Shown: one piece after another, positions 1 to 64,000 of the stretch | Numbering within the stretch: position 1 is the first letter of the stretch | Layout of the letters: every line of letters begins with the position of its first letter | Assembly (NCBI RefSeq): GCF_900115095.1 | Contig: NZ_FOVH01000001.1 | Span: 558,001-622,000, forward strand | Length of the DNA: 64,000 nt | Reading direction: 5' to 3' | DNA from: Actinomadura madurae | Lineage (GTDB): Bacteria; Actinomycetota; Actinomycetes; Streptosporangiales; Streptosporangiaceae | The notes under the pieces: model-generated | Seen by the model: only the letters and a program-made list of their open reading frames with translations | Databases searched by the model: none | What the model was told of the DNA's origin: nothing | Translations under genes and position numbers: made by a program

Positions 1-348
1 GGCGCCGTCCAGCGGCGCCCCGGCGGGCTGCCCCGAGCGGGCGGCCCGCGCGGTGCGGCCGACCGTTCGCCGGTCGAGGTACCCGGTGACGACCGGCAGG
101 TCGCCGAGGCCCTCGCCGGCGAGGCGGCGGGCGAGCCGTTCCAGCGCCCGCCGGGACGCCTCGACGAAGGACGTGCGCAGCGCGAGGTCCTCCACCGGGT
201 AGCCGGTCAGCGCCATCTCCGGGAAGGCGACCAGGTGCGCGCCGGCGTCGGCGGCCCGCCTGGTCCATGCGACGACCTGGTCGGCGTTCCCGTCGAGGTC
301 GCCGACGGTCGAGTTCACCTGCGCGAGCGCGATCCTGAGCTGTGCCAC
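1..348 (-). CDS. nadE: NAD+ synthase, glutamine-dependent, N-terminal part (truncated by window edge)
   Basis: The 116 visible codons are the start of the glutaminase (nitrilase-fold) domain of the ATP-dependent enzyme that turns nicotinate adenine dinucleotide into NAD+ in the cytoplasm. The start is typical (VAQLRIALAQVNSTVGDLDG, GTG start read as Met), followed by VAFPEMALTGYPVEDL, which carries the catalytic Glu of the Glu-Lys-Cys triad. The Lys, the Cys and the synthetase domain lie outside the window. The GTG at 346-348 is chosen because homologues begin at this beta strand. The upstream MFS gene on the same strand ends 32 bases away, so both may share a transcript. Identity is firm; only length is unknown. 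Confidence 0.9.
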   Translation of the reverse strand, partial: MAQLRIALAQVNSTVGDLDGNADQVVAWTRRAADAGAHLVAFPEMALTGYPVEDLALRTSFVEASRRALERLARRLAGEGLGDLPVVTGYLDRRTVGRTARAARSGQPAGAPLDGA

Positions 349-380
349 CGTCCCAGGGTAAATCGTCGGGTCCGGTTTCG

Positions 381-1640
381 TCACTCTGACGAGAAGGGTG
401 TGTCGAGCGCCACGGTCCGCCGCCGCCTGAGCGCGGGGGCGAGCGCGAGCTGCGCCGCGGCGGCGCCCAGGGCCAGCCCCGCGCAGGTCAGCCACAGCGC
501 GGGAGCGCCGCCGGCGCCGAGCAGCTGGGTGCCGCCGAGCGGCGCCAGCAGGAACCCGCCCGACCACGCCATCCCGTACAGGCCGCTGTACCGGCCGCGC
601 AGGCCGGCGGGGGCCAGGTCGGCGACGACGGCCTGCAGGACGGACGCGGCCGTGATCTCCCCGAGCGTCCACACCAGGATCGTCGCGGTGTAGGCGGCCA
701 GGGACGCGGCGAGCGCCGTCAGGCCGTAGCCGAGCGCGACCAGGACGAACCCCGCCACCATCACCAGGCTGTGGTCGCGCCGCGCCAGCCACGCGTTCAC
801 CAGCGGCTGGACGATGATGATCAGCACCCCGTTCGCGGCGATCGCGAGGCCGTAGTCCTGCGGGCCGAGCCCCGCCTCCTTCATGGCGAGCGGCATCGTC
901 GTCATGCCCTGCATGAGCACGAAGGTGTAGACGAGCGTGATCAGCACGTACGCCACCATCACCCGGTCGCGCAGCACGCGTCCGAACCCGCCGGCCCGCT
1001 CCGCGCGGGCGCCCCGCGCCCAGGTCTCGGGGACGGCGCGCCACACCAGCAGCCCGAAGGCGGCGCAGGTCACGGCGTCGATCCAGAACAGCCAGAGGAA
1101 CCCTTGGCGCGCGAGCGTCCCGCCGAGCACCATGGCGACCGCCCAGCCCAGGTTGACCGCCCAGAACAGCAGCCCGAACGCCCGCGGGCGGTCCCGCGGG
1201 GAGATGACGTCGGCCACCATCGCCTGCGACGCGGGCCGGTACATGTCCAGCAGCAGGCCGAGCAGCAGCGCCGCCGCGACGATCGCGGCGAGGCCCTCGG
1301 CGTAGCCGAGCGCGAGCATGGCCGCGCCGGTGCCGACGGTCGCCAGCGTCAGCGTGACGCGGCGGCCGATCCGGTCGGCGAGCGCGCCGCCCGCGAGCTG
1401 GCCGCCGAGGGACCCGGCGCCGAGGACGGCCATCACCATGCCCGCCTGGGTCAGCGACAGCCCGCGCGTCGTCGTCAGGTAGAGGCCGAGGAAGGGCTCG
1501 ACCATCGTCCCGAGCCGGTTGAGCAGCGTTCCCGCCCACAGGACCCAGAACGTCCGGGGCAGGCCGCCGACCTTGGGACGCAGGAACGCCGCGAACCGTC
1601 CCGGAGCAGGGTCGACAGGAGCGTCTTCCAGAGTGGTCAC
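381..1640 (-). CDS. MFS transporter, probable drug/metabolite exporter
   Basis: Integral membrane protein of about 419 residues with some twelve hydrophobic segments, the usual major facilitator size. The loop after TM2 carries the family signature GGALADRIGRR near residues 84-94. Substrate cannot be read from sequence; proton-coupled export is the inference because the gene is divergent from an ArsR-type regulator and shares its 20-bp operator. Three in-frame GTG codons (1667, 1646, 1640) could start it; 1640 gives the commonest N-terminus (MTTLED...), but no strong ribosome site separates them. nadE follows 32 bases downstream. Confidence 0.82.
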   Translation of the reverse strand: MTTLEDAPVDPAPGRFAAFLRPKVGGLPRTFWVLWAGTLLNRLGTMVEPFLGLYLTTTRGLSLTQAGMVMAVLGAGSLGGQLAGGALADRIGRRVTLTLATVGTGAAMLALGYAEGLAAIVAAALLLGLLLDMYRPASQAMVADVISPRDRPRAFGLLFWAVNLGWAVAMVLGGTLARQGFLWLFWIDAVTCAAFGLLVWRAVPETWARGARAERAGGFGRVLRDRVMVAYVLITLVYTFVLMQGMTTMPLAMKEAGLGPQDYGLAIAANGVLIIIVQPLVNAWLARRDHSLVMVAGFVLVALGYGLTALAASLAAYTATILVWTLGEITAASVLQAVVADLAPAGLRGRYSGLYGMAWSGGFLLAPLGGTQLLGAGGAPALWLTCAGLALGAAAAQLALAPALRRRRTVALDTPFSSE

Positions 1641-1678
1641 TCGCACGATGGTGAGGGCTCCGCGCACGCGGAGATAAT

Positions 1679-1698
1679 CATTTAGCCTGGGCTAAATG
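1679..1698. promoter_or_regulatory. Perfect palindromic operator in the MFS/ArsR divergent promoter
   Basis: CATTTAGCC-TG-GGCTAAATG: two perfect 9-bp arms with a 2-bp centre, in a small AT-rich patch within very GC-rich DNA. Its last three bases are the ATG of the regulator gene, so a bound dimer would cover that gene's start and sit against the MFS leader. A GATAAT -10-like hexamer lies at 1673-1678. The size and symmetry fit an ArsR/SmtB-type site; binding is inferred. Confidence 0.7.
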
Positions 1699-2721
1699 AT
1701 CGAGTTCGTCCTCGCGCCGGACGACGTCGCCCGGGTCCGGTTCGCGTACTCGCCGCTGTGGGAGATGGTGCGCAGCCTGCGGGTCCTCGCCGATCCGTCG
1801 GGCCACGCGCTGCACCTCCCGTGGGTGCGCACCGTCCGGCCGCGGCTGCGCGGGCTCGGCATGGGCCCGCTGCGCGAGGTCGTCCAGCCCGCCGGGTACA
1901 TCCCGGACTTCCTCACCCCGCCGCCGCGCACGCCGCTGCCCGACATCGGCGCCGAGCTGGAGACCGTCCGCGCCACCCCGCCGGAGGTCGTCGCCGCCGA
2001 GCTGAGCTGGACCGAGCCCGGGAGCCGCGCGGGCGCGGCCCGCCTCGCGATGGCCGCCGACCCGCGGCGCACCCTGGAGCGGCTCGCCGGCCTGCTCGAA
2101 CGGTACTGGGAGGTCGCCGTCGAGCCGTTCTGGCCGCGGATCCGCGACCTGCTGGAGGGGGACGTCCTGCGCCGCGCCGGCGCGCTCGCCGCCGAGGGCG
2201 CCGCCGGGGTCTTCGGCGACCTGCACGAGGGGGTCTCCTGGCGTGCCGGGACCCTCACCGTCGACCGCCGCTGGCGCTTCCGCGGCGAGCTGGCCGGACG
2301 GGGGATCCTGCTCGTCCCGAGCGCCTTCGTGTGGCCGCACGTGTCGGTGATGGTGCCGCCCTACCAGCCCATGCTCAGCTATCCTCCGCGCGGCGTGGCG
2401 ACGCTGTGGGAGACCGGGCCGCCGGGCGACGACCGGGCGGACGCGCTCGCCGCGCTGATCGGGCGCCGCCGCGCCGAGCTGCTCACCGCGCTGGCCACGC
2501 CCGCCTCGACCACCGACCTCGCCCGGCGGGCGGGCGTCACCGCCGGGGCGGTCAGCCAGCACCTCGGGGTGCTGCGCGCCTGCGGCCTCGTCTCCGGGCA
2601 CCGCCTCGGCCGCCGCGTCCTCTACGTCCGCACGCCGGCCGGGGACGCGCTCGCCGGGGCTCAGCGCAGCGAGGCGAGGGCGTCCAGGCGCGGCGGCGCG
2701 GGCGCGGCGTCCGGGAGGTAG
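1696..2721 (+). CDS. ArsR-family transcriptional regulator with N-terminal DUF5937 domain
   Basis: 341-residue DNA-binding regulator. Residues 1 to about 260 match the DUF5937 module of larger actinobacterial ArsR proteins (opening IEFVLAPDDVARVRFAYSPL); its ligand is unknown. Residues about 265-325 are a winged helix-turn-helix, with the recognition region GVTAGAVSQHLGVLRACGLV and wing RLGRRVLYVRT. The ATG lies inside the palindromic operator, implying autoregulation and a very short leader. It is divergent from an MFS exporter, which it probably represses. Its last 61 bases overlap the 3' end of the convergent terpene synthase gene. No metal-binding cysteine cluster is visible, so a small organic inducer is more likely than a metal. 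Confidence 0.85.
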   Translation: MIEFVLAPDDVARVRFAYSPLWEMVRSLRVLADPSGHALHLPWVRTVRPRLRGLGMGPLREVVQPAGYIPDFLTPPPRTPLPDIGAELETVRATPPEVVAAELSWTEPGSRAGAARLAMAADPRRTLERLAGLLERYWEVAVEPFWPRIRDLLEGDVLRRAGALAAEGAAGVFGDLHEGVSWRAGTLTVDRRWRFRGELAGRGILLVPSAFVWPHVSVMVPPYQPMLSYPPRGVATLWETGPPGDDRADALAALIGRRRAELLTALATPASTTDLARRAGVTAGAVSQHLGVLRACGLVSGHRLGRRVLYVRTPAGDALAGAQRSEARASRRGGAGAASGR

Positions 2722-3656
2722 CGGCCCGACTCGGCGAGCCAGTCCATGTGCGCGCGCGGCGTGTCCAGCAGCACCTTGACGACCTGCGCGGCGGCGGCGC
2801 GCTGCGCGACGGTCATCTCCAGCCGGTCCAGCATCTCCGGCAGCCGGCGGGCCGCCGTCCACGCCTCCTCCAGCCGGTCGGCGACGCGGCCCGCGACCGC
2901 GGCCGCCGCCTGCTCGGGGGACAGGCCGTGCGCCCGCGCGAGGACGGCGGGCAGGCCGTGGACGTCGCCGCGCGCCGACTCCAGGTCGTGCGAGGCGAGG
3001 TCGTTGGACCAGGCCACGGCGTCGGCGACGCTGTCGGAGAGGGTCTTCCACCGGGGCGTGCGCAGCAGCCGCGACGGCAGCTCGACGCCGAGGACGGGCT
3101 CCACCAGGTCGTACAGGAACGGCCCGCACGCCCGGCGGCGCAGCGGCGCGTACTCGGCCTCGTCCGGGACGTGCCCGATCCGCCGGTTGACCGACTCCTC
3201 CGCGCAGCCGTCCCGGTGCGCCTCCAGGTGCAGCATGAAGCGCCGGCGCCAGTCGCGGCTCATGTCCTTGGACGTGGTGTGCCACAGCTCCACCAGCGCG
3301 GCCTCCAGCGGCCGGGCGCCGGGCCGGGCGTGGCCGCGGCGCATCGCGCGCAGCAGGTCGTCGTAGAGCGCGTGCACGGCGCTGCCGCTGTCGGCGAGCG
3401 GCGGGTGGTCCAGCGTGTCGTCCAGCGCGAGCGTCCAGGTCAGCCAGCGGGCGAACAGGTCCACGCCCGCGAGGTCGGCGTTCGGGAACACCCGGGCGGC
3501 GAGCCGCTCGCAGCGGGCCCGGCCGAGCGGTGAGGTGTCCGGGTCGCCGAGCACCAGGCCCCGGCCGCGCGCCCAGGCCTCCACCTGCGCGCACAGCTGC
3601 CACGACTCCGGGTGCATGGCCGACGGACTGGTCAGCGCGGTCACCCGGTCGGTCAT
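2661..3656 (-). CDS. Class I terpene synthase (terpene cyclase), product unknown
   Basis: 331-residue soluble Mg2+-dependent cyclase of prenyl diphosphates. The motif set is complete: Asp-rich DDTLD at residues 79-83, pyrophosphate-sensor arginines in EYAPLRRRACG (about 169-179), the NSE triad NDLASHDLE at 218-226 (N218, S222, E226), and the C-terminal RY pair in SGRYLPD. Length fits one bacterial alpha domain, so it is not a two-domain geosmin synthase. ATG at 3656 is preferred; the frame stays open to 3734 and a Met at codon 14 is also possible. No prenyl diphosphate synthase, P450 or methyltransferase lies beside it, so it looks like a stand-alone cyclase using general GPP or FPP pools. 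The 3' end overlaps the ArsR gene. Confidence 0.85.
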   Translation of the reverse strand: MTDRVTALTSPSAMHPESWQLCAQVEAWARGRGLVLGDPDTSPLGRARCERLAARVFPNADLAGVDLFARWLTWTLALDDTLDHPPLADSGSAVHALYDDLLRAMRRGHARPGARPLEAALVELWHTTSKDMSRDWRRRFMLHLEAHRDGCAEESVNRRIGHVPDEAEYAPLRRRACGPFLYDLVEPVLGVELPSRLLRTPRWKTLSDSVADAVAWSNDLASHDLESARGDVHGLPAVLARAHGLSPEQAAAAVAGRVADRLEEAWTAARRLPEMLDRLEMTVAQRAAAAQVVKVLLDTPRAHMDWLAESGRYLPDAAPAPPRLDALASLR

Positions 3657-3852
3657 CGAGAGAAGAGGTGAGATGTCCACGACCCTGCTCACGTTAATGA
3701 TCACTCCGTGCGCAGAACATGATCGCCACGTCAATTTTCGGGAAACGGATATCGGGGGACGGTCACGGGCGAGCCCGCCGCCGGCCCCTGCCCCCGCGGG
3801 AGCGGACGTGGGATAGTTCGATGATCGACAAGCGGCTCAATCAGGAGGAAAC

Positions 3853-4680
3853 GTGTCCGGACGAACCCCGCGACGGACGGCCCTCGGTGCGGGGCTCGCG
3901 GCCCTCGCGCTGGCCGCGTCGGCGTGCGGCGGCGACGACGGCGCCACCGTGCAGGGCGTGAAGCTCATCGAGAAGGGCGCGCTCACCTCGTGCACCCACC
4001 TGCCCTACCCGCCGTTCCAGTCCGAGGACAAGAAGACGGGGAAGGTGGTGGGCTTCGACGTCGACATCATCGACCTCGTCGCCAAGAAGCTCGGCGTCAC
4101 CCAGAAGGTCGTCGACACCCCCTTCGAGACGATGAAGACGGGCTCGGCGCTGAACGCCGGCAAGTGCGACATCCAGATGGGCGGGATGACGATCACCGAC
4201 GAGCGCAAGCGCTTCATGGACGTCTCGGACCCCTACTTCGACGCCACCCAGGCGCTGATGGCGAAGAAGGGCGGCGGCGTCGCGTCGCTGGACGACGTGA
4301 AGTCCAAGAAGCTCAAGCTCGGCTCGCAGGCCGGCACCACCGGTGAGGACTTCGTCAAGGGCAAGGGCTTCGACCCGCGCTCGTTCGACAACTCCAACGC
4401 CGAGCTGGACGGGCTGCGCACCGGCCAGGTGGACGTGATCGTGCAGGACGACCCGGTCGTCCGGGGCTGGCTGAAGGACCCGGCGAACGCGAAATTCGAG
4501 ATCGTCGCCAACCTGAACACCGGTGAGCAGTACGGCATGTGGATGCGCAAGAACCACAACCCCGAGCTGGTCAAGCTCACCAACCAGGCGATCGCGCAGG
4601 CGAAGGCGGACGGCACCTACAAGGCGATCTACGAGAAGTGGATCGGTCCAATGCCGTCCACCGCCGGCGGCGGCTCGTGA
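3853..4680 (+). CDS. Polar amino acid (glutamate/glutamine-type) ABC transporter substrate-binding lipoprotein
   Basis: 275-residue periplasmic-binding-protein family 3 lipoprotein. It has an Arg-rich N-terminus, a hydrophobic stretch and a lipobox LAASAC with the acylated Cys at residue 25. The mature domain carries the usual [10 protein letters not shown] and [16 protein letters not shown] segments and [25 protein letters not shown]. The GTG start is fixed by a strong AGGAGGA at 3843-3849. The stop codon overlaps the permease start (GTGA), making this the first gene of a three-gene importer operon. The specific amino acid is not determinable; glutamate or glutamine is suggested by family and by the glutamine synthetase gene downstream. 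Confidence 0.9.
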
Positions 4681-5522
4681 CCGCCGAGCCCGTGAAGGCG
4701 GGGCCGCCGGGTCCGGGGGCGGCGGGCGGGATGTCCCGCCGGACCCGCCGGCGGCTCTCCCTCGGCGGCCAGTACGGGCTCTTCGCCGCCGTCGTCGTGC
4801 TGGTCGTCGTGCTGGCCGACTGGCGGACGCTGCGGCTGAACTTCGCCAACTGGGAGGTCGCCAAGAGCCTCTTCCCGGACATCATCACGATCGGCCTGCG
4901 CAACACCGCCGTCTACACCGCGGTCGGGTTCGGCATCGGGCTCGGCGGCGGGCTGCTCATCGCGCTGATGCGGCTGTCGTCGGTCCCGCCGTACCGGTGG
5001 TTCGCCACCACCTACATCGAGATCTTCCGCGGCCTCCCGCTGCTGCTGATCTTCATCTTCGTGGGCGTCGGCGTGCCGCTGGCCTTCCCCGGCACCAACA
5101 TCCCGGGCGGCGCGGCCGGGCAGGCGGGGCTGGCGCTCGGGCTCGCCGCCACCGCCTACATGGCCGAGACGATCCGGGCCGGGATCGAGGCGGTCCCCCG
5201 GGGGCAGCTGGAGGCGGCGCGCTCGCTCGGCATGTCGCACGCCCGCGCGATGCGGTCGATCATCATCCCGCAGGCGTTCCGGATCATCATCCCGCCGCTG
5301 ACGAACGAGCTGGTGCTGCTCTGCAAGGACTCCTCGCTCGTGCTGTTCCTCGGCATCACCCTCGAACAGCGGGAGCTCACCAAGTTCGGCCGCGACCTCG
5401 CGGGCGAGCAGGGCAACACCACCCCGATCATCGTGGCGGGGATCTGCTATCTGATCATCACGATCCCGCTGAGCCTGCTGGCCCGGCGGCTGGAGGCGCG
5501 GCAGCGCAGGGGGCAGCGATGA
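4677..5522 (+). CDS. Polar amino acid ABC transporter permease
   Basis: 281-residue inner-membrane permease of the His/Glu/Gln/Arg/opine (HisM/GlnP) family. After a basic, proline- and glycine-rich cytoplasmic N-terminus comes a first TM segment ([16 protein letters not shown]), then the core with the EAA loop region [20 protein letters not shown] and the conserved [17 protein letters not shown]. The frame is open well upstream inside the binding-protein gene, but the GTG at 4677, overlapping that gene's TGA, is the logical coupled start. Only one permease gene is present, so a homodimer is the likely transmembrane channel. Confidence 0.9.
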
Positions 5523-6328
5523 CGAGCCTCGGCAAGGACACCTCCGGCGGGCAGGACGCGCCCGGCGGGAACGCCGTGGAGATCAGCGGCCTGCGCAAGT
5601 CGTTCGGGACGAACGAGGTGCTGCGCGGCATCGACTTCCACGTCGCGCCGGGCGAGGTCGTGTGCGTGATCGGCCCGTCCGGGTCCGGCAAGTCGACGCT
5701 GCTGCGCTGCGTCAACCTGCTGGAGGAGCCGTCGGCGGGGACGATCCGGGTGGTCGGCGCCGACGTCACCGACCCCGAGGTGGACATCGACGCCGTCCGG
5801 CGCCGGATCGGCATGGTCTTCCAGTCGTTCAACCTCTTCCCGCACCTGACCGCGCTCGGCAACGTGATGATCGCCCAGCGGAAGGTGCTGAGGCGGGGCC
5901 GGGCGGAGGCGGAGCGGATCGCGCGGGAGAACCTGGAGCGGGTCGGGCTGGCCGACAAGATCGGCTCCTACCCGGCGCAGCTGTCCGGCGGCCAGCAGCA
6001 GCGCGTGGCGATCGCCCGCGCGCTCGCGATGGGGCCGGAGGTGATGCTCTTCGACGAGCCGACGTCCGCGCTGGACCCGGAGCTGGTCGGCGACGTCCTC
6101 GGCGTCATGCGCGGCCTCGCCGAGGCGGGGATGACCATGCTCGTGGTCACCCACGAGATGAGCTTCGCGCGGGAGGTCGCCGACCGGGTGGTGTTCATGG
6201 ACGGCGGCGTGGTCGTGGAAGAGGGCCCGCCCTCGCGCGTGATCGCCGCTCCCTCCCACGAGCGGACCAGGACGTTCCTGTCCCGCGTCCTCGACCCGGC
6301 CGCCGCGCGGGTCGGGGAGACCGAGTAG
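5519..6328 (+). CDS. Polar amino acid ABC transporter ATP-binding protein
   Basis: 269-residue cytoplasmic ATPase of the GlnQ/HisP group. Walker [10 protein letters not shown]-loop [18 protein letters not shown], signature [15 protein letters not shown], Walker [15 protein letters not shown] and the H-loop [16 protein letters not shown] are all intact. The first 20 residues are a poorly conserved Gly/Ser-rich tail. ATG at 5519 overlaps the permease stop (ATGA), so the three genes are translationally coupled. glnA2, preceded by a GlnR-type site, follows about 145 bases downstream, placing amino acid uptake beside nitrogen assimilation. Confidence 0.92.
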
Positions 6329-6360
6329 TCGGGTATGTTCCGAGCACCGGCCCCGGACGC

Positions 6361-6376
6361 GTAACGTCGCGGTAAC
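6361..6376 (+). promoter_or_regulatory. Candidate GlnR binding pair upstream of glnA2
   Basis: GTAAC-GTCGCG-GTAAC: two 5-bp half-sites exactly 6 bases apart, matching the actinobacterial GlnR a/b-box arrangement (gTnAc-n6-GaAAc) except for T instead of A at the second base of the b half. It lies about 96 bases before the TTG start of glnA2. Only one pair is present, whereas glnA1 has two. Confidence 0.55.
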
Positions 6377-6472
6377 AGCGGCCGGGCATACTGCGAAGGT
6401 AGCCGGACCGGCGTCCGCGGCCGGCATACCCGGCCCGCGTCCGCGACGAGGGCAGCACCGAGGGAGAGGGCA

Positions 6473-7834
6473 TTGGACCGTCAGCAGGAGTTCGTGCTCC
6501 GGACACTGGAGGAGCGCGACATCCGCTTCATCCGGCTGTGGTTCACCGACGTGCTCGGGTTCCTGAAGTCGGTGGCCGTGGCGCCCGCCGAGCTGGAGGG
6601 CGCCTTCGGCGAGGGCATCGGGTTCGACGGGTCGGCGATCGAGGGCTTCGCCCGCGTGTACGAGGCCGACATGATCGCCAAGCCGGACCCGTCCACGTTC
6701 CAGGTGCTGCCCTGGCGCTCGGAGTCCCCGGGCGTGGGCCGCATGTTCTGCGACATCCTGATGCCGGACGGCACGCCGAGCTTCGCCGACCCCCGCTACG
6801 TCCTCAAGCGCGCCCTGGCCCGCGCCGCCGACCTCGGCTTCACCTTCTACACCCACCCCGAGATCGAGTTCTTCCTGCTCAGCGACAAGCCGGAGGACGG
6901 CCGCGAGCCCGAGCCGGCCGACGCGGGCGGGTACTTCGACCACACCCCGCACAGCGCGGCGCACGACTTCCGGCGCAACGCGATCACCATGCTGGAGGCG
7001 ATGGGCATCTCGGTGGAGTTCAGCCACCACGAGGGCGCCCCCGGCCAGCAGGAGATCGACCTGCGGTACGCCGACGCGCTCACCACCGCCGACAACATCA
7101 TGACCTTCCGGCTGGTGATGAAGGAGGTCGCGCTGGAGCAGGGCGTGTTCGCCTCGTTCATGCCGAAGCCGTTCACCGAGCACCCCGGCTCCGGCATGCA
7201 CACCCACATGTCCCTGTTCGAGGGCGACCGCAACGCCTTCTACGAGCCGGGCGCGGAGTACAAGCTGTCGAAGGTCGGGCGGGCGTTCATCGCCGGGCTG
7301 CTGCGGCACTCCGCCGAGATCACCGCGGTCTGCAACCAGTGGGTCAACTCCTACAAGCGGCTGTGGGGCAACGTCGGCTCGGCCGCCGGCGCCGGGGGAG
7401 AGGCCCCGTCCTACATCTGCTGGGGGCACAACAACCGGTCGGCGCTCGTCCGCGTCCCCATGTACAAGCCGCACAAGGGCCACTCGACCCGCATCGAGTT
7501 CCGGTCGCTGGACACGGCCGCGAACCCCTACCTGGCGTTCGCGGCGATCCTCGGCGCCGGGCTGAAGGGGATCGAGGAGGGCTACGAGCTGCCGCCGGGC
7601 GCCGAGGACGACGTCTGGGCGCTCACCGTGGCCGAGCGGCGCGCCCTCGGCATCGAGCCGCTGCCGCAGAACCTGGACGAGGCGATCCACGCGATGGAGC
7701 GCAGCGAGCTGATGGCGGACGTCCTCGGCGAGCACGTGTTCGACTTCTTCCTGCGCAACAAGCGCCATGAATGGGAGGACTACCGGCGCCAGGTGACCGA
7801 GTTCGAGCGCAAGCGCCTGCTGGCGGTCCTCTGA
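6473..7834 (+). CDS. glnA2: Glutamine synthetase family protein GlnA2 (possible gamma-glutamylpolyamine synthetase)
   Basis: 453-residue GS-fold enzyme nearly collinear with M. tuberculosis GlnA2 (opening MDRQQEFVLRTLEERDIRF). Metal and substrate motifs include the beta-grasp segment GIGFDGSAIEGF, HPEIEFFLL, EFSHHEGAPGQQEIDLRYAD, GSGMHTHMSLF and the ATP-site NRSALVRVPMY. Unlike GlnA1 it lacks the adenylylated Tyr: the matching stretch reads AEDDVWALT, so GlnE should not modify it. In Streptomyces the orthologue acts on polyamines rather than ammonia; that role is plausible but unproven here. The start is TTG at 6473 with GGGAG about 8 bases upstream. glnE follows after 28 bases, as in mycobacteria. 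Confidence 0.93.
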   Translation: MDRQQEFVLRTLEERDIRFIRLWFTDVLGFLKSVAVAPAELEGAFGEGIGFDGSAIEGFARVYEADMIAKPDPSTFQVLPWRSESPGVGRMFCDILMPDGTPSFADPRYVLKRALARAADLGFTFYTHPEIEFFLLSDKPEDGREPEPADAGGYFDHTPHSAAHDFRRNAITMLEAMGISVEFSHHEGAPGQQEIDLRYADALTTADNIMTFRLVMKEVALEQGVFASFMPKPFTEHPGSGMHTHMSLFEGDRNAFYEPGAEYKLSKVGRAFIAGLLRHSAEITAVCNQWVNSYKRLWGNVGSAAGAGGEAPSYICWGHNNRSALVRVPMYKPHKGHSTRIEFRSLDTAANPYLAFAAILGAGLKGIEEGYELPPGAEDDVWALTVAERRALGIEPLPQNLDEAIHAMERSELMADVLGEHVFDFFLRNKRHEWEDYRRQVTEFERKRLLAVL

Positions 7835-7862
7835 GCGACTCCTCCGGATTACGGTTGACCCT

Positions 7863-10800
7863 GTGACCGAGTCCTGGACCTCCGACCGCCGTCCCTCCCT
7901 CGCCGGCCGCCTGGCGAGGCTCGGCTTCACCGACGCCGCGCGGGCCGGGCGGCTCCTGGAGGAGGCGCGGCGCGGCACCGGCTCCGGGCCGTCCGACGAG
8001 CTGCTCGACGCCCTCGGCGGCACCGCCGACCCGGACCTCGCCCTGGACGGCCTGCTGCGGCTGCTGGCGTGCGCCGGCGAGCGGGGCGTGGGCGGGGAGC
8101 TGCGGGACGCGCTCGCCCGCGAGCCGGGGACGCGGGAGCGGCTCACCGCCGTCCTCGGGGTGAGCGCCGCCCTGGGCGACCATCTGGCCCGGCATCCGGA
8201 GCACTGGAACGTTCTGCGCGACGGCGCGGCCGGCCCGGCGCGGCCGCCGCGGGAGGAGCTGCTGGCCGCCGTGGGCGCCGACCCGTCGGCCGAGGAGCCG
8301 GTGGCCTCCGCCTCCGACGCCCTCCTCGCGCTCCGCGTCGCCTACCGCCGGCGCCTCCTCGCGCTCGCGGGACGCGACCTGATCGGCGTCGCCGACGTCG
8401 CCGAGGTCGCCGCGGAGCTGGCCGACCTCGCCTCCGCCGCGCTGGAGGCGGGCCTCGCGATCGCCCGCGCCGAGGTCCCCGGGCACCGGGCGTGCCGGCT
8501 CGCCGTGATCGGCATGGGCAAGTGCGGGGGCCGCGAGCTGAACTACGTCAGCGACGTCGACGTGATCTTCGTGGCGGAAGCGCGGGCGGAGGAGCCGGAG
8601 GACGCCGCCCTGCGCGTCGCGACCCGGCTGGCGTCGGCGATGATGCGGGCCTGCTCGGCCTCCACGGAGGAGGGCGCGCTCTGGGAGGTGGACGCGGCGC
8701 TGCGGCCCGAGGGCAAGTCCGGCCCGCTCGTGCGGACGCTCGCCAGCCACCGCGCCTACTACGAGCGCTGGGCCAAGACCTGGGAGTTCCAGGCGCTGCT
8801 GAAGGCCCGCCCGGTCGCCGGCGACCCGGGGCTCGGCACCCGCTACCTCGACACGATCGCCCCGATCGTGTGGAAGGCCGCCGAGGGGGAGGACTTCGTC
8901 GAGGACGTCCAGCACATGCGGCGCCGCGTCGAGGCCGACCTGAACCAGCGCACCGCCGACTCCGAGCGCCAGCTCAAGCTCGGCCCCGGCGGGCTGCGCG
9001 ACGTGGAGTTCTCGGTGCAGCTGCTCCAGCTCGTGCACGGCCGCGCCGACGAGACGCTCCGCAGCCCGACCACGCTGGACGCCCTGGCCGACCTGTCCCA
9101 GGGCGGCTATGTCGGCCGCGACGACGCGGCGGTGCTGGCGTCGGCCTACCGGTTCCTGCGGCGCGTGGAGCACCTGGTCCAGCTGCACCGGCTGCGCCGC
9201 ACCCATCTCGTCCCCGATGACGAGGCGGGCCTGCGCCGCCTCGGCCGCGCCCTCGGCCTGCGCACCGACCCGGTGGGGGAGTTCACCGCGCTGTGGCGGC
9301 GGCACGCCCGCGAGGTCCGCCGCATCCACGAGAAGCTGTTCTACCGGCCGCTGCTGCGGGCCGTCGCCCGGCTGCCCGGGGAGGAGTCGCGGCTCACCCC
9401 GGAGGCCGCCCGGACCCGGCTGGAGGCCCTCGGCTACGGCGACCCGGCGGGCGCGCTCCGGCACATCGAGGCGCTGACCTCGGGGGTGTCGCGGCGCGCC
9501 GCGATCCAGCGGACGCTGCTGCCGGTCATGCTCGGCTGGTTCGCCGACGCGCCGGACCCCGACGCGGGCCTGCTCGGGTTCCGGCAGGTCAGCGACGCGC
9601 TCGGCACCACGCCCTGGTACCTGCGGCTGCTGCGGGACGAGGTCGCCGTCGCCGAGCGGATGGCGTGGGTGCTCGGCTCCAGCCGCTACGCCACCGACCT
9701 GCTGCTGCGGGCGCCGGAGGCGGTCGGGATGCTCGGCAGCGACGCCGACCTGGCCCCGCGCCCGGCCCGCGCGCTGCGCTCGGAGGCCCTCGCCGCCGTC
9801 CGCCGGCACTGGGACTTCACCGCGGCGCCCGCGGGGGAGCGGGCGGCCGCGGCCGCCCCCGCCGAGGAGGCGACCGCGGTGGTGCGGGGCCTGCGGCGCC
9901 GCGAGCTGTTCCGCGTGGCGGTCGCCGACCTGCTCGGCCTGGTGGACGTCCGGACGGTGGGCGAGGCCCTCACCGGCATCGCCGCCGTCACCGTGGAGGC
10001 GGCGCTGCGGGCCGCCGTCAAGAAGATCGAGCTGGAGTCGCGGGAGCCGCTGCCGACCCGGATGGCCGTCGTCGCGATGGGCCGGTTCGGCGGGCACGAG
10101 CTCGGCTACGGCAGCGACGCCGACGTGATGTTCGTGCACGACCCGCTGCCGGACGCGGACGAGCGGGCCGCCGGGCGGGCCGCGCACGCCGTCGCCGAGG
10201 AGCTGCGCCGCCTCCTGGCGCTGCCCGCCCCCGACCCGCCGCTGGAGATCGACCCGAACCTGCGGCCGGAGGGGCGGCAGGGGCCGCTGGTGCGCACCCT
10301 CGCGTCCTATGCCGCCTACTACGCCCGCTGGTCGGAGCCCTGGGAGGCGCAGGCGCTGCTGCGCGCCGACCCGCTGATCGGCGACGAGGGCCTGCGGGAC
10401 CGGTTCCGCGCGCTGATCGACCCCGTCCGGTGGCCGGAGGACGGCATCGACGACGACGCCGTCCGTCAGATCCGGCGGCTGAAGGCGCGGATGGAGTCCG
10501 AGCGGCTCCCGCGCGGCGTCGAGCGGCGGCTGCACATCAAGCTCGGCCCCGGCGGCCTCGCGGACGTGGAGTGGGTCGCGCAGCTCCTCCAGCTCCGGCA
10601 CGCGCACGACGTCCCGGGGCTGCGCACCACCCGGACCCTGGACGCGCTCGACGCCGCCGTCGGGGCCGGGCTGCTGGACGCCGGCGACGCCGCCGTGCTG
10701 GAGGACGCGTGGTGCCTGGCGACCCGCATCCGGGGGTCGATCATGCTGGTGCGGGGCCGCGCGTCCGACCTGCTGCCCACCGACCACCACCGGGAGCGCA

Positions 10801-10916
10801 GCGCCGTCACCCGCGTCCTCGGCTATCCGGGGACCGGTGACCTTCTGGAGGACTACCGCCGCCACGCCCGCCGGGCCCGCGCCGTGGTCGACCGCGTGTT
10901 CTACGGGGCGGACTGA
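7863..10916 (+). CDS. glnE: Bifunctional glutamine synthetase adenylyltransferase/deadenylase
   Basis: 1017-residue cytoplasmic regulator that attaches and removes AMP on the adenylylatable Tyr of GlnA1. It consists of two tandem nucleotidyltransferase modules. The N-terminal deadenylylase module has GKCGGRELNYVSDVDVIFV (about 218-236) and KLGPGGLRDVEFSVQLLQL. The C-terminal adenylyltransferase module has GRFGGHELGYGSDADVMFV (about 739-757) and KLGPGGLADVEWVAQLLQL. Both GS-x-x-D-x-D cores are intact and the length equals the actinobacterial family (about 1000 residues). GTG at 7863 is the first start after glnA2. Its substrate glnA1 is encoded about 7.4 kb downstream on the opposite strand. 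Confidence 0.95.
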   Translation: MTESWTSDRRPSLAGRLARLGFTDAARAGRLLEEARRGTGSGPSDELLDALGGTADPDLALDGLLRLLACAGERGVGGELRDALAREPGTRERLTAVLGVSAALGDHLARHPEHWNVLRDGAAGPARPPREELLAAVGADPSAEEPVASASDALLALRVAYRRRLLALAGRDLIGVADVAEVAAELADLASAALEAGLAIARAEVPGHRACRLAVIGMGKCGGRELNYVSDVDVIFVAEARAEEPEDAALRVATRLASAMMRACSASTEEGALWEVDAALRPEGKSGPLVRTLASHRAYYERWAKTWEFQALLKARPVAGDPGLGTRYLDTIAPIVWKAAEGEDFVEDVQHMRRRVEADLNQRTADSERQLKLGPGGLRDVEFSVQLLQLVHGRADETLRSPTTLDALADLSQGGYVGRDDAAVLASAYRFLRRVEHLVQLHRLRRTHLVPDDEAGLRRLGRALGLRTDPVGEFTALWRRHAREVRRIHEKLFYRPLLRAVARLPGEESRLTPEAARTRLEALGYGDPAGALRHIEALTSGVSRRAAIQRTLLPVMLGWFADAPDPDAGLLGFRQVSDALGTTPWYLRLLRDEVAVAERMAWVLGSSRYATDLLLRAPEAVGMLGSDADLAPRPARALRSEALAAVRRHWDFTAAPAGERAAAAAPAEEATAVVRGLRRRELFRVAVADLLGLVDVRTVGEALTGIAAVTVEAALRAAVKKIELESREPLPTRMAVVAMGRFGGHELGYGSDADVMFVHDPLPDADERAAGRAAHAVAEELRRLLALPAPDPPLEIDPNLRPEGRQGPLVRTLASYAAYYARWSEPWEAQALLRADPLIGDEGLRDRFRALIDPVRWPEDGIDDDAVRQIRRLKARMESERLPRGVERRLHIKLGPGGLADVEWVAQLLQLRHAHDVPGLRTTRTLDALDAAVGAGLLDAGDAAVLEDAWCLATRIRGSIMLVRGRASDLLPTDHHRERSAVTRVLGYPGTGDLLEDYRRHARRARAVVDRVFYGAD

Positions 10917-10957
10917 TCCCGGAGGATGACCCGGCTACTCCCGGAGTCGTAGGCGGG

Positions 10958-11839
10958 TCAGGAGCGGCCGGCGCCGCCCGCGGCGGCGGAGCCGGCGCCG
11001 GAGCGGCCCGTGCCGCGTCCCGGGCGCTGGGCGAGGCGGTGCCGGACGCGGGCCCGCGCGACGAGGAGCGAGGCGGGACACCGCGTGTAGAGGACGTAGG
11101 ACACCCAGAGCGCCCCGCTGATCAGCGCCATCCCGGCCACCGCGTCCAGCACGTAGTGGTTGGCGGTGGACAGGATCACGTACACGGTCGTCGCGGGGTA
11201 GAGCACACCGAGGATCTTGGCCCACTTCTGCGTCGCCAGCCTGACCAGGATCACCCCGCACCACAGCGACCATCCGGCGTGCATGGACGGCATGGCCGCG
11301 TACTGGTTGGTCAGGCTGCCGGAGGCGTCGCTGGCGTACAGGCCGAGCGAGTGCAGCGCGGTCACCGGGTCGACGAAGCCCTCGCTGTGCAGGAACCGCG
11401 GGGGCGCCAGCGGGTACAGCCAGAAGCCGATCAGCGCCACCGCCGTGGCGATCATGATGGAGGCGCGCAGCCACCGGTAGTGCTGGGGCCGGTAGCGGTA
11501 CAGCCAGACGACGATGCCGAGGGTCACGATGAAGTGCATCGTGGCGTAGAAGACGTTGGCGGTGCGCGCCAGCCACGGCACCGACAGCAGCGTCTGGTTG
11601 AGGTGCAGCTCAACGTCCAGCCCCAGGTAGCGCTCCACGCGCAGGATCTCGTCGGCGTGCGCGAACGCGGGCCCGGTGCCGTCCTGAACCAGGACGATGC
11701 GGGTGAGCGTATAGCCGGTGTAGAAGAGGACGACCAGGAGCAGCTCACGCCAGACCGGGGGCGCGGTGAGGACGCGGCGCCGTAGTGTCGTGGCGCCGGC
11801 CTCGCCTCTGCGGGCCGTTGGGGGGGCGGGTTGAGCCAT
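10958..11839 (-). CDS. PAP2-superfamily membrane protein (inositol phosphorylceramide synthase-like)
   Basis: 293-residue membrane protein with about six hydrophobic segments. The PAP2 catalytic elements are MPSMHAGWSLW (Ser-x-His motif) and STANHYVLDAVAG (His and Asp of motif 3), in the arrangement of the AUR1-like PAP2_3 subfamily; motif 1 is weak, as usual there. It would transfer or hydrolyse phospholipid headgroups at the outer membrane face; the substrate is unknown. The basic Gly/Ala/Ser-rich C-terminus is probably disordered. ATG at 11839 is the only good start. It is convergent with glnE, separated by 41 bases containing a 7-bp inverted repeat (10927-10933/10954-10960). Confidence 0.82.
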   Translation of the reverse strand: MAQPAPPTARRGEAGATTLRRRVLTAPPVWRELLLVVLFYTGYTLTRIVLVQDGTGPAFAHADEILRVERYLGLDVELHLNQTLLSVPWLARTANVFYATMHFIVTLGIVVWLYRYRPQHYRWLRASIMIATAVALIGFWLYPLAPPRFLHSEGFVDPVTALHSLGLYASDASGSLTNQYAAMPSMHAGWSLWCGVILVRLATQKWAKILGVLYPATTVYVILSTANHYVLDAVAGMALISGALWVSYVLYTRCPASLLVARARVRHRLAQRPGRGTGRSGAGSAAAGGAGRS

Positions 11840-12079
11840 GCTACCTATCTTTGCCTCAGGGCCCCCTGAATGAGATCACCGCGGCGAATGGTCTTCATCT
11901 CAGACTTGAGTAGTACGACCCTGATGCGGTATCCGGACTTTCGGGGGAGGGGCCCGGGGACGGTGGGTGGACCCCGGTCACCTACCCCGCAGCGCGGAGC
12001 CTATGGAGTTGATCAGGAGTCAGCATAGGAGGCCCTGGGTAGGTCCAGGGCGCCCCCCGCGAGTCGACCGGGGGGACGA
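11840..12079. other. Divergent intergenic region between PAP2 and secreted peptidase genes
   Basis: 240 bases without a gene. It is AT-richer near 11880-11930 (ACTTGAGTAGTACGACC-like stretch), which may hold the PAP2 promoter. A short hairpin CCCTGG-n6-CCAGGG lies near 12032-12050, just before the peptidase gene. No recognised regulator box was found. Confidence 0.4.
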
Positions 12080-13657
12080 ATGGCCAGGTATCCGGGTATA
12101 CCGGGCGTAATGCCGCTCATGGCTGGGTCACTGGCCGTTTTCGGACTGATCTCCCTGTCCCTCGCGGGAGGGACGCGCGTCCCCCGGACGGTGACCGCCG
12201 AGCACCGCGGGGCCCTCGGCGCCCCGTCCCCGGCCGTCCCGCCGCTCCAATGGAAGCGCTGCACCGGGCTGCCGCCCGCGGTGCACGGGAGCGGGACCCC
12301 GCGCACCGGGTTCCGCTGCGCGACGCTCCAGGTTCCGCTGGACCACGCCGACCCGTCCGGCCGGCGGATCGGCCTCGCCCTGATCAAGCTGCCCGCGACC
12401 GACCGGCGCCACCGCATCGGCTCGCTGGTGTTCAACTTCGGCGGGCCCGGCGGCGACGGCGTCGACACGCTCGCGCAGACCGCGGGCGACTACGCGGCTC
12501 TGCGCACCCGCTACGACCTGATCGGGTTCGACCCCCGCGGCGTCGGCCGCAGCACCCCCGTGACCTGCGTGGACGACCGGCGGATGGACGGGCTCGCCGC
12601 CGCGGACGACAGCCCCGACACCGCCGCCGAAGAGAAGGCGTACATGGCCCGCCGCGCCGCGTACGCGCGGGCGTGCGAGGCGCGGTCGGGGCGGCTGCTC
12701 CCGCACGTCGGCACCTTGGACGCCGTCCGCGATCTCGACCTGATCCGCGCCGCGCTCGGCGAGCGGAGGCTGCACTACTTCGGCGTCTCCTACGGCACCT
12801 GGCTCGGCGGCGGCTACGCGCACCGGTTCCCCGCCCGGGTGGGACGGGCCGTGCTGGACGGCGCCGTCGACACCGGCAACGACCCCGCCGCGCTCGCGCT
12901 CGGCCAGGCCGCCGGGTTCCAGCAGGCCCTCGGCGAGTTCGCGGCGGCGTGCGCCCGCCTGGGGCGGGTCCTGTGCCCGCTGGGGAAGGACGGGCCGTCC
13001 GCCGTCGCGTCGATCGGCCGGATCCTGGCCGGCCTCGACCGCAGACCGCTCCGCACGTCGTCCGGCCGCAGGCTCACCCAGAGCCTCGGCACGACCGGGG
13101 TCGCCGCCGGCCTGTACTCCCGGAAGGCCTGGCCGTACCTCGCGCAGGGCCTGTCCGACGCCGTGAAGCGCCGCGACGGCTCCCTGCTGCTGTTGCTCGC
13201 CGACCTGCAGAACGGGCGGCGCGGGAACGGCGTCTACAGCAACTTCTCCGCCGCCAACACCGCCATCACCTGCGCGGACGGCGCGGACCGCTACACCGCG
13301 GACGACGTGCGGGAGCTGCTGCCGAGGTTCCGCGCCGCCTCGCCGATCTTCGGGCCGGCGATGGCCTGGCAGCTGACGCAGTGCACCGGCTGGCCGGTGG
13401 AGGGCGACGACGACGCGCGCGAGGTGTCCGCGCCGTCCGCCGCCCCGATTCTCGTCGTCGGCAACACCGGGGACCCCGCCACCCCGTACGCGTGGGCGTC
13501 CGAGCTGACGAGGAGGCTGGGCGGGGCCGCCACGCTCCTCACCCTCCGCGGGGAGGGCCACGGCGCCTACGCGACCGGCGACCGCTGCGTCCGCCGGGCC
13601 GTCGAGGCCTACCTCCTGCGCGGAAGCGTGCCCCCGTCCGGCACGACCTGCGGCTAG
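12080..13657 (+). CDS. Secreted alpha/beta-hydrolase, tripeptidyl aminopeptidase (TAP/SlpD-type)
   Basis: 525-residue serine peptidase predicted to be exported: a hydrophobic signal segment (about residues 12-30) ends in an Ala/Gly-rich region. The alpha/beta-hydrolase fold shows the oxyanion segment FNFGGPGGDG, the nucleophile elbow GVSYGT (Ser237), Asp in GNTGDPATP (about 465) and His in GEGHGAY (about 493); the end corresponds to the TAP-like C-terminal domain. Such enzymes release tripeptides from extracellular proteins. ATG at 12080 or Met at codon 11 could start it. Its stop codon shares the bases CTAG (13654-13657) with the convergent osmC gene. Confidence 0.87.
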   Translation: MARYPGIPGVMPLMAGSLAVFGLISLSLAGGTRVPRTVTAEHRGALGAPSPAVPPLQWKRCTGLPPAVHGSGTPRTGFRCATLQVPLDHADPSGRRIGLALIKLPATDRRHRIGSLVFNFGGPGGDGVDTLAQTAGDYAALRTRYDLIGFDPRGVGRSTPVTCVDDRRMDGLAAADDSPDTAAEEKAYMARRAAYARACEARSGRLLPHVGTLDAVRDLDLIRAALGERRLHYFGVSYGTWLGGGYAHRFPARVGRAVLDGAVDTGNDPAALALGQAAGFQQALGEFAAACARLGRVLCPLGKDGPSAVASIGRILAGLDRRPLRTSSGRRLTQSLGTTGVAAGLYSRKAWPYLAQGLSDAVKRRDGSLLLLLADLQNGRRGNGVYSNFSAANTAITCADGADRYTADDVRELLPRFRAASPIFGPAMAWQLTQCTGWPVEGDDDAREVSAPSAAPILVVGNTGDPATPYAWASELTRRLGGAATLLTLRGEGHGAYATGDRCVRRAVEAYLLRGSVPPSGTTCG

Positions 13658-14046
13658 ACGACCTGCTCGACCTTCATCGGCTCCCGCAGCGCGCTGCCGA
13701 CCGTGCAGTACTTGTCGTGGACCCGCCCGGCCACGGCCTTCAGGACGTCCCCGGCCTCGGCGTCCCCCTCGGGGAGCTCGACGTCATAGGTGACGGTGAT
13801 CGTGCCGAGCGTGCTCGTCGCGATCTTGTCGGCCTGGACGGTCGCGGCGAGCCGCGCCATCCGGTGCCCGCGCTTGGCCGTCAGCGGCTCGACGGTGACC
13901 AGCTCGCAGCCGCCGAGCGCCGCCAGCAGCAGCTCGACGGGCGTGAAGACGCCCTCGGCGTCCCCGTCGCCGATGGCGACGCTCGCGCCCCGCCCGTTGA
14001 CGGCCCGGAAGCCGTCCTCGGTGCGCTCCACCCTGACCTCGGCCAT
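13654..14046 (-). CDS. OsmC-family peroxide-reducing protein
   Basis: 130-residue cytoplasmic protein of the OsmC/Ohr fold, thiol peroxidases that reduce organic hydroperoxides. The two cysteines of the family are present: Cys in LAALGGCELVTVEPL (about 47, N-terminal end of the central helix) and Cys in HDKYCTVGSAL (about 115). The preceding FTPVELLLAALGGC is the typical signature. ATG at 14046 follows an AGGGGA ribosome site. Monocistronic; its TAG overlaps the TAG of the convergent peptidase gene by a CTAG. Subgroup (OsmC, Ohr or YhfA-like) is not resolved. Confidence 0.88.
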   Translation of the reverse strand: MAEVRVERTEDGFRAVNGRGASVAIGDGDAEGVFTPVELLLAALGGCELVTVEPLTAKRGHRMARLAATVQADKIATSTLGTITVTYDVELPEGDAEAGDVLKAVAGRVHDKYCTVGSALREPMKVEQVV

Positions 14047-14107
14047 GACATCCCCTTTGATCGTCCGGTCTCGCCCACCTGAACACGGGCGCCCCGGACG
14101 TTCTTCC

Positions 14108-16243
14108 CTACATCCCGAGGCGCTCCTGCTCCTCCGCCACGATCTGCGCCGCCAGGGCCTGCTCGGAGATGTCGACCGCGTCCGGAGTCTGCTCGGCGAG
14201 ATCGCTGCGGCGCGCGTACTCGTCGAACAGCATCGTCTTGACCTGCAGTATCTCCAGCATCCGGGCGTCCACGCCGCCGGGTGTCAGCAGCCGGTGCACC
14301 TGCACCGTGCGGACCTGCCCCATCCGGTGCGCGCGGGCGACCGCCTGCGTCTCCATGGTCGGCTTCACCTGCGGCTCGCACAGGATCACGACGGAGGCCG
14401 CCTGGAGGTTGAGCCCGACCCCGCCCGCCTGGATCTGGGCGAGCAGGACGGCGTGGCCGGGCTCGGCGGTGAACGCGTCCACGATCTCCTGCCGCCGCAC
14501 GGGCGGTGTCCCGCCCGAGATCGGGCCGCGCGCCGCCGGGCCGAGCGCGTCCTGGACGGCGGCGAGCACGTCCCGGAAGTAGGAGAACACCACGACCTTC
14601 AGGTCGTTGGCGTCCGCCTCCTCGACCAGCTCCACCAGGCGGGCGAGCTTGGCCGACTTCTTCGGGACGGCGTACGCGGCCCGGCGCATCGCCATGAAGT
14701 TGCCCTCCGCCACCGCGTCCCGGTAGGCCCGCGCGTCGGCCCGGCTGAACTCCTCCAGCTCGTCCACGTGCACGACCTCGGGCAGCTCGACCAGCACGTC
14801 CCGCTGGTTGCGCCGCAGGTACACCGGGGCGACCGCCGACCGGAACGCCCGCGCCCCCATCGCCGCGTCGCTCGTCCGGACCTCCTTGGCGAGCCCGGGA
14901 CGCAGGTGCGCGACCAGGCTGCGGAACTCCTCGACCCGGTTCTCCATCGGCGTCCCGGTCAGGAACAGGACATGCTCGGTCCGGCGGCACCACGCGCCGA
15001 CGGCACGGGAGCGGCGGGTCTCGTGGTTCTTGGCGTAGTGCGCCTCGTCCACCACGAACATGCCGACCCGCACGTCGTCCGGGACGTCCAGGCTGTGCAG
15101 CGTGGCGAGCGTCGTCACGGCGATCCCGCCGTCCCCGGCCCACTTGCGCAGCGCGGCGGCGCGCCCGGACCCGTGCAGCGGGTGCGCGGCGATCGTGCTG
15201 CGCGTCTCGATCTCCCGCACCCAGTTGATCAGCACGCTCGCGGGGCACGCCACCAGGAAGTGGGTGGCGCCCTCCGTACGCAGATGGGCCATCGCGGCGA
15301 TCGCCTGGATCGTCTTCCCGAGCCCCATCTCGTCGCCCAGGATCACCCGCCGCTGGACGAGCGCGAACCGCGCCCCGAACGCCTGGTACCCGCGCAGCGA
15401 CACCCGCCGGTGGGCGTCGTCGAGAGGCTGCGCCTTGACCCGGGCGGCGAGATCGCCCGGCAGGAAGCCCTGGGCGGCGTCCCGCTCGGGATCCAGCGCC
15501 GCCAGCTCGGCCAGCAGGGTCTGGTAGTCGGACGCGCGCAGCTCGAAGTCGATCCACGCCTCGTCCGGCGACACCGCGGGCCGCAGCAGGTCCACCGACG
15601 CCTGCGCCATCAGCAGCCGGGTCCCGCGGGACTCCTCGGTCCGCAGGGCCTCCGCCAGCTCGCCGACCGCCTCCCGCGCCCGCTCCCGCCGGGAGGCCCG
15701 CGTGAAGATCCGCCGCCACCACGACCCGGCCGGCCGCGCGTCGTGCACCAGCGGCCCGAACCGCTCGTCCACGCCGTCGGCGGCGGCCCGCGCGCGCGGG
15801 AGCTCCGGCCCCGCGTTCACCAGCCGGTGCAGGGCGGCGACGACGGGCGTCATGGTCTCGTCCCGCCGGTCGACGTCGACCCGGACCGCCGCCGACCGCT
15901 CCGCCGCCTCCCGCAGGCTCTCCGCCGCCGCGTGGAGCTGCCGCGCGGTCTGCGGCCCGATCCCGGGCAGCAGCTGCAGGCGGTACGGGGTGGCGTCCAG
16001 GACGTCCGCGACGGTCGTGTACCCCGCGTCCTCCAGGGGCCCGAGCCGCAGCCGCCCGTCCGTGACGTCCTTCAGCCGCGCCAGCGGGATCGACCCGAGC
16101 TGCTCCCGCGCCGCCTCCGCCCGCAGCGGCGCGAGCGCCCCGTGCACCTCCGCGAGCGCGCGCCGATGATCGGCGCCCAGGTCGCGCGCGGCGCCCAGCA
16201 GCGCGTATCCGCCCCGCAGGACGTCCTTGGCGTCGTCCGTCAT
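14108..16243 (-). CDS. SNF2-family ATPase/helicase with N-terminal helix-hairpin-helix
   Basis: 711-residue DNA-stimulated ATPase. The N-terminal 110 residues include a helix-hairpin-helix (LLPGIGPQTARQLHAAA, about 91-107) that may bind DNA. A poorly conserved helical linker follows, then a full Snf2 motor: motif I GDEMGLGKT (about 302), DEAH box VVDEAHYAKN (about 396), motif III LTGTPMENRVEEF, motif V GGVGLNLQAA (about 604) and motif VI ETQAVARAHRMGQ (about 637). No known accessory nuclease or chromatin domain is seen. ATG at 16243 with GAGGGA upstream overlaps the stop of the preceding paralogue (ATGA), so expression is coupled. DNA repair or remodelling is an inference from the family. Confidence 0.88.
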   Translation of the reverse strand: MTDDAKDVLRGGYALLGAARDLGADHRRALAEVHGALAPLRAEAAREQLGSIPLARLKDVTDGRLRLGPLEDAGYTTVADVLDATPYRLQLLPGIGPQTARQLHAAAESLREAAERSAAVRVDVDRRDETMTPVVAALHRLVNAGPELPRARAAADGVDERFGPLVHDARPAGSWWRRIFTRASRRERAREAVGELAEALRTEESRGTRLLMAQASVDLLRPAVSPDEAWIDFELRASDYQTLLAELAALDPERDAAQGFLPGDLAARVKAQPLDDAHRRVSLRGYQAFGARFALVQRRVILGDEMGLGKTIQAIAAMAHLRTEGATHFLVACPASVLINWVREIETRSTIAAHPLHGSGRAAALRKWAGDGGIAVTTLATLHSLDVPDDVRVGMFVVDEAHYAKNHETRRSRAVGAWCRRTEHVLFLTGTPMENRVEEFRSLVAHLRPGLAKEVRTSDAAMGARAFRSAVAPVYLRRNQRDVLVELPEVVHVDELEEFSRADARAYRDAVAEGNFMAMRRAAYAVPKKSAKLARLVELVEEADANDLKVVVFSYFRDVLAAVQDALGPAARGPISGGTPPVRRQEIVDAFTAEPGHAVLLAQIQAGGVGLNLQAASVVILCEPQVKPTMETQAVARAHRMGQVRTVQVHRLLTPGGVDARMLEILQVKTMLFDEYARRSDLAEQTPDAVDISEQALAAQIVAEEQERLGM

Positions 16244-18093
16244 CCCGGTCCCTCGCCGATCCACTCGTCCACGGTGCCAGGCGCGACCAGCCGGTGCACC
16301 CGCAGCATCCCGGCCGGGCCGGCCCCGAGCACGCGCCCCACAGCGCGGGCCTCCGCGTCCGGGTCCTCCTGCGGCTCGCAGAAGATCACCACCGACGCGC
16401 CCCGCGGGCTCGGCCCGTCCGCCTCCAGCCCGGCCACCAGCACGGCGTGCCCGTCCTCGGCGGCGAACGCCTCCGCGGTCACCTGCCTCCCACCGGTCGC
16501 GAGCACCTTCCGGACGGCGGCGAGCACGTCCGGGGAACAGGAGTGGACGACGACCTTCTGCCCATTGGCCTCGGCCTCCCTGACCAGCTCCTTCAGCCGC
16601 CGGAGCTTGGCCGACCCGCGGCCCGGCGCCACCAGCTCGTCCACGCGCACGACGTCGGGCAGCTCCGCGAGCACGTCCCGCTGGTCGCGTCTGAGGTAGA
16701 CGGGCGCGACCGCCACCCGGAACGCCCGCGACCCCAGCGCCGCCTCCTGCGGGCGGATCCCCTCCGCCGCATCGGGCGGCAGATGGCCGACCAGGCTGCG
16801 GAACTCCTCCACCCGGTCCTCCATCGGCATCCCGGTGAGGAGCATGACGTGCTCCGTCTCCTCGCACAGGCGGGCGACCGCCCTCGCACGAAGCGTCCAG
16901 GAGTTCTTCGTCTGGTGGGCCTCGTCCACCACGAACATCCCGAGGCCGGGGCGGTCCTCCATGTAGGGAAGCCAATCCAGGGGCGCCACGGCGACGCCGC
17001 CCCCGCCGGTCCACCTCTCCAGCGCCGCGTCCCGGTCCGGGCCTTGGATCAGATGCGCCTCGACCGAGCTGAAGGTCTCGATGTCGCGGACCCAGTTGAG
17101 CAGTACGCTCCCCGGGCAGGCCACCAGGAAATGCGTCGCGCCCTCACCCCGCCGGTGCGCGATGGCGGCGATCGCCTGGACCGTCTTGCCGAGCCCCGCC
17201 TCGTCCCCCAGGATCACGCGCCTCCGCAGAAGCGCGAACCGCGCCCCGAACGACTGGTACTCCCGCAGCGACACCTTCAGGTGGGTGTCGTCGAGTGGCT
17301 CATCCCAGACGTCCGCCGCCAGGTCCTCCGGCAGGAAACCCTCGGCGGCCTTCGCTTCGGTTTCCAGGCCCGCCACTTCGGCGAGCTCGGCATGGTAGCC
17401 GTCCGGGTCCCGCTGGAAGTCGCTCCAGGCTTCGTCCGCCGGTACGCGGGCCCCAATCAGGCCAGGCGACCTCAGCAGTGCGGCGCTCGGACTCTCCACG
17501 AGCCGCGACAGCTCGGCGAGCGCCTCCCGCGCCAGATACCGCGCGAGCAGCGGCAGGAACACCCGCCGCCACCCCACCGCCCGCCTCGCGTCCCAAATGT
17601 GCCTGTGGTAGGACGTCTCCACCCACTCGGCGAACTCCACGGCACGCCGCAGGCCCACGCTCCCGTTCACCAGGCGGTGCAGCGCGACCACGAGCGATTC
17701 CGCGGCCTCGTCCCGCGGGACGATCTCGACCCGCAGGCTCGCCGACCATGTCGCCGTCTCGACCAGCCCGGCCGTCGCCGCGTGGAGCCGATCGGCGGTC
17801 TCCGGCCCGATCCCGCGCAGCAGCAGGAGCCCGTCCGGAGTCGAGTCGAGCACGTCCGCGACCGCGACGAACTCGGCCCCCCGCACCGCGCCGAACCGGA
17901 TCGGCCCGTCCGCGACCTGCTTCAGCCGGGCGACCGGAACGGACCTGAGCCACTCCCTGGCCGCCGCCCTCCGCAACGGCACCGCCGCCGCCCCCACCTC
18001 GGTGCACACCTGCCGGTACTCGGCCGCGAGCTCACGCGCGGCACGCTGCAGCACCTCGATGTCCCGCAGGACGCGCTTGGCGTGCTTGGTCAT
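16240..18093 (-). CDS. Degenerate SNF2-like paralogue with N-terminal helix-hairpin-helix
   Basis: 617-residue full-length paralogue of the next gene, aligning from its first helix (MTKHAKRVLRDIEVLQRAAREL) through a helix-hairpin-helix (LLRGIGPETADRLHAA). Motif I is altered (GDEAGLGKT), the DEAH box is kept (VVDEAHQTKN), and motif III reads TGMPMED. The second RecA-like lobe has lost motif V (EADGPSPRGAS where the paralogue has QAGGVGLNLQAAS) and motif VI arginines (EARAVGRVLGAGPAG versus ETQAVARAHRMGQVR); a stretch of about 30 residues is also missing. The frame is intact with high wobble GC, so it is probably expressed, but as a non-translocating ATPase or binding subunit. ATG at 18093 has a GGAGGGG site. 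Confidence 0.82.
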   Translation of the reverse strand: MTKHAKRVLRDIEVLQRAARELAAEYRQVCTEVGAAAVPLRRAAAREWLRSVPVARLKQVADGPIRFGAVRGAEFVAVADVLDSTPDGLLLLRGIGPETADRLHAATAGLVETATWSASLRVEIVPRDEAAESLVVALHRLVNGSVGLRRAVEFAEWVETSYHRHIWDARRAVGWRRVFLPLLARYLAREALAELSRLVESPSAALLRSPGLIGARVPADEAWSDFQRDPDGYHAELAEVAGLETEAKAAEGFLPEDLAADVWDEPLDDTHLKVSLREYQSFGARFALLRRRVILGDEAGLGKTVQAIAAIAHRRGEGATHFLVACPGSVLLNWVRDIETFSSVEAHLIQGPDRDAALERWTGGGGVAVAPLDWLPYMEDRPGLGMFVVDEAHQTKNSWTLRARAVARLCEETEHVMLLTGMPMEDRVEEFRSLVGHLPPDAAEGIRPQEAALGSRAFRVAVAPVYLRRDQRDVLAELPDVVRVDELVAPGRGSAKLRRLKELVREAEANGQKVVVHSCSPDVLAAVRKVLATGGRQVTAEAFAAEDGHAVLVAGLEADGPSPRGASVVIFCEPQEDPDAEARAVGRVLGAGPAGMLRVHRLVAPGTVDEWIGEGPG

Positions 18094-18228
18094 CCCGCCC
18101 CTCCGCGGACATAATGCCAGCCCTCACCGACACCCGACAGGGAGCCGTCATCAGGCCCGCCCCGGCGGTCCTGCCGCGCACGTCGTCCCGATCGCGGAGC
18201 CTCCCGATGCCGGGCCGCGAAGCGGAAA

Positions 18229-18274
18229 GGCCGCCGGCCGCGCCCTCCGGTGAGGAAGGGCACGGCCGGCGGCC
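18229..18274 (-). terminator. Long hairpin downstream of glnA1
   Basis: A 12-bp perfect stem (18229-18240 with 18263-18274, GGCCGCCGGCCG and its complement), with a further CCCT/AGGG pairing inside. It lies about 45-90 bases beyond the glnA1 stop and is followed on that strand by a short T run. Probably the main terminator of glnA1. Confidence 0.6.
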
Positions 18275-18282
18275 CAGCCGGC

Positions 18283-18312
18283 CAGGTCAGCGCGGAGAGC
18301 CGCGCTGACCTG
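18283..18312 (-). terminator. Stop-proximal hairpin of glnA1
   Basis: Perfect 13-bp stem with an AGAG loop (18283-18295 and 18300-18312), starting 6 bases after the glnA1 stop codon. Either a first terminator or a 3'-end stabilising structure in series with the larger hairpin beyond it. Confidence 0.55.
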
Positions 18313-18317
18313 CGATC

Positions 18318-19742
18318 TTAGATGTCGTAGTAGAGCTCGAACTCGTGCGGGTGGGGGCGCAGGCGGATCGGGTCGATCTCGAACTCGTTCTTCATCGTGA
18401 TGTAGGTCTCGATGAGGTCCGGCGTGAAGACGCCGCCTTCCAGCAGGTAGTCGTGGTCGGCCTCCAGGGCGGCGAGGACCTCGGGGAGGCTGCCGGGTAC
18501 CTGGGGAATGGCGCGGGCCTCCTCCGGCGGCAGCTCGTAGAGGTCCTTGTCGACCGGCTCGGCGGGCTCGATCTTGTTCTTGATGCCGTCCAGGCCGGCC
18601 ATCAGCATGGCGGAGAAGGCCAGGTACGGGTTGCAGGACGGGTCCGGCACGCGGAACTCGATGCGCTTGGCCTTCGGGTTCGAGCCCGTGATCGGGACGC
18701 GGATGCACGCCGACCGGTTGCGCTGCGAGTAGACCAGGTTGACCGGCGCCTCGAAGCCGGGGACGAGGCGGTGGTAGCTGTTCACCGTCGGGTTGGTGAA
18801 GGCCAGCAGGGACGGCGCGTGCTTGAGCAGGCCGCCGATGTAGTAGCGGGCGTTGTCGGACAGGCCCGCGTAGCCGACCTCGTCGTAGAAGAGGGGCGAG
18901 CCGTCCTTCCACAGGGACTGATGGCAGTGCATGCCCGAGCCGTTGTCACCGAAGATCGGCTTCGGCATGAACGTGACGGTCTTGCCCTCGGCGCGCGCGA
19001 CGTTCTTGACGATGTACTTGTAGAGCAGCAGGTTGTCGGCCGTCTTCAGCAGCGTGTCGAAGCGGAAGTCGATCTCGGCCTGGCCGGCGGTGCCGACCTC
19101 GTGGTGCTGCATCTCCACCTGGATGCCCGACGCGATGAGCTGGGACACCATCTCCGAGCGCAGGTCGGTGTAGTGGTCCATCGGCGGGACGGGGAAGTAG
19201 CCGCCCTTGTAGGGGGGCTTCGCGCCGAGGTTGCCGCCGGCCTCCTCGCGCCCGGTGTTCCAGGCGCCCTCGACGGAGTCGAGGTAGTAGTAGCCCGCGT
19301 TCTGCCTGGTCTCGAAGCGGACGTCGTCGAAGATGTAGAACTCGGCCTCGGGGCCGAAGAAGCACGTGTCGGCGATGCCGGTGCCGCGCAGGTAGTCCTG
19401 GGCCTTCTTGGCGACGTTGCGCGGGTCGCGGCTGTAGGGCTCGCCCGTCAGCGGGTCGTGCACGAAGAAGTTGAGGATCAGCGTCTTGTGCTGGCGGAAC
19501 GGGTCGACGACCGCGGTGCCCGGGTCCGGGAGCAGGAGCATGTCCGACTCGTGGATCTCCTGGAACCCGCGGACCGACGAGCCGTCGAACATGAGCCCCT
19601 CGGTGAAGACGCTCTCGCCGAAGCTCTCGACGGGGAACGTGAAATGCTGCATCTTGCCCGGCAGGTCCACGAACCGGCAGTCGACGAAACGCACACCTTC
19701 GTTCCTGATGTAGCTCAGGACCTCTTCGGCGCTGCTGAACAT
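18318..19742 (-). CDS. glnA1: Glutamine synthetase type I (GSI-beta)
   Basis: 474-residue dodecameric enzyme making glutamine from glutamate, ammonia and ATP. It shows [53 protein letters not shown] and the ATP-site NRSACIRVP. The adenylylation loop [15 protein letters not shown] with Tyr about 402 is intact, so it is a GlnE target. ATG at 19742 has an AGGAGG site 6 bases upstream (at 19746-19751 on this strand). A four-half-site GlnR operator lies 50-87 bases upstream, and two hairpins follow the gene. Together with glnE this is the core ammonium-assimilation control of the organism. Confidence 0.97.
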
Positions 19743-19791
19743 CCAGCCTCCTCAGGGCGGTTCTTGGCTCCCAGCACGCTATGGCCACGCC

Positions 19792-19829
19792 GTTTCCCGG
19801 CCATGTCTCGTATGTTTCCGCTGTGTTAC
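19792..19829 (-). promoter_or_regulatory. GlnR operator upstream of glnA1 (four half-sites)
   Basis: Read on the minus strand the region is GTAAC-n6-GAAAC-n6-GACAT-n6-GAAAC, at plus coordinates 19825-19829, 19814-19818, 19803-19807 and 19792-19796. The 6-base spacing is exact throughout, reproducing the two-pair GlnR box known before Streptomyces glnA (gTnAc-n6-GaAAc twice). Only the third box deviates, in its last base. GlnR binding would activate or tune glnA1 with nitrogen supply. Confidence 0.85.
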
Positions 19830-19896
19830 GCGTCACTCCGGGCCTGCCGGGGGAGCCGCGTCGGGCGGCGGCGGAGGACCGGATAGCGTAGGGGCC

Positions 19897-20385
19897 ATGA
19901 GCGGTGGCAAGGGGCGGCGGGAGGCGGCCGCGCCGCGGTGGACGCAGACCTGGCTCGGCGGGGCGCGCTCCGCCGGGGCCGACCTCGGCGAGCCCGGGAA
20001 GCGGATCGGGCTGCCCGCCGGCGGCAGCGGCGCCGTCGCGTCCTACGGCCGGCGGCTCGTGGCGCTGTTCGTCGACTGGGGCCTGTCGATGCTGGTGGCG
20101 AGCCTGCTCGCGCGCTCGCTCGGCTGGGAGCCCGCCGAGCGCAGCATGGCGACGCTGCTCGTCTTCGGCGTCCAGGCGTGGGTGCTCACCGCGTTCCTCG
20201 GCACGACGATCGGCAAGCGGCTGTGCGGCATCCGCGTCGCCCGCCTGGACGGGCGGCCCGTCGGGCTCGTCCGGGCCCTCGTCCGGACCCTCCTGCTGCT
20301 CCTGGTCGTCCCCGCCCTGATCTGGGACCGGGACTACCGGGGCCTGCACGACCGCGCCGGCAACACGGTCGTCGTCACCATCTAG
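19897..20385 (+). CDS. RDD-family membrane protein
   Basis: 162-residue inner-membrane protein. After a 48-residue polar N-terminus come three hydrophobic segments with the RDD signature residues: Arg/Asp in YGRRLVALFVDWGLSMLV, the TIGKRLCGIRVARLDG loop, and Asp in YRGLHDRAGNTVVV at the end. RDD proteins are often small transport or ion-exchange subunits; function here is unknown. It is divergent from glnA1 and sits before DUF4191, the same arrangement as Rv2219A in M. tuberculosis. ATG at 19897. Confidence 0.88.
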   Translation: MSGGKGRREAAAPRWTQTWLGGARSAGADLGEPGKRIGLPAGGSGAVASYGRRLVALFVDWGLSMLVASLLARSLGWEPAERSMATLLVFGVQAWVLTAFLGTTIGKRLCGIRVARLDGRPVGLVRALVRTLLLLLVVPALIWDRDYRGLHDRAGNTVVVTI

Positions 20386-20414
20386 GCCGGACCCGAGCAG
20401 GCCGGAAACGAGAA

Positions 20415-20434
20415 AGCGCCCCCGAGGGGGCGCT
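20415..20434. terminator. Bidirectional terminator between RDD and DUF4191 genes
   Basis: AGCGCCCCC-GA-GGGGGCGCT, a 9-bp perfect stem, flanked by GAGAA on the left and CTTCTC on the right so that each strand has a pyrimidine tract after the hairpin. It serves both convergent genes. Confidence 0.75.
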
Positions 20435-20447
20435 CTTCTCGCGTCCG

Positions 20448-21143
20448 TCAGCGCGTCTTCGGCTTCGGGCCCTTCGGCATCTTCGCGCCGCGCGGCATCG
20501 GGCCCTTCGGCATCTGCATCGAGCGGGGCAGGGCCTGGAGGCGGTCGTTCAGCTCCGCGACCTGCCCCTTGGTGAGGTTGCGGGGCAGCTTCATCAGGTG
20601 GCGCTGGAGCTTGCCGACCGGGACCTGGCCCTCGTCGTCCCCGACCTGCACGTCATAGATCGGCACCTGCTGGGCGGCGCGGGAGATGCGCTTCTTCTCG
20701 GCGCCGAGCAGTGGGCCGACCCGGCTGCGGGGCCCCTCCGAGACGAGCACCACGCCGGCGCGCCCGACCGCGCGGTGCACCATGTCGAGGTTGCGGTTGC
20801 CGCTGACCGCCTCGGTGACCGTCCAGTTGCCGCGCATGTTCTTCAGGATCGCGGCGGCCGCGCCCGGCTGCCCGGCGATCACCTTGTACTGGGCGCGCTG
20901 CGCCAGCTGCCCGAAGACGATCATGCCGACGGCGACCGCGGCGAGGATCCCCAGCGGGATGAAGAACCACAGCTGGCCGATGATCAGCCCGATGAGGATG
21001 ACGACGACCAGGGTCCCGATCGCGGACGCGAACACGATCGGCAGCGCCTTCGGGTCGGCCTGGCGCAGCACCTGGGCGACCATGCGGATCTGCTTGAGGC
21101 GACCCGGACTCTCCTGGGCCCCGTCCGTGGGCTTTTTCGACAT
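20448..21143 (-). CDS. DUF4191 family membrane protein
   Basis: 231-residue protein conserved beside lipA and glnA1 in actinobacteria (Rv2219 equivalent). Two adjacent TM segments (LPIVFASAIGTLVVVILIGL and LWFFIPLGILAAVAVGMIVF, about residues 36-78) form a hairpin. A cytoplasmic domain with NMRGNWTVTEAVSGNRNLDMVHRAVGRAGVVLVSEG follows, and the tail is rich in Lys, Pro, Gly and Met (PKGPMPRGAKMPKGPKPKTR). Function is unknown. ATG at 21143. It lies 36 bases beyond lipA on the same strand and is probably cotranscribed with it. Confidence 0.87.
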   Translation of the reverse strand: MSKKPTDGAQESPGRLKQIRMVAQVLRQADPKALPIVFASAIGTLVVVILIGLIIGQLWFFIPLGILAAVAVGMIVFGQLAQRAQYKVIAGQPGAAAAILKNMRGNWTVTEAVSGNRNLDMVHRAVGRAGVVLVSEGPRSRVGPLLGAEKKRISRAAQQVPIYDVQVGDDEGQVPVGKLQRHLMKLPRNLTKGQVAELNDRLQALPRSMQMPKGPMPRGAKMPKGPKPKTR

Positions 21144-21179
21144 GAATACAAGGATAGTCCGGCCGGGGCGGTCGCGGGT

Positions 21180-22109
21180 TCACCCCTCGCGCGCGGAGAT
21201 CGCCTGCTGGTAGAGGCGGCCGGCGCGGTAGCTGGAGCGCACGAGCGGGCCTGACATGACGCCCGCGAAGCCGATCTCCTCGGCCTCCGCCGACAGCTCC
21301 ACGAACTCCTCCGGCTTCACCCACCGCTCCACCGGGTGGTGGCGGGGGCTCGGCCGCAGGTACTGGGTGATCGTGACCAGCTCGCAGCCCGCCTCGTGCA
21401 GGTCGCGCAGCGCCTGCGAGACCTCCTCGCGCGTCTCGCCCATGCCGAGGATGAGGTTGGACTTGGTGACCAGGCCGTCCTCGCGGGCCCGGGTGATGAC
21501 CTCCAGGGACCGCTCGTACCGGAACCCGGGGCGGATCCGCTTGAAGATCCGCGGGACGGTCTCCACGTTGTGCGCCAGCACCTCCGGCCGGGACGAGAAG
21601 ACCTCGGCGAGCTGCTCGGGGACGGCGTTGAAGTCGGGGATCAGCAGCTCGACGCCGCAGCCCGGGATCGCCGCGTGGATCTGCCGGACGGTCTCGGCGT
21701 ACAGCCAGGCGCCGCCGTCCTCCAGGTCGTCGCGGGCGACGCCGGTGACGGTCGCGTACTTCAGGCCCATCGTGGCGACGGACTCGGCGACGCGGCGGGG
21801 CTCGTCGCGGTCGAGCTCGGCGGGCCGGCCGGTGTCGATCTGGCAGAAGTCGCAGCGGCGGGTGCACTGGTCGCCGCCGATCAGGAACGTGGCCTCGCGG
21901 TCTTCCCAGCACTCGTAGATGTTGGGGCAGCCGGCCTCCTGGCACACCGTGTGCAGGCCTTCGGATTTCACCAGGCCGGTGAGCTCGCGGTACTGCGGGC
22001 CCATCTTCAGCCGTGTCTTGATCCACTCGGGCTTGCGCTCGATCGGGGTCTGGCTGTTGCGCGCCTCGACGCGCAGGAGCCTGCGTCCCTCGGGTGTCAC
22101 CGTCGTCAC
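21180..22109 (-). CDS. lipA: Lipoyl synthase (radical SAM)
   Basis: 309-residue cytoplasmic enzyme that inserts two sulfurs into protein-bound octanoyl groups. It has the radical-SAM Cys triad CTRRCDFC (C82, C86, C89), the auxiliary-cluster cysteines C56, C61 and C67 in [12 protein letters not shown], and the end motif [11 protein letters not shown] with the Ser ligand. The frame is open to 22148, but GTG at 22109 gives the family-typical start [24 protein letters not shown]. Its substrates here include the sucB lipoyl domain encoded 4 kb downstream. It depends on Fe-S assembly, which erpA and the cysteine desulfurase in this window may serve. Confidence 0.96.
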
Positions 22110-22325
22110 GCGTCCCAGACTACGTCGCGATCTCCGGTGCCGGCACACCGGCCGCCCGCCGCCGGGCCCGGCCTCCGAGGGCTTCGAAGCCGTATCGGAC
22201 CGATCTCGAACGTATGACAGTACCCCGATCGTGCAGCCGATTCGCGTGTTTCGGCCATGTCCAACTGTGGACCTCTCTAGGGTGACTCCCTGTCGTCACG
22301 CAACAGCGTCAGCAGGAGGACCACC

Positions 22326-22826
22326 GTGGGTCTGGCAATGTCGTACCTCAGGGTGCCGCCCGTGCTGGAGGGGGAGCCCGATCCCGGCCGGATCGCCCGC
22401 CATGTCTTCGGTGACGCGAACTGGCGCCGGCGCGGCTCCGCGGAGCTGTTCGACCTCGGCTGGGCGTGGCAGGCGATGCACTACCTCGTCACCGGCGACC
22501 CGTGGGACGGCCGGCAGCCCGAGGCGGACGTGGTGTGCGGCGGGCGGCTGCTCACCGAGGACGGCGCCGACGAGCTGGGCATGGACGTCATCTACCTGGC
22601 GCCGGACCGGGTCAAGCCGACCGCCGACCACCTGGCCGCGACGCCGTTCGCGAAGGTCGCGGGCCGCTACGACCCGGCGGCGATGGGGCGGGCCGGGGTC
22701 CAGGACGCGGGACGGCTCGACGGCGCCGCCCGCGACAAGGTCCTCAAGCCCGCCTACAAGGGGCTGACCGAGTTCTTCCAGGTGGCCGCCACCGAAGGCC
22801 AGGCCGTCTACAAGGTGATGGCCTGA
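22326..22826 (+). CDS. DUF1877 (YfbM-like) family protein
   Basis: 166-residue soluble protein matching DUF1877: opening MSYLRVPPVL, then FDLGWAWQAMHYLVTGD, GGRLLTEDGADELGMDVIYLAPDRVK and a C-terminal LTEFFQVAATEGQAVYKVMA. Biochemical role unknown. The GTG start has a strong AGGAGGA site at 22314-22320. It sits on the opposite strand between lipA and lipB, which are usually adjacent, so it looks like a later insertion. No other gene shares its transcript. Confidence 0.82.
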   Translation: MGLAMSYLRVPPVLEGEPDPGRIARHVFGDANWRRRGSAELFDLGWAWQAMHYLVTGDPWDGRQPEADVVCGGRLLTEDGADELGMDVIYLAPDRVKPTADHLAATPFAKVAGRYDPAAMGRAGVQDAGRLDGAARDKVLKPAYKGLTEFFQVAATEGQAVYKVMA

Positions 22827-22867
22827 CCGTCCGGCGCCGAGCGCCGGCGGGGGTCGCCCCCGCGATG

Positions 22868-23560
22868 TCAGAGCGCCAGTTGCGCCGTGGTGCGGTGGAG
22901 CGGTTCCGCCGCGCCCAGGGCCGCCGCGAGATGCCGCTCGACCAGCGGGACGGTCTCGGCGACCGTGACCTCGCGGCCGAGCTCCCGGCTGAGGTTCGTC
23001 GACCCCACGTCCCGGATCCCGCAGGGGACGATCTTGTCGAACCAGCCCATGTCGTTGTCGCAGTTGAGCATGAAGCCGTGCATCGCGACGCCGCGCGCCA
23101 CCCGGATCCCGATCGAGCCGATCTTGCGGTCGGGGGAGCCGGGCACCCAGAGCCCGCTGCGGCCCTCCACCGTCGCGGTCTTCAGGCCGAGCTCCGCGCA
23201 GACGTCCATCATCATCTGCTCCAGCAGCCGCACGTATCCGACGACGTCCGCCGGGTCGGGGAGCCGCACGATCGGGTAGCCGGTGAGCTGCCCCGGGCCG
23301 TGCCAGGTGATCTTGCCGCCGCGGTCCACGTCCACGACCGGGGCGCCCGGGTCGCCGATGGGCCGGTCGAGCGCCGCGGTCCGCTTGCCCGCGGTGTAGA
23401 CGGGCCGGTGCTCCATCAGCAGGACGGTGTCGGGGATCTGGTCGTCGACCCGCAGGGCGTGGGTGCGTTTTTGCAGCTCCCAGCCCTCCTCGTAGGGGAC
23501 GGCCGCCGTGCCGAACCCCGCGTGCACCATCACCAGCTCGCGTACGTCCACATCGCTCAC
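22868..23560 (-). CDS. lipB: Octanoyltransferase (lipoate-protein ligase B)
   Basis: 230-residue cytoplasmic enzyme moving octanoyl from acyl carrier protein to lipoyl domains, the step before LipA. It shows [18 protein letters not shown] (about 81-98), the catalytic Lys146 in [11 protein letters not shown] and Cys180 in [12 protein letters not shown], the conserved Lys/Cys dyad. The much longer open frame upstream is out-of-family sequence; GTG at 23560 begins the normal N-terminus ([17 protein letters not shown]). A short 38-base gap separates it from the peptidase E gene upstream, so cotranscription is likely. Confidence 0.95.
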
Positions 23561-23598
23561 GCCTGCCAGCTTATGCCGTGGACGTCCCGGTCCGCGCG

Positions 23599-24336
23599 TC
23601 AGAGGGCGGCGAGCAGCCGGGGCTCCAGCCGGTACTCCTTCGCCGTCCCGGGCCCGTCCGGCTCGATGCGGTAGGCGCCCGCCTCCCGCCGGTACGAGAC
23701 GGCCTGGACGAACTCGGCGCCGACGTAGTGCAGCGCGACCTTCTCGTCGGCCGCGTAGCCGCCGGGCAGGGTGCCCTCGCCGACGAGCTGCTGCAGCAGC
23801 GGGCGCCGCTGCGGCTCGCTGTCGTAGTGCACCCCGCACGAGTACGGCAGGAAGCCGAGCCCGTCGGTCATCGGGCGAAGCTGCGGGCCGAAGGAGTCGG
23901 TGTTGCCGCCGACGTGCCAGCACAGCGCCCCCGCACTCTGCCCGGACAGCACGACGCCCTCCTGCCACGCCTCCCGCAGGATCTCGTCGAGCCCGTGCAG
24001 CCGCCACAGCGCCAGGAGGTTCGCGACGCTCCCGCCGCCCACGTAGACGAGGTCATGGGCGAGCAGGTGCGCGCGCATGTCGGCGATGTTCGGCATCGGG
24101 AACAGGGCCAGGTGGCTGACCTCGGCGTCCATGGAGGAGAACGCCGCATAGGAGCGCGCGATGGCCTGGAGGCCGTCGCCCATGGCCGTCGTGATGACGC
24201 AGACCCGGGGCCGGTCCTGCCCGGTCAGGTCGAACGCGTAGCGCAGCAGAGGGCTCGGCAGGAATCCGTCCCGGCCGTCCGGAACGAACGAGCCCCCGCC
24301 GATCGCGAGGATGTGCGGCTGTCCGTCGGTGCTCAT
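23599..24336 (-). CDS. Peptidase E family (S51) peptidase
   Basis: 245-residue cytoplasmic serine peptidase related to alpha-aspartyl dipeptidase and cyanophycinase. The nucleophile elbow is [10 protein letters not shown] (Ser134), preceded by [15 protein letters not shown], with the later His in [13 protein letters not shown]. It opens with [13 protein letters not shown], typical of the family. ATG at 24336 has an excellent GAGGAGGGG ribosome site. It stands between lipB and the TIGR01777 gene on the same strand. Peptide turnover is the likely role; a link to lipoylation is not apparent. Confidence 0.88.
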
Positions 24337-24441
24337 TCCACCCCTCCTCGTAGGCCGGGTCGCCTCTGTGTCACCGTATGGCCACGGAACGGAACCGGGC
24401 TGGACTTTGACGATTCTTGGCGGTCACGAGAATCTCGGCGG

Positions 24442-25329
24442 TCACAAGGCTGCGGCCAGGGCCGCCTCGACGTCCTCGTGCGCGAACCGGAACCCGGTCT
24501 CCTCCAGCCGCCGCGGCAGGACCCGCTGGCTGATCAGCGGCCCCTCGTCGGCCAACCCGCGCAGCGCCGCCCGCAGCGCGAACCGGGGGACCGGCAGCCG
24601 CGCCGGCCGGTGCAGGACGCGGCCGAGCGCCCGCGTGTACTCCGCGTTGGTGACGGGGTTCGGCGCGGTGAGGTTGACCGGTCCGGCGATCTCGTGGTCG
24701 ATGAGGAACCGCAGCGCGGCGACCGCGTCGGCGAGGGAGATCCAGCTCGTCCACTGCCGGCCGTCGCCGAGCGTGCCGCCGAGCCCCAGCCGGAACAGCG
24801 GCAGGGTGCGGCCGAGCATCCCGCCCTCGCGGGCCAGCACGACGCCGGTCCGCGGGTGGACGACCCGGACCCCGGCCTCCCGGGCGGGCGCGGCGGCGGC
24901 CTCCCAGTCGCGGACGAGGTCGGCGAGGAAGCCCTGCCCGCGCGCCGCCTTCTCGTCCACCTCCGTGCCGCCGGTGTCGCCGTAGTACCCGATCGCCGAC
25001 CCGCAGACGAGCACGCGGGGCCGCGGGGCCGCGGTCGCGATCGCCTCCGCGAGCGTCCGGGTGCCGGCGAGCCGGCTGTCGCGGATCTTCCGCATGTACG
25101 CCCTGGTCCACGGGCGGTCGCCGATCCCGGCGCCCGCCAGGTGCACGACGGCCTCCGCGCCCTCCAGGGACGCCTTGTCGACGCACCCGTCCGCGGGCGA
25201 CCAGCGCGCCTCGTCGGGTCTGGACGGCTCCCGCCGTATCAGCCGGACGACCTCGTGGCCGTCCGCTCGAAGTGATCGCACCAACGCCGAGCCGATGAGG
25301 CCCGACGAGCCCGTGACGGTGACCCTCAT
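24442..25329 (-). CDS. TIGR01777 family NAD(P)-binding epimerase-like protein
   Basis: 295-residue extended short-chain dehydrogenase. An N-terminal Rossmann GSSGLIGSALVRSL (GxxGxxG) is followed by VVHLAGAGIGDRPWT, the active-site region CGSAIGYYGDTG, and a C-terminal DUF1731 part (LRGLADEGPLISQRVLPRRLEETGF). Orthologues (Rv2216, YfcH-like) lie beside lipB across actinobacteria; substrate unknown. ATG at 25329. The gap before the peptidase gene contains a small inverted repeat GATTCT-n11-AGAATC near 24410-24432. Confidence 0.88.
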   Translation of the reverse strand: MRVTVTGSSGLIGSALVRSLRADGHEVVRLIRREPSRPDEARWSPADGCVDKASLEGAEAVVHLAGAGIGDRPWTRAYMRKIRDSRLAGTRTLAEAIATAAPRPRVLVCGSAIGYYGDTGGTEVDEKAARGQGFLADLVRDWEAAAAPAREAGVRVVHPRTGVVLAREGGMLGRTLPLFRLGLGGTLGDGRQWTSWISLADAVAALRFLIDHEIAGPVNLTAPNPVTNAEYTRALGRVLHRPARLPVPRFALRAALRGLADEGPLISQRVLPRRLEETGFRFAHEDVEAALAAAL

Positions 25330-25406
25330 GACTCCAGCCTAGGGCGATCACCCCACCGAGCGGTGAGATTCTCAGCCGGGTCCCGCGTTTCCCCGGACAC
25401 GCGAAG

Positions 25407-25435
25407 ACCCCGCCGCCCTGTCGGGGCGGCGGGGT
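25407..25435 (-). terminator. Terminator hairpin after sucB
   Basis: A perfect 12-bp GC stem (ACCCCGCCGCCC at 25407-25418 and its complement at 25424-25435) with a 5-base loop, 23 bases beyond the sucB stop. No long T run follows, as is common in very GC-rich genomes. Confidence 0.65.
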
Positions 25436-25457
25436 GCCCGCGTCGTCGCGGGAGAGG

Positions 25458-26957
25458 TCAGAGGCCCAGTTCGGCCTCGAAGTTGCCCTCCTCCAGGCGG
25501 TGCTTGACCGTGGCGAGGAACCGGGCGGCGTCCGCGCCGTCGATCAGGCGGTGGTCGTAGGTCAGCGCCAGGTAGACCATCGACCGGACCGCGATGACCT
25601 CGCCCAGCTCGGGGTCGTCGATGACGGCCGGGCGCTTCACGACGGCGCCGGTGCCGAGCATGCCGACCTGCGGCTGGTTGAGGATCGGGGTGTCGAACAG
25701 CGCGCCGCGGCTGCCGGTGTTGGTCAGCGTGAACGTGCCGCCGGCGAGCTCGTCCGGGCTCACCTTGTTGGTGCGGGTGCGCTCGGCGAGGTCGGCGATC
25801 CGCTGCGCGAGGCCGCCCAGGTTCAGCTGGCCCGCGTTGTGCACGACGGGGACCATCAGGCCGCGCTCGGGCACGTCCACCGCGATGGAGAGGTTCTCCA
25901 CGTCGTGGTAGGTGACCTCGTTGGTCTCGCCGTTGATGACCGCGTTCAGCTTCGGGTGCGCCTTGAGGGCCTCGACCGTCGCCAGCGCGAAGAACGGCAG
26001 GAACGACAGCTTGACGCCCTCACGGGCCTGGAAGTCGGCCTTGGCCTGCTCCCGCAGCCGCGCGATCTTGGTGATGTCCACCTCGACCACGGTGGTGAGC
26101 TGCGCCGACACCTGAAGCGACTCGACCATGCGGCGGGCGATCGTCTGCCGCATCCGCGACATCTTCTCGGTCCGGCCGCGCAGCGCGAGCTGCTCGGCGG
26201 GGGCGGCGGCGGGCGCGGGGGCCGCGGGCCGCGCCGCGGGGGCCTGCGCCGGAGCCGGGGCCGCGGGCGCGGGCGCCGCGGGGGCGGCGGCCTGCTGGGC
26301 GGCCTGCTGCGCGGCGCGGGCCGCCTCCAGGACGTCCTGCTTGCGGATGCGGCCGCCGACGCCGGTGCCCTTGACCGTGGCGAGGTCCACGTTGTGCTCG
26401 GACGCCAGCTTGCGCACCAGCGGGGTGACGTACGGACCGTCGCCCGGCTCCGCCTGCGGCTGGGCCTGCTGGGACGCCGGGGCGGGGGCGGGCGGCTGCG
26501 CCGGCTGCTGCGGGGCCGGGGCGGGCGCCGGGGACGGCGGGGCGGCGGGCTGCTGCTGCGCCGGCGGCGGCCAGGCGGCGGGCGGCGGTGCCTGCTGCGG
26601 TGCCTGCTGCTGGGGCGCCTCCTGCGGCGGTGCGGCCTGCTCGGCCTGCGGGGCGGGCGCCTCCTGCGCGGGCGCCTGCTCGGCGGCGGCCGGGGCGCCG
26701 CCGCCGGACGGCGCGTCGCCCTCGTCGCCGATGACGGCCAGTTCGGCGCCGACCTCGACGGTTTCGTCCTCGGCGACCGTGATGCTGGTCAGGATGCCCG
26801 AGGCGGGCGAGGGGATCTCGGTGTCGACCTTGTCGGTGGACACCTCAAGGAGCGGCTCGTCGGTCTCGACGCGCTCGCCCTCCTTCTTGAGCCAGCGGGT
26901 GACGGTGCCCTCGGTGACGCTCTCGCCGAGCTGGGGCATGGTGACGGAGACCGGCAT
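25458..26957 (-). CDS. sucB: Dihydrolipoamide acyltransferase E2 (sucB/dlaT type)
   Basis: 499-residue E2 core of a 2-oxoacid dehydrogenase complex. One lipoyl domain (1-80) has Lys43 in [14 protein letters not shown] long Ala/Pro/Gln-rich flexible linker (about 85-190) precedes the peripheral-subunit-binding domain ([17 protein letters not shown]), and a second Ala/Pro linker leads to the catalytic domain ending in [15 protein letters not shown] (His469, Asp473). Position after lpd and near lipA/lipB matches mycobacterial dlaT, which serves both pyruvate and 2-oxoglutarate chemistry; which is used here is not decidable. ATG at 26957 has an AAGGAG site. lpd lies 35 bases upstream. Confidence 0.93.
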
Positions 26958-26992
26958 GTCTCAGCGACTCCTTCGTATTACTTGTGCGGCGT

Positions 26993-28384
26993 TCAGCCGT
27001 GCACGTGCAGTGGTTTGCCGGCGAGGGCGAGATGTGCCTCGCCGACCGCCTCGGACTGGGTCGGGTGCGGGTGGATCAGCTGGGCGACCTCGCCGGGCAG
27101 GGCCTCCCAGTTGTAGATGAGCTGCCCCTCCGCGATGAGCTCGCCGACGCGTGCGCCGACCATGTGCAGGCCGAGGACGGGGCCGTCCACGGCCGCGATC
27201 ACCTTGACCTCGCCCTGCGTCCCCAGGATCTTGCTCTTGGGGTTGCCCGCGAGGTCGTAGGTGACCGATTTGATCTCGTACCCGCGCTCGCGGGCCACGG
27301 CGGACGTGATGCCGACCGAGGCCACCTCGGGGTCGGAGTAGGTGATGCGCGGGACGCCGTCGTAGTCGATCGGCGGCGGGGTGAGCCCGCTCAGCCGCTC
27401 GGCGACGAGGATGCCCTCGGCGAACCCGACGTGCGCCAGCTGCGGGGTCGGGATCAGGTCGCCGACCGCCGAGATGGTGGGGACACTCGTCCGGCAGTAC
27501 TCGTCGACCTTGACGAACCCGCGCTCGGTCTCGACCCCGGCCTCGGCCAGCCCGATCCCGTCGGAGACCGGGCCGCGCCCCACCGCGACCAGCAGCAGCT
27601 CGGCGTCGATCGTCGTGCCGCCTTCGAGGGTGACGGAGATGCCGCCCTGCGTGGTCTTGGCGCTCTCGAAGCGGGTGCCGAGCTCGTACTTGATGCCGCG
27701 CTTGCGGAAGGCGCGCTCCAGCCGCTTGGAGCTGCTCTCCTCCTCCAGCGGCAGCAGGTGCGGCAGCGCCTCGACGATCGTGACGTCGGCCCCGAACGAG
27801 CGCCACACGCTGGCGAACTCGACGCCGATGACGCCGCCGCCGAGGATGACGACCGAGCCGGGGACGTGCTCCAGCCGCAGCGCGTGGTCGCTGGAGATGA
27901 CGCGCTCGCCGTCGATCTCCAGGCCCGGCAGCGACTTGGGCGCCGACCCGGTGCCGAGCACGATGTGCCCGGCCTCGATGGTGCGCGTCCCGTCGGCGGT
28001 GGCGACCTCGACCGTGGTCGGGCCGGCCAGCCGGCCGGTGCCGTGCACGACCTCGATGCCGCGCGACTTGATGAGCCCGGTGAGGCCCTTGACGGTCGTG
28101 GAGACGACCTTGTCCTTGTAGGCGTTCACGCCCGCGACGTCGATTCCCTCGAAGGTGGTCTTCACGCCGAACTTGGCCGCCTCGCGGGACTGGTCCGCCA
28201 CCTCGGCCGCGTGCAGCAGCGCCTTGGTGGGGATGCAGCCGCGGTTGAGGCACGTCCCGCCGAGGGACTCGTCCCGCTCGATCAGCGCGACGGACCTGCC
28301 GAGCTCGGCGGCGCGCAACGCGCACGCGTACCCGCCGCTGCCGGCACCCAGGACGACGATGTCGAAGGGGCCGTTGTTGGCCAC
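26993..28384 (-). CDS. lpdA: Dihydrolipoyl dehydrogenase E3
   Basis: 463-residue FAD- and NAD-dependent disulfide oxidoreductase regenerating lipoamide. FAD motif GAGSGGYACALRAAELG (13-29), redox disulfide GGTCLNRGCIPTKAL (Cys45, Cys50), NAD motif GGGVIGVEFASVW and the C-terminal catalytic His/Glu in HPHPTQSEAVGE (His440, Glu445) are present. GTG at 28384 follows GGGAG. First gene of a two-gene unit with sucB, so E3 and E2 are made together. Confidence 0.95.
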   Translation of the reverse strand: MANNGPFDIVVLGAGSGGYACALRAAELGRSVALIERDESLGGTCLNRGCIPTKALLHAAEVADQSREAAKFGVKTTFEGIDVAGVNAYKDKVVSTTVKGLTGLIKSRGIEVVHGTGRLAGPTTVEVATADGTRTIEAGHIVLGTGSAPKSLPGLEIDGERVISSDHALRLEHVPGSVVILGGGVIGVEFASVWRSFGADVTIVEALPHLLPLEEESSSKRLERAFRKRGIKYELGTRFESAKTTQGGISVTLEGGTTIDAELLLVAVGRGPVSDGIGLAEAGVETERGFVKVDEYCRTSVPTISAVGDLIPTPQLAHVGFAEGILVAERLSGLTPPPIDYDGVPRITYSDPEVASVGITSAVARERGYEIKSVTYDLAGNPKSKILGTQGEVKVIAAVDGPVLGLHMVGARVGELIAEGQLIYNWEALPGEVAQLIHPHPTQSEAVGEAHLALAGKPLHVHG

Positions 28385-28495
28385 TGGAGGCTCCCTTTCC
28401 CCGGTTGTGGCGCCGCGTGGATCACGGCGCCCGTGGGCGGGGCGGGCGCGCCGGTCACCGGGCGCCCCGCCGCCACGAGAAATCTATTCTGTTCT

Positions 28496-28516
28496 CCGCC
28501 CGCTCACAGCGGGCGG
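28496..28516 (-). terminator. Hairpin after pepA
   Basis: CCGCCCGC-TCACA-GCGGGCGG, an 8-bp stem 25 bases beyond the pepA stop, followed on that strand by an AT-richer stretch (28474-28494). Probably terminates pepA; it also separates pepA from the lpd promoter. Confidence 0.5.
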
Positions 28517-28541
28517 GTCCCCCGCAGAATTCCCGCCGCCC

Positions 28542-30020
28542 CTACAGGACGCCCGCGGCGACGTCCTCGGCGATCTGGACCAGCGTGCGCGCCGCGGCGC
28601 CGGTGCCGCCCTTCGGCGTGTACCCGTAGGGCTCGCCCTTGTTGAACGAGGGGCCGGCGATGTCGAGGTGGGCCCACTTGACGCCGTCCGGCACGAACTC
28701 CTTCAGGAACGTCCCGGCGACGAGCATGCCGCCCCACCGCTCGCCGCTGATGTTGGCGATGTCGGCGACCGCCGAGTCGAGGCCCTTGCGCAGCTCGGCC
28801 GGCAGCGGCATGCCCCAGGACGGCTCGCCGGCGCGCTCGGCCGCCGCGACCACCTTCTCGCGGACGCCGTCGTCGTTGGCCATGACGCCGGTGGTCCGGG
28901 TGCCGAGCGCGACGAGCTGCGCGCCGGTCAGCGTGGCGACGTCCACGATCAGGTCGGGGGAGTCCTCGCCGGCCCGGACGAGGGCGTCGGCCAGGACGAG
29001 CCGGCCCTCGGCGTCGGTGTTGAGCACCTCGACGGTCTTGCCGCCGTAGATGCGCAGCACGTCGGACGGGCGCTGCGCGGTTCCGCTCGGCATGTTCTCG
29101 GCGATGGCCAGGTAGCCGACGACGTTCACCTCGGGGCCGAGCTCGGCGATGGCGGCGAGCGCGCCGAGCACCGCGGCGGCGCCGCCCATGTCGGACTTCA
29201 TCCAGTCCATCGCGTCGGTCGGCTTGAGGGACAGGCCGCCGGAGTCGAAGGTGATGCCCTTGCCGACCAGGGCGAGGGTCTTGGACGCCTCGGGGTGGGT
29301 GTAGGCGAGGCGGACGAGCCGCGGCGGGTTGACCGAGCCCTGCCCGACGCCCGCGATGCCGCCGTAGCCGCCCTCGACGAGGGCCTTCTCGTCCAGCACC
29401 TCGATGGCCAGCCCGCTGTCGGCGGCGACCCGCTCGGCCTCGCCGGCGAGGTCCTCGGGGGACAGGTGGGACGGCGGGGTGTTGACCAGGTCGCGGACGA
29501 GCGCGACCGACGCGGCGAGGGTGCGCGCCCGCGCGACGGCCGCCTCCTCGGACGCGGGCCCGATGAGGAGGATCTCCTCGACGGGGCTCTTGCGGCCGTC
29601 GCCGGTGCGGAACGAGTCGAAGGAGTAGGCGCCGAGCAGCGCGCCCAGCGCGACGGCCCCGACGTCCTCGGCGCTCTCGGCCGGCAGCGCGACGGCGACC
29701 CGGGCGGTGCCCGCGAGGGAGCGGACGGCGGCGCCGGCGGCGCGGCGCAGGTCTTCGGCGGTCGGGTCCTCGCCCAGCCCGGCGGCGACGATCACCTTGG
29801 CGGCGACGGCGCCCAGCGACGGCAGCTTGGTGACCTCTCCGGCCTTGCCGGTGGCGCCGAGCGCGGTCAGCGCGTCCGCGAGCCCGCCGTCCAGCGCGCG
29901 GTCGAGCGCGTCCGCTCCGGCGGCCGGTGCGGCACCGGCCTCTCCGGGGCTGACGCCGATCACGATCGCGCCGACGTCGACGCCGGCCAGGTCTGCGCTG
30001 TCAAGGCTGATGCTCGTCAC
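28542..30020 (-). CDS. pepA: Leucyl aminopeptidase (M17)
   Basis: 492-residue cytoplasmic dizinc aminopeptidase, normally hexameric. The catalytic half shows GKGITFDSGGLSLKP (metal-binding Lys and Asp, about 256-270), MKSDMGGAAAVLGAL, and the signature NTDAEGRLVLADAL (about 328-341). The N-terminal 150 residues are the usual variable macro-like domain. GTG at 30020 begins the family N-terminus (MTSISLDSADLAGVD); the upstream extension of the frame has no homologous look. It follows sucB-lpd as in M. tuberculosis pepB (Rv2213). Role in peptide and possibly Cys-Gly turnover. Confidence 0.94.
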   Translation of the reverse strand: MTSISLDSADLAGVDVGAIVIGVSPGEAGAAPAAGADALDRALDGGLADALTALGATGKAGEVTKLPSLGAVAAKVIVAAGLGEDPTAEDLRRAAGAAVRSLAGTARVAVALPAESAEDVGAVALGALLGAYSFDSFRTGDGRKSPVEEILLIGPASEEAAVARARTLAASVALVRDLVNTPPSHLSPEDLAGEAERVAADSGLAIEVLDEKALVEGGYGGIAGVGQGSVNPPRLVRLAYTHPEASKTLALVGKGITFDSGGLSLKPTDAMDWMKSDMGGAAAVLGALAAIAELGPEVNVVGYLAIAENMPSGTAQRPSDVLRIYGGKTVEVLNTDAEGRLVLADALVRAGEDSPDLIVDVATLTGAQLVALGTRTTGVMANDDGVREKVVAAAERAGEPSWGMPLPAELRKGLDSAVADIANISGERWGGMLVAGTFLKEFVPDGVKWAHLDIAGPSFNKGEPYGYTPKGGTGAAARTLVQIAEDVAAGVL

Positions 30021-30119
30021 GTAGCCCGATGGTAGTCCTCCCGGTGACCGGTTTCGCCCTTTTGGATCAAGCATTGCCCTGCCCGGGAGTCCCCCCGGCG
30101 GGGCTCGCAATGCACCGGT

Positions 30120-30147
30120 GGCGGCCGGGCGGCGCCGCCCGGCCGCC
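30120..30147. repeat. Perfect 28-bp GC palindrome
   Basis: GGCGGCCGGGCGGC directly followed by its exact complement, with no spacer. As RNA it would form a 12-bp stem with a 4-base loop on either strand. It lies 100 bases 5' of pepA. The surrounding 30021-30217 contains no gene; a terminator for rightward transcription or a protein site are both possible. Confidence 0.5.
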
Positions 30148-30217
30148 CGCGCGGGTGGCGGAACTCGGCCCGCGGCGCGTCCCCGCGCAGGTCGGAGCGG
30201 GGCCGGCCGGCGTATCA

Positions 30218-30391
30218 GAGGCGCTAATCACCTATTCCGATCGATTTAACAGGTTACGGCGTGACCAGGAGAGACATCGCCCGGCGACGCAGGCGGAGGC
30301 GCGGCGGCTGCGCGCCGACCGGGCTCGGCAGGTGGCGGACCTGCTGCGCCGCCAGGTGCTCTACGGCGACTTCCGCAGCGGCGTCCTGCCC
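30218..30391 (+). pseudogene. Remnant of a GntR-like regulator (N-terminal fragment)
   Basis: In one frame the segment translates to a coding-like stretch (RLRADRARQVADLLRRQVLYGDFRSGVLP at its end) that resembles the first helix and beta turn of a GntR winged helix; there nearly every codon ends in G or C. No start codon exists in frame near it, and the expected recognition helix is missing. About 3 bases later another frame gives AAALREPVEILPATAEAATPRYGF, possibly a displaced piece of the same protein. It is most simply the wreck of a regulator gene. No other gene is visible in 30021-30478. Confidence 0.4.
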
Positions 30392-30478
30392 CGGTGCGGC
30401 GGGCCGCCGCGGCCGCGCTGCGGGAGCCGGTCGAGATCCTGCCCGCCACGGCGGAGGCGGCCACGCCCCGGTACGGCT

Positions 30479-31237
30479 TCAGCGGAGCGCGGCGAGGGGG
30501 ACCAGGGCGGCCGTCGTGGCGACCTCGACCAGCGCGCCGAGCACGTCGCCGGTGACGCCGCCCAGGCGCTGGACGGCGCGGTGCAGGACGAGGGCGGCGG
30601 CGGCCAGGGCGGCGGCCACCGCCGCGACGCCGTGCAGCGCGCCTCCGAGGCCGCCGGAAGCCGTCCCGGCGGCGCCGGCGGCCACCAGGACGGCGCCGGT
30701 GGCGGCGAGCGCCGCGCCCGCCGGGACCGAACCCGCCACCAGCGCGCCGAGGCCGCCGGGGCGCGCGGACGGGACGCCCGTCCGGCAGGCCCAGGGGAGG
30801 GCCAGCCGGCCGGCGACGGACGCGACGAGCACCGCGACGGCGGGCTGGGGCGCCGAGGCCAGGGCGGCGACCTGGATCAGCAGGGTCAGCAGCAGCGTGA
30901 CGACGCCGAACGGGCCGATGTCGGATCGCTTCATGATCGCCAGTGCCTCGGCGGCGGGCCGGCCGCTGCCGAGCCCGTCCGCGAGGTCGGCGAGGCCGTC
31001 CAGGTGCAGGGCGCGGGTGACCGCCGCGGTCGCGGCCACCGCGAGCGCCGCCGCCAGGAGCGCGGAGAGGCCGAGCAGGTCGCCGGCGAGCAGGACCAGG
31101 GCGGCGGCGCCGCCGCTGACCAGGCCCACAGCGGGGGCGAGCAGCATGGCCCACCGCGCGGTGTCCCGGTCGGCCCGGCCGGTCCCGAACGGCACGACGG
31201 TGAGCAGCGTGACCGCCAGCCGCAGCCCCGCGATCAC
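30479..31237 (-). CDS. cobS: Adenosylcobinamide-GDP ribazoletransferase
   Basis: 252-residue membrane enzyme joining alpha-ribazole to adenosylcobinamide-GDP, the last assembly step of cobalamin. The sequence is almost wholly hydrophobic helices with the conserved polar cluster RALHLDGLADLADGLGSG (catalytic acidic residues) and IMKRSDIGPFGVV near residues 75-115. GTG at 31237 overlaps the cobU stop (GTGA), so the two are translationally coupled. The frame remains open upstream inside cobU, but that part is cobU in another frame. No cobT lies next to it. Confidence 0.92.
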   Translation of the reverse strand: MIAGLRLAVTLLTVVPFGTGRADRDTARWAMLLAPAVGLVSGGAAALVLLAGDLLGLSALLAAALAVAATAAVTRALHLDGLADLADGLGSGRPAAEALAIMKRSDIGPFGVVTLLLTLLIQVAALASAPQPAVAVLVASVAGRLALPWACRTGVPSARPGGLGALVAGSVPAGAALAATGAVLVAAGAAGTASGGLGGALHGVAAVAAALAAAALVLHRAVQRLGGVTGDVLGALVEVATTAALVPLAALR

Positions 31238-32178
31238 GGGAGGTCCATGACGCGTCCCGCCACCACCAGCGCCGCCTCCTCGGACTCGGCCGCGAGGCGC
31301 TGGTTGAGCCGGCCGAGCGCGTCGCCGAACGCCCGCCCGGACGCCGTCGCCGGCACCAGCGACAGGCCGACCTCCTCGCTCACCGCGACGACCCGCGCCC
31401 GCGTGCCGCGCCATGCCTCGACGAGGGCGTCCAGGCGCGGGCGCACCCGGGAGGGGTCTTCCCAGGCGCCGGTCTCGTCCATGGCGGCGGCCAGCCACGT
31501 GCCGATGCCGTCCACCAGGACCGGGCCCGTCGCGGACCCGAGCACGCCCGCGAGGTCGGTCGTCTCGACCGTGCCCCACCATGCGGGACGGCGCAGCCGG
31601 TGCGCGGCGACCCGGGCCGTCCATTCCGGGTCGTCGTCCCGCACCGGACCCGTGGCGACATAGAGGACGTCGGGGCATGCCGCCAGCCGCAGCTCCGCCT
31701 CGGCCGACTTGCCCGAGCGGGACCCGCCGAGAAGCAGCGTCCGGAACGGCCCCTGCCGAGGCCGCTTCCAGAAGGCCATGCGGCGTTCCAGCTCGGACGG
31801 CGAGGGCAGGCGGTGGTCGGCATGGACGGCGAGGACCTCCGTCCCGGGCGTCACGGCCCCGGTGCGGCGCAGCAGGCCCAGATGATCGGGGGAGCCCGCC
31901 AGGTCGAGCAGGACGGCCTCGTACTCGACGCCGTCCTGCGGTTCCGGCGTGCCGCCCGGACCCGACGCCACCAGCACGCGCCCTCCGCCCGGCGCGCGCA
32001 CCTCGTACCCGCCGGGCACGTCGGTCCGCGGCAGATCATCCAGCGCCACCCCGTCCACCACGGCCTCGAACGGATCGAGCCGGACGCCGGCGGCGCGCAG
32101 CCGGCCGCACGACGCGCACCGGCACTCCGGCGCCGGCCAGCCCTGGGCGGAGGCGATTCCCTTGACCTCGATGTTCAT
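31234..32178 (-). CDS. cobU: Adenosylcobinamide kinase/guanylyltransferase with N-terminal metallo-hydrolase-like extension
   Basis: 314 residues, against about 180 for canonical CobU. Residues about 145-314 are CobU: P-loop LLLGGSRSGKSAEAEL (151-158), the guanylylated His in RVAAHRLRRPAWWGTVE, SEEVGLSLVP and a C-terminal FGDALGRLNQRLA. Residues 1-140 (GWPAPECRCASCGRLRAAG, later AVLLDLAGSPDHLGLLRRTG) resemble a trimmed metallo-beta-lactamase-like domain as seen fused to CobU in other actinobacteria, but no zinc HxHxDH motif is visible. ATG at 32178 is preferred over 32187; neither has a clear ribosome site, and the decayed transposon end begins a few bases upstream. Confidence 0.88.
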   Translation of the reverse strand: MNIEVKGIASAQGWPAPECRCASCGRLRAAGVRLDPFEAVVDGVALDDLPRTDVPGGYEVRAPGGGRVLVASGPGGTPEPQDGVEYEAVLLDLAGSPDHLGLLRRTGAVTPGTEVLAVHADHRLPSPSELERRMAFWKRPRQGPFRTLLLGGSRSGKSAEAELRLAACPDVLYVATGPVRDDDPEWTARVAAHRLRRPAWWGTVETTDLAGVLGSATGPVLVDGIGTWLAAAMDETGAWEDPSRVRPRLDALVEAWRGTRARVVAVSEEVGLSLVPATASGRAFGDALGRLNQRLAAESEEAALVVAGRVMDLP

Positions 32179-32197
32179 CGGAAACATCCGAGGAGAC

Positions 32198-32215
32198 CCT
32201 CGCCTTCAGGCGGGG
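32198..32215. repeat. Left-end hairpin of the tnpB element
   Basis: CGCC-TTCA-GGCG stem extended by CC/GG and one T.G pair. It matches the right-end hairpin (33258-33275) except at one base, and would be the left recognition structure for a Y1 transposase. Confidence 0.65.
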
Positions 32216-32258
32216 AAGGAATCAGACCCCTGCGGAGCAGGACAGGGACAGGCGATTC

Positions 32259-33161
32259 ATGGCGCAGATCGTGAAGCGGGCCTACAAGTACCGCTTCTAC
32301 CCGACCCCCGGACAAGCCCAAGAGCTTGCCCGGACGTTCGGCTGCGTCCGCCTCGTCTACAACAAGGCTCCGGAAGAACGCACCCGCGCCTACACGCTGG
32401 AAGGGCGCCGCATCTCCTACGTGGAGACGTCGGCGATGCTGACGGCGTGGAAGCGGACCGCGGAACTGGCCTTCGTGGGCGAGGTGTCCTCGGTGCCGCT
32501 TTAGCAGGCGCTTCGCCACCCGCAGGCCGCGTTCGCGAACTTCTTCGCCAAGCGGGCCAAGTACCCGACGTTCAAGAGCAAGAAGAAGTCCCGCGCGTCG
32601 GTCGAGTACACCCGCAGCGCCTTCCGCTGGAAGGACGGGCAACTGCACCTGGCCAAGATGTACGGCCCGCTGGACATCGTGTGGTCTCGTCCCCTCCCAG
32701 AGGGTGCGGAGTCGTCCACCGTGACGGTCCCGCGCCACAGCGCGGGACGCTGGTTCGTGTCCATCCTGGTCGAGGAGGAGATCCGCCCGCTGGCCCCGGT
32801 CGAGTCCGCCGTAGGGGTGGATGCGGGGGTCACGGCGCTGGTGACGCTGTCCACCGGGGAGAAGATCGAGGACCTGACCGTCCGCAACATGGTCCGGAAC
32901 CACTCGTTGGCCCGCGCTATCTCCGACGCGGCTTGGCGTGAGCCGCGGTCGATGCTGGAGTACAAGTGCACCTGGTACGGGCGCGAACTGGTCACGGTCG
33001 ACCGGTGGTTCCCGTCGTCGAAGCTGTGCTCGGCGTGCGGGATCCTGCAAGAGAAGATGCCGCTGAGCATCCGGACGTGGGAATGCGCCTGCGGCGCGGT
33101 CCACGACCGCGACGTGAACGCGGCCAGGAACGTGCTCGCCGCCGGGCTGGCGGAGAGCTGA
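32259..33161 (+). pseudogene. tnpB: TnpB RNA-guided nuclease, interrupted and internally deleted
   Basis: ATG at 32259 opens a typical N-terminus (KRAYKYRFYPTPGQAQELARTFGCVRLVYN). A TAG at 32502-32504 stops it after 81 codons exactly where relatives have Gln (context SVPL-stop-QALRH), and the same frame continues to 33161. After VGVDAGVTALVTLSTGEKI (first RuvC Asp) the sequence jumps to EDLTVRNMVRNHSLARA (RuvC Glu), missing the 80 to 90 residues that family members have between. The zinc ribbon (CSACGILQEKM, WECACG) and last RuvC Asp (HDRDVNAARN) remain. One point mutation plus one in-frame deletion explain it; as it stands it is inactive unless the amber codon is read through. Confidence 0.85.
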
Positions 33162-33290
33162 AACGCCTGTGGAGCTGGCGTAAGACCTCAACGAGAGTCC
33201 TCTCGGACGAGGCGGCCGGCTGTGAAGCAGGAAGCCCAACCGGCGACGGTTGGAATTCCCCGCCTTCAGGCGGGGAGGAAGTCAACTCGG
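33162..33290 (+). ncRNA. Candidate omega (re)RNA region at the 3' end of the tnpB element
   Basis: TnpB guide RNAs come from the 3' end of the gene and the element right end. Here the region holds a small stem (GAGAGTCCTCTC near 33191-33202) and the terminal CCCCGCC-TTCA-GGCGGGG hairpin before GGAAGTCAA. The guide would start at the element boundary. Inferred from family knowledge only; with tnpB broken it may be silent. Confidence 0.3.
33258..33275. repeat. Right-end hairpin of the tnpB element
   Basis: CCCCGCC-TTCA-GGCGGGG, a 7-bp perfect stem with a 4-base loop, followed by AGGAAGTCAA, which marks the right end in related elements. Confidence 0.65.
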
Positions 33291-33352
33291 TCGGAACTCT
33301 ACGGCTACGCTCACCCCTACGGATCACAGCGTCACCATCAGGAGGAACGCCG

Positions 33353-34234
33353 GTGGGCAACCCCCCGAACCCGCCCTGGCCGGGCCAGCCGGGCCCCGGT
33401 GGGCCGCAGCCGCCCTACGGACCGCCGCCCGTCCCGCCGGGCGGGCCCGCACCCGGCATGCCCGGCGGTCCCGGCTGGCGTCCCGGCCCGCCCCCGCCGC
33501 CGCGCAAGGGCGGCGGCGGGCTGGTGGTCGCGCTGGTCGGCGGGGGCCTGGTCCTGGTGCTGGTCCTGGTGGCGGCCGTCGTGCTGGTCGTCCAGGGCGG
33601 CGACGACGAAGGAGGCGGCGGGGGCGGCGGCACCGAGGTGCCGCTGCGGGTCGGCAAGATCGCCGGCGGCGCGGAGGCCCGGCCCCTCGCGGACGGGAGC
33701 CTGGAGATGGCCCGGCCGGGCGTCACCGCGCCCGTCGTCGACATCTACGAGGACTTCGCCTGCCCGCCCTGCGGCGCCTTCGACCGCAAACACGACCCGA
33801 TGCTGAAGCAGCTGGCGGTCGCGGGCCGCGCCAAGGTCGTGTTCCACCCGATGCTGATCTTCGGCGAGAGCGTCCAGCCCGCGCACGACAACTCGCTGCG
33901 GGCCGCCGCGGCGCTGCGCTGCGTCGGCGACGGCGCGCACTGGCTCTCCTACCAGGACGCCCTCTACGCCCACCAGCCGGCGAGCGAGAACACCACGGGC
34001 TACACGACGGACGAGCTGCTCTCCAACGCGAAGCCGCTGGGACTGACCGGCGACGACTTCACGTCCTGCGTGAAGGAGCAGAGCCACGCCGACAGCGTGA
34101 AGACCGTCAGCCAGGGCTACATATCCTCCGGGGTCCGGGGCACGCCGAGCGTGCGGATCAACGGGCGGACGCTCGACTCGTCCGACACCGGGAGCCCGGA
34201 GGCGCTGCGCCGCGCCATCGAGGCCGCGTCCTGA
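33353..34234 (+). CDS. Membrane-anchored DsbA-like thioredoxin-fold protein
   Basis: 293 residues. A cytoplasmic Pro/Gly-rich N-terminus (about 1-55) precedes one TM segment (LVVALVGGGLVLVLVLVAAV), a Gly linker and an extracytoplasmic DsbA-type domain with active site CPPC (Cys137, Cys140) in YEDFACPPCGAFD. The cis-Pro loop GVRGTPSVRING lies near the end and a third Cys (TSCVKEQ) in between. It probably oxidises or isomerises disulfides of exported proteins. The GTG at 33353 is set by an AGGAGGAA site (33340-33347). It lies just beyond the tnpB element. Confidence 0.87.
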   Translation: MGNPPNPPWPGQPGPGGPQPPYGPPPVPPGGPAPGMPGGPGWRPGPPPPPRKGGGGLVVALVGGGLVLVLVLVAAVVLVVQGGDDEGGGGGGGTEVPLRVGKIAGGAEARPLADGSLEMARPGVTAPVVDIYEDFACPPCGAFDRKHDPMLKQLAVAGRAKVVFHPMLIFGESVQPAHDNSLRAAAALRCVGDGAHWLSYQDALYAHQPASENTTGYTTDELLSNAKPLGLTGDDFTSCVKEQSHADSVKTVSQGYISSGVRGTPSVRINGRTLDSSDTGSPEALRRAIEAAS

Positions 34235-34288
34235 CGGGACCGGGCTGGGAAGCCCGCTAGTCTCACCGCGACGAGGGAGGTCGAGCGG

Positions 34289-34486
34289 ATGGCGTGGAGC
34301 TGGCGTTTGGAGAAGGCCGACGGGAGCGCGGCCGGCATGTCGGAGGAGACCTTCTCCACCCAGGCGGACGCGGAGAGCTGGCTGGGGGAGAACTGGCGGG
34401 GCCTGCGCGCCGAGGAGGTCGACAAGGTGACCCTCCTGGACGGCGAGACGATCGTGTACGGGATGAGCCTGCACGACCCGGAGTGA
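34289..34486 (+). CDS. Small conserved actinobacterial protein (unknown function)
   Basis: 65 residues, acidic: MAWSWRLEKADGSAAG, then a segment rich in Glu and Trp (DAESWLGENWRGL) and DKVTLLDGETIVYGMSLH. No signal or TM. ATG at 34289 follows GAGGGAGG with good spacing, wobble GC is high, and a terminator follows directly, all supporting a real gene. The fold looks like a small alpha/beta protein; no function can be assigned. Confidence 0.72.
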   Translation: MAWSWRLEKADGSAAGMSEETFSTQADAESWLGENWRGLRAEEVDKVTLLDGETIVYGMSLHDPE

Positions 34487-34501
34487 CCGGGGAAAGGCGA
34501 A

Positions 34502-34532
34502 AGGGCCGCGGAGCGCGACGCTCCGCGGCCCT
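34502..34532. terminator. Bidirectional terminator
   Basis: A 14-bp perfect stem (AGGGCCGCGGAGCG at 34502-34515 with its complement at 34519-34532) and a CGA loop, between the convergent small-protein and aldo/keto reductase genes. Confidence 0.78.
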
Positions 34533-34543
34533 CGTGCACGCGG

Positions 34544-35545
34544 CTAGGGACGGCGGCGCGGGCTGGCCGTCTTGGCCGGGTCGCGGATGACGACGTCACC
34601 CAGGATGTCGTCGATCCGCTTCAACACGTCGGCCTCCAGCTTCACCCCGGCGGCCTTGACGTTGTCGGCGACCTGTTCCGGACGGGACGCGCCCACGATC
34701 GCCGCCGACACGTTCGGGTTCTGCAGCGTCCACGCGATCGCGAGCTGCGCCATCGACAGCCCGAGGTCGTCCGCGACCGGCTTGAGGTTCTGCACGCGGG
34801 TCAGCAGGTCGTCGTTCAGGTAGCGCTTGATCATGTCGGCGCCGCCCTTGTCGTCGGTGGCGCGCGACCCCTCCGGCAGCGGCCGCCCGGGCAGGTACTT
34901 GCCGGTCAGCACGCCCTGCGCGATCGGCGACCAGACGATCTGGCCGACCCCCTCGCGCTCGCACAGCGGCACGACCTCCTCCTCGATGACCCGCCACAGC
35001 ATCGAGTACTGCGGCTGGCTGGAGACGATCCGGTCGAACCCCATCTCGTCGGCGATCTTGAGGGCCCGCTCGATCTCCTCCGCCCGCCACTCCGAGACGC
35101 CGACGTAGAGGACCTTGCCCTGCCGGACGAGGTCGTCGAACGCGCGCATGGTCTCTTCGAGGGGGGTCTCGTAGTCGAACCGGTGGGCCTGGTAGAGGTC
35201 CACGTAGTCCGTCCCGAGGCGGCGCAGGGAACCGTTGATCGACTCGAAGACGTGCTTGCGGGACAGGCCCCGGTCGTTCGCGCCGGGCCCGGTGGGCCAG
35301 TAGACCTTGGTGAAGATCTCCAGCCCCTCGCGCCGCTGCCCCTTGAGCGCGCGCCCGAGGACCTCCTCGGCGCGCGTTCCGGCGTAGACGTCCGCGGTGT
35401 CGAAGGTGGTGATCCCCTCGTCGAGGGCCGCCCGCACGCACGCGCGCGCGGCGTCCTCCTCGACCTGGGAGCCGTGGGTGAGCCAGTTGCCGTACGCGAT
35501 CTCGCTGATCTTCAGACCGCTCCGGCCCAGGTTTCGGAACTCCAT
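34544..35545 (-). CDS. Aldo/keto reductase (KvBeta-like)
   Basis: 333-residue NADPH-dependent TIM-barrel oxidoreductase. The catalytic tetrad is visible: Asp and Tyr in TTFDTADVYAGTRAEEVLG (about 47-65), Lys in IFTKVYWP and His in YQAHRFDYETP. The cofactor end carries AAIVGASRPEQVADN. It resembles the voltage-gated potassium channel beta-subunit branch and yeast-type general stress reductases; substrate unknown. ATG at 35545. No pathway partners adjoin it. Confidence 0.92.
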   Translation of the reverse strand: MEFRNLGRSGLKISEIAYGNWLTHGSQVEEDAARACVRAALDEGITTFDTADVYAGTRAEEVLGRALKGQRREGLEIFTKVYWPTGPGANDRGLSRKHVFESINGSLRRLGTDYVDLYQAHRFDYETPLEETMRAFDDLVRQGKVLYVGVSEWRAEEIERALKIADEMGFDRIVSSQPQYSMLWRVIEEEVVPLCEREGVGQIVWSPIAQGVLTGKYLPGRPLPEGSRATDDKGGADMIKRYLNDDLLTRVQNLKPVADDLGLSMAQLAIAWTLQNPNVSAAIVGASRPEQVADNVKAAGVKLEADVLKRIDDILGDVVIRDPAKTASPRRRP

Positions 35546-35600
35546 GACACCCGACCCTAGCCGGGCGGCGATCGGTGCCGGGAGGGCGGACGCGCCGCCG

Positions 35601-36176
35601 TCAGACCCTTTCCTTCTCGCCGATCCGCACCTGCGGGTTCGGGATGCGCAGCCGGCGGATCTGCATGGCGCGCATCGCCGCGTACATGCCGACCCCCTTG
35701 GTGTCCTCGGCGGGGTAGCGCTCGGCGGCCAGCCGCTTGATGCCGCGGCTGAGCATGAAGCCCTCGGCGAACACCACGACGAGCAGCAGCGGCGGCGCGA
35801 ACAGCACCAGCAGCCGCGCGGCCGGGATGGGCAGCATGCTCAGCAGCACCATCGCGAACATCGCGTACATCAGGTACGAGCCGACCGTGCGGCGGGAGTC
35901 GACGTAGTTGCGGGCGAGCTTGCGGACCGGGCCCCGGTCCCGCTTGAGCAGGTGCTTCTCGTCGCCCTTGGCCATGCCCTGGCGCGCCTTGGCGCGCTCG
36001 GCCGCCTGCCGCTCCCTGACCTTCTTGTAGGCCTCCTTGCGGCTGGCCGGAGCCGTGATCGGCTGGCGGCGGAGCTTCTCGGCGTCCCTCCGCTTGGGGG
36101 TGGGACGGCCCTTGCCATCCGGCTTTACTACCTGAGGAGGATCCGCCGGGGCCTCCGGGGTACGACGCTTGAACAC
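35601..36176 (-). CDS. DUF3043 family membrane protein
   Basis: 191-residue protein: a long basic N-terminus rich in Lys/Arg (KRRTPEAP, GKGRPTPKRRDAEKLRRQPI, KEAYKKVRERQAAERAKAR), then two TM segments (GSYLMYAMFAMVLLSMLPI and LLVLFAPPLLLVVVFAEGFM) and a conserved cytoplasmic end (RGIKRLAAERYPAEDTKGVGMYAAMRAMQIRRLRIPNPQV split over the last 50 residues). Function unknown; equivalents sit near nadA and ctaC in mycobacteria. GTG at 36176 matches family starts (VFKRR); an ATG at 36203 would add nine residues. Divergent from pspA. Confidence 0.85.
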   Translation of the reverse strand: MFKRRTPEAPADPPQVVKPDGKGRPTPKRRDAEKLRRQPITAPASRKEAYKKVRERQAAERAKARQGMAKGDEKHLLKRDRGPVRKLARNYVDSRRTVGSYLMYAMFAMVLLSMLPIPAARLLVLFAPPLLLVVVFAEGFMLSRGIKRLAAERYPAEDTKGVGMYAAMRAMQIRRLRIPNPQVRIGEKERV

Positions 36177-36216
36177 AGGGATCAGCCTACCGGCTGCGAA
36201 CATCGTGGCTGCCTCG

Positions 36217-36228
36217 CGCGTTAACGCG
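36217..36228. promoter_or_regulatory. Perfect palindrome in the pspA/DUF3043 divergent promoter
   Basis: CGCGTTAACGCG, a 12-bp perfect palindrome about 80 bases before pspA and 40 before DUF3043. Psp genes are stress-induced in actinobacteria (ClgR in mycobacteria), but this sequence is not a clear ClgR box. Candidate operator only. Confidence 0.4.
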
Positions 36229-36309
36229 TAGGGTGATAAGAACCCCAGCAGTGGTCATTGAGCCCAGTTCACGACTGAGGCGACAGCACGAAGGGACCGG
36301 CGCCGCGCG

Positions 36310-37122
36310 ATGAGCGTGATGAAGCGAATGTCGATGATCTTCAAGTCCAAGGCGAACAAGGCCCTGGACCGGATGGAAGATCCTCGGGAGACCCTCGATT
36401 ACTCCTACCAGCGCCAGCTGGAGATGCTGCAGAAGGTCCGTCGGGGGGTCGCCGACGTCGCCACCTCGCGCAAGCGTCTCGAACTGCAGATCAACCAGCT
36501 GGAACAGCAGCAGAGCAAGCTGACCGACCAGGGCAAGAAGGCGCTGCAGGTCGGCCGCGAGGACCTGGCCCGCGAGGCCCTGACCCGCCGGGCCGGGCTG
36601 GAGGGCCAGCTCAACGACCTGCGCGGGCAGTACCAGCAGCTGCAGGGCGAGGAGGAGAAGCTCACGCTCGCCTCCCAGCGCCTGCAGGCCAAGGTCGACT
36701 CCTTCCGCACCCGCAAGGAGACGATCAAGGCGACGTACACCGCCGCGGAGGCGCAGACCAAGATCAACGAGGCGTTCTCCGGCATCTCCGAGGAGATGGG
36801 CGACGTCGGCCTGGCGATCCAGCGTGCCGAGGAGAAGACCGACACCATGAAGGCCCGCGCCGGGGCGATCGACGAGCTGCTGGCCTCCGGCGCCCTGGAG
36901 GACTTCTCCGGTCCGAAGGACGACATCCAGGCCGAGCTCGACCGGATGGGCTCCGGGCCCGGCGTCGACCTGGAGCTGGAGCAGCTCAAGGCCGAACTCG
37001 GCCAGGGTCCCGCGCCCAAGGAGCTGAACCAGGGCACGCCGACGGCGCAGCCGCAACAGCAGCAGCAGCAGGACACCCCCCAGCAGGCCCCGTGGCCGCA
37101 GAACCCCGGGGGTGCCCAGTGA
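36310..37122 (+). CDS. pspA: PspA/IM30 family membrane-stress protein
   Basis: 270-residue ESCRT-III-like coiled-coil protein that binds stressed membranes. N-terminal amphipathic helix (MSVMKRMSMIFKSKANKALD), the conserved EDPRETLDYSYQRQLEMLQKVRRGVADV, then long heptad helices to about residue 215. The tail is Gln/Pro-rich (QPQQQQQQDTPQQAPWPQ), unlike E. coli PspA. Its TGA overlaps the GTG of the next gene. First gene of pspA-pspAA-htpX-pspAB, the actinobacterial version of the phage-shock system. Confidence 0.93.
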   Translation: MSVMKRMSMIFKSKANKALDRMEDPRETLDYSYQRQLEMLQKVRRGVADVATSRKRLELQINQLEQQQSKLTDQGKKALQVGREDLAREALTRRAGLEGQLNDLRGQYQQLQGEEEKLTLASQRLQAKVDSFRTRKETIKATYTAAEAQTKINEAFSGISEEMGDVGLAIQRAEEKTDTMKARAGAIDELLASGALEDFSGPKDDIQAELDRMGSGPGVDLELEQLKAELGQGPAPKELNQGTPTAQPQQQQQQDTPQQAPWPQNPGGAQ

Positions 37123-37397
37123 TCGTCCGCCTGATGGGCGAGGGCCAGCTCGACGTGGCCGAGGACGATCTGTCCGCTCTGAACATCCTCGACGGCGAGC
37201 TGGAGTCGGCGATCGAGTCCGGCGACGAGACGGCGTTCCGCGCCGCCCTGCACGCCCTGCTCGACAACGTCCGCAAGGTCGGCCGGCCGCTCCCGCCGGA
37301 CAGCCTGGAGCCGTCCGAGCTGATCCTGCCCCCCGCCGACGCGCACATCGACGAGGTGCGCTCGATGCTCGGGGACGAAGGGCTCATTCCAGACTGA
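37119..37397 (+). CDS. pspAA: PspA-associated protein PspAA
   Basis: 92-residue acidic protein (MIVRLMGEGQLDVAEDDLSALNILDG...SEILPPAD-like end) that in actinobacteria follows pspA and is thought to partner with it. GTG at 37119 overlaps the pspA stop (GTGA), so translation is coupled and stoichiometric synthesis likely. Longer open frame upstream is inside pspA and is not used. A strong hairpin follows before htpX. Confidence 0.85.
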   Translation: MIVRLMGEGQLDVAEDDLSALNILDGELESAIESGDETAFRAALHALLDNVRKVGRPLPPDSLEPSELILPPADAHIDEVRSMLGDEGLIPD

Positions 37398-37399
37398 CG

Positions 37400-37456
37400 C
37401 GCACGAGGCCCCGGGTCGGTTCTGGACATCCAGGCACAAAACCCGGGTCTCGTGCG
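37400..37456 (+). terminator. Hairpin between pspAA and htpX (attenuator or terminator)
   Basis: Left arm 37400-37416 and right arm 37441-37456 pair over about 16 bp with one bulge and one G.T pair, and enclose a 24-base loop. It begins 2 bases past the pspAA stop. It would reduce read-through so that pspA-pspAA are made in excess over htpX-pspAB. Confidence 0.6.
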
Positions 37457-37496
37457 TTCCTACAAGTGAATAGAACATGTACCGGGGGGTGGTGGC

Positions 37497-38414
37497 ATGG
37501 CCAAGACGCGGTACGCCTCCGACCGGGGGCTGACATCGCGGATGCTCGTGACGATGTTCCTGCTGGGGCTGGTGTACGTCGTCTTCGTGGGGGCCTTCTT
37601 CGTCTTCGTGCCCGAGTGGGCGGGCGTCGCGCTGGCCGTCGCGGTGATCTTCCTGATCGCCCAGTACTTCTTCTCCGACCGGATGACGCTGTTCGCGATG
37701 CACGGCCGCGTCGTCACGCCGGAGGAGGCGCCCGAGCTGCACGGCGTCATCGACCGCATCTGCGCGATGTCGGACGCCCCGAAGCCGCGCGTCGCGATCG
37801 CCGACACCGACGTGCCGAACGCCTTCGCCACCGGGCGGAACCAGAAGAAGGCCGTGGTCTGCGTGACCACCGGCCTGCTGCGCCGGCTCGACCCGGTCGA
37901 GCTTGAGGGCGTCCTCGCGCACGAGATGGCGCACGTCGCGCACCGGGACGTCGCGGTCATGACGATCGCCTCCTTCCTCGGCATCTGCGCCGGGCTGATC
38001 ACCCGGTTCGGCCTCCAGTGGGGGCTGTGGGGCGGGTTCGGCCGCCGCAGCAACGACCAGAACACAGGGCTGATCCTGCTCGCCGTCGTCGCGGCCAGCG
38101 CGCTCGCCTACGCGGTCTCCTTCCTGCTCACCCGGGCGCTGTCGCGGTACCGCGAGCTGTCCGCCGACCGGGCCGCCGCGCTGCTGACCGGCCGCCCGTC
38201 CGCGCTCGCCAGCGCGCTGACGAAGGTCACCGGCGAGATCGCGCGGATCCCGACCAACGACCTGCGGTCCGCGCAGGCGTTCAACGCGTTCTTCTTCACC
38301 CCGGCGTTCGGCAAGGGCTTCAGCGTCTCGTCGCTGTTCTCCACCCACCCGACGCTGGACAAGCGGCTCGCGCAGCTCTCGAAGATCTCCGCACAGCTCA
38401 GCAGGGGAGTCTGA
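37497..38414 (+). CDS. htpX: Zinc metalloprotease HtpX
   Basis: 305-residue M48 inner-membrane protease that degrades damaged membrane proteins. Two N-terminal TM segments (about 18-58), zinc site HEMAHVAHRD (about 142-151), two further hydrophobic segments, and the third ligand in RYRELSADRAAALLTGRP. The substrate-side conserved STHPTLDKRLAQL closes the protein. ATG at 37497. PspAB follows 3 bases later. Confidence 0.92.
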   Translation: MAKTRYASDRGLTSRMLVTMFLLGLVYVVFVGAFFVFVPEWAGVALAVAVIFLIAQYFFSDRMTLFAMHGRVVTPEEAPELHGVIDRICAMSDAPKPRVAIADTDVPNAFATGRNQKKAVVCVTTGLLRRLDPVELEGVLAHEMAHVAHRDVAVMTIASFLGICAGLITRFGLQWGLWGGFGRRSNDQNTGLILLAVVAASALAYAVSFLLTRALSRYRELSADRAAALLTGRPSALASALTKVTGEIARIPTNDLRSAQAFNAFFFTPAFGKGFSVSSLFSTHPTLDKRLAQLSKISAQLSRGV

Positions 38415-38417
38415 CCC

Positions 38418-39023
38418 GTGGGTTTCCTGGACACCCTCCTCGGCCGGTCCAAGCCGGCCAAGCCCGACCTCGACCAGATCTTCGGGCTGTCGACGGCGGC
38501 GGTCACGCTGGAGGCGGCGACCGGCTTCACCCCGACGGGGCTCGGGTCGGTGTGCTTCCGCGCGGCCGAGGGCGGGGCGTTCGCGCGGCTGCAGGCCGAC
38601 GTCCAGGAACTGCTGGACGCCGATGCCGGGCCCCGGGTCCAGATCAGCACCGACACCTACGGCTACACGTGGCTGCTCGCCGAGCATCCGCCGGAGGAGC
38701 TGCCGGAGCTCGTCACCGACCTGCACGCGGTGAACGCGACGCTGGAGTCGGGCGGGTTCGGACCGCACCTGCTGTGCTCCCTGGCCGGCTTCCAGGGGCC
38801 GGACGGGCGCCGGCTCGCGCTCGTCTACCTGTACAAGCGCGGCACGTTCTACCCGTTCGCGCCGCTGCCCGGAGCTGTGTCTCACCCCCATGGCTACGCC
38901 CCGCCACCCCCCAGGCGGGACAACGCCCTCGAACTCCAGGTGCGCGGCGCGATCGGCGCCGACCTGCCGTTCGAGGAGGACCTCGGCCGCTGGTTCCCCG
39001 TCTGGGGCGCGCCGGGCCTGTGA
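38418..39023 (+). CDS. pspAB: PspA-associated protein PspAB
   Basis: 201-residue soluble protein of the actinobacterial PspAB family: GFLDTLLGRSKPAKPDLDQIF, a middle with DTYGYTWLLAE and VTDLHAVNATLESGGFGPHLLC, and an end with YLYKRGTFYPFAPLPG and DLGRWFPVWGAPGL. Biochemical role unknown; genetic linkage to PspA and HtpX suggests envelope-stress control. GTG at 38418, 3 bases beyond htpX. A close paralogue is encoded at 40032. Confidence 0.87.
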   Translation: MGFLDTLLGRSKPAKPDLDQIFGLSTAAVTLEAATGFTPTGLGSVCFRAAEGGAFARLQADVQELLDADAGPRVQISTDTYGYTWLLAEHPPEELPELVTDLHAVNATLESGGFGPHLLCSLAGFQGPDGRRLALVYLYKRGTFYPFAPLPGAVSHPHGYAPPPPRRDNALELQVRGAIGADLPFEEDLGRWFPVWGAPGL

Positions 39024-39100
39024 GCCGGCGCCCCGGCGTGCCCGGCCACTTTGTGCCATATGACGCGGAGAGACGCTTCCGACCGTTTTAACTTGATCCC

Positions 39101-40030
39101 ATGGCGCCCTCCCGCGATGCACCCGAGCCGGGCCTGACCTGGCGGATGTTCGCCACGGTGATCCTGGTCGCGCTCGTCTACGCGGCCGCCGCGCTGCCCG
39201 CGTTCCTGGCCGGACCGGTCTGGGGCGCGGCCGCGGTGGCCGCCGCCATGGCCTTCGCGCTCTTCTCGGCGCGGGCGGGGGACCGGCTGGCGCTGCGCGC
39301 GCTGGACGCCCGGCAGGTCACCGCGGCCGAGGAGCCGGAGCTGCACGCGGTCCTGGACCGGCTGTGCATGTCGTCGGGGCTGCCGAAGCCGCGGCTCGCC
39401 GTCTCCGGCCTGGACGCGCCGAACGCCTTCGCGGCCGGCTCCGGACCCGGTTCGGCGGTCGTGTGCGTCACCGCCGGGCTGCGTTCCCGGCTCGAACCGG
39501 CCGAGGTCGCCGCCGTCCTCGCCCACGAGACCGCGCACGTCGCCAACCGGGACGTCCTCGTCGGCGCGGTCGCGTCGTTCCCGAGCCTGTGCGCGGGGCT
39601 GCTCCTCGGCTGGTGGACGGGCTTGATCACCGGCCGGGACCGGCACGGAGCCGGGCGCGCCGCCGCCGTGGGCTGCGGGATCGTCCTGCTGCCCGCCGGG
39701 GTGGCGGCGGCGGTCCTGTACGCCGTCGGAACGCTGACGTGGCTGGCCCTGTCGCGGCACCGGGAGTTGTGCGCCGACACCACCGGTGCGCTGCTGACCG
39801 GACGCCCCTCCGACCTCTCCTCCGCCCTCGACAAGATCAGCGACGCGGTGCGCGACGCCTCCCGGGACGACCTGCGGCGGCTGCGCCCCGTCAGCGCCCT
39901 CTGCGTGGTCCGGGCGCGCCGGGCGGCCGCGGGCGGCGGCGTGGCGGACATGCTGTCCTCGCATCCGACGCTGCGGCGGCGCCGGGCCGGGCTGGAGGCC
40001 GTGTCCTGGCGGCTGGCGCGCGGGGGCTGA
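39101..40030 (+). CDS. Second HtpX-like M48 metalloprotease (diverged paralogue)
   Basis: 309 residues, aligned end to end with the HtpX encoded 0.7 kb upstream. The zinc motif is HETAHVANRD and the third-ligand region RHRELCADTTGALLTGRP, so the catalytic set is kept despite Met-to-Thr in HExxH. The middle membrane hairpin is longer and more Ala/Gly-rich, and the Ser/Thr/His pattern SSHPTLRRRRAGL persists. A 77-base gap with an AT-rich stretch (39060-39095) suggests its own promoter. With the following gene it repeats the htpX-pspAB pair. Confidence 0.88.
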   Translation: MAPSRDAPEPGLTWRMFATVILVALVYAAAALPAFLAGPVWGAAAVAAAMAFALFSARAGDRLALRALDARQVTAAEEPELHAVLDRLCMSSGLPKPRLAVSGLDAPNAFAAGSGPGSAVVCVTAGLRSRLEPAEVAAVLAHETAHVANRDVLVGAVASFPSLCAGLLLGWWTGLITGRDRHGAGRAAAVGCGIVLLPAGVAAAVLYAVGTLTWLALSRHRELCADTTGALLTGRPSDLSSALDKISDAVRDASRDDLRRLRPVSALCVVRARRAAAGGGVADMLSSHPTLRRRRAGLEAVSWRLARGG

Positions 40031-40031
40031 C

Positions 40032-40628
40032 GTGGGGATCAAGGACGGGCTGCTCGGCCGTCCCGCGCCCGCCGCGCCCGAGCTCGACCGGCTGTTCGCG
40101 CTGCCCGCCGCCGCGCCGGCGCTCGCCGCGGAGACGGGATTCGCGCCGGCCGGGTCGGGCGGCGTCTGCCACCGCATGGTGGAGGGCGGCGCGTTCGGCG
40201 GGTTCGCCCGCGCGCAGCGGGAGGCCGTCCGGCTGCTGGGCGGCGGCGAGGGGCACGAGGTGGGGATGAGCGCCGGGCCGTACGGCTGGGGCTGGGCCCG
40301 CGTCACCGGTCCGCCGGACGGGCTCGAACGCCTCGTCGGCGATCTGCACACGTTCAACGCGACGCTGGACGCGGCCGGTTACGGGCCCTACCTGCTGTGC
40401 ACGGCCGTCTGCTTCCACCGGGGAGACGGGCCGCAGCGGCTGTTCATCGTCCATTCGCCGGTCCGGGGGACGTTCTACCCGTTCGCCCCCCGCCCGCCGG
40501 ACGTCCCGGGCGAGAACCGCCGCAACAACCTGGTCGAGGCGCACGCCAGGGACGCGCTCGCGGCAGAACTGCCCATGGAGCCGGATACGGCCCGGTGGTT
40601 CCCCCTCTGGGACGCGCCCGGCCTCTGA
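40032..40628 (+). CDS. Second PspAB-like protein (diverged paralogue)
   Basis: 198 residues with the PspAB framework: MGIKDGLLGRPAPAAPELDRLF, LVGDLHTFNATLDAAGYGPYLLC, VRGTFYPFAPRPP, and the closing DTARWFPLWDAPGL. The His/Pro-rich insert near residue 155 of the first copy is shorter here. GTG at 40032 starts one base after the preceding stop, so the two genes are coupled. It ends 10 bases from the convergent nadA stop. Confidence 0.84.
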   Translation: MGIKDGLLGRPAPAAPELDRLFALPAAAPALAAETGFAPAGSGGVCHRMVEGGAFGGFARAQREAVRLLGGGEGHEVGMSAGPYGWGWARVTGPPDGLERLVGDLHTFNATLDAAGYGPYLLCTAVCFHRGDGPQRLFIVHSPVRGTFYPFAPRPPDVPGENRRNNLVEAHARDALAAELPMEPDTARWFPLWDAPGL

Positions 40629-40638
40629 GCGGCGAGCC

Positions 40639-41793
40639 CTACGGGAGGGCGAGCATCTGGTCGAGGGCGACGCGGGCGTAGTGCGCGGTCTCCTCGTCCA
40701 CCTCGATGACGTTCTCCACCCGGCCGGCGGCCAGCGACTCCAGCGACAGCACCAGGTGCGGCAGGTCGATGCGGTTCATCGTGGAGCAGTAGCAGACGGT
40801 CTTGTCGAGGAACATGACGTTCTTGTCCGGGTGGGCGTTCGCGAGCCGCCGGACGAGGTTCAGCTCCGTCCCGACGGCCCACGCCGACCCGGGCTCGGCG
40901 GCCTCGATGGTCTTGATGATGTACTCGGTCGAGCCGATCCGGTCGGCCGCCGTGACGACCTCGTGCCGGCACTCCGGGTGCACGAGGACGTTCACGCCGG
41001 GCACGCGCGCCCGGACGTCGTCCACCGACTCCTTGGTGAACCGGCCGTGCACCGAGCAGTGCCCGCGCCAGAGGATCATCTTGGCGTCCTTGAGCTGCTG
41101 CTGGGTCAGGCCGCCCTCGCGGCGGTGCGGGCTGTAGACGACGCAGTCGTCCAGCGAGAAGCCCATCTCCAGGACGGCGGTGTTGCGCCCCAGGTGCTGG
41201 TCGGGAAGGAAGAGGACCTTCTTGCCCTTGCCGTAGGCCCAGTCCAGGGCGCGCCTGGCGTTGGACGAGGTGCAGACCACGCCGCCGTGCCGCCCGACGA
41301 AGCCCTTGATGTCGGCCGAGGAGTTCATGTAGGTGACCGGGACGACGTCGTCGGCGACGCCGGCGTCCTCCAGGACGTCCCAGCACTCCTCGACCTGGTC
41401 GAAGGTCGCCATGTCGGCCATGGAGCAGCCGGCGCCGAGGTCGGGCAGGATCACCCGCTGGTGGGCGGCGGTCAGGATGTCGGCCGACTCCGCCATGAAG
41501 TGGACGCCGCAGAACACGACGTAGGGCGCCTCGGGACGCGCCGCCGCCTGCCGGGCCAGCTTGAACGAGTCGCCGGTGACGTCGGCGAACCGGATGACCT
41601 CGTCCCGCTGGTAGTGGTGGCCGAGCACGAACACCCGGTCGCCGAGCGCCGCCTTGGCGGCGCGGGCCCGCTCGACCAGGGCCGGGTCGGAGGCCGGCGG
41701 CAGCTCGCCCGGACAGTCCACGCCGCGTTCGCTCGCGGGGTCGGCGCCGCTGCCGAGCAGCAGCAGCGGAAGGTCGCGCACTGGGGTGGTCAC
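40639..41793 (-). CDS. nadA: Quinolinate synthase (4Fe-4S)
   Basis: 384-residue enzyme condensing iminoaspartate with dihydroxyacetone phosphate in de novo NAD synthesis. The three cluster cysteines are in VVFCGVHFMAE, VVCTSSNARRALDWA and TVCYCSTMNRI, and HYQRDEVIRFAD and HPECRHEV are conserved. GTG at 41793 with GGGAGA upstream begins the usual start (MTTPVRDLPLLLLG); the frame is open to 41886. nadB and nadC are not adjacent. It needs Fe-S delivery, for which the divergent erpA is a plausible source. Confidence 0.94.
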   Translation of the reverse strand: MTTPVRDLPLLLLGSGADPASERGVDCPGELPPASDPALVERARAAKAALGDRVFVLGHHYQRDEVIRFADVTGDSFKLARQAAARPEAPYVVFCGVHFMAESADILTAAHQRVILPDLGAGCSMADMATFDQVEECWDVLEDAGVADDVVPVTYMNSSADIKGFVGRHGGVVCTSSNARRALDWAYGKGKKVLFLPDQHLGRNTAVLEMGFSLDDCVVYSPHRREGGLTQQQLKDAKMILWRGHCSVHGRFTKESVDDVRARVPGVNVLVHPECRHEVVTAADRIGSTEYIIKTIEAAEPGSAWAVGTELNLVRRLANAHPDKNVMFLDKTVCYCSTMNRIDLPHLVLSLESLAAGRVENVIEVDEETAHYARVALDQMLALP

Positions 41794-41819
41794 GGCGGTG
41801 TCTCCCTTCGCGACGGGAC

Positions 41820-41841
41820 TTATCGTCGCTTTGACGACTAA
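41820..41841. promoter_or_regulatory. Imperfect inverted repeat in the nadA leader
   Basis: TTATCGTCG-CTTT-GACGACTAA: an AT-capped inverted repeat 27 bases before the nadA start. De novo NAD genes in actinobacteria are often controlled by NrtR or NadR-type repressors; which, if any, binds here cannot be told. Confidence 0.4.
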
Positions 41842-41904
41842 TGATGGCACATCCCCGGCCCGATGGTGATGTGACGTAGACCGCACCGTCCCTTAGCGTT
41901 AAAC

Positions 41905-42033
41905 ATGGCCGATAAGCGGAATGGCCTTGTGTCGAGGTACGTTGTCCTACGGGAAGAGGCGTACGACGTCCTCCAGGACAAGCGACAGTCCGCCGCACCG
42001 CGGCGCAGCGAGACCCGGGAGCTGAACACATGA
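41905..42033 (+). CDS. Candidate small protein coupled to erpA
   Basis: A 42-codon frame too short for routine calling: MADKRNGLVSRYVVLREEAY..., strongly charged, no TM. Its TGA overlaps the erpA ATG as ATGA, the same coupling seen between confirmed genes here, and the frame runs through the whole leader. Against it: no convincing ribosome site before 41905 and lower wobble GC at its start. It may be a real small protein or a leader peptide affecting erpA translation. Confidence 0.4.
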   Translation: MADKRNGLVSRYVVLREEAYDVLQDKRQSAAPRRSETRELNT

Positions 42034-42392
42034 CGGTTTCAGGCGAGACCACGCAGGAGACCACGCAGCAGGGCGTCATCCTCACCGACGCCGCCGCCGA
42101 GAAGGCCAGGGGCCTGCTCGAGCAGGAGGGCCGCGATGACCTTGCGCTGCGTGTCGCCGTGCAGCCGGGCGGCTGCTCCGGCCTCATCTACCAGCTCTTC
42201 TTCGACGAGCGGGAGATGGACGGGGACCAGATCCAGGACTTCGGCGGCCTCGCGGTGCGCGTCGACCGGATGAGCGCGCCCTACCTCACCGGCGCCACCA
42301 TCGACTTCGTCGACTCGATCGAGAAGCAGGGCTTCACGATCGACAACCCCAACGCCTCGGGCTCCTGTGCCTGCGGCGACTCCTTCAACTGA
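42030..42392 (+). CDS. erpA: Iron-sulfur cluster insertion protein (ErpA/HesB, A-type carrier)
   Basis: 120-residue A-type carrier giving Fe-S clusters to apo-enzymes. The three conserved cysteines are in PGGCSGLIYQLFFD (about 49) and the terminal GSCACGDSF (CxC, about 113 and 115). Residues 1-14 are a Thr/Gln-rich tail. It matches the Rv2204c position beside adoK. ATG at 42030 follows GGGAGCTGAAC. Likely clients in this window include LipA and NadA. A strong terminator follows. Confidence 0.93.
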   Translation: MTVSGETTQETTQQGVILTDAAAEKARGLLEQEGRDDLALRVAVQPGGCSGLIYQLFFDEREMDGDQIQDFGGLAVRVDRMSAPYLTGATIDFVDSIEKQGFTIDNPNASGSCACGDSFN

Positions 42393-42438
42393 TCGTCCGC
42401 GGTGACCGGCCGCCCGCGGCGGCCGGCTGATCCGTGCC

Positions 42439-42471
42439 AGGGGCGGCGGGGCATCATGCCCCGCCGCCCCT
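42439..42471 (+). terminator. Rho-independent terminator after erpA
   Basis: A 15-bp stem (42439-42453 with 42457-42471) with a TCA loop and TTT after it. It isolates erpA from adoK. Confidence 0.82.
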
Positions 42472-42585
42472 TTCCGTCAGGGGCCCGCGCAGGGGTTGCG
42501 TTCTGTGGTGCGATGGGCAAGTAGTCTTTCCCGGGTTCGAAACAGCCGGTGAACAGCCGGACGACCACGCGAGGAGAGCGACGCC

Positions 42586-43572
42586 GTGCGCATCGCCGTG
42601 ACCGGTTCCATTGCGACCGACCACCTGATGACCTTCCCCGGAAGGTTCACCGACCAGCTCCTGCCCGACCAGCTGCACCAGGTGTCGCTGTCCTTCCTGG
42701 TGGACGAGCTGGACATCCGCCGCGGCGGCATCGCCGCCAACATCTGCTTCGGCATGGGCAGCCTCGGCAAGGAGTCCATCCTCGTCGGCTCCGTGGGCGA
42801 CGACTTCGCCGACTACCGCTCCTGGCTCGAACGGCACGCGGTCGACACCGCGTCGGTGCACGTCTCCGAGATCCACCACACCGCGCGGTTCCTGTGCACC
42901 ACCGACCAGGACCAGAACCAGATCGCCACGTTCTACGCCGGCGCCATGAGCGAGGCCCGCTCCATCGAGCTGCGGCCGGTCGCCGACCGCGTCGGCGGCC
43001 TCGACCTCGTCGTGATCAGCCCCAACGACCCCGAGGCGATGCTCCGGCACACCGACGAGTGCCGCACCCGCGGCATCCCGTTCGCCGCCGACCCGTCCCA
43101 GCAGCTCGCCCGCATGGACGGCGCCGACGTCCGCCGCCTCATCGACGGCGCCGCCTACCTGTTCAGCAACGAGTACGAGAAGGCCCTCGCCGAGGAGAAG
43201 ACCGGCTGGACGGGCGAGGAGATCCTGTCCCGCGTCGGCGTCCGCGTCACCACCCTCGGCGCCAAGGGCGTGGTGATCGACCGCGAGGGCGAGGAGGGCG
43301 TGCACGTCCCCTGCGTCCCCGTCGAGAACATCGTCGACCCGACCGGCGTCGGCGACGCCTTCCGCGCCGGCTTCCTGTCGGCGACCGCGTGGGAGCTGCC
43401 GCTGGAGCGCGCCGCCCAGGTCGGCAACGCCATCGCCGCGCACGCCCTGGAGGCCGCCGGCCCGCAGGAGTACACCCTCGGCCGCCAGGCGTTCCTCGAC
43501 CGCTTCGGCGCGGTCTACGGCTCCTCCTCCGCCGCCGACATCGAGCCCCACCTGTCCTGCCCGGTCCCGTAG
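42586..43572 (+). CDS. adoK: Adenosine kinase, PfkB family
   Basis: 328-residue ribokinase-type enzyme, closely like M. tuberculosis AdoK: opening MRIAVTGSIATDHLMTFPGRF, DELDIRRGGIAANICFGMGSLG (sugar-binding Gly motif), AADPSQQLARMDG, and the PfkB signature with the catalytic Asp DPTGVGDAFRAGFLS near 247-260. It phosphorylates adenosine in purine salvage. GTG at 42586 with GAGGAGAG upstream. Flanked by two terminators, so monocistronic. Confidence 0.93.
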   Translation: MRIAVTGSIATDHLMTFPGRFTDQLLPDQLHQVSLSFLVDELDIRRGGIAANICFGMGSLGKESILVGSVGDDFADYRSWLERHAVDTASVHVSEIHHTARFLCTTDQDQNQIATFYAGAMSEARSIELRPVADRVGGLDLVVISPNDPEAMLRHTDECRTRGIPFAADPSQQLARMDGADVRRLIDGAAYLFSNEYEKALAEEKTGWTGEEILSRVGVRVTTLGAKGVVIDREGEEGVHVPCVPVENIVDPTGVGDAFRAGFLSATAWELPLERAAQVGNAIAAHALEAAGPQEYTLGRQAFLDRFGAVYGSSSAADIEPHLSCPVP

Positions 43573-43583
43573 CGGGACCGCGA

Positions 43584-43624
43584 CGCCGGAGGGCCGCGCC
43601 GGACGACGGCGCGGCCCTCCGGCG
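43584..43624. terminator. Bidirectional terminator between adoK and tusA-like gene
   Basis: A 17-bp perfect stem (43584-43600 and 43608-43624) with a 7-base loop, centred between convergent stop codons. Confidence 0.8.
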
Positions 43625-43631
43625 TGCCGGC

Positions 43632-43940
43632 TCAGTACGTGCGGCGGATGTGGAAGCCCCAGCCGCCCTGGTGCAGGGTCTCCTCCCGGACGAAGTCCTG
43701 CGACTTCATGCGGCACCAGGCGGGGACGTCGGTGCGGGCGGCGGCGTCGTCGGCGAGGACGGCCACGACCTGCCCGACGGGCACCTCGCGGATCCGCTCC
43801 GCCAGCATGATGATCGGGATGGGGCACTTGCGGCCGAGCGCGTCGATGACCAGCACCGGCGGCGGGCCCTCCGGCACGGCGGGGGGCGGCGCGGCGTCGC
43901 CGGGCGGCGGCCCTGCCTTGGCGCGGCCTCGGAACCTCAT
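43632..43940 (-). CDS. TusA-family sulfur carrier/sulfurtransferase
   Basis: 102 residues. A basic then Pro-rich N-terminus (MRFRGRAKAGPPPGDAAPPP) precedes the TusA/SirA domain with the persulfide Cys in IDALGRKCPIPIIMLAERI (CPxP motif), VGQVVAVLADDAAARTDVPAWC, and HIRRTY at the end. ATG at 43938-43940 overlaps the stop of the cysteine desulfurase gene (ATGA), so the sulfur donor and acceptor are translated together. It probably receives sulfur from that enzyme for an as yet unknown use. Confidence 0.88.
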   Translation of the reverse strand: MRFRGRAKAGPPPGDAAPPPAVPEGPPPVLVIDALGRKCPIPIIMLAERIREVPVGQVVAVLADDAAARTDVPAWCRMKSQDFVREETLHQGGWGFHIRRTY

Positions 43941-45115
43941 GGGCGCGACCGCCTCCCTGTCTCGAAGGTGTTCATCGTCGTCCGGCGCAGGCGGGCGACG
44001 GCATCGGGCAGCACGGCGAGGAACCGGCCGACGTCCTCCGAACGGACGCCCCGCGGCAGCGATACCCGCACGTTCCCATGGGTAATCACTCCCATCGCCT
44101 CCAGCACGTGACTTGGACGCAGCGTATCCGCCGTGCACGAGCTGCCGGAGGAAACCGCGAAACCCAGCCGGTCCAGTTCGGTCAGCAGCGCCTCGCCCTC
44201 CACGTACAGGCACGAGAACGTCACCAGGTGCGGGAGCCGCCGCACCGGGTCGCCGGCCACCTCGACGTCGGGGACGTCCCGCGGGACCTCCGTGCGGATG
44301 CGGTCCACCAGCGCGGAGATGCGCGGCGCCTCCGCCGCCATGTCCGCACGGTACGCCTCCAGCGCGGCCGCCGCCGCCACGATGGCCGGGACGTTCTCGA
44401 ACCCGGGGACGCGCCGCGCCTCCCGCTCGTCGGCCGGCAGCGGCGAGCGCCACCGGGTTCCCTTGCGGACGGCGAGCACGCCGACGCCCGCGGGCCCGCC
44501 CCACTTGTGGGCGCTTCCGGCGAGGAGCGACCAGCCGCCCGGCACGTCCGCCCGGCCGAGGGACTGCGCCGCGTCCACGAACAGCGGCACGCCGGCGGCG
44601 CGGCACGCCCGCGCGGCCTCGGCGACCGGCTGGACGGTGCCGACCTCGTGGTTGGCCGACTGCAGGCAGGCGAGCGCGGTGTCCGGGCGCAGCGCCGCGG
44701 CGAACTCCGCGGGGTCGACGCGGCCCGCCCGGTCGACGCCGACCACGGTGGTCTCGCCGCCGTCGCGCTCGTTCATCTCGGCGGCGTGGAGCACGCTGGA
44801 GTGCTCCACGGCGCTCACGACGAGGTGCCGTCCGGTGCGCCGGCGCGCCTGGAGCCCCCCGAGGACCGCCAGGTGCACCGCCTGGGTGCCCGAGGAGGTG
44901 AAGGACACCTCGTCGGGACGGGAGCCCAGGACGCCGGCCACCCGCGCGCGGGCCCGGTCGAGCAGCATCCGGGTGGCGCGCGCCGTGCCGTACAGCCGCG
45001 CGGGGTCGGCCCACGCCGCGTCCATCGCCTCCAGCAGCGCGGACCGGGCCGCCGGGTGGGGCGGCTCGGTGGACGCGGCGTCGAAGTAGCCGCTCGGCGT
45101 GCTCGGTCGGGCCAC
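43937..45115 (-). CDS. Cysteine desulfurase family aminotransferase
   Basis: 392-residue PLP enzyme taking sulfur from cysteine. It shows SFTSSGTQAVHLAVLGG, the His stacking on PLP in SAVEHSSVLHAAEM, DAAQSLGRADV, the PLP Lys in GSAHKWGGPAGVGVL (about 203) and the catalytic-loop Cys in SSGSSCTADTLRPSHVL (about 328). It resembles NifS/IscS group I. ATG at 45115. Its TGA overlaps the tusA-like start. The pair lies directly divergent from ctaC, an arrangement common in actinobacteria. Confidence 0.9.
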   Translation of the reverse strand: MARPSTPSGYFDAASTEPPHPAARSALLEAMDAAWADPARLYGTARATRMLLDRARARVAGVLGSRPDEVSFTSSGTQAVHLAVLGGLQARRRTGRHLVVSAVEHSSVLHAAEMNERDGGETTVVGVDRAGRVDPAEFAAALRPDTALACLQSANHEVGTVQPVAEAARACRAAGVPLFVDAAQSLGRADVPGGWSLLAGSAHKWGGPAGVGVLAVRKGTRWRSPLPADEREARRVPGFENVPAIVAAAAALEAYRADMAAEAPRISALVDRIRTEVPRDVPDVEVAGDPVRRLPHLVTFSCLYVEGEALLTELDRLGFAVSSGSSCTADTLRPSHVLEAMGVITHGNVRVSLPRGVRSEDVGRFLAVLPDAVARLRRTTMNTFETGRRSRP

Positions 45116-45178
45116 GCGAGAACACTAACCGGGCACCCGATCAGGGGTTCGCGCGACCCTCGCGCTAGGGTGTCCACC

Positions 45179-45192
45179 ACACGTGTAAACAC
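45179..45192. promoter_or_regulatory. Overlapping palindromes in the ctaC/cysteine desulfurase promoter
   Basis: ACACGTGT (45179-45186) overlaps GTGT-AA-ACAC (45183-45192), 50 bases before ctaC and 64 before the desulfurase gene. Placement midway in a 127-base divergent region suggests a shared regulator; its identity is unknown. Confidence 0.35.
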
Positions 45193-45242
45193 TGATCTCA
45201 CCGCCCGGCCGACCGGGCTTTCATCCGTGGGGAAGGCATTCC

Positions 45243-46070
45243 GTGAGTCCGACCCGCTCTAGGGAGCGGCGTACGCCTGTGCGCAGTCGCCGCGCATTGA
45301 GAAGCGCCGGTGCGCTGGCGCTGCTGGCGCTGTCCGCCACCGCGTGCAGCGGCAGCCGCCTGGGCATGCCCGAGCCGATCAGCGTCCAGGGCGAGCGCAT
45401 GCTGAAGCTCTGGCAGGGCTCCTGGATCGCGGCGTTCGCGGTCGGGGCCGTCGTCTGGGGCCTCATCATCTGGGCGGTGCTGTTCCACCGCAAGCGCTCC
45501 GACGACCTGCCGCCGCAGGTCCGCTACAACATGCCGATCGAGATCCTCTACACGGCGGTCCCGTTCGTCATCATCGCGGTCCTGTTCTACTTCACCGCGC
45601 GCGACGAGAACTTCGTCGAGAAGACCACCAAGAACCCGCAGGTGGTCGTGGACGTGACGGCGTTCCAGTGGAGCTGGCAGTTCGACTACAAGGAGAAGGA
45701 CGCCGCGGGCAAGGAGCAGACGGTCGCCTCCGTCGTCGGCCAGCCCGTCGCCCCGAACGGGCCCGCCCCCGCCAAGCCGGTGATGACGATCCCCTCGGGT
45801 GAGACGGTGCGCGTGCGGCTCCACTCCAACGACGTCATCCACTCGTTCTGGGTCCCGGCGCTGATCTACAAGAAGGACGTCATGCCGGGCTACGACAACG
45901 AGTTCGAGTTCACGGCGAACAAGCTCGGCACCTATGAGGGCCGCTGCGCCGAGCTGTGCGGCGTCGACCACAGCCGGATGCTGTTCCAGCTGAAGGTCGT
46001 GACGCCCCAGGAGTTCGACAAGTACATCGCCGATTCGAAGCAGGCTTTGGCCGCGGGAGGTGCCAGGTGA
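45243..46070 (+). CDS. ctaC: Cytochrome c oxidase subunit II (lipoprotein)
   Basis: 275-residue subunit of the aa3 oxidase. Lipoprotein signal with lipobox LSATAC (Cys35), two TM segments (about 57-80 and 100-120), and an outer CuA domain: His in [12 protein letters not shown], then Cys/Glu/Cys/His/Met in [22 protein letters not shown] supplies the conserved aromatic patch for electron transfer. GTG at 45243. Its TGA overlaps the ctaD start. Confidence 0.95.
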
Positions 46071-47734
46071 CCGCGACGAGTCACGCTCCGAGCACGCCGC
46101 TCGCCGCGCCGCGGACGAGCAAGGGGCGCATCCTCGCCTCGTGGATGTCGTCCACCGACCACAAGGTGATCGGCTACCTCTACCTGATCACCTCGTTCGT
46201 GATGTTCCTGTTCGGCGGCGTGCTCGCGCTGGTCATGCGCGCCGAGCTGTTCGAGCCGGGGCTGCAGGTCGTCAGCAACGAGCAGTTCAACCAGCTGTTC
46301 ACCATGCACGGCACGATCATGCTGCTGATGTTCGCGACGCCGCTGTTCGCCGGCTTCGCCAACGTCGTGATGCCGCTGCAGATCGGCGCGCCGGACGTGG
46401 CGTTCCCGCGGATGAACATGCTGGCGTACTGGCTGTTCCTGTTCGGCAGCCTGATCGTCATCGCGGGCTTCCTGACCCCGGGCGGCGCGGCGAGCTTCGG
46501 CTGGTTCGCCTACGCCCCGCTGTCGGACGCGGTCCGCTCGCCGGGCGTCGGCGGCGACATGTGGGTGATGGGCCTCGCCATGTCGGGCTTCGGCACGATC
46601 ATGGGCGCGGTCAACTTCATCACGACGATCCTGTGCATGCGGGCGCCGGGCATGACGATGTTCCGGATGCCGATCTTCACGTGGAACATCCTGCTGACGT
46701 CCATCCTCGTGCTGCTGGCCTTCCCGGTGCTCGCCGCGGCGCTGCTGGCCCTGGAGGCCGACCGCAAACTGGGCGCGCACATCTTCGACGCCGCGCACGG
46801 GGGCGCGCTGCTCTGGCAGCACCTGTTCTGGTTCTTCGGGCATCCGGAGGTCTACATCATCGCGCTGCCCTTCTTCGGCATCGTGACGGAGATCCTCCCG
46901 GTGTTCAGCCGCAAGCCCGTCTTCGGCTACATCGGCCTGGTGTTCGCGACGATCAGCATCGCGGGCCTGTCCATCACCGTGTGGGCGCACCACATGTTCG
47001 TCACCGGCCAGGTGCTGCTGCCGTTCTTCTCCTTCATGACGTTCCTCATCGCGGTGCCCACGGGGGTGAAGTTCTTCAACTGGGTGGGGACGATCTGGCG
47101 AGGGCAGCTGACGTTCGAGTCGCCGATGCTGTGGTCGCTGGGCTTCCTGGTGACGTTCCTGTTCGGCGGGCTCACCGGCGTCATCCTGGCGTCGCCGCCG
47201 ATGGACTTCCAGCTGTCGGACTCCTACTTCGTGGTGGCGCACTTCCACTACGTCGTCTTCGGCACCGTGGTGTTCGCGATGTTCGCCGGGTTCTACTTCT
47301 GGTGGCCGAAGTGGACCGGCAAGATGCTGAACGACACCCTCGGCAAGATCCACTTCTGGATGCTGTTCATCGGCTTCCACGGCACGTTCCTGATCCAGCA
47401 CTGGCTGGGCGCCGCGGGCATGCCGCGCCGGTACGCCGACTACGCCAGCGAGTTCCAGGGGATGAACGAGGTCTCCACCGTCTTCTCGTTCCTGCTCGGC
47501 GCCTCGATGCTGCCGTTCTTCTACAACGTGTACATCACGTGGAAGCGGGGCAAGCGCGTCGAGGTCGACGACCCGTGGGGCTACGGCTCGTCGCTGGAGT
47601 GGGCGACGTCCTGCCCGCCGCCGCGGCACAACTTCAACTCGATCCCGAAGATCCGTTCCGAGCGGCCGGCGTTCGACCTGCACCACCCGCACGTGGGGGC
47701 CAAGGGCGAGCTGGCCGGGGCGAAGGGGGAGTAG
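46067..47734 (+). CDS. ctaD: Cytochrome c oxidase subunit I
   Basis: 555-residue catalytic subunit with twelve TM helices binding heme a and the heme a3/CuB centre. The CuB Tyr-His pair is in [13 protein letters not shown], further CuB histidines in WAHHMFVTG, and heme histidines in [21 protein letters not shown] carries the other heme a His. GTG at 46067 overlaps the ctaC stop (GTGA). The frame is open further upstream inside ctaC but this start gives the usual VTATSHAP-type N-terminus. ctaF follows after 3 bases. Confidence 0.96.
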
Positions 47735-47737
47735 CCG

Positions 47738-48148
47738 ATGCGCGTCCAGGCGTTCATGTTCTACGGGTGCGCGGTCTTCTTCCTCGCCACCGACGTCGTG
47801 TACTGGCTCTGGTCGAAGGACTGGACGGGAACGACGGCGCTCGGGCTGTCGGTCGGCCTGGCCGGGCTCATCGGGTTCTACATCCACTTCACCGTCCGGC
47901 GCCTCGAGCGCGCCAACGCGGGGCCGCTGTACGAGGACGACCCGGAGGGCGACATCGCGGACGCGGCGGGCGAGCTGGGCTTCTTCAGCCCGCACAGCTG
48001 GTGGCCGCTGTTCGTCGGGCTGTCGGCCGCGGGCGTGGCGCTCGGTGTCGTGTTCGGCTGGTGGCTGGTCATTCTCGGCGCCGCCGCCGCCATTCTGTCG
48101 GTGATCGGTCTGGTCTTCGAGTACTACCGGGGTCATTTCGCCCACTGA
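47738..48148 (+). CDS. ctaF: Cytochrome c oxidase subunit IV (actinobacterial type)
   Basis: 136-residue membrane protein with four hydrophobic helices (first MRVQAFMFYGCAVFFLATDV) and a polar loop LYEDDPEGDIADAAGELGFFSPHSWWP that is typical of actinobacterial CtaF. Structural subunit of the cytochrome bcc-aa3 supercomplex. ATG at 47738; last gene of ctaCDF. Confidence 0.93.
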   Translation: MRVQAFMFYGCAVFFLATDVVYWLWSKDWTGTTALGLSVGLAGLIGFYIHFTVRRLERANAGPLYEDDPEGDIADAAGELGFFSPHSWWPLFVGLSAAGVALGVVFGWWLVILGAAAAILSVIGLVFEYYRGHFAH

Positions 48149-48172
48149 TCAGTAAAAGAACCCCATCGGGGG

Positions 48173-48200
48173 CCGGTGTCCGCTTTTTTGCGGGTACCGG
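48173..48200 (+). terminator. Terminator after ctaF
   Basis: An 11-bp stem with two G.T pairs (48173-48183 and 48190-48200) closing a TTTTTT loop, 25 bases past the ctaF stop. Confidence 0.5.
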
Positions 48201-48281
48201 CCCTTTCGAATACTGGGCGCCGTTTCCAGCGACCGGGCTGGGGGCGGACCGATCGCCCAGGAGGACGACCGGGGGGTCCAT

Positions 48282-49568
48282 ATGCGGGTGGGTGGCTCAG
48301 GACCGGGCGACCGGGGACGGCGCACCGCCGCCGTGCTCGTCGGCGCCGGCTTGGCGGCGGGTGCCGCGTCGTGTTCGGGGGGCGGCGAACCGGCCGCCCG
48401 GGAGGCCGTGCGGCTGGCGGTGTCGCCGGGCGGGGGCGGCGGGAAGCTGCGGCCCGACAGCCCCATCGCCGTCGAGGCGGCGCGCGGCACGATCGAGAAC
48501 GTGACGGTGACGGCGAAGGGCCGCCCGGTCGAGGGCGACCTCAACGCGGAGCGGACGCGGTGGCGGTCCCGCTGGACGCTCGAACCGGGCACGGCGTACA
48601 CGGTCGACGCGACCGCGCTCGGCAAGGACGGGCGGACGCGCACCGTCCGCAGCGCCTTCTCCACGGCCAGGGTGAAGAAGACGAACCGCGTCACGCTGGA
48701 GGCGCCCTACAACAAGGAGACCGTCGGCGTCGGGATGCCGATCATCATGCGTTTCGACCGGAAGGTGAAGGACCGGGCCGCGGTGGAGCGCGGCCTGGAG
48801 GTCACGGCCGACAAGACCGTCGAGGGCGCCTGGCACTGGTTCGGCGACCAGGAGGTCGTGTTCCGGCCCAAGGCCTACTGGCCGGCGCACACGAAGGTGT
48901 CGTTCCGGGCGCACATCAGCGGCGTCCGCACCGGCGGGGACGTCTACGGCGGAAAGAACCACGCCCTCGACTTCAAGATCGGCGACTCGCACATTTCCAC
49001 GGCCGGCGAGGACAGCCACAAGATGGTGGTGAAGGTCAACGGTAAGAAGGCCCGCACCATTCCGACCAGCATGGGCCGCGGCGGCGTCCGCAAGTACACC
49101 ACCACCAACGGGATCCACCTGACCATGGACAAGGAGGACCCCACGATCATGTCGTCGGACTGGGAGGGCTGCGGTCCGGGCTGCCCCGGGTACTACAGCC
49201 TCACCGTCTACAAGGCCGTGCGGATCTCCGACAGCGGCGAGTACGTCCACAGCGCACCGTGGTCGGTGGGCTCCCAGGGGCACACCAACGTGAGCCACGG
49301 GTGCATCAACATCAGCCCGTCCAACGCGAAGTGGTTCTACAGGCTGGCCCAGCGGGGCGACCCGGTGAAGGTGACGGGGAGCAACCGCGAGCTGGAGCCG
49401 GAGAACGGCTGGGGCTACTGGCAGCTCAAGTGGAAGGACTGGGTGAAGGGCAGCGCGCTGAAGCGGTCGGTGACGACGGCTCCGCACCGGGACGCCGCGA
49501 CGCTGTCCGCTCAGCAGCAGGGCGCCGGCGCCAAGGCCCCGGAGAAGCAGCGGGCCGAGGGCGACTGA
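48282..49568 (+). CDS. L,D-transpeptidase (LdtMt2-like), exported
   Basis: 428-residue cell-wall cross-linking enzyme making 3-3 peptide bonds. A signal segment ends in LAAGAASCSGGG, a plausible lipobox. Two immunoglobulin-like domains follow (about 50-260: LRPDSPIAVEAARGTIENV, then VTLEAPYNKETVGVGMPI). The YkuD domain ends with the active site SHGCINISPSNAKWFY (Cys341). The C-terminal tail is basic and Gln/Ala-rich. ATG at 48282. Carbapenem-sensitive cysteine chemistry is known for the family. Confidence 0.93.
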   Translation: MRVGGSGPGDRGRRTAAVLVGAGLAAGAASCSGGGEPAAREAVRLAVSPGGGGGKLRPDSPIAVEAARGTIENVTVTAKGRPVEGDLNAERTRWRSRWTLEPGTAYTVDATALGKDGRTRTVRSAFSTARVKKTNRVTLEAPYNKETVGVGMPIIMRFDRKVKDRAAVERGLEVTADKTVEGAWHWFGDQEVVFRPKAYWPAHTKVSFRAHISGVRTGGDVYGGKNHALDFKIGDSHISTAGEDSHKMVVKVNGKKARTIPTSMGRGGVRKYTTTNGIHLTMDKEDPTIMSSDWEGCGPGCPGYYSLTVYKAVRISDSGEYVHSAPWSVGSQGHTNVSHGCINISPSNAKWFYRLAQRGDPVKVTGSNRELEPENGWGYWQLKWKDWVKGSALKRSVTTAPHRDAATLSAQQQGAGAKAPEKQRAEGD

Positions 49569-49596
49569 CGCGGCGTCCCGCCAGCGCCGTGTCTCC

Positions 49597-51018
49597 CTAA
49601 CGCAGGGGCGGCGGGACCTGGACGTGGTGCATGCGCGACCAGTCCCGGGCCATGGCGATCCGGTCGGGGCCGGAGGGGTGCGTTAGCCACAGCAGGTACT
49701 CCAGGCCGTCCGGGTTCAGGTCGGAGATGTTGCGCACGGACAGCTCGTGCTGCATCGACACGAACGTCGACGGATCGCGCGTGAGGTCGAGGGCGTGCAC
49801 GTCGGCCCGCGCCTCGATGCGGCGGCTCACGAGGTTCTGGACGGGGGCGGCGAGGTGCGTCCCCACCGTCACGAGCGCGAGGAGGAGCGCGATGGACCTC
49901 GGGTCCGCCGCCCCGCCGCGGGAGCCGGACGTGCCTCCCGGCCCGGCGGCCCCGGCTCCGGCCGTGCCGCCGGGATCGAGCCCGGCACGCCGCAGGAGGC
50001 GCGGAGAGGTCATCAGGAGGTACAGGACGCACACCGCCCCGGCGATGCCCAGCGCGCCCACCAGCGTGCCGTGCAGGACGTCGTCGCGCTTGGCGTGGCC
50101 CAGTTCGTGCCCGACGATCGACTCGATCCGCGCGGGCGGCGACTTCAGCAGCGTGTCGTACAGCACGATGCGCCGCGTGGAGCCGAACCCGGACACGTAG
50201 GCGTTCAGCGACGTGGTCCGGCGGGAGGCGTCCGCGACGAGGACGTCCTTCACGGGCACGCCGTCCCGCTCGGCCATCGCCAGCAGGTCGGTGCGCAACC
50301 GCCCTTGCGGCAGCGAGTGGAACTTGTTGAAGACCGGCTCGACGGCGACCGGGTAGATGAACGACACCAGGACGACGAGGAGGAAGCCGCCCGCGGCGGC
50401 GCCCGTCCACCAGTAGCGCGGGAAGCGGCGGATCAGCGCGTACAGCAGCAGCAGGGCGACCGTGTAGATGATCCAGGTGAGGCCGAGGGACTTCAGCTGG
50501 TCCACCAGCCACGAAGGCCAGCTCTGCGTGGACAGCCCGTAGCGGCGCAGCACCGACTCGTGCCAGACGTCGAAGGGGAGCCCCGCGACGCGCAGGAGGG
50601 TGGTGACCGCGGCGGTGGCGATGACGATGCGCAGCGGCCGGCGGCCGGTGCGGGAGGTGGCCCAGCCGATGAAGCGGGCGCCCAGCGGGGTGAGGCCGAG
50701 GACGAGGATCAGCGCGAGGCCGGTGACGAGCCCGGCGTAGGCGGGCGGGGCGAGGGCCGAGTCGAACGCCTTCGAGCGGGCGATCTCGGCGGAGGTGAAG
50801 TCCAGCGCGGGGTCGGCCTTCGCGTGCCCGCCGGGGACGTGCCCCGGCAGCGGGTTCCAGGGCGTCGTCAGCGCGAGGACGGCGGCGACGGCGGCGAACA
50901 GGACGCCGCCGGTGACGGCCGCGGCGATCCGGGGCGGGCGGGAGCCGTCCGGTGCCCCGGTGCCGCCGGCGGCCCGGCTCTCGCGCGCGGCGCCCTCGCC
51001 GGTCTCCGTATCGCTCAC
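49597..51018 (-). CDS. M48 family metallopeptidase (CAAX protease-like)
   Basis: 473-residue membrane protease. N-terminal polar tail, several TM segments, an extracytoplasmic or membrane-face domain VADASRRTTSLNAYVSGFGSTRRIVLYDTLL, and zinc motif VGHELGHAKRDDVLHG (about 302). The third ligand lies in RRIEARADVHALDLT. This is the Ste24-like arrangement, distinct from HtpX. GTG at 51018 overlaps the stop of the next gene upstream (GTGA). Its basic end (DWSRMHHVQVPPPLR) is conserved in relatives. Confidence 0.9.
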   Translation of the reverse strand: MSDTETGEGAARESRAAGGTGAPDGSRPPRIAAAVTGGVLFAAVAAVLALTTPWNPLPGHVPGGHAKADPALDFTSAEIARSKAFDSALAPPAYAGLVTGLALILVLGLTPLGARFIGWATSRTGRRPLRIVIATAAVTTLLRVAGLPFDVWHESVLRRYGLSTQSWPSWLVDQLKSLGLTWIIYTVALLLLYALIRRFPRYWWTGAAAGGFLLVVLVSFIYPVAVEPVFNKFHSLPQGRLRTDLLAMAERDGVPVKDVLVADASRRTTSLNAYVSGFGSTRRIVLYDTLLKSPPARIESIVGHELGHAKRDDVLHGTLVGALGIAGAVCVLYLLMTSPRLLRRAGLDPGGTAGAGAAGPGGTSGSRGGAADPRSIALLLALVTVGTHLAAPVQNLVSRRIEARADVHALDLTRDPSTFVSMQHELSVRNISDLNPDGLEYLLWLTHPSGPDRIAMARDWSRMHHVQVPPPLR

Positions 51019-52337
51019 GTGAGCTCCTTCTTCACGTAGTCGCGCCACATGCCGGTGAAGCGCTCCCGGGTGAGGCCGAGCACGTCCCGCAGCGCGGCGG
51101 CCTCCGAGGCGTGCCCGGCGGCCCGGTAGAGCCGCACGAGCGTCGCCTCACCGTACCGTCCGGCGACCATCCGGCAGGCGAGCCAGGCCTCCTGGTAGGC
51201 CTGGGAGAGGCGCGGGGAGCCGCCGGCGAAGGCGGCGGCCCCGGGCAGGGCGGCGGGCACCCGCCCGGCCGCGACCTCGCGGCGCAGCTCGCCGGCCGCC
51301 GCGCGGACGCCGATCTCGACGTGCCGGTAGCCGACGTAGTCCGCGAAGCCCTCGATGAGCCAGAGCGGCGTCCTGCGGTCGCGGGCGCCGCCGGTGGCGA
51401 CGTGGGTCAGCTCGTGCGTCAGGACGACCGTGCGGCCGAGGTCGTTGAGCCTGCCGAAGGCGGTGGGGGAGACGACGATGCGGTCCTCGCCCCGGCCCCC
51501 GGACGAGGGCGCCGGGGCGACCGTGGCGAGGGCCGCGATCTGGCCGAGGTTCTGCCCGGGGCCGGCGAGCGCGGAGGCCAGGCCCGGGTCGGCGGGGACG
51601 AGCGCGACCACGCGCCGCGCCCAGCCCGCGCCGACGACTCCGGTGACGTCCGGCACGGCGGCGTCCAGCCGGGCCGCGATGCCGCGGAGGCCGGCGGCAT
51701 CGCCGATGACGAGGGCGGCCCGGCCCCGGGCGACGGCGAGCGGGCCCGCGTCCCAGATGTCGGCGTCGTCGGTCAGCCCGCGGGACGTCCCGTCGCCGGC
51801 GATCGTCCACGTCCCGCCGCGCGGGGCCAGCGCGAGGTAGCGGGTGCGGGCCACCTCGCCCCGGTCGAAGCCGCGCAGCCGGTAGCGCACCTCGACGCGG
51901 ACGATGGCGTGCTCCTCGTCCATGGCCCCGGTGTTCATGGCCCCCGTGTTCATGGCCTGGGTGCCGGCGACGCGCTCGCGCCATCCCTCCAGCGGAAGCG
52001 CCCGGAGGTTGTCGTACATGCGCGACTGGGCGTCCCGGAACTCGGCGGGCGCGTCGCCCACGGTGGCGAGGAACGCCATGCGGTCGCCGTCGCGCACGGC
52101 CCGGGCGCGGTTGGCGAGGACGGCGGCGGCCGCGGCCGGGTCGAGCGCCCCGGCCGCGCCGAACGTCCCGGCGGCGGGCGTCCCGGCCCCGGACGGATCG
52201 GCGCGGGGCGTCCCGCCGCCGGACGGCGGGGCGAGCAGGCCGGCGCCCCCGGCGAGCATCACGGCGGCCCCGCTCGCGCCCAGGGCGAGGGCCCTGCGGC
52301 GCGTCACGGGCCCGGTCCGCTCGGCGCGCTCCTCCAC
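51015..52337 (-). CDS. Exported gluzincin-type metallopeptidase-like protein (HELTH)
   Basis: 440 residues. A Tat-like basic start (TRRRALALGASGAAVML) suggests export or anchoring. The middle 100-260 looks like an NTF2-like/binding region with FRDAQSRMYDNLRALPLEGWRERV. The zinc site LTHELTHVATGG (about 307) is followed by the Glu ligand in PLWLIEGFADYVGYR, the MA(E) clan pattern. Two tandem copies of NTGAM (DNA repeat at 51925-51957) interrupt the middle. The stop overlaps the M48 gene start, so both proteases are coupled. Substrate unknown. Confidence 0.82.
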   Translation of the reverse strand: MEERAERTGPVTRRRALALGASGAAVMLAGGAGLLAPPSGGGTPRADPSGAGTPAAGTFGAAGALDPAAAAAVLANRARAVRDGDRMAFLATVGDAPAEFRDAQSRMYDNLRALPLEGWRERVAGTQAMNTGAMNTGAMDEEHAIVRVEVRYRLRGFDRGEVARTRYLALAPRGGTWTIAGDGTSRGLTDDADIWDAGPLAVARGRAALVIGDAAGLRGIAARLDAAVPDVTGVVGAGWARRVVALVPADPGLASALAGPGQNLGQIAALATVAPAPSSGGRGEDRIVVSPTAFGRLNDLGRTVVLTHELTHVATGGARDRRTPLWLIEGFADYVGYRHVEIGVRAAAGELRREVAAGRVPAALPGAAAFAGGSPRLSQAYQEAWLACRMVAGRYGEATLVRLYRAAGHASEAAALRDVLGLTRERFTGMWRDYVKKELT

Positions 52338-52370
52338 GCGGGCGATCCTATGCAGCCGGTGGTAAGGGCC

Positions 52371-52398
52371 GTGTCATGAGGACCGTGTCATGAGGACC
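52371..52398. repeat. 14-bp tandem duplication at the CHAP gene stop
   Basis: GTGTCATGAGGACC occurs twice in direct succession (52371-52384, 52385-52398). The second copy contains the TGA of the minus-strand CHAP gene, the first repeats that stop just beyond it. Probably slippage; no function is evident. Confidence 0.6.
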
Positions 52399-53215
52399 GG
52401 TAGCCGGGGTAGCCGTAGCCGACGACGTCGTCGGCCGACCGCTTCTTGATCTGCACGGCGTTGCCGGTGTTGCCCTCGACCGCCTCGATGGCGCCGGCGT
52501 CGATCTTCTTGATCACCATGCCGACGTGCCGGATGTCGGTGACGTCCTTGCCGCCGTCCCAGGCGTAGAAGACGATCGCGCCGGGACGCGGCTCGGTGCC
52601 CCAGCGGCCGTGCTCCTTGAACCAGCGGGCGTGCGCGACCGTCCAGGCGTCGCTGCCGATCTGGTCGCCGAAGCCGATCTGCTCGCCCACCCAGGAGACG
52701 AACATGTCGCACCAGTTCGCGTCGCCGTAGCCGGCGAGGGAGCCGCCGTCGCGCGCGAGCGTCTCCTTCGCGCGCGACGTGCCCATGTACCACTTCTGGA
52801 ACTTGGTCTCGCCGCCGCGGTCCTCCTCGACGCCCACCTGGGAGCGTGCGAGCTCGATGGCCTCGGCGGCGGTCGGCCGCGACGCGCCGGAGGGCTTCGC
52901 GGACGGCTTCCCGGGCGCCTTCGCGGCCGGCTTCTTCGGCACGCTCTTCCCCGGGGCGTTCTTGGCGGCCTTCCTGGCCCCGTCCTTGGACGAGTCCTTC
53001 GACGAGCCGCCGGGGGGCTTCTTGCCCGGGGCGTCCGCCGAGGTGGACGCGGCGGGGGCGGATCCGAACGGCAGGACCGACGCCTGCGCGGTGGCGGCGG
53101 CGGTGCCGAGCACGGCGGCGCCGACGATGAGGCCGCCGGTCGTCCGCCCGGTGAGGGGCAGGGAGCTCACCTTGCGATGCCTGCCCGGGGTCTTCTTGCG
53201 GTGTGCGCCTGGCAC
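52388..53215 (-). CDS. Exported CHAP-domain protein (putative peptidoglycan amidase/endopeptidase)
   Basis: 275 residues. Basic N-terminus and hydrophobic segment (GGLIVGAAVLGTAAATAQASV), then a Lys/Pro/Ala-rich wall-spanning linker (about 60-115), and a C-terminal CHAP domain with Cys in YGDANWCDMFVSWVGEQIG (about 168) and His in TDIRHVGMVIKK. GTG at 53215 is chosen over ATG at 53239: it has a GAGGAG site with 9-base spacing, and the ATG lies inside the conserved 3' end of the riboswitch before it. Expression is probably set by that c-di-AMP-type riboswitch. Confidence 0.87.
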   Translation of the reverse strand: MPGAHRKKTPGRHRKVSSLPLTGRTTGGLIVGAAVLGTAAATAQASVLPFGSAPAASTSADAPGKKPPGGSSKDSSKDGARKAAKNAPGKSVPKKPAAKAPGKPSAKPSGASRPTAAEAIELARSQVGVEEDRGGETKFQKWYMGTSRAKETLARDGGSLAGYGDANWCDMFVSWVGEQIGFGDQIGSDAWTVAHARWFKEHGRWGTEPRPGAIVFYAWDGGKDVTDIRHVGMVIKKIDAGAIEAVEGNTGNAVQIKKRSADDVVGYGYPGYRSS

Positions 53216-53232
53216 GCGGGGGTTCTCCTCGA

Positions 53233-53350
53233 CTTCCATGCCGCCTACCGGGTTAGCTGACGGGTTCGGGCGTGGAAGCCGCCCTACGGCCCGCGGGCAG
53301 GCCGATTCACCCCGATGAGGACGTGATGGGTCCCCGGTTCCGCGTCGGCC
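53233..53350 (-). promoter_or_regulatory. ydaO-type (c-di-AMP) riboswitch, proximal copy
   Basis: On the minus strand the region reads in order GGAACCGGGGACCC, GGGGTGAATCGG, GCCGTAGGGC, CTTCCACGCCCGAACCC, GTCAGCTAACCCGGTAGGCG and GGAAG, the conserved landmarks of the actinobacterial ydaO/yuaA aptamer. It ends 15-18 bases before the GTG of the CHAP gene. ydaO riboswitches shut off wall-hydrolase and osmotic genes at high c-di-AMP. Boundaries approximate. Confidence 0.82.
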
Positions 53351-53481
53351 GCGCATGGGGGCACGGCGGTCCGCGGACTCGGCGGTGGCGCCCCCGGGGG
53401 CGGGCGCGCCGGTTCGGATGGGGGGCCGCGGGCCCGGCGGCGCGCGTCGGCGCGGGTGCCCGCGGAGAGCAGGGGGAAGTG

Positions 53482-53512
53482 GGGCGTGGCCGCACGATGG
53501 GCGGCCACGCCC
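53482..53512 (-). terminator. Terminator between the two riboswitches
   Basis: A 12-bp perfect stem (GGGCGTGGCCGC at 53482-53493 with its complement at 53501-53512), about 25 bases downstream (minus strand) of the distal riboswitch. It could be that riboswitch's own expression platform. Confidence 0.65.
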
Positions 53513-53539
53513 AGGTGATGCTGCGGAACTCACTCCTTC

Positions 53540-53712
53540 GCTTCTTCCAGACGCCTACCGGGTTAGCTGACGGGTTCGGGCGTGGAAGTGGCCCTACGGC
53601 GGGCTCCACCGGAACGGGGCCGGAAGAGACGCACCGATTCACCCCGGGTGCCGGACTCGTCCGGGAGGGTTCCCGGACCCCGCCGGCGTGGGTCCCCGGT
53701 TCCGCGCTGAGG
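53540..53712 (-). promoter_or_regulatory. ydaO-type (c-di-AMP) riboswitch, distal copy without its own gene
   Basis: Same landmark series as the proximal copy, with a 37-base stretch identical at 53552-53588 and 53242-53278 and GGGTCCCCGGTTCCGCG at 53690-53706 (53328-53344 in the other). It has a longer variable arm (53655-53685 forms a strong GGGTTCCCGG/CCGGGAGGG stem). It is followed by a ribosome-site-like AAGGAG (53533-53538) but no start codon at usable distance, then a terminator. Confidence 0.8.
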
Positions 53713-54157
53713 CGGACTCGGCGCTGCCGCTGCGATCCTGGGGGCGATATGGGGCCCGGCGCGGGACCTGTCTCCCGCGTGCGAACGCGCGGCGCCTGTG
53801 TGTTGTGCTGCGGACGGCGGCCCGTCGCCGGGGGCCGTCCGGGGGCCGCCCGCGGACACCGCCGTGGCAGCGCTCTCAGCGCCATGCACGCTGCGGGCGT
53901 GCGCACGGGGGAACGGGAACGGCCGGGTCTCGCGTGGAGACCGCCGCGGCACTCTCGGGTGCCGCCGGACGACGCGTGGAGCGCGCCGTCCTCGGGGGGA
54001 GCGACGCGTGGCTCGCGCCGCCGTCACGCGGCGGCTGGATGCGCCGCGTGGGACCGAAGCGCCTGGTGGGCGCCGCGGGGCCATGGCGCCTGGAGGGCGC
54101 CGTGAGTGGTGACAAGGTACCAAAGCCCCAACAGAAGGCAAACCCCCCCAAAATCAA
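53713..54157. other. Long non-coding stretch upstream of the distal riboswitch
   Basis: About 445 bases with no credible gene: open frames here have Arg/Gly/Pro-rich translations without family resemblance. It contains imperfect direct repeats around CGACGCGTGG-n2-CGCGCCG (near 53970 and 54003) and several GGCGCC-containing hairpins. The promoter for the riboswitch transcript should lie in its part next to 53713. Confidence 0.4.
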
Positions 54158-54186
54158 CAACGGACCAGGTCAAGCCTGGTCCGTTG
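54158..54186 (-). terminator. Rho-independent terminator after the NlpC/P60 gene
   Basis: CAACGGACCAGG-TCAAG-CCTGGTCCGTTG, a 12-bp stem, followed on the minus strand by a T-rich run (TTGATTTTGG). It ends the hydrolase transcript and isolates the riboswitch region from it. Confidence 0.85.
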
Positions 54187-54235
54187 TCGGTGGAGGCTCC
54201 GGTGCGCCGCCGCGGCGGGCCCGGAGGGCGCGGGG

Positions 54236-55282
54236 TCAGGGGCGCCCGGCGCCGTAGTAGTTGCTCAGGTAGTAGCCCGAGGTGATGCTCACGATCTCGA
54301 CGTTCTTGCCGGTGCGGGGAGCGTGGATCATCTTGCCGCCGCCCACGTAGATGCCCACGTGGCCGAGGCTGTTGAAGAACACCAGGTCGCCCTCCTGGAG
54401 GGCGCTCTTGGCGACGCGCTTGGTCGCGGCGTACTGGGAGTTGGTGGTCCGGGTGATGCTGACGCCCGCGGCCCCCCACGCCTTCATGGTCAGGCCGGAG
54501 CAGTCGTAGGAGTTCGGCCCCTCGGCGCCGTAGGAGTAGGGCTTGCCGAGCTGGGCGTAGGCGAAGTTGAGCGCCGTGCGGGCCGAGCCGCTCGCGGGCC
54601 CGGTGTAGGTGCCGCCGATGCCGCCACCGCCGCCGCCCGAGGAGGTTCCGCCGCCGAGCCGCCGCAGCAGCGCCTTCTGCTTCGCGACCTCCTTGTCGAG
54701 CTTCTGCTTCTGCTCCCTCAGCTCCTTGGTCTTCGCCTTCACGTCGTCGTAGGCCGCCTTGGCCTGCGCCTCCTCGCGGCGCAGCCGCTGGGCGGTGGCG
54801 AGGAACTGGGTGAGCTGGGAGCTGCGCTCCTGCGACAGGTGCGAGAAGACGGCCGCCTGGTCGAGGATGGCCTGCGGGTCGTTGCTGCCGACGAAGCCGG
54901 TCACGTCCGCGGAGTCGCCGTTCTTGTAGGCGGCGGCGGCCATCTTGGCGATCGCGGTGCGCTGCTCCTCGAAGGTCGCCTGCTCCTGCTTGCTCGCCTT
55001 GGTCGCGCTCTCGTACTTCTTCTTGGCGATCTTCAGCTTCTCGTTGAGCTGGTTGAACTGCTCGACCTTGTGGTCCATCTGCTCGCCGAGCTTGTCGAGC
55101 TTCTTCTGGACCTGCGCCCGGGTCGGCTTGGGGTCTGCGTGCGCCACCACCGGGGCGTAGGTAAGGGAGGCCGTCACGGTCAGGCAGGCGACGGCCGCCA
55201 GGCGGCGGGAGGTGCCCCGAATCGCCGAGCCGCCCCTCCGGTCACGCCCGCGCGCTGGTACCCCGATGAGATCATTGGCCAC
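54236..55282 (-). CDS. Secreted NlpC/P60 peptidoglycan endopeptidase with coiled coil
   Basis: 348-residue RipA/IipB-like hydrolase. The signal segment is RRLAAVACLTVTASLTYAPVVAHA. Residues 55-215 are two long coiled-coil helices (KLDKLGEQMDHKVEQFNQLNEKLKIAKK; KAKTKELREQKQKLDKEVAKQKALLRRL), a regulatory or FtsEX-type interaction domain. A Gly-rich hinge precedes the NlpC/P60 domain with Cys in NSYDCSGLTMKAW (about 260) and His in LGHVGIYVGGGKMIHAPRTG. It cleaves stem peptides for daughter-cell separation. ATG at 55282. A strong terminator follows. Confidence 0.93.
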   Translation of the reverse strand: MANDLIGVPARGRDRRGGSAIRGTSRRLAAVACLTVTASLTYAPVVAHADPKPTRAQVQKKLDKLGEQMDHKVEQFNQLNEKLKIAKKKYESATKASKQEQATFEEQRTAIAKMAAAAYKNGDSADVTGFVGSNDPQAILDQAAVFSHLSQERSSQLTQFLATAQRLRREEAQAKAAYDDVKAKTKELREQKQKLDKEVAKQKALLRRLGGGTSSGGGGGGIGGTYTGPASGSARTALNFAYAQLGKPYSYGAEGPNSYDCSGLTMKAWGAAGVSITRTTNSQYAATKRVAKSALQEGDLVFFNSLGHVGIYVGGGKMIHAPRTGKNVEIVSITSGYYLSNYYGAGRP

Positions 55283-55453
55283 GGTCGGTCTCGCCCCTCT
55301 CGTCGACGACGTCAGCGGACGACATTAGCGACGGGCAACAGCCGTCACAACCGATTCGTCACTCTTTGATTGACATCTGCGAAGAGTGTCCACTTTTCGT
55401 GACGTCATGATCACTTAGTGCGAGGCTTCCCTTATGAGAGGCTTATGGGGACC

Positions 55454-56908
55454 TTATGACCGGCCCAGCCTGCGCAGCAGCAGCGAGGACGGGCACGGCC
55501 GCGCCTCCGCGCGGCGCGCCGCGTCGGCCACCTCCCGGTCGGACGACACCACGACCACCGAACGGCCCGGCGGCTCCGCCCGCACCAGCTCCCCGATCAG
55601 CTCGTCCGCCGTCTGCCCCGGGCGGCTGAACAGCACCCGGACGCCGCGCGGCGCCGCGATCGCCACCGGCGCGTCCAGCTCCGCGCCGTCGAACACGCAC
55701 GTCACCTCCGCCCGGGTCTGCGCGGCGAGGCCGCCGAGCCCGGACAGCAGCCGGCTGCGCTGGTCCGACAGCGGCAGCTCCCCGTACCCGGTCTTGGTGA
55801 CGTTGTAGCCGTCCACCACCAGGTGCACCTGCGGCAGCGTCAGCAGCCGGTCCAGGAGCTGCGGGTCGTTGTCCGACAGCGCCCGGCCCGGCAGCGCGCG
55901 GTGCGCCGGGCGGTCCGGCTCCAGCCCGCCCACCGCGTCGGCGGGGCGGCCGATCGTGGAGGGCAGGGCCAGCTCCCGGCGGACGCCCTGCGCCGCGTCC
56001 ACGAGCGCGTCGAGGAGCATCCGCAGCCGGACGTCGTCGACGTTGCGCCCCTCGCGCGCCGCCCGCTTGGCCGCCTCGGCCGCGGCCTCCGCCTGCGCGG
56101 TCCGGGCGCGCAGCCTGCGCAGCTCCTTCTCGGACGCGGCGGTCGACTCGCGCGCGGCGGCCAGCTCGCGGCCGGCCTCCGCCGCGACCGCGTCCGCGCG
56201 CTCCTCCGCCGCCCGGAACCGCGTGCGCGCCTCGTGCAGCTTGCGGCGCAGCTCCGCCACCTCGGCCTTGGTCTCGCGCAGCTCCCCGCGCAGCTTGTCC
56301 AGCTCGGCGCCGCGGGCGGCGCGGGCGGCGGCCAGCTCCTGCTTGAGCGCGGCGACGCGGCGCTCGGCGGCCTCCTCCTCCGACGCGGTGGCGGACCGCT
56401 CCAGCTCCTCGCGCGCGGCCTCCACGAGCCCGGTCCAGCCCGCGGGACGCAGGAGGTAGCCCAGCACCGCGACCCGCACCGGGTCGGCGGCCGGCGGCAC
56501 GTCGCCGTCCTCGACCGCCTCGGCGAGATCGGCCTGCGCCTCGCGCAGCGGCCCGGCGACCCGCCGCCGGAACCCCGCGTCCTTCTCCAGCATCGCGGCG
56601 ATGTGCTGGCCCGCCAGCTTGGCGCGCTTGCGCCGCTCGAACCGCGCGAACCGGCGCAGCGGCGCGGGGACCTCCTCGGCCGGCAGCGTCCCGATCAGGT
56701 CGGCGGCGACCTCCACCACCCCCTGCCGCACGGCCTCGGGCATCGGCCGGCGCAGCCGCTCGGCACCGGACGGCTCGGGCGCCTCGCCGCCGGAAGTCGC
56801 TTCGGGGCCGCTGTCGATGATCCCGCTCCTTCCGGGCCGCCGGTGGCCTGTGTGTTTCCCGAGCACCCAATGCCCTAACCAGGGCGGACGCGTGACGCGC
56901 CGGCGCAC
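55454..56908 (-). CDS. NYN/YacP-domain putative ribonuclease with coiled coil
   Basis: Up to 484 residues. After a helical N-terminal third, a long Ala/Glu/Arg-rich coiled coil (about 180-300) leads to a C-terminal YacP-like NYN (PIN-fold) domain with acidic residues in VHLVVDGYNVTKTGYG, CVFDGAELDAP and VVVVSSDREVADAARR, as in RNA endonucleases. The start is unclear: GTG at 56908 gives the longest form, GTG at 56866 another. A strong AAGGAG (56826-56831) precedes two ATC codons at 56816-56821, near where family members begin. Divergent from the DEDDh nuclease. Confidence 0.82.
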   Translation of the reverse strand: MRRRVTRPPWLGHWVLGKHTGHRRPGRSGIIDSGPEATSGGEAPEPSGAERLRRPMPEAVRQGVVEVAADLIGTLPAEEVPAPLRRFARFERRKRAKLAGQHIAAMLEKDAGFRRRVAGPLREAQADLAEAVEDGDVPPAADPVRVAVLGYLLRPAGWTGLVEAAREELERSATASEEEAAERRVAALKQELAAARAARGAELDKLRGELRETKAEVAELRRKLHEARTRFRAAEERADAVAAEAGRELAAARESTAASEKELRRLRARTAQAEAAAEAAKRAAREGRNVDDVRLRMLLDALVDAAQGVRRELALPSTIGRPADAVGGLEPDRPAHRALPGRALSDNDPQLLDRLLTLPQVHLVVDGYNVTKTGYGELPLSDQRSRLLSGLGGLAAQTRAEVTCVFDGAELDAPVAIAAPRGVRVLFSRPGQTADELIGELVRAEPPGRSVVVVSSDREVADAARRAEARPCPSSLLLRRLGRS

Positions 56909-56961
56909 CTCAACCCTAGCGGCACGCGGTTCTGTCGGTGGGGTCCTCTACGGTCGCGCTC

Positions 56962-58767
56962 ATGACGGCTGCGCACGGCGTTCAGGGGGCCGGTGTACAG
57001 GGCACCCTGGACGACCTCGGCACCCCGCTGCACGAGGTCACCTTCGTCGTGGTCGACCTGGAGACCACCGGCGGCTCGGCCGCGGACTCGGCCATCACCG
57101 AGATCGGCGCGGTCAAGGTGCGCGGCGGGGAGGAGCTCGGCGAGCTCGGCACGCTGGTCGACCCGGGCGGGCCCGTCCCGCCGTTCATCACCGCGCTGAC
57201 CGGCATCACCACGGCGATGGTGACGGCCGCCCCGCCGATCGAGTCGGTGCTGCCGGCCTTCCTGGAGTTCGCGCGCGGCTGCGTGCTCGTCGCGCACAAC
57301 GCCTCGTTCGACATCGGGTTCCTCAAGGCCGCCTGCGCCGCGCACGGCTACGCCTGGCCCGCGTTCCCCGTCGTCGACACCGTCGACCTGGCGCGGCGCG
57401 TGCTGTCCCGCGACGAGGTGCCCAACTGCAAGCTCGGCACGCTGGCCCGCTTCTTCCGGACGTCCCACGAGCCGACGCACCGGGCCCTCGCCGACGCCCG
57501 CGCCACCGTCGAGGTGCTGCACGGCCTCATCGAGCGGATCGGCTCGTTCGGCGTCACCTCGCTGGAGGAGATGCGCGGCTTCGCCAAGGCCCCCACGCCG
57601 GAGCAGCGGCGCAAGCGCCACCTCGCCGACGACGTCCCGTCCGCCCCCGGCGTCTACCTGTTCGAGGACGACGCCGGCGAGGTCCTGTACGTCGGCAAGA
57701 GCGGCGACCTGCGCTCGCGGGTGCGCAACTACTTCACCGGGTCCGAGACGCGGTGGCGGGTCCGCGAGATGGTCGGGCTCGCCGAGAACGTCCGCACGAT
57801 CGAGTGCGCCACCGGGCTGGAGGCCGAGGTCCGCGAGCTGCGGCTCATCGCCGAGCACAAGCCGCGCTACAACCGCCGCTCCAAGTTCCCCGAGCGGGCG
57901 ATCTGGCTCAAGCTGACCGTGGAGCCGTTCCCGCGGCTGTCCATCGTCCGCGAGTGCCGCGCCGACGGCGCCCGCTACCTCGGGCCGATCTCCTCGCGCC
58001 GGCAGGCCGAGGAGGCCCGCGCGGCGCTGCACGAGGCCGTCCCGCTGCGGCAGTGCACGCAGCGGCTGACGCTCCGGCTGATCGAGCGCGGCACGGCACG
58101 CGTGTGCGCGCTCGCCGAGATCGGGCGCTGCGGCGCGCCGTGCGACGGCCGCGAGTCCGCCGACGCCTACGCCGTGCACGCCGGGACGGCCCGCTCGATC
58201 ATGGAGGGCGACGTGCGTCCCGTGGTGGCCGCCGCGCAGGTCCGCATCGACCGGCTCGCGTCCGAGCTGCGCTACGAGGAGGCCGCCGCCCAGCGCGACC
58301 GGCTCGCCGCGTTCGTCCGCGCCGCGGCGCGCGGGCAGCGGCTCGCCGCGCTCGCCCGGCTCCCCGAGCTGGTGGCGGCCCGCCCCGCCTTCGACGGCGG
58401 GTGGGAGCTGTCGGTCGTGCGGTACGGCCGGCTCGCCGCGGCGGGGACCGTCCCGCCGCACGCCCGCCCCCGCCCCTACGTCGACGCGCTCATCGCGACC
58501 GCCGAGACGGTGTTCCCGCCCGCGGGCGAGGCGCCCGGCGGCGTCGCGCTCGGCGCGCCGCCGTCGGCCGGCGCCACCGCCGAGGAGATGGAGTGCGTGC
58601 TGCGCTGGCTCGACCTCCCCGGCGTCCGGCTGGTCGAGGTCGACGGGGCGTGGACGTGCCCGGCGCACGGCGCCGAGGGGCTGCGCGAGTGGATCGACCG
58701 TGCCTACGACACCGGCTACGAGCGGCGGGAGACGTCCCGTCGCGGGGCTGGCCGCCCACTAAGGTGA
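56962..58767 (+). CDS. DEDDh exonuclease fused to a GIY-YIG (UvrC-like) domain
   Basis: 601 residues, equivalent to Rv2191. The N-terminal DnaQ-type exonuclease (about 20-200) shows VVVDLETTGGSAADSAITEIG, VLVAHNASFDIGFL and HRALADARATVEVL (H-x4-D). A GIY-YIG domain follows (APGVYLFEDDAGEVLYVGKSGDLRSRVRNYF split at 228-258) with an Arg/Glu core as in UvrC and Cho, then a UvrC-like middle region with CTQRLTLR and CGAPCDG cysteines and a UVR-like helix pair. No HhH end is present. It probably trims or incises damaged DNA. ATG at 56962 is preferred over a GTG at 56938. Confidence 0.9.
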   Translation: MTAAHGVQGAGVQGTLDDLGTPLHEVTFVVVDLETTGGSAADSAITEIGAVKVRGGEELGELGTLVDPGGPVPPFITALTGITTAMVTAAPPIESVLPAFLEFARGCVLVAHNASFDIGFLKAACAAHGYAWPAFPVVDTVDLARRVLSRDEVPNCKLGTLARFFRTSHEPTHRALADARATVEVLHGLIERIGSFGVTSLEEMRGFAKAPTPEQRRKRHLADDVPSAPGVYLFEDDAGEVLYVGKSGDLRSRVRNYFTGSETRWRVREMVGLAENVRTIECATGLEAEVRELRLIAEHKPRYNRRSKFPERAIWLKLTVEPFPRLSIVRECRADGARYLGPISSRRQAEEARAALHEAVPLRQCTQRLTLRLIERGTARVCALAEIGRCGAPCDGRESADAYAVHAGTARSIMEGDVRPVVAAAQVRIDRLASELRYEEAAAQRDRLAAFVRAAARGQRLAALARLPELVAARPAFDGGWELSVVRYGRLAAAGTVPPHARPRPYVDALIATAETVFPPAGEAPGGVALGAPPSAGATAEEMECVLRWLDLPGVRLVEVDGAWTCPAHGAEGLREWIDRAYDTGYERRETSRRGAGRPLR

Positions 58768-58771
58768 CGAC

Positions 58772-59521
58772 GTGGCACTGCCTCTGTACGACAGCCAGCC
58801 GGCCCGGCGCGTCCCGTGGGTGACGTACCTGCTGATCGCGGTCAATGTGGTCGTCTTCCTGCTCACGCCGATGTCCAACTTCGCCGCCTGGTACGGCGAG
58901 GGCTCCGTCCGCGAGTGCAAGGCGACGCACTTCACCTTCGAGTACGGCGCCGTGCCGAAGGAGCTGACCACAGGCGACAAGCAGCCCCTGCCGTCGGAGG
59001 TCGTGAACGACTGCGGGCCCGCGTCCTTCGACAAGGCGCCCTGGACGGCGGCGTTCACCTCGATGTTCCTGCACTCCGGCGCGCTGCACCTGCTGGGCAA
59101 CCTGGTGTTCCTGTTCGTCGTGGGCATGGGCGTCGAGGACCGGCTCGGGCGATGGCGCTTCCTGCTCAGCTACCTGCTGTTCGGGCTCGTCGCCGTCTAC
59201 GGGTTCGCCTGGACCTCGCCCGACTCCACCGTCCCGCTCATCGGCGCGTCCGGCGCGATCGCCGGCGTGATGGGCGCCTACGTGATCCTCAACCCGCGGG
59301 GCCGCGTCGTCAGCTGGGTGCCGCCGATCATCTTCATCCGGCTGCCGGTGTGGGTGGTGCTCGGGTACTGGTTCGTCCTGCAGTGGCTGTCGCTGGGCGA
59401 CGAGGAGAGCAACGTGGCCTACACCGCGCACATCTACGGCTTCGTGGCCGGCCTGGTGTTCGCGCTCCTCGCCCGCCGCGCCGGCCCGGCCCGCCGCCTG
59501 GCCGCGCTCAGCCGCGGCTGA
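58772..59521 (+). CDS. Rhomboid intramembrane serine protease
   Basis: 249-residue polytopic protein with six or so TM segments. The catalytic Ser lies in LIGASGAIAGVMGAY (GxSG) and the His in YTAHIYGFVAGLVFA; the first conserved loop is LHLLGNLVFLFVVG with HSGALHLLGN. An unusually long extracytoplasmic loop with two cysteines (ECKATHF and NDCGPASF) follows TM1. GTG at 58772, 4 bases after the preceding stop, so cotranscription is likely. Substrates unknown. Confidence 0.9.
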   Translation: MALPLYDSQPARRVPWVTYLLIAVNVVVFLLTPMSNFAAWYGEGSVRECKATHFTFEYGAVPKELTTGDKQPLPSEVVNDCGPASFDKAPWTAAFTSMFLHSGALHLLGNLVFLFVVGMGVEDRLGRWRFLLSYLLFGLVAVYGFAWTSPDSTVPLIGASGAIAGVMGAYVILNPRGRVVSWVPPIIFIRLPVWVVLGYWFVLQWLSLGDEESNVAYTAHIYGFVAGLVFALLARRAGPARRLAALSRG

Positions 59522-59574
59522 GCGGCCGCCCGCCCCCCGGTAGGGTCGGAGGGTCCGATCTCAGGGAGGGTGCA

Positions 59575-59862
59575 GTGGTCACTGCGATCGTGTTCGTCAA
59601 GGCCGACGTCGCGCGCATCCACGAGGTGGCCGAGACGATCGCCGCGCTGGACGGCGTCAGCGAGGTCTACTCCATCACCGGCGACCACGACCTCATGGCG
59701 ATGGTCCGGGTGCGCCGCCACGAGGAGCTGAACGACATCATCCCGGGCCGGCTGAACAAGGTCCCCGGCATCGTCGGCACCGAGACGCACGTCGCGTTCC
59801 GCACCTACTCCCAGCACGACCTGGAGCAGGCCTTCTCCCTCGGCCTGCCCGACGCCGACTAG
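59575..59862 (+). CDS. Stand-alone Lrp/AsnC ligand-binding (RAM) domain protein
   Basis: 95 residues: VVTAIVFVKADVARIHEVAETIAALDG... then YSITGDHDLMAMVRVRRHEEL and GIVGTETHVAFRTYSQHDLEQAF. It is the effector-binding half of Lrp/AsnC proteins with no DNA-binding helix. Such proteins form decamer rings that bind amino acids and may act by joining full-length Lrp. GTG at 59575 with AGGGAGGG upstream. Confidence 0.88.
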   Translation: MVTAIVFVKADVARIHEVAETIAALDGVSEVYSITGDHDLMAMVRVRRHEELNDIIPGRLNKVPGIVGTETHVAFRTYSQHDLEQAFSLGLPDAD

Positions 59863-59879
59863 CGAAGGCCGCTCAACCC

Positions 59880-59911
59880 GCGCCGGCCGGACGACGCCGA
59901 TCGGCCGGCGC
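59880..59911. terminator. Terminator between RAM and Cache-like genes
   Basis: A 10-bp perfect stem (GCGCCGGCCG at 59880-59889 with its complement at 59902-59911) and a 12-base loop between convergent stops. Confidence 0.6.
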
Positions 59912-59923
59912 CGGGCCGTCCGC

Positions 59924-60619
59924 TCACCGCGCGACCACGAGCCCGACGCCGTCGGCGCTGCACGGGCGGGCCGCGTAGCCGCGGCCTCCCCGGTAGACGG
60001 CGCCGGGGGGCCAGCTGGCGGTGTTGGACGCCATCACGCGGCCCGGGGCGTTGACGACGAACGCGGGCGCGGGGATCTCGCGCAGCGCCGGGACCACCTC
60101 GTTCTCGAACGTCCGGGCGAACACGTCGGCCGCGGCGACGCCGGCGAAGGCGCCCGCGACGAGCACGGGCGCCGACAGGGTGAGGACGTACTCGTCGCTG
60201 CACAGGTAGTCGACGTAGGGTCCGCAGACGGTCCGCTCGGCGCCGCTCTCCGGGCCGGTGAACCACTCCCACTCGGTGTAGTCGTACAGGGCGTTGCTCT
60301 CGGGGTTCAGGTCCCGCAGCAGCTGGACGGGGCTCCCCGCGGGGCCGGCCTGCCACCATTCCAGGTACCAGGCGGCGTCGGCGAGCAGCTGGGGTGCGGC
60401 GATGAACCCGATGCCGCAGATGAGCAGGCCGAGGTGCGCGGCCAGCAGCGGGCGCAGCTCGGCGAGATCGGCGCGGACGGGGGCGCGGCCACCGCGGCGG
60501 ACGTCCTCCAGGCACCGGGCCGTCGCGTCGCGTACCAGGGTCACGGTCTCGAAGACGCCGTCCAGGGTCGCGCGGACGTGTGCCGCGGCCGCGCCGATCG
60601 CCGGTGGCTCGGCGGGCAT
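59924..60619 (-). CDS. Cache-like sensory protein, unknown role
   Basis: 231 residues without TM segments or signal peptide. A helical N-terminal half (AHVRATLDGVFETVTLVRDATARCLED) precedes a single Cache/PAS-like domain: GFIAAPQLLADAAWYLEWWQAG, DYTEWEWFTGPESGAERTVCGPYVDYLCSDEYVLTLSAPV as the ligand pocket, and FVVNAPGRVMASNT. It resembles the PDC sensor part of transcription regulators but lacks an output domain. ATG at 60619 has AGGGGGA; the gene starts 16 bases past the GntR stop and is cotranscribed with it. Confidence 0.72.
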   Translation of the reverse strand: MPAEPPAIGAAAAHVRATLDGVFETVTLVRDATARCLEDVRRGGRAPVRADLAELRPLLAAHLGLLICGIGFIAAPQLLADAAWYLEWWQAGPAGSPVQLLRDLNPESNALYDYTEWEWFTGPESGAERTVCGPYVDYLCSDEYVLTLSAPVLVAGAFAGVAAADVFARTFENEVVPALREIPAPAFVVNAPGRVMASNTASWPPGAVYRGGRGYAARPCSADGVGLVVAR

Positions 60620-60635
60620 GGGGTCCCCCTCGGGG

Positions 60636-61352
60636 TCAGAGTGCGAGCCGTCGTTCAATCAGACGTTCTACCGCATTCAAGACGTGACTTTCAGCTACAT
60701 CGCGGGCCCGGGCCTCGTCGGCGTCCTCGATGGCGGCCACGATGCCGGCGTGCTCGGCGTCGACGCGGCCGCGCCGGTCCGGCAGGTCGTGCACGGCCCA
60801 GACCAGCGGCCCGATCTCGGCCTGCAGCCGGATCTCCTCGCGGGTGAGCCGGCCCGACTGGGACGCGGCCGCGACCTCCAGGTGCAGCCGGCCCTCCAGC
60901 CGGCACATGCCGTCGCCGGCCCCGGTGCCCGCCATCTCCTCCAGCGTGCGGCGCAGCCGCCGGACGTCGCCGGGCAGCGACCGGGCCGCGGCCAGGCGGG
61001 CGGCGGCCCCGGCGATGGCGGCGTAGTGGTCGCCGAGGTCGCGGAGCTCTTCAGCGCTGAGCGAACGCAGCCTTTCCTCAAGGTCGAAGGGCCTGGCAGG
61101 GGCCCGGACGAAGCTGCCGCCGCCCCGTCCCCGGCGCGTCTCGATGAGCCCCTGCTGACGCAAGGCCATCAGCGCTTCGCGTAGTGTGACCGTGGATACA
61201 CCGAGATAGGCCGCGAGGTCGGTCTCGCTCGGCAGCTGCTCGCCGTCCCCGAGCAGGCCGAGCCCTATCGCGTCGGTGAGCCGCCGTACGACCGCGTGCA
61301 CCCGTGCGGTGTTGTCGACGGGAGCGAACACGACAAGGTGCGCGTCGTCCAT
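60636..61352 (-). CDS. GntR-family (FadR/FCD-type) transcriptional regulator
   Basis: 238 residues. The winged helix is at about 12-85 (LPSETDLAAYLGVSTVTLREALMALRQQGLIETRRGRGGGSF region), followed by an all-helical FCD effector domain with RLHLEVAAASQSGRL and the usual acidic/His metal-site residues (DAEHAGIVAAIEDAD, HVLNAVERL). ATG at 61352 with GGGAGGGG upstream is preferred over 61394. It is divergent from the ABC importer genes and likely represses them; the Cache-like gene is downstream in its operon. Confidence 0.88.
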   Translation of the reverse strand: MDDAHLVVFAPVDNTARVHAVVRRLTDAIGLGLLGDGEQLPSETDLAAYLGVSTVTLREALMALRQQGLIETRRGRGGGSFVRAPARPFDLEERLRSLSAEELRDLGDHYAAIAGAAARLAAARSLPGDVRRLRRTLEEMAGTGAGDGMCRLEGRLHLEVAAASQSGRLTREEIRLQAEIGPLVWAVHDLPDRRGRVDAEHAGIVAAIEDADEARARDVAESHVLNAVERLIERRLAL

Positions 61353-61376
61353 GGGCCCCCTCCCGGTGTTCACACA

Positions 61377-61394
61377 GTGATACCGGAACATCAC
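61377..61394. promoter_or_regulatory. Candidate GntR operator between regulator and ABC importer
   Basis: GTGAT-n8-ATCAC, with perfect 5-bp arms, in the AT-rich divergent promoter (61370-61418), 25 bases before either start region. Symmetry and place fit an FCD-type GntR operator. Confidence 0.5.
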
Positions 61395-61418
61395 TTGAAC
61401 TAAAACCTATGACTCCAT

Positions 61419-62468
61419 ATGTTTCCGTTCATGCCGGCTTCAGCGGTGAGGATCCGCGATCTGCGCAAGACCTTCGGTGCCGTCGATGCGGTGGCGGGCG
61501 TCGACCTCGACATCGGGGACGGCGAGTTCTTCTCGATGCTCGGCCCCTCGGGGTCCGGGAAGACGACCGTGCTGCGGCTCATCGCGGGTTTCGAGCGGCC
61601 CACCGCCGGGACGATCGAGCTCGGCGGCGCGGACGTGACGGGGCTCGCCCCGTTCGACCGCGACGTCAACACCGTGTTCCAGGACTACGCGCTCTTCCCG
61701 CACCTGGACGTGCTCCGCAACGTCGAGTACGGCCTCAAGGTGCGGCGGGTGCCGAAGGCCAGGCGCCGTGAACGGGCGCTGGAGGCACTGCGCAGCGTCC
61801 GGCTCGGCGGCATGGAGTCGCGCCGTCCGGCCGAGCTGTCGGGCGGCCAGCGCCAGCGGGTCGCGCTCGCCCGCGCGCTGGTCAACGAGCCGAAGGTGCT
61901 GCTGCTGGACGAGCCGCTCGGCGCGCTCGACCTGAAGCTGCGCGAGGAGATGCAGGTCGAGCTGAAGAGCATCCAGCGGCGGGCCGGCATCACGTTCGTG
62001 TTCGTCACCCACGACCAGGAGGAGGCGCTGACCCTCAGCGACCGGGTCGCGGTCCTCGACCGCGGCCGGATCCAGCAGGTCGGCACCCCCGCCGAGGTCT
62101 ACGAGCGTCCCGCCACCGAGTTCGTGGCGGGCTTCGTCGGGACGTCCAACCGCATCGGCGACGTCTGCGTCCGGCCGGAGAAGATCCACGTCGGCCTCGC
62201 GGACGGCGGGCCGGAGCCGCCGGACGGGCCGGGCACGGGGGACCGGGAGGCGTTCGGCACCGTCGCCGAGGTCGTCTACGCGGGCGCCGTGACCCGGTTC
62301 GTCATCGACCTGGAGTCGGGGGACCGGGTCACGGCGCTCCAGCAGAACCTGCGCACCTCCTCCATGGACGTGATGGCCCACCGCGGCGCGCGCGTCCGCG
62401 TCGGCTGGCATGAGGCGCACGAGTTCCACGTGGCGGGCGCCGGCACCGCGCCGGCGCCCGCTTCCTGA
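61419..62468 (+). CDS. Polyamine/Fe3+-type ABC transporter ATP-binding protein (PotA-like)
   Basis: 349-residue ATPase. Walker A LGPSGSGKTT, Q-loop NTVFQDYALFPHLDVLRNVEYGL, signature LSGGQRQRVALARAL, Walker B VLLLDEPLGALDLKLREEMQ and H-loop VFVTHDQEEALTLSDRV. A C-terminal TOBE-like domain from about 245 (VCVRPEKIHVGLADGG) gives the longer PotA/CysA/UgpC layout. ATG at 61419 or at 61431; neither has a clear ribosome site. First gene of an importer operon with the binding protein and permease that follow. Confidence 0.9.
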   Translation: MFPFMPASAVRIRDLRKTFGAVDAVAGVDLDIGDGEFFSMLGPSGSGKTTVLRLIAGFERPTAGTIELGGADVTGLAPFDRDVNTVFQDYALFPHLDVLRNVEYGLKVRRVPKARRRERALEALRSVRLGGMESRRPAELSGGQRQRVALARALVNEPKVLLLDEPLGALDLKLREEMQVELKSIQRRAGITFVFVTHDQEEALTLSDRVAVLDRGRIQQVGTPAEVYERPATEFVAGFVGTSNRIGDVCVRPEKIHVGLADGGPEPPDGPGTGDREAFGTVAEVVYAGAVTRFVIDLESGDRVTALQQNLRTSSMDVMAHRGARVRVGWHEAHEFHVAGAGTAPAPAS

Positions 62469-62512
62469 ATCACCCGCAAGAACCTCCAAATCCCCCAAAT
62501 AAGGAGTTCCCC

Positions 62513-63721
62513 ATGTGGTCCACGCGCATGGCGCTCGCCGCCGCGGCGACGCTGGCGATCGGACTGACGGCCGCCGCCTGCGGCGGCGACTCGGGCGACA
62601 AGGCGAGCGGTGCCGGCCAGGGCGGCTTCACCGTCCCCAAGGTCCCGATGCGGCAGTCGCTCGGCGCCGGTGAGGGCCAGGTCAACCTGGTCGCCTGGGC
62701 CGGCTACGCCGAGGACGGCTCGAACGACCCGAAGGTGGACTGGGTCACCCCGTTCGAGAAGCAGACCGGCTGCAAGGTCAACACCAAGGTCGCCGGGACG
62801 TCCGACGAGATGGTGACGCTGATGAAGACCGGCGAGTACGACGCGGTCTCCGCGTCCGGCGACGCCTCGCTGCGGCTGATCGCCTCCGGCACGGTCGCGC
62901 CCGTGAACACCGGGCTCGTCCCGAACTACGCCGACGTCTTCGCGGGCCTGAAGATGAAGCCGTGGAACTCGGTGAACGGCGTCTCCTACGGCATCCCGCA
63001 CGGCCGGGGCGCCAACCTGCTGATGTGGCGCACCGACAAGGTGAAGACCGCGCCCGACTCGTGGGGCGCGGTGTTCGACGCGAACTCCCCGTACAAGGGC
63101 AAGGTCACCGCGTACGACTCGCCCATCTACATCGCCGACGCCGCCCTCTACCTGATGGCGTCCAAGCCCGAGCTCGGCATCAAGAACCCGTACGCGCTCG
63201 ACCAGAAGCAGTTCGACGCGGCCGTCGGGTTGCTGAAGACCCAGAAGGGGCTGGTCGGCGAGTACTGGTCGGACTACACCAAGGAGGTCCAGGCGTTCAA
63301 GAGCGGCGACTCCGTCCTCGGGACGACGTGGCAGGTCATCGCCAACCTCGCCGAGGCCGAGAAGGCGCCGGTCAAGGTGACGCTGCCCAAGGAGGGCTCC
63401 ACCGGCTGGTCGGACACCTGGATGGTGGGCGCGAAGGCCAAGCACCCCAACTGCGCCTACAAATGGCTGGACTGGATCGTGTCGCCGAAGGTGAACGCGC
63501 AGGTCGCCGAGTGGTTCGGTGAGGCGCCGGCCAACGCCAAGGCGTGCGGGGAGACCGCGGCCAAGGACCACTGCGACATCTTCCACGCCACCGACGAGAC
63601 CTACTTCTCCAAGGTGCACTTCTGGACGACGCCGATCGCGCAGTGCCTCGACGGGCGCAAGAACGTCACGTGCGTCGACTACTCCAAGTGGACCCAGGCG
63701 TGGACCACGATCAAGGGATGA
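62513..63721 (+). CDS. Polyamine-type ABC transporter substrate-binding lipoprotein (PotD/PotF-like)
   Basis: 402-residue extracytoplasmic solute-binding protein. Signal with lipobox LTAAAC (Cys about 23). The domain shows VNLVAWAGYAEDG, FEKQTGCKVNTKVAGTSDEM, a conserved SVNGVSYGIPHGRGANLLMWRTD and GSTGWSDTWMVGAKAKHPNCAYKWLDW, as in spermidine/putrescine-binding proteins. Four C-terminal cysteines (KACGET, DHCDIF, AQCLDG, VTCVDY) may form disulfides. ATG at 62513 with AAGGAG. Its TGA overlaps the permease ATG. Whether it binds polyamine, opine or another amine is not fixed by sequence. Confidence 0.87.
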   Translation: MWSTRMALAAAATLAIGLTAAACGGDSGDKASGAGQGGFTVPKVPMRQSLGAGEGQVNLVAWAGYAEDGSNDPKVDWVTPFEKQTGCKVNTKVAGTSDEMVTLMKTGEYDAVSASGDASLRLIASGTVAPVNTGLVPNYADVFAGLKMKPWNSVNGVSYGIPHGRGANLLMWRTDKVKTAPDSWGAVFDANSPYKGKVTAYDSPIYIADAALYLMASKPELGIKNPYALDQKQFDAAVGLLKTQKGLVGEYWSDYTKEVQAFKSGDSVLGTTWQVIANLAEAEKAPVKVTLPKEGSTGWSDTWMVGAKAKHPNCAYKWLDWIVSPKVNAQVAEWFGEAPANAKACGETAAKDHCDIFHATDETYFSKVHFWTTPIAQCLDGRKNVTCVDYSKWTQAWTTIKG

Positions 63722-64000
63722 CCGCCCCCGCCCGGAAGGGCGGAGCGGACGGCCGCCCGGCGCCGGGACCCCGGCGCCGGGCGGCGGCCCTGCTGCACCG
63801 CCGGCCGCGGCTGCGGCTGTCGCTGCTGCTGTCCGCGCCGCTCGCCTGGCTGGTCGTCGTCTACCTCGGCGCCCTCGCCGCGATCTTCCTGACCGCGTTC
63901 TGGTCGACCGACGTCTTCACCGGCGAGGTCGTCCGGCGGTTCACGCTCGCCAACTTCCAGACCCTCCTGGACGAGCCGGTCTACCGGACGGTCGCACTGC
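63718..64000 (+). CDS. ABC transporter permease, PotB-like (3' end outside window)
   Basis: 94 visible codons. A basic N-terminus (MTAPARKGGADGRPAPGPRRRAAL) leads to the first TM segment (LAWLVVVYLGALAAIFLTAFW) and FTLANFQTLLDEPVYRTVAL, the start of a binding-protein-dependent permease domain. ATG at 63718 overlaps the previous stop (ATGA). A second permease gene would be expected next, beyond the window. Confidence 0.85.
   Translation, partial: MTAPARKGGADGRPAPGPRRRAAALLHRRPRLRLSLLLSAPLAWLVVVYLGALAAIFLTAFWSTDVFTGEVVRRFTLANFQTLLDEPVYRTVAL

Follow-up and report, generated by a model that had tools for sequence, protein, structure and literature searches.

In the 64-kb window analyzed here (the whole 64,000-nucleotide stretch of Actinomadura madurae DNA), a gene for a CHAP-domain cell-wall hydrolase is preceded by two c-di-AMP riboswitch aptamers, of which the distal one has no gene of its own. 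This raises the question of how one gene came to have two sensors of the same ligand in series and whether the orphaned copy still acts on it. A preliminary description of the locus had offered two readings as alternatives: either the distal copy is left from a lost hydrolase gene, or both copies act in series. The either/or does not hold, as the evidence supports the two together. We consider it probable, from comparison of related sequences, that a gene between the aptamers was lost, that both aptamers now lie in one leader as serial c-di-AMP OFF switches on CHAP, and that the orphan is kept by selection.

We searched the window with all Rfam families (cmscan). RF00379 was the sole family above its gathering score (38 bits), with exactly two matches, both full length over model positions 1 to 134. 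Both copies are well above this threshold, which bears out the earlier claim of tandem ydaO-type elements on the minus strand before the CHAP hydrolase. The distal element reaches slightly beyond the range first given (53233 to 53712). The Rfam match of the proximal aptamer runs from 53360 to 53226, but its true 5′ end, at P1, is at about 53386; Rfam misplaced this end because of an insertion in P2. The P1/P2 start reads ACCGCCGAGTCCGC and is invariant in 18 relatives except for one A/G position, and the almost invariant ACCGCCGAGTCC marks the start of the aptamer near 53386. With both aptamers complete, the gap between them is 150 nt, and no related open reading frame (ORF) was found in it. 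The run of 37 identical bases in the preliminary description was found at 53588 to 53552 in the distal and 53278 to 53242 in the proximal copy; these shared bases are the conserved core of the riboswitch family. The two aptamers belong to different subtypes, each kept genus-wide, and the genome holds six RF00379 elements, including the window's two.

The CHAP domain scores 35.1 bits against a cutoff of 26, and the gene most likely starts at the GTG at 53215. Its ribosome-binding site lies directly at the end of the proximal aptamer. The preceding gene (54236 to 55282) encodes an NlpC/P60 coiled-coil protein (Pfam NLPC_P60, 94 bits). Downstream of CHAP, the gene at 51015 to 52337 (minus strand) encodes a secreted protein with a weak, below-cutoff match to PF04450, a peptidase family.

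Table 1. Features of the CHAP hydrolase leader and its surroundings (window coordinates)
Feature	Position	Strand	Evidence
Intrinsic terminator ACAACGGACCAGG..CCTGGTCCGTTGT plus T-run, of the preceding NlpC/P60 coiled-coil gene	54150..54187	-	Sequence
Sole promoter-like site detected for the leader, TTTGCC-N17-TACCTT	54114..54142	-	Consensus match; conserved
Long hairpin-rich 5′ leader, several loops ending in CCA	53830..54110	-	Hairpin counts; conserved blocks
Distal c-di-AMP riboswitch aptamer, long-insert type, orphaned	53537..53733	-	RF00379, 61.7 bits, E 7e-12
AAGGAG, Shine-Dalgarno site of the lost gene, kept without the gene	53533..53538	-	Precedes the NlpC/P60 start in gene-bearing relatives
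Conserved linker CCGCAGCATCACC	53514..53526	-	Alignment A2; CUGUCCAG.. relics elsewhere among gene-less species
Strong hairpin GGGCGTGGCCGCC/GGCGGCCACGCCC without U-tract	53482..53512	-	-27.5 kcal/mol, folded alone; single genome occurrence
Conserved hairpin directly 5′ of the proximal aptamer	53387..53410	-	Alignment A2, RNAalifold
Proximal c-di-AMP riboswitch aptamer	53226..53386	-	RF00379, 66.6 bits, E 3e-13; alignment A3
GAGGAG, CHAP ribosome-binding site, touching the proximal aptamer	53225..53230	-	Sequence; conserved
CHAP-domain secreted cell-wall hydrolase, 275 aa, GTG start	52388..53215	-	PF05257

We compared the locus across relatives. Strong CHAP orthologues are present in most of 65 congeners; CHAP leaders were taken from 50 of the 65 Actinomadura genomes, and each was searched for Rfam elements (two of the 50 loci are cut by contig ends). 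Two serial aptamers without a gene between them were found in 33 species. Nine congeners carry, between the aptamers, an intact gene for an NlpC/P60 hydrolase of about 170 aa, whose start lies immediately after the distal aptamer with its AAGGAG. One further congener has the NlpC/P60 gene but lacks the proximal aptamer. Gene-bearing and gene-less species do not differ in the kind of distal aptamer. As a rule, the NlpC/P60 stop codon is followed in the nine gene-bearing species by a hairpin resembling that of the window, and none was found between the distal aptamer and the gene. Outside Actinomadura, six genomes from three genera (g17, g48, and g50) also show the order aptamer, NlpC/P60 gene, aptamer, and then CHAP. 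As a separate observation, the NlpC/P60 frame seems to begin at an unusual CTG (AAGGAG..CTG TCC AGC AAC GCT) in L045, L047, L050, L057, and other gene-bearing loci.

The AAGGAG behind the distal aptamer is conserved in gene-less species and, as previously described, offers no start that could be used: in some relatives, GAG takes the place of the overlapping GTG, and no related ORF follows. A small ORF behind this site was considered and ruled out, its start not being conserved. In several gene-less species with longer gaps, the gene start survives as AAGGAG...CUGUCCAG, and the linker of the window is probably a remnant of the lost gene's first codons. The strong hairpin behind the linker corresponds in position to the lost gene's 3′ hairpin; this putative homology is based on position and similar sequence, not on an alignment. 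There is no close copy of the lost gene elsewhere in the window's genome, where the best match is 48% identical. By eye (alignment A2), we also saw that the orphan GGAGUG (53538 to 53533) could pair with a CACUCC behind the hairpin (53481 to 53410) in several gene-less species and that the pairing would be kept through changes in some, for example, as GGAGAG/CUCUCC in L033.

To place these arrangements on a species tree, we used AlaS from 54 species; RpoB was left out as a marker, since some of its copies are split or duplicated and the window's genome has an incomplete one. Gene-less species fall in at least four separate places: a clade of 34 species to which the window belongs (support, 96/91), G062 with G015, G003/G035/G039, and G026 beside the gene-bearing G032. 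Gene-bearing species are scattered around these clades. Given the outgroup gene order and the scattered gene-less places, presence of the gene is ancestral and its loss was repeated. The tree calls for at least four independent losses, one at the base of the window's 34-species clade and at least three others. It is possible that the history of G015 involves transfer, as its leader is nearer to the window's clade than its tree position suggests; whatever that history, G062 alone still demands a separate loss. Thus, two aptamers lie in series before CHAP because a gene once between them was lost. The earlier suggestion of a lost hydrolase gene is well supported as history by the gene between the copies in nine congeners and six outgroup genomes and by the start relics. 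For tandems of the same class, the default explanation would be duplication of an aptamer within the leader, here with later insertion of the NlpC/P60 gene in some species, and the 37 bases common to both copies would fit with this. However, these bases belong to the family's core, and the copies are of different subtypes, each conserved across the genus. Nor does duplication fit well with a gene between the aptamers in three other genera, with gene-bearing species scattered around gene-less clades, or with the Shine-Dalgarno site and start relic that gene-less species retain. We regard an origin by duplication as hardly credible.

Having lost its gene, the distal aptamer has not lost its sequence. 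Its core is invariant over long stretches in 31 gene-less species, and RNAalifold detected compensatory changes at 8 of 43 pairs of the aptamer in gene-less species. Pairwise identity among 17 gene-less species averages 89% in each of the two aptamers, distal and proximal, and 91% in the linker plus hairpin; in CHAP third codon positions, it averages 79%. The spacer between the aptamers is only 64% identical, and therefore unconstrained sequence at this locus does change. Judged from the alignments, this conservation shows that the orphan copy is not debris and is kept by selection. Retention of the leftover sensor across dozens of species makes it probable that it still contributes to switching off the enzyme. 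Another explanation is that the distal copy is a decaying remnant, the hairpin ending a short transcript constitutively and the proximal riboswitch alone controlling CHAP from its own, unrecognized promoter. The hairpin is indeed very stable, with no competing fold favored, and gene-bearing relatives have a hairpin at this position after the NlpC/P60 stop. However, a decaying copy does not fit well with a core that is invariant in 31 species and an aptamer conserved as much as the proximal one, and the distal copy has outlived the proximal one in three species. Decay is therefore an unlikely explanation. Faster evolution of the orphan aptamer was also considered and rejected: the slope against AlaS distance is 1.07 to 1.16 for gene-less and 0.82 for gene-bearing species, which gives no clear relaxation, as the gene-bearing pairs are separated by larger distances and most of the additional variable columns are located behind the aptamer.

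The position of promoters bears on whether the two aptamers share a transcript. The only promoter-like site found sits just behind the preceding gene's terminator, upstream of the distal aptamer. The pattern TTTGCC-N17-TACCTT matches once in the window, against 0.03 matches expected; with as many as three mismatches allowed, it matches once in the genome (pattern search). All 48 relatives with enough upstream sequence have a version of the site, located 300 to 456 nt ahead of the distal aptamer. For the proximal aptamer, 42 loci were examined over the 200 nt upstream of it, or over the entire gap where this is shorter: none has a -35/-10 pair, and even a TANNNT occurs in just one. This sequence search thus gave no separate promoter-like site for the proximal copy, against the separate transcription starts that the preliminary description had considered. 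The genome's four stand-alone riboswitches each have a candidate promoter within 350 nt, and the lack of one at the proximal copy in 42 loci further argues against a decaying distal copy. With one promoter-like site before the distal aptamer and none before the proximal one, both aptamers most likely lie in a single CHAP leader of about 0.9 kb. Two other c-di-AMP riboswitch loci of the genome (L003 and L002) have promoter-like sites in the same style, TTTGCY...TANCTT, which suggests that this promoter type may be common to the c-di-AMP riboswitch regulon. The leader is rich in hairpins, with 4.9 per locus versus 1.3 in shuffled sequence (48 loci). The short hairpins between the promoter-like site and the distal aptamer, in the window and in the corresponding stretch of 48 relatives, include several with CUCCA, CACCA, or CCCCA loops.

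In several relatives, the tandem is reduced to one aptamer. In three species (G006, G058, and G014), among them A. chibensis and A. syzygii, the distal aptamer stands alone before CHAP, and no match to a second aptamer was found even at E 0.5. In A. darangshiensis and G047, there is a single recombinant aptamer whose 5′ half is distal and whose 3′ half is proximal, joined inside the shared core (L015, 1287 to 1488; L030, 1254 to 1451). Everything between the two aptamers is gone in these species, hairpin included, so the upstream promoter must serve CHAP there. The tandem collapsed independently in the two species, each time through recombination within the core common to both aptamers. Some SAM and B12 riboswitches have been reported to act in trans or to titrate ligand, and the distal aptamer with its hairpin could likewise be a stand-alone c-di-AMP-regulated small RNA that does not act on CHAP. 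In favor of such an RNA, conservation extends over aptamer, linker, and hairpin together and gives way to a variable spacer behind them, and the Shine-Dalgarno site is retained without an ORF. However, a cis-acting leader also predicts conservation up to the hairpin, and the two recombinant species fused the distal and proximal copies in one CHAP leader with loss of the hairpin. We find a stand-alone RNA quite improbable. The proposal that both copies act in series finds indirect support in the single promoter-like site, the conserved orphan, and the distal-only and recombinant species, all of which speak through sequence comparison.

How might the distal aptamer act on CHAP? The hairpin behind it had been called a strong terminator. 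It is a strong hairpin and occurs once in the 10.25-Mb genome, but it has no U-tract, and a terminator scan does not call it. Of the 20 short-gap species, 15 have a perfect 8-base complementarity between CCACGCCC in the distal aptamer and GGGCGTGG in the hairpin arm; in most other gene-less species it falls to 5, and gene-bearing species have runs of 4 to 6. In folding, the hairpin fold (-49.3 kcal/mol) was favored over the antiterminator fold (-39.1 kcal/mol), with or without the upstream aptamer, and the antiterminator probability was 0.00 to 0.60, mostly below 0.2, even before the 3′ arm of the hairpin is made. We therefore rejected this antiterminator, since folding favors the hairpin and five short-gap species break the perfect match, and keep it only as a lead. 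A ligand-controlled terminator would be the simplest upstream step, but as the folding energies favor the hairpin, such a step is only plausible.

The reading that we prefer, gene loss with two serial switches, would work as follows. By comparison with relatives, the ancestral unit would have consisted of promoter, aptamer 1, NlpC/P60 hydrolase gene, hairpin, aptamer 2, and CHAP hydrolase gene. Loss of the first gene by deletion would have left aptamer 1, the Shine-Dalgarno site, and the gene's 3′ hairpin in the CHAP 5′ leader. One promoter upstream of the distal copy, as the conserved sequence suggests, would read both aptamers. From what is known of the family, at high c-di-AMP levels the distal aptamer would lower read-through past the hairpin, and the proximal aptamer, abutting the ribosome-binding site, would block CHAP translation or elongation. 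With two OFF switches in series, the hydrolase would be shut off more deeply and probably more steeply. A broader version is tentative, and we think it possible at best: that repeated loss of the leading gene from an operon with two riboswitches made a transcriptional gate, acting on the following gene, out of a translational riboswitch and the 3′ hairpin of the lost gene. Tandem riboswitches could then arise through deletion of a gene instead of duplication, with convergence in at least four lineages, and the complementarity between aptamer and hairpin arm would have come afterwards.

The usual explanation for same-ligand tandems is the advantage that they give in dose response, and their origins can seldom be seen. 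Here, the relatives show the stages: the intact two-gene unit, partial relics, the clean tandem, loss of either part, and recombination between the aptamers. The gene-loss origin and the retention of the orphan are therefore directly testable, and the species series provides natural deletion variants of a c-di-AMP-controlled cell-wall hydrolase leader.

Related riboswitches are known from other systems. In Bacillus subtilis, ligand binding to the ydaO/kimA riboswitch leads to a terminator (cited in PMC9960051); the aptamer family is the same, but there is a single aptamer, a canonical terminator, and a potassium importer downstream. The ydaO-like riboswitch of Streptomyces rpfA is a c-di-AMP OFF switch of a muralytic enzyme (reviewed in PMC10117811), and premature transcription termination was reported for that of S. 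coelicolor (PMC10117811). Like the window's locus, it is actinobacterial and controls a muralytic enzyme; unlike it, it has a single aptamer, before an Rpf gene. The Corynebacterium glutamicum nlpC gene has a ydaO-type OFF switch before a cell-wall peptidase, with no canonical terminator and a likely effect on translation (PMC9960051). This switch resembles the window's proximal copy, although it is a single aptamer. Tandem c-di-AMP riboswitches are themselves already known, and the window's locus is a further member: a 2022 study from the Breaker laboratory (PMC9481103) reports 77 doublets, most with an intrinsic terminator between the aptamers, and proposes that they are pseudo-cooperative. 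Like those doublets, the window's locus has two RF00379 aptamers in what its sequence suggests is one leader. An origin by loss of an intervening gene is absent from that paper's passages on duplication, deletion, orphans, and evolution. Set against those doublets, the window's locus differs in having a hairpin without a U-tract, a proximal copy without a terminator, and an origin traced to gene loss. Within the literature searched, what appears to be new is the origin of a tandem by repeated loss of an intervening gene, with living intermediates and long retention of the orphan.
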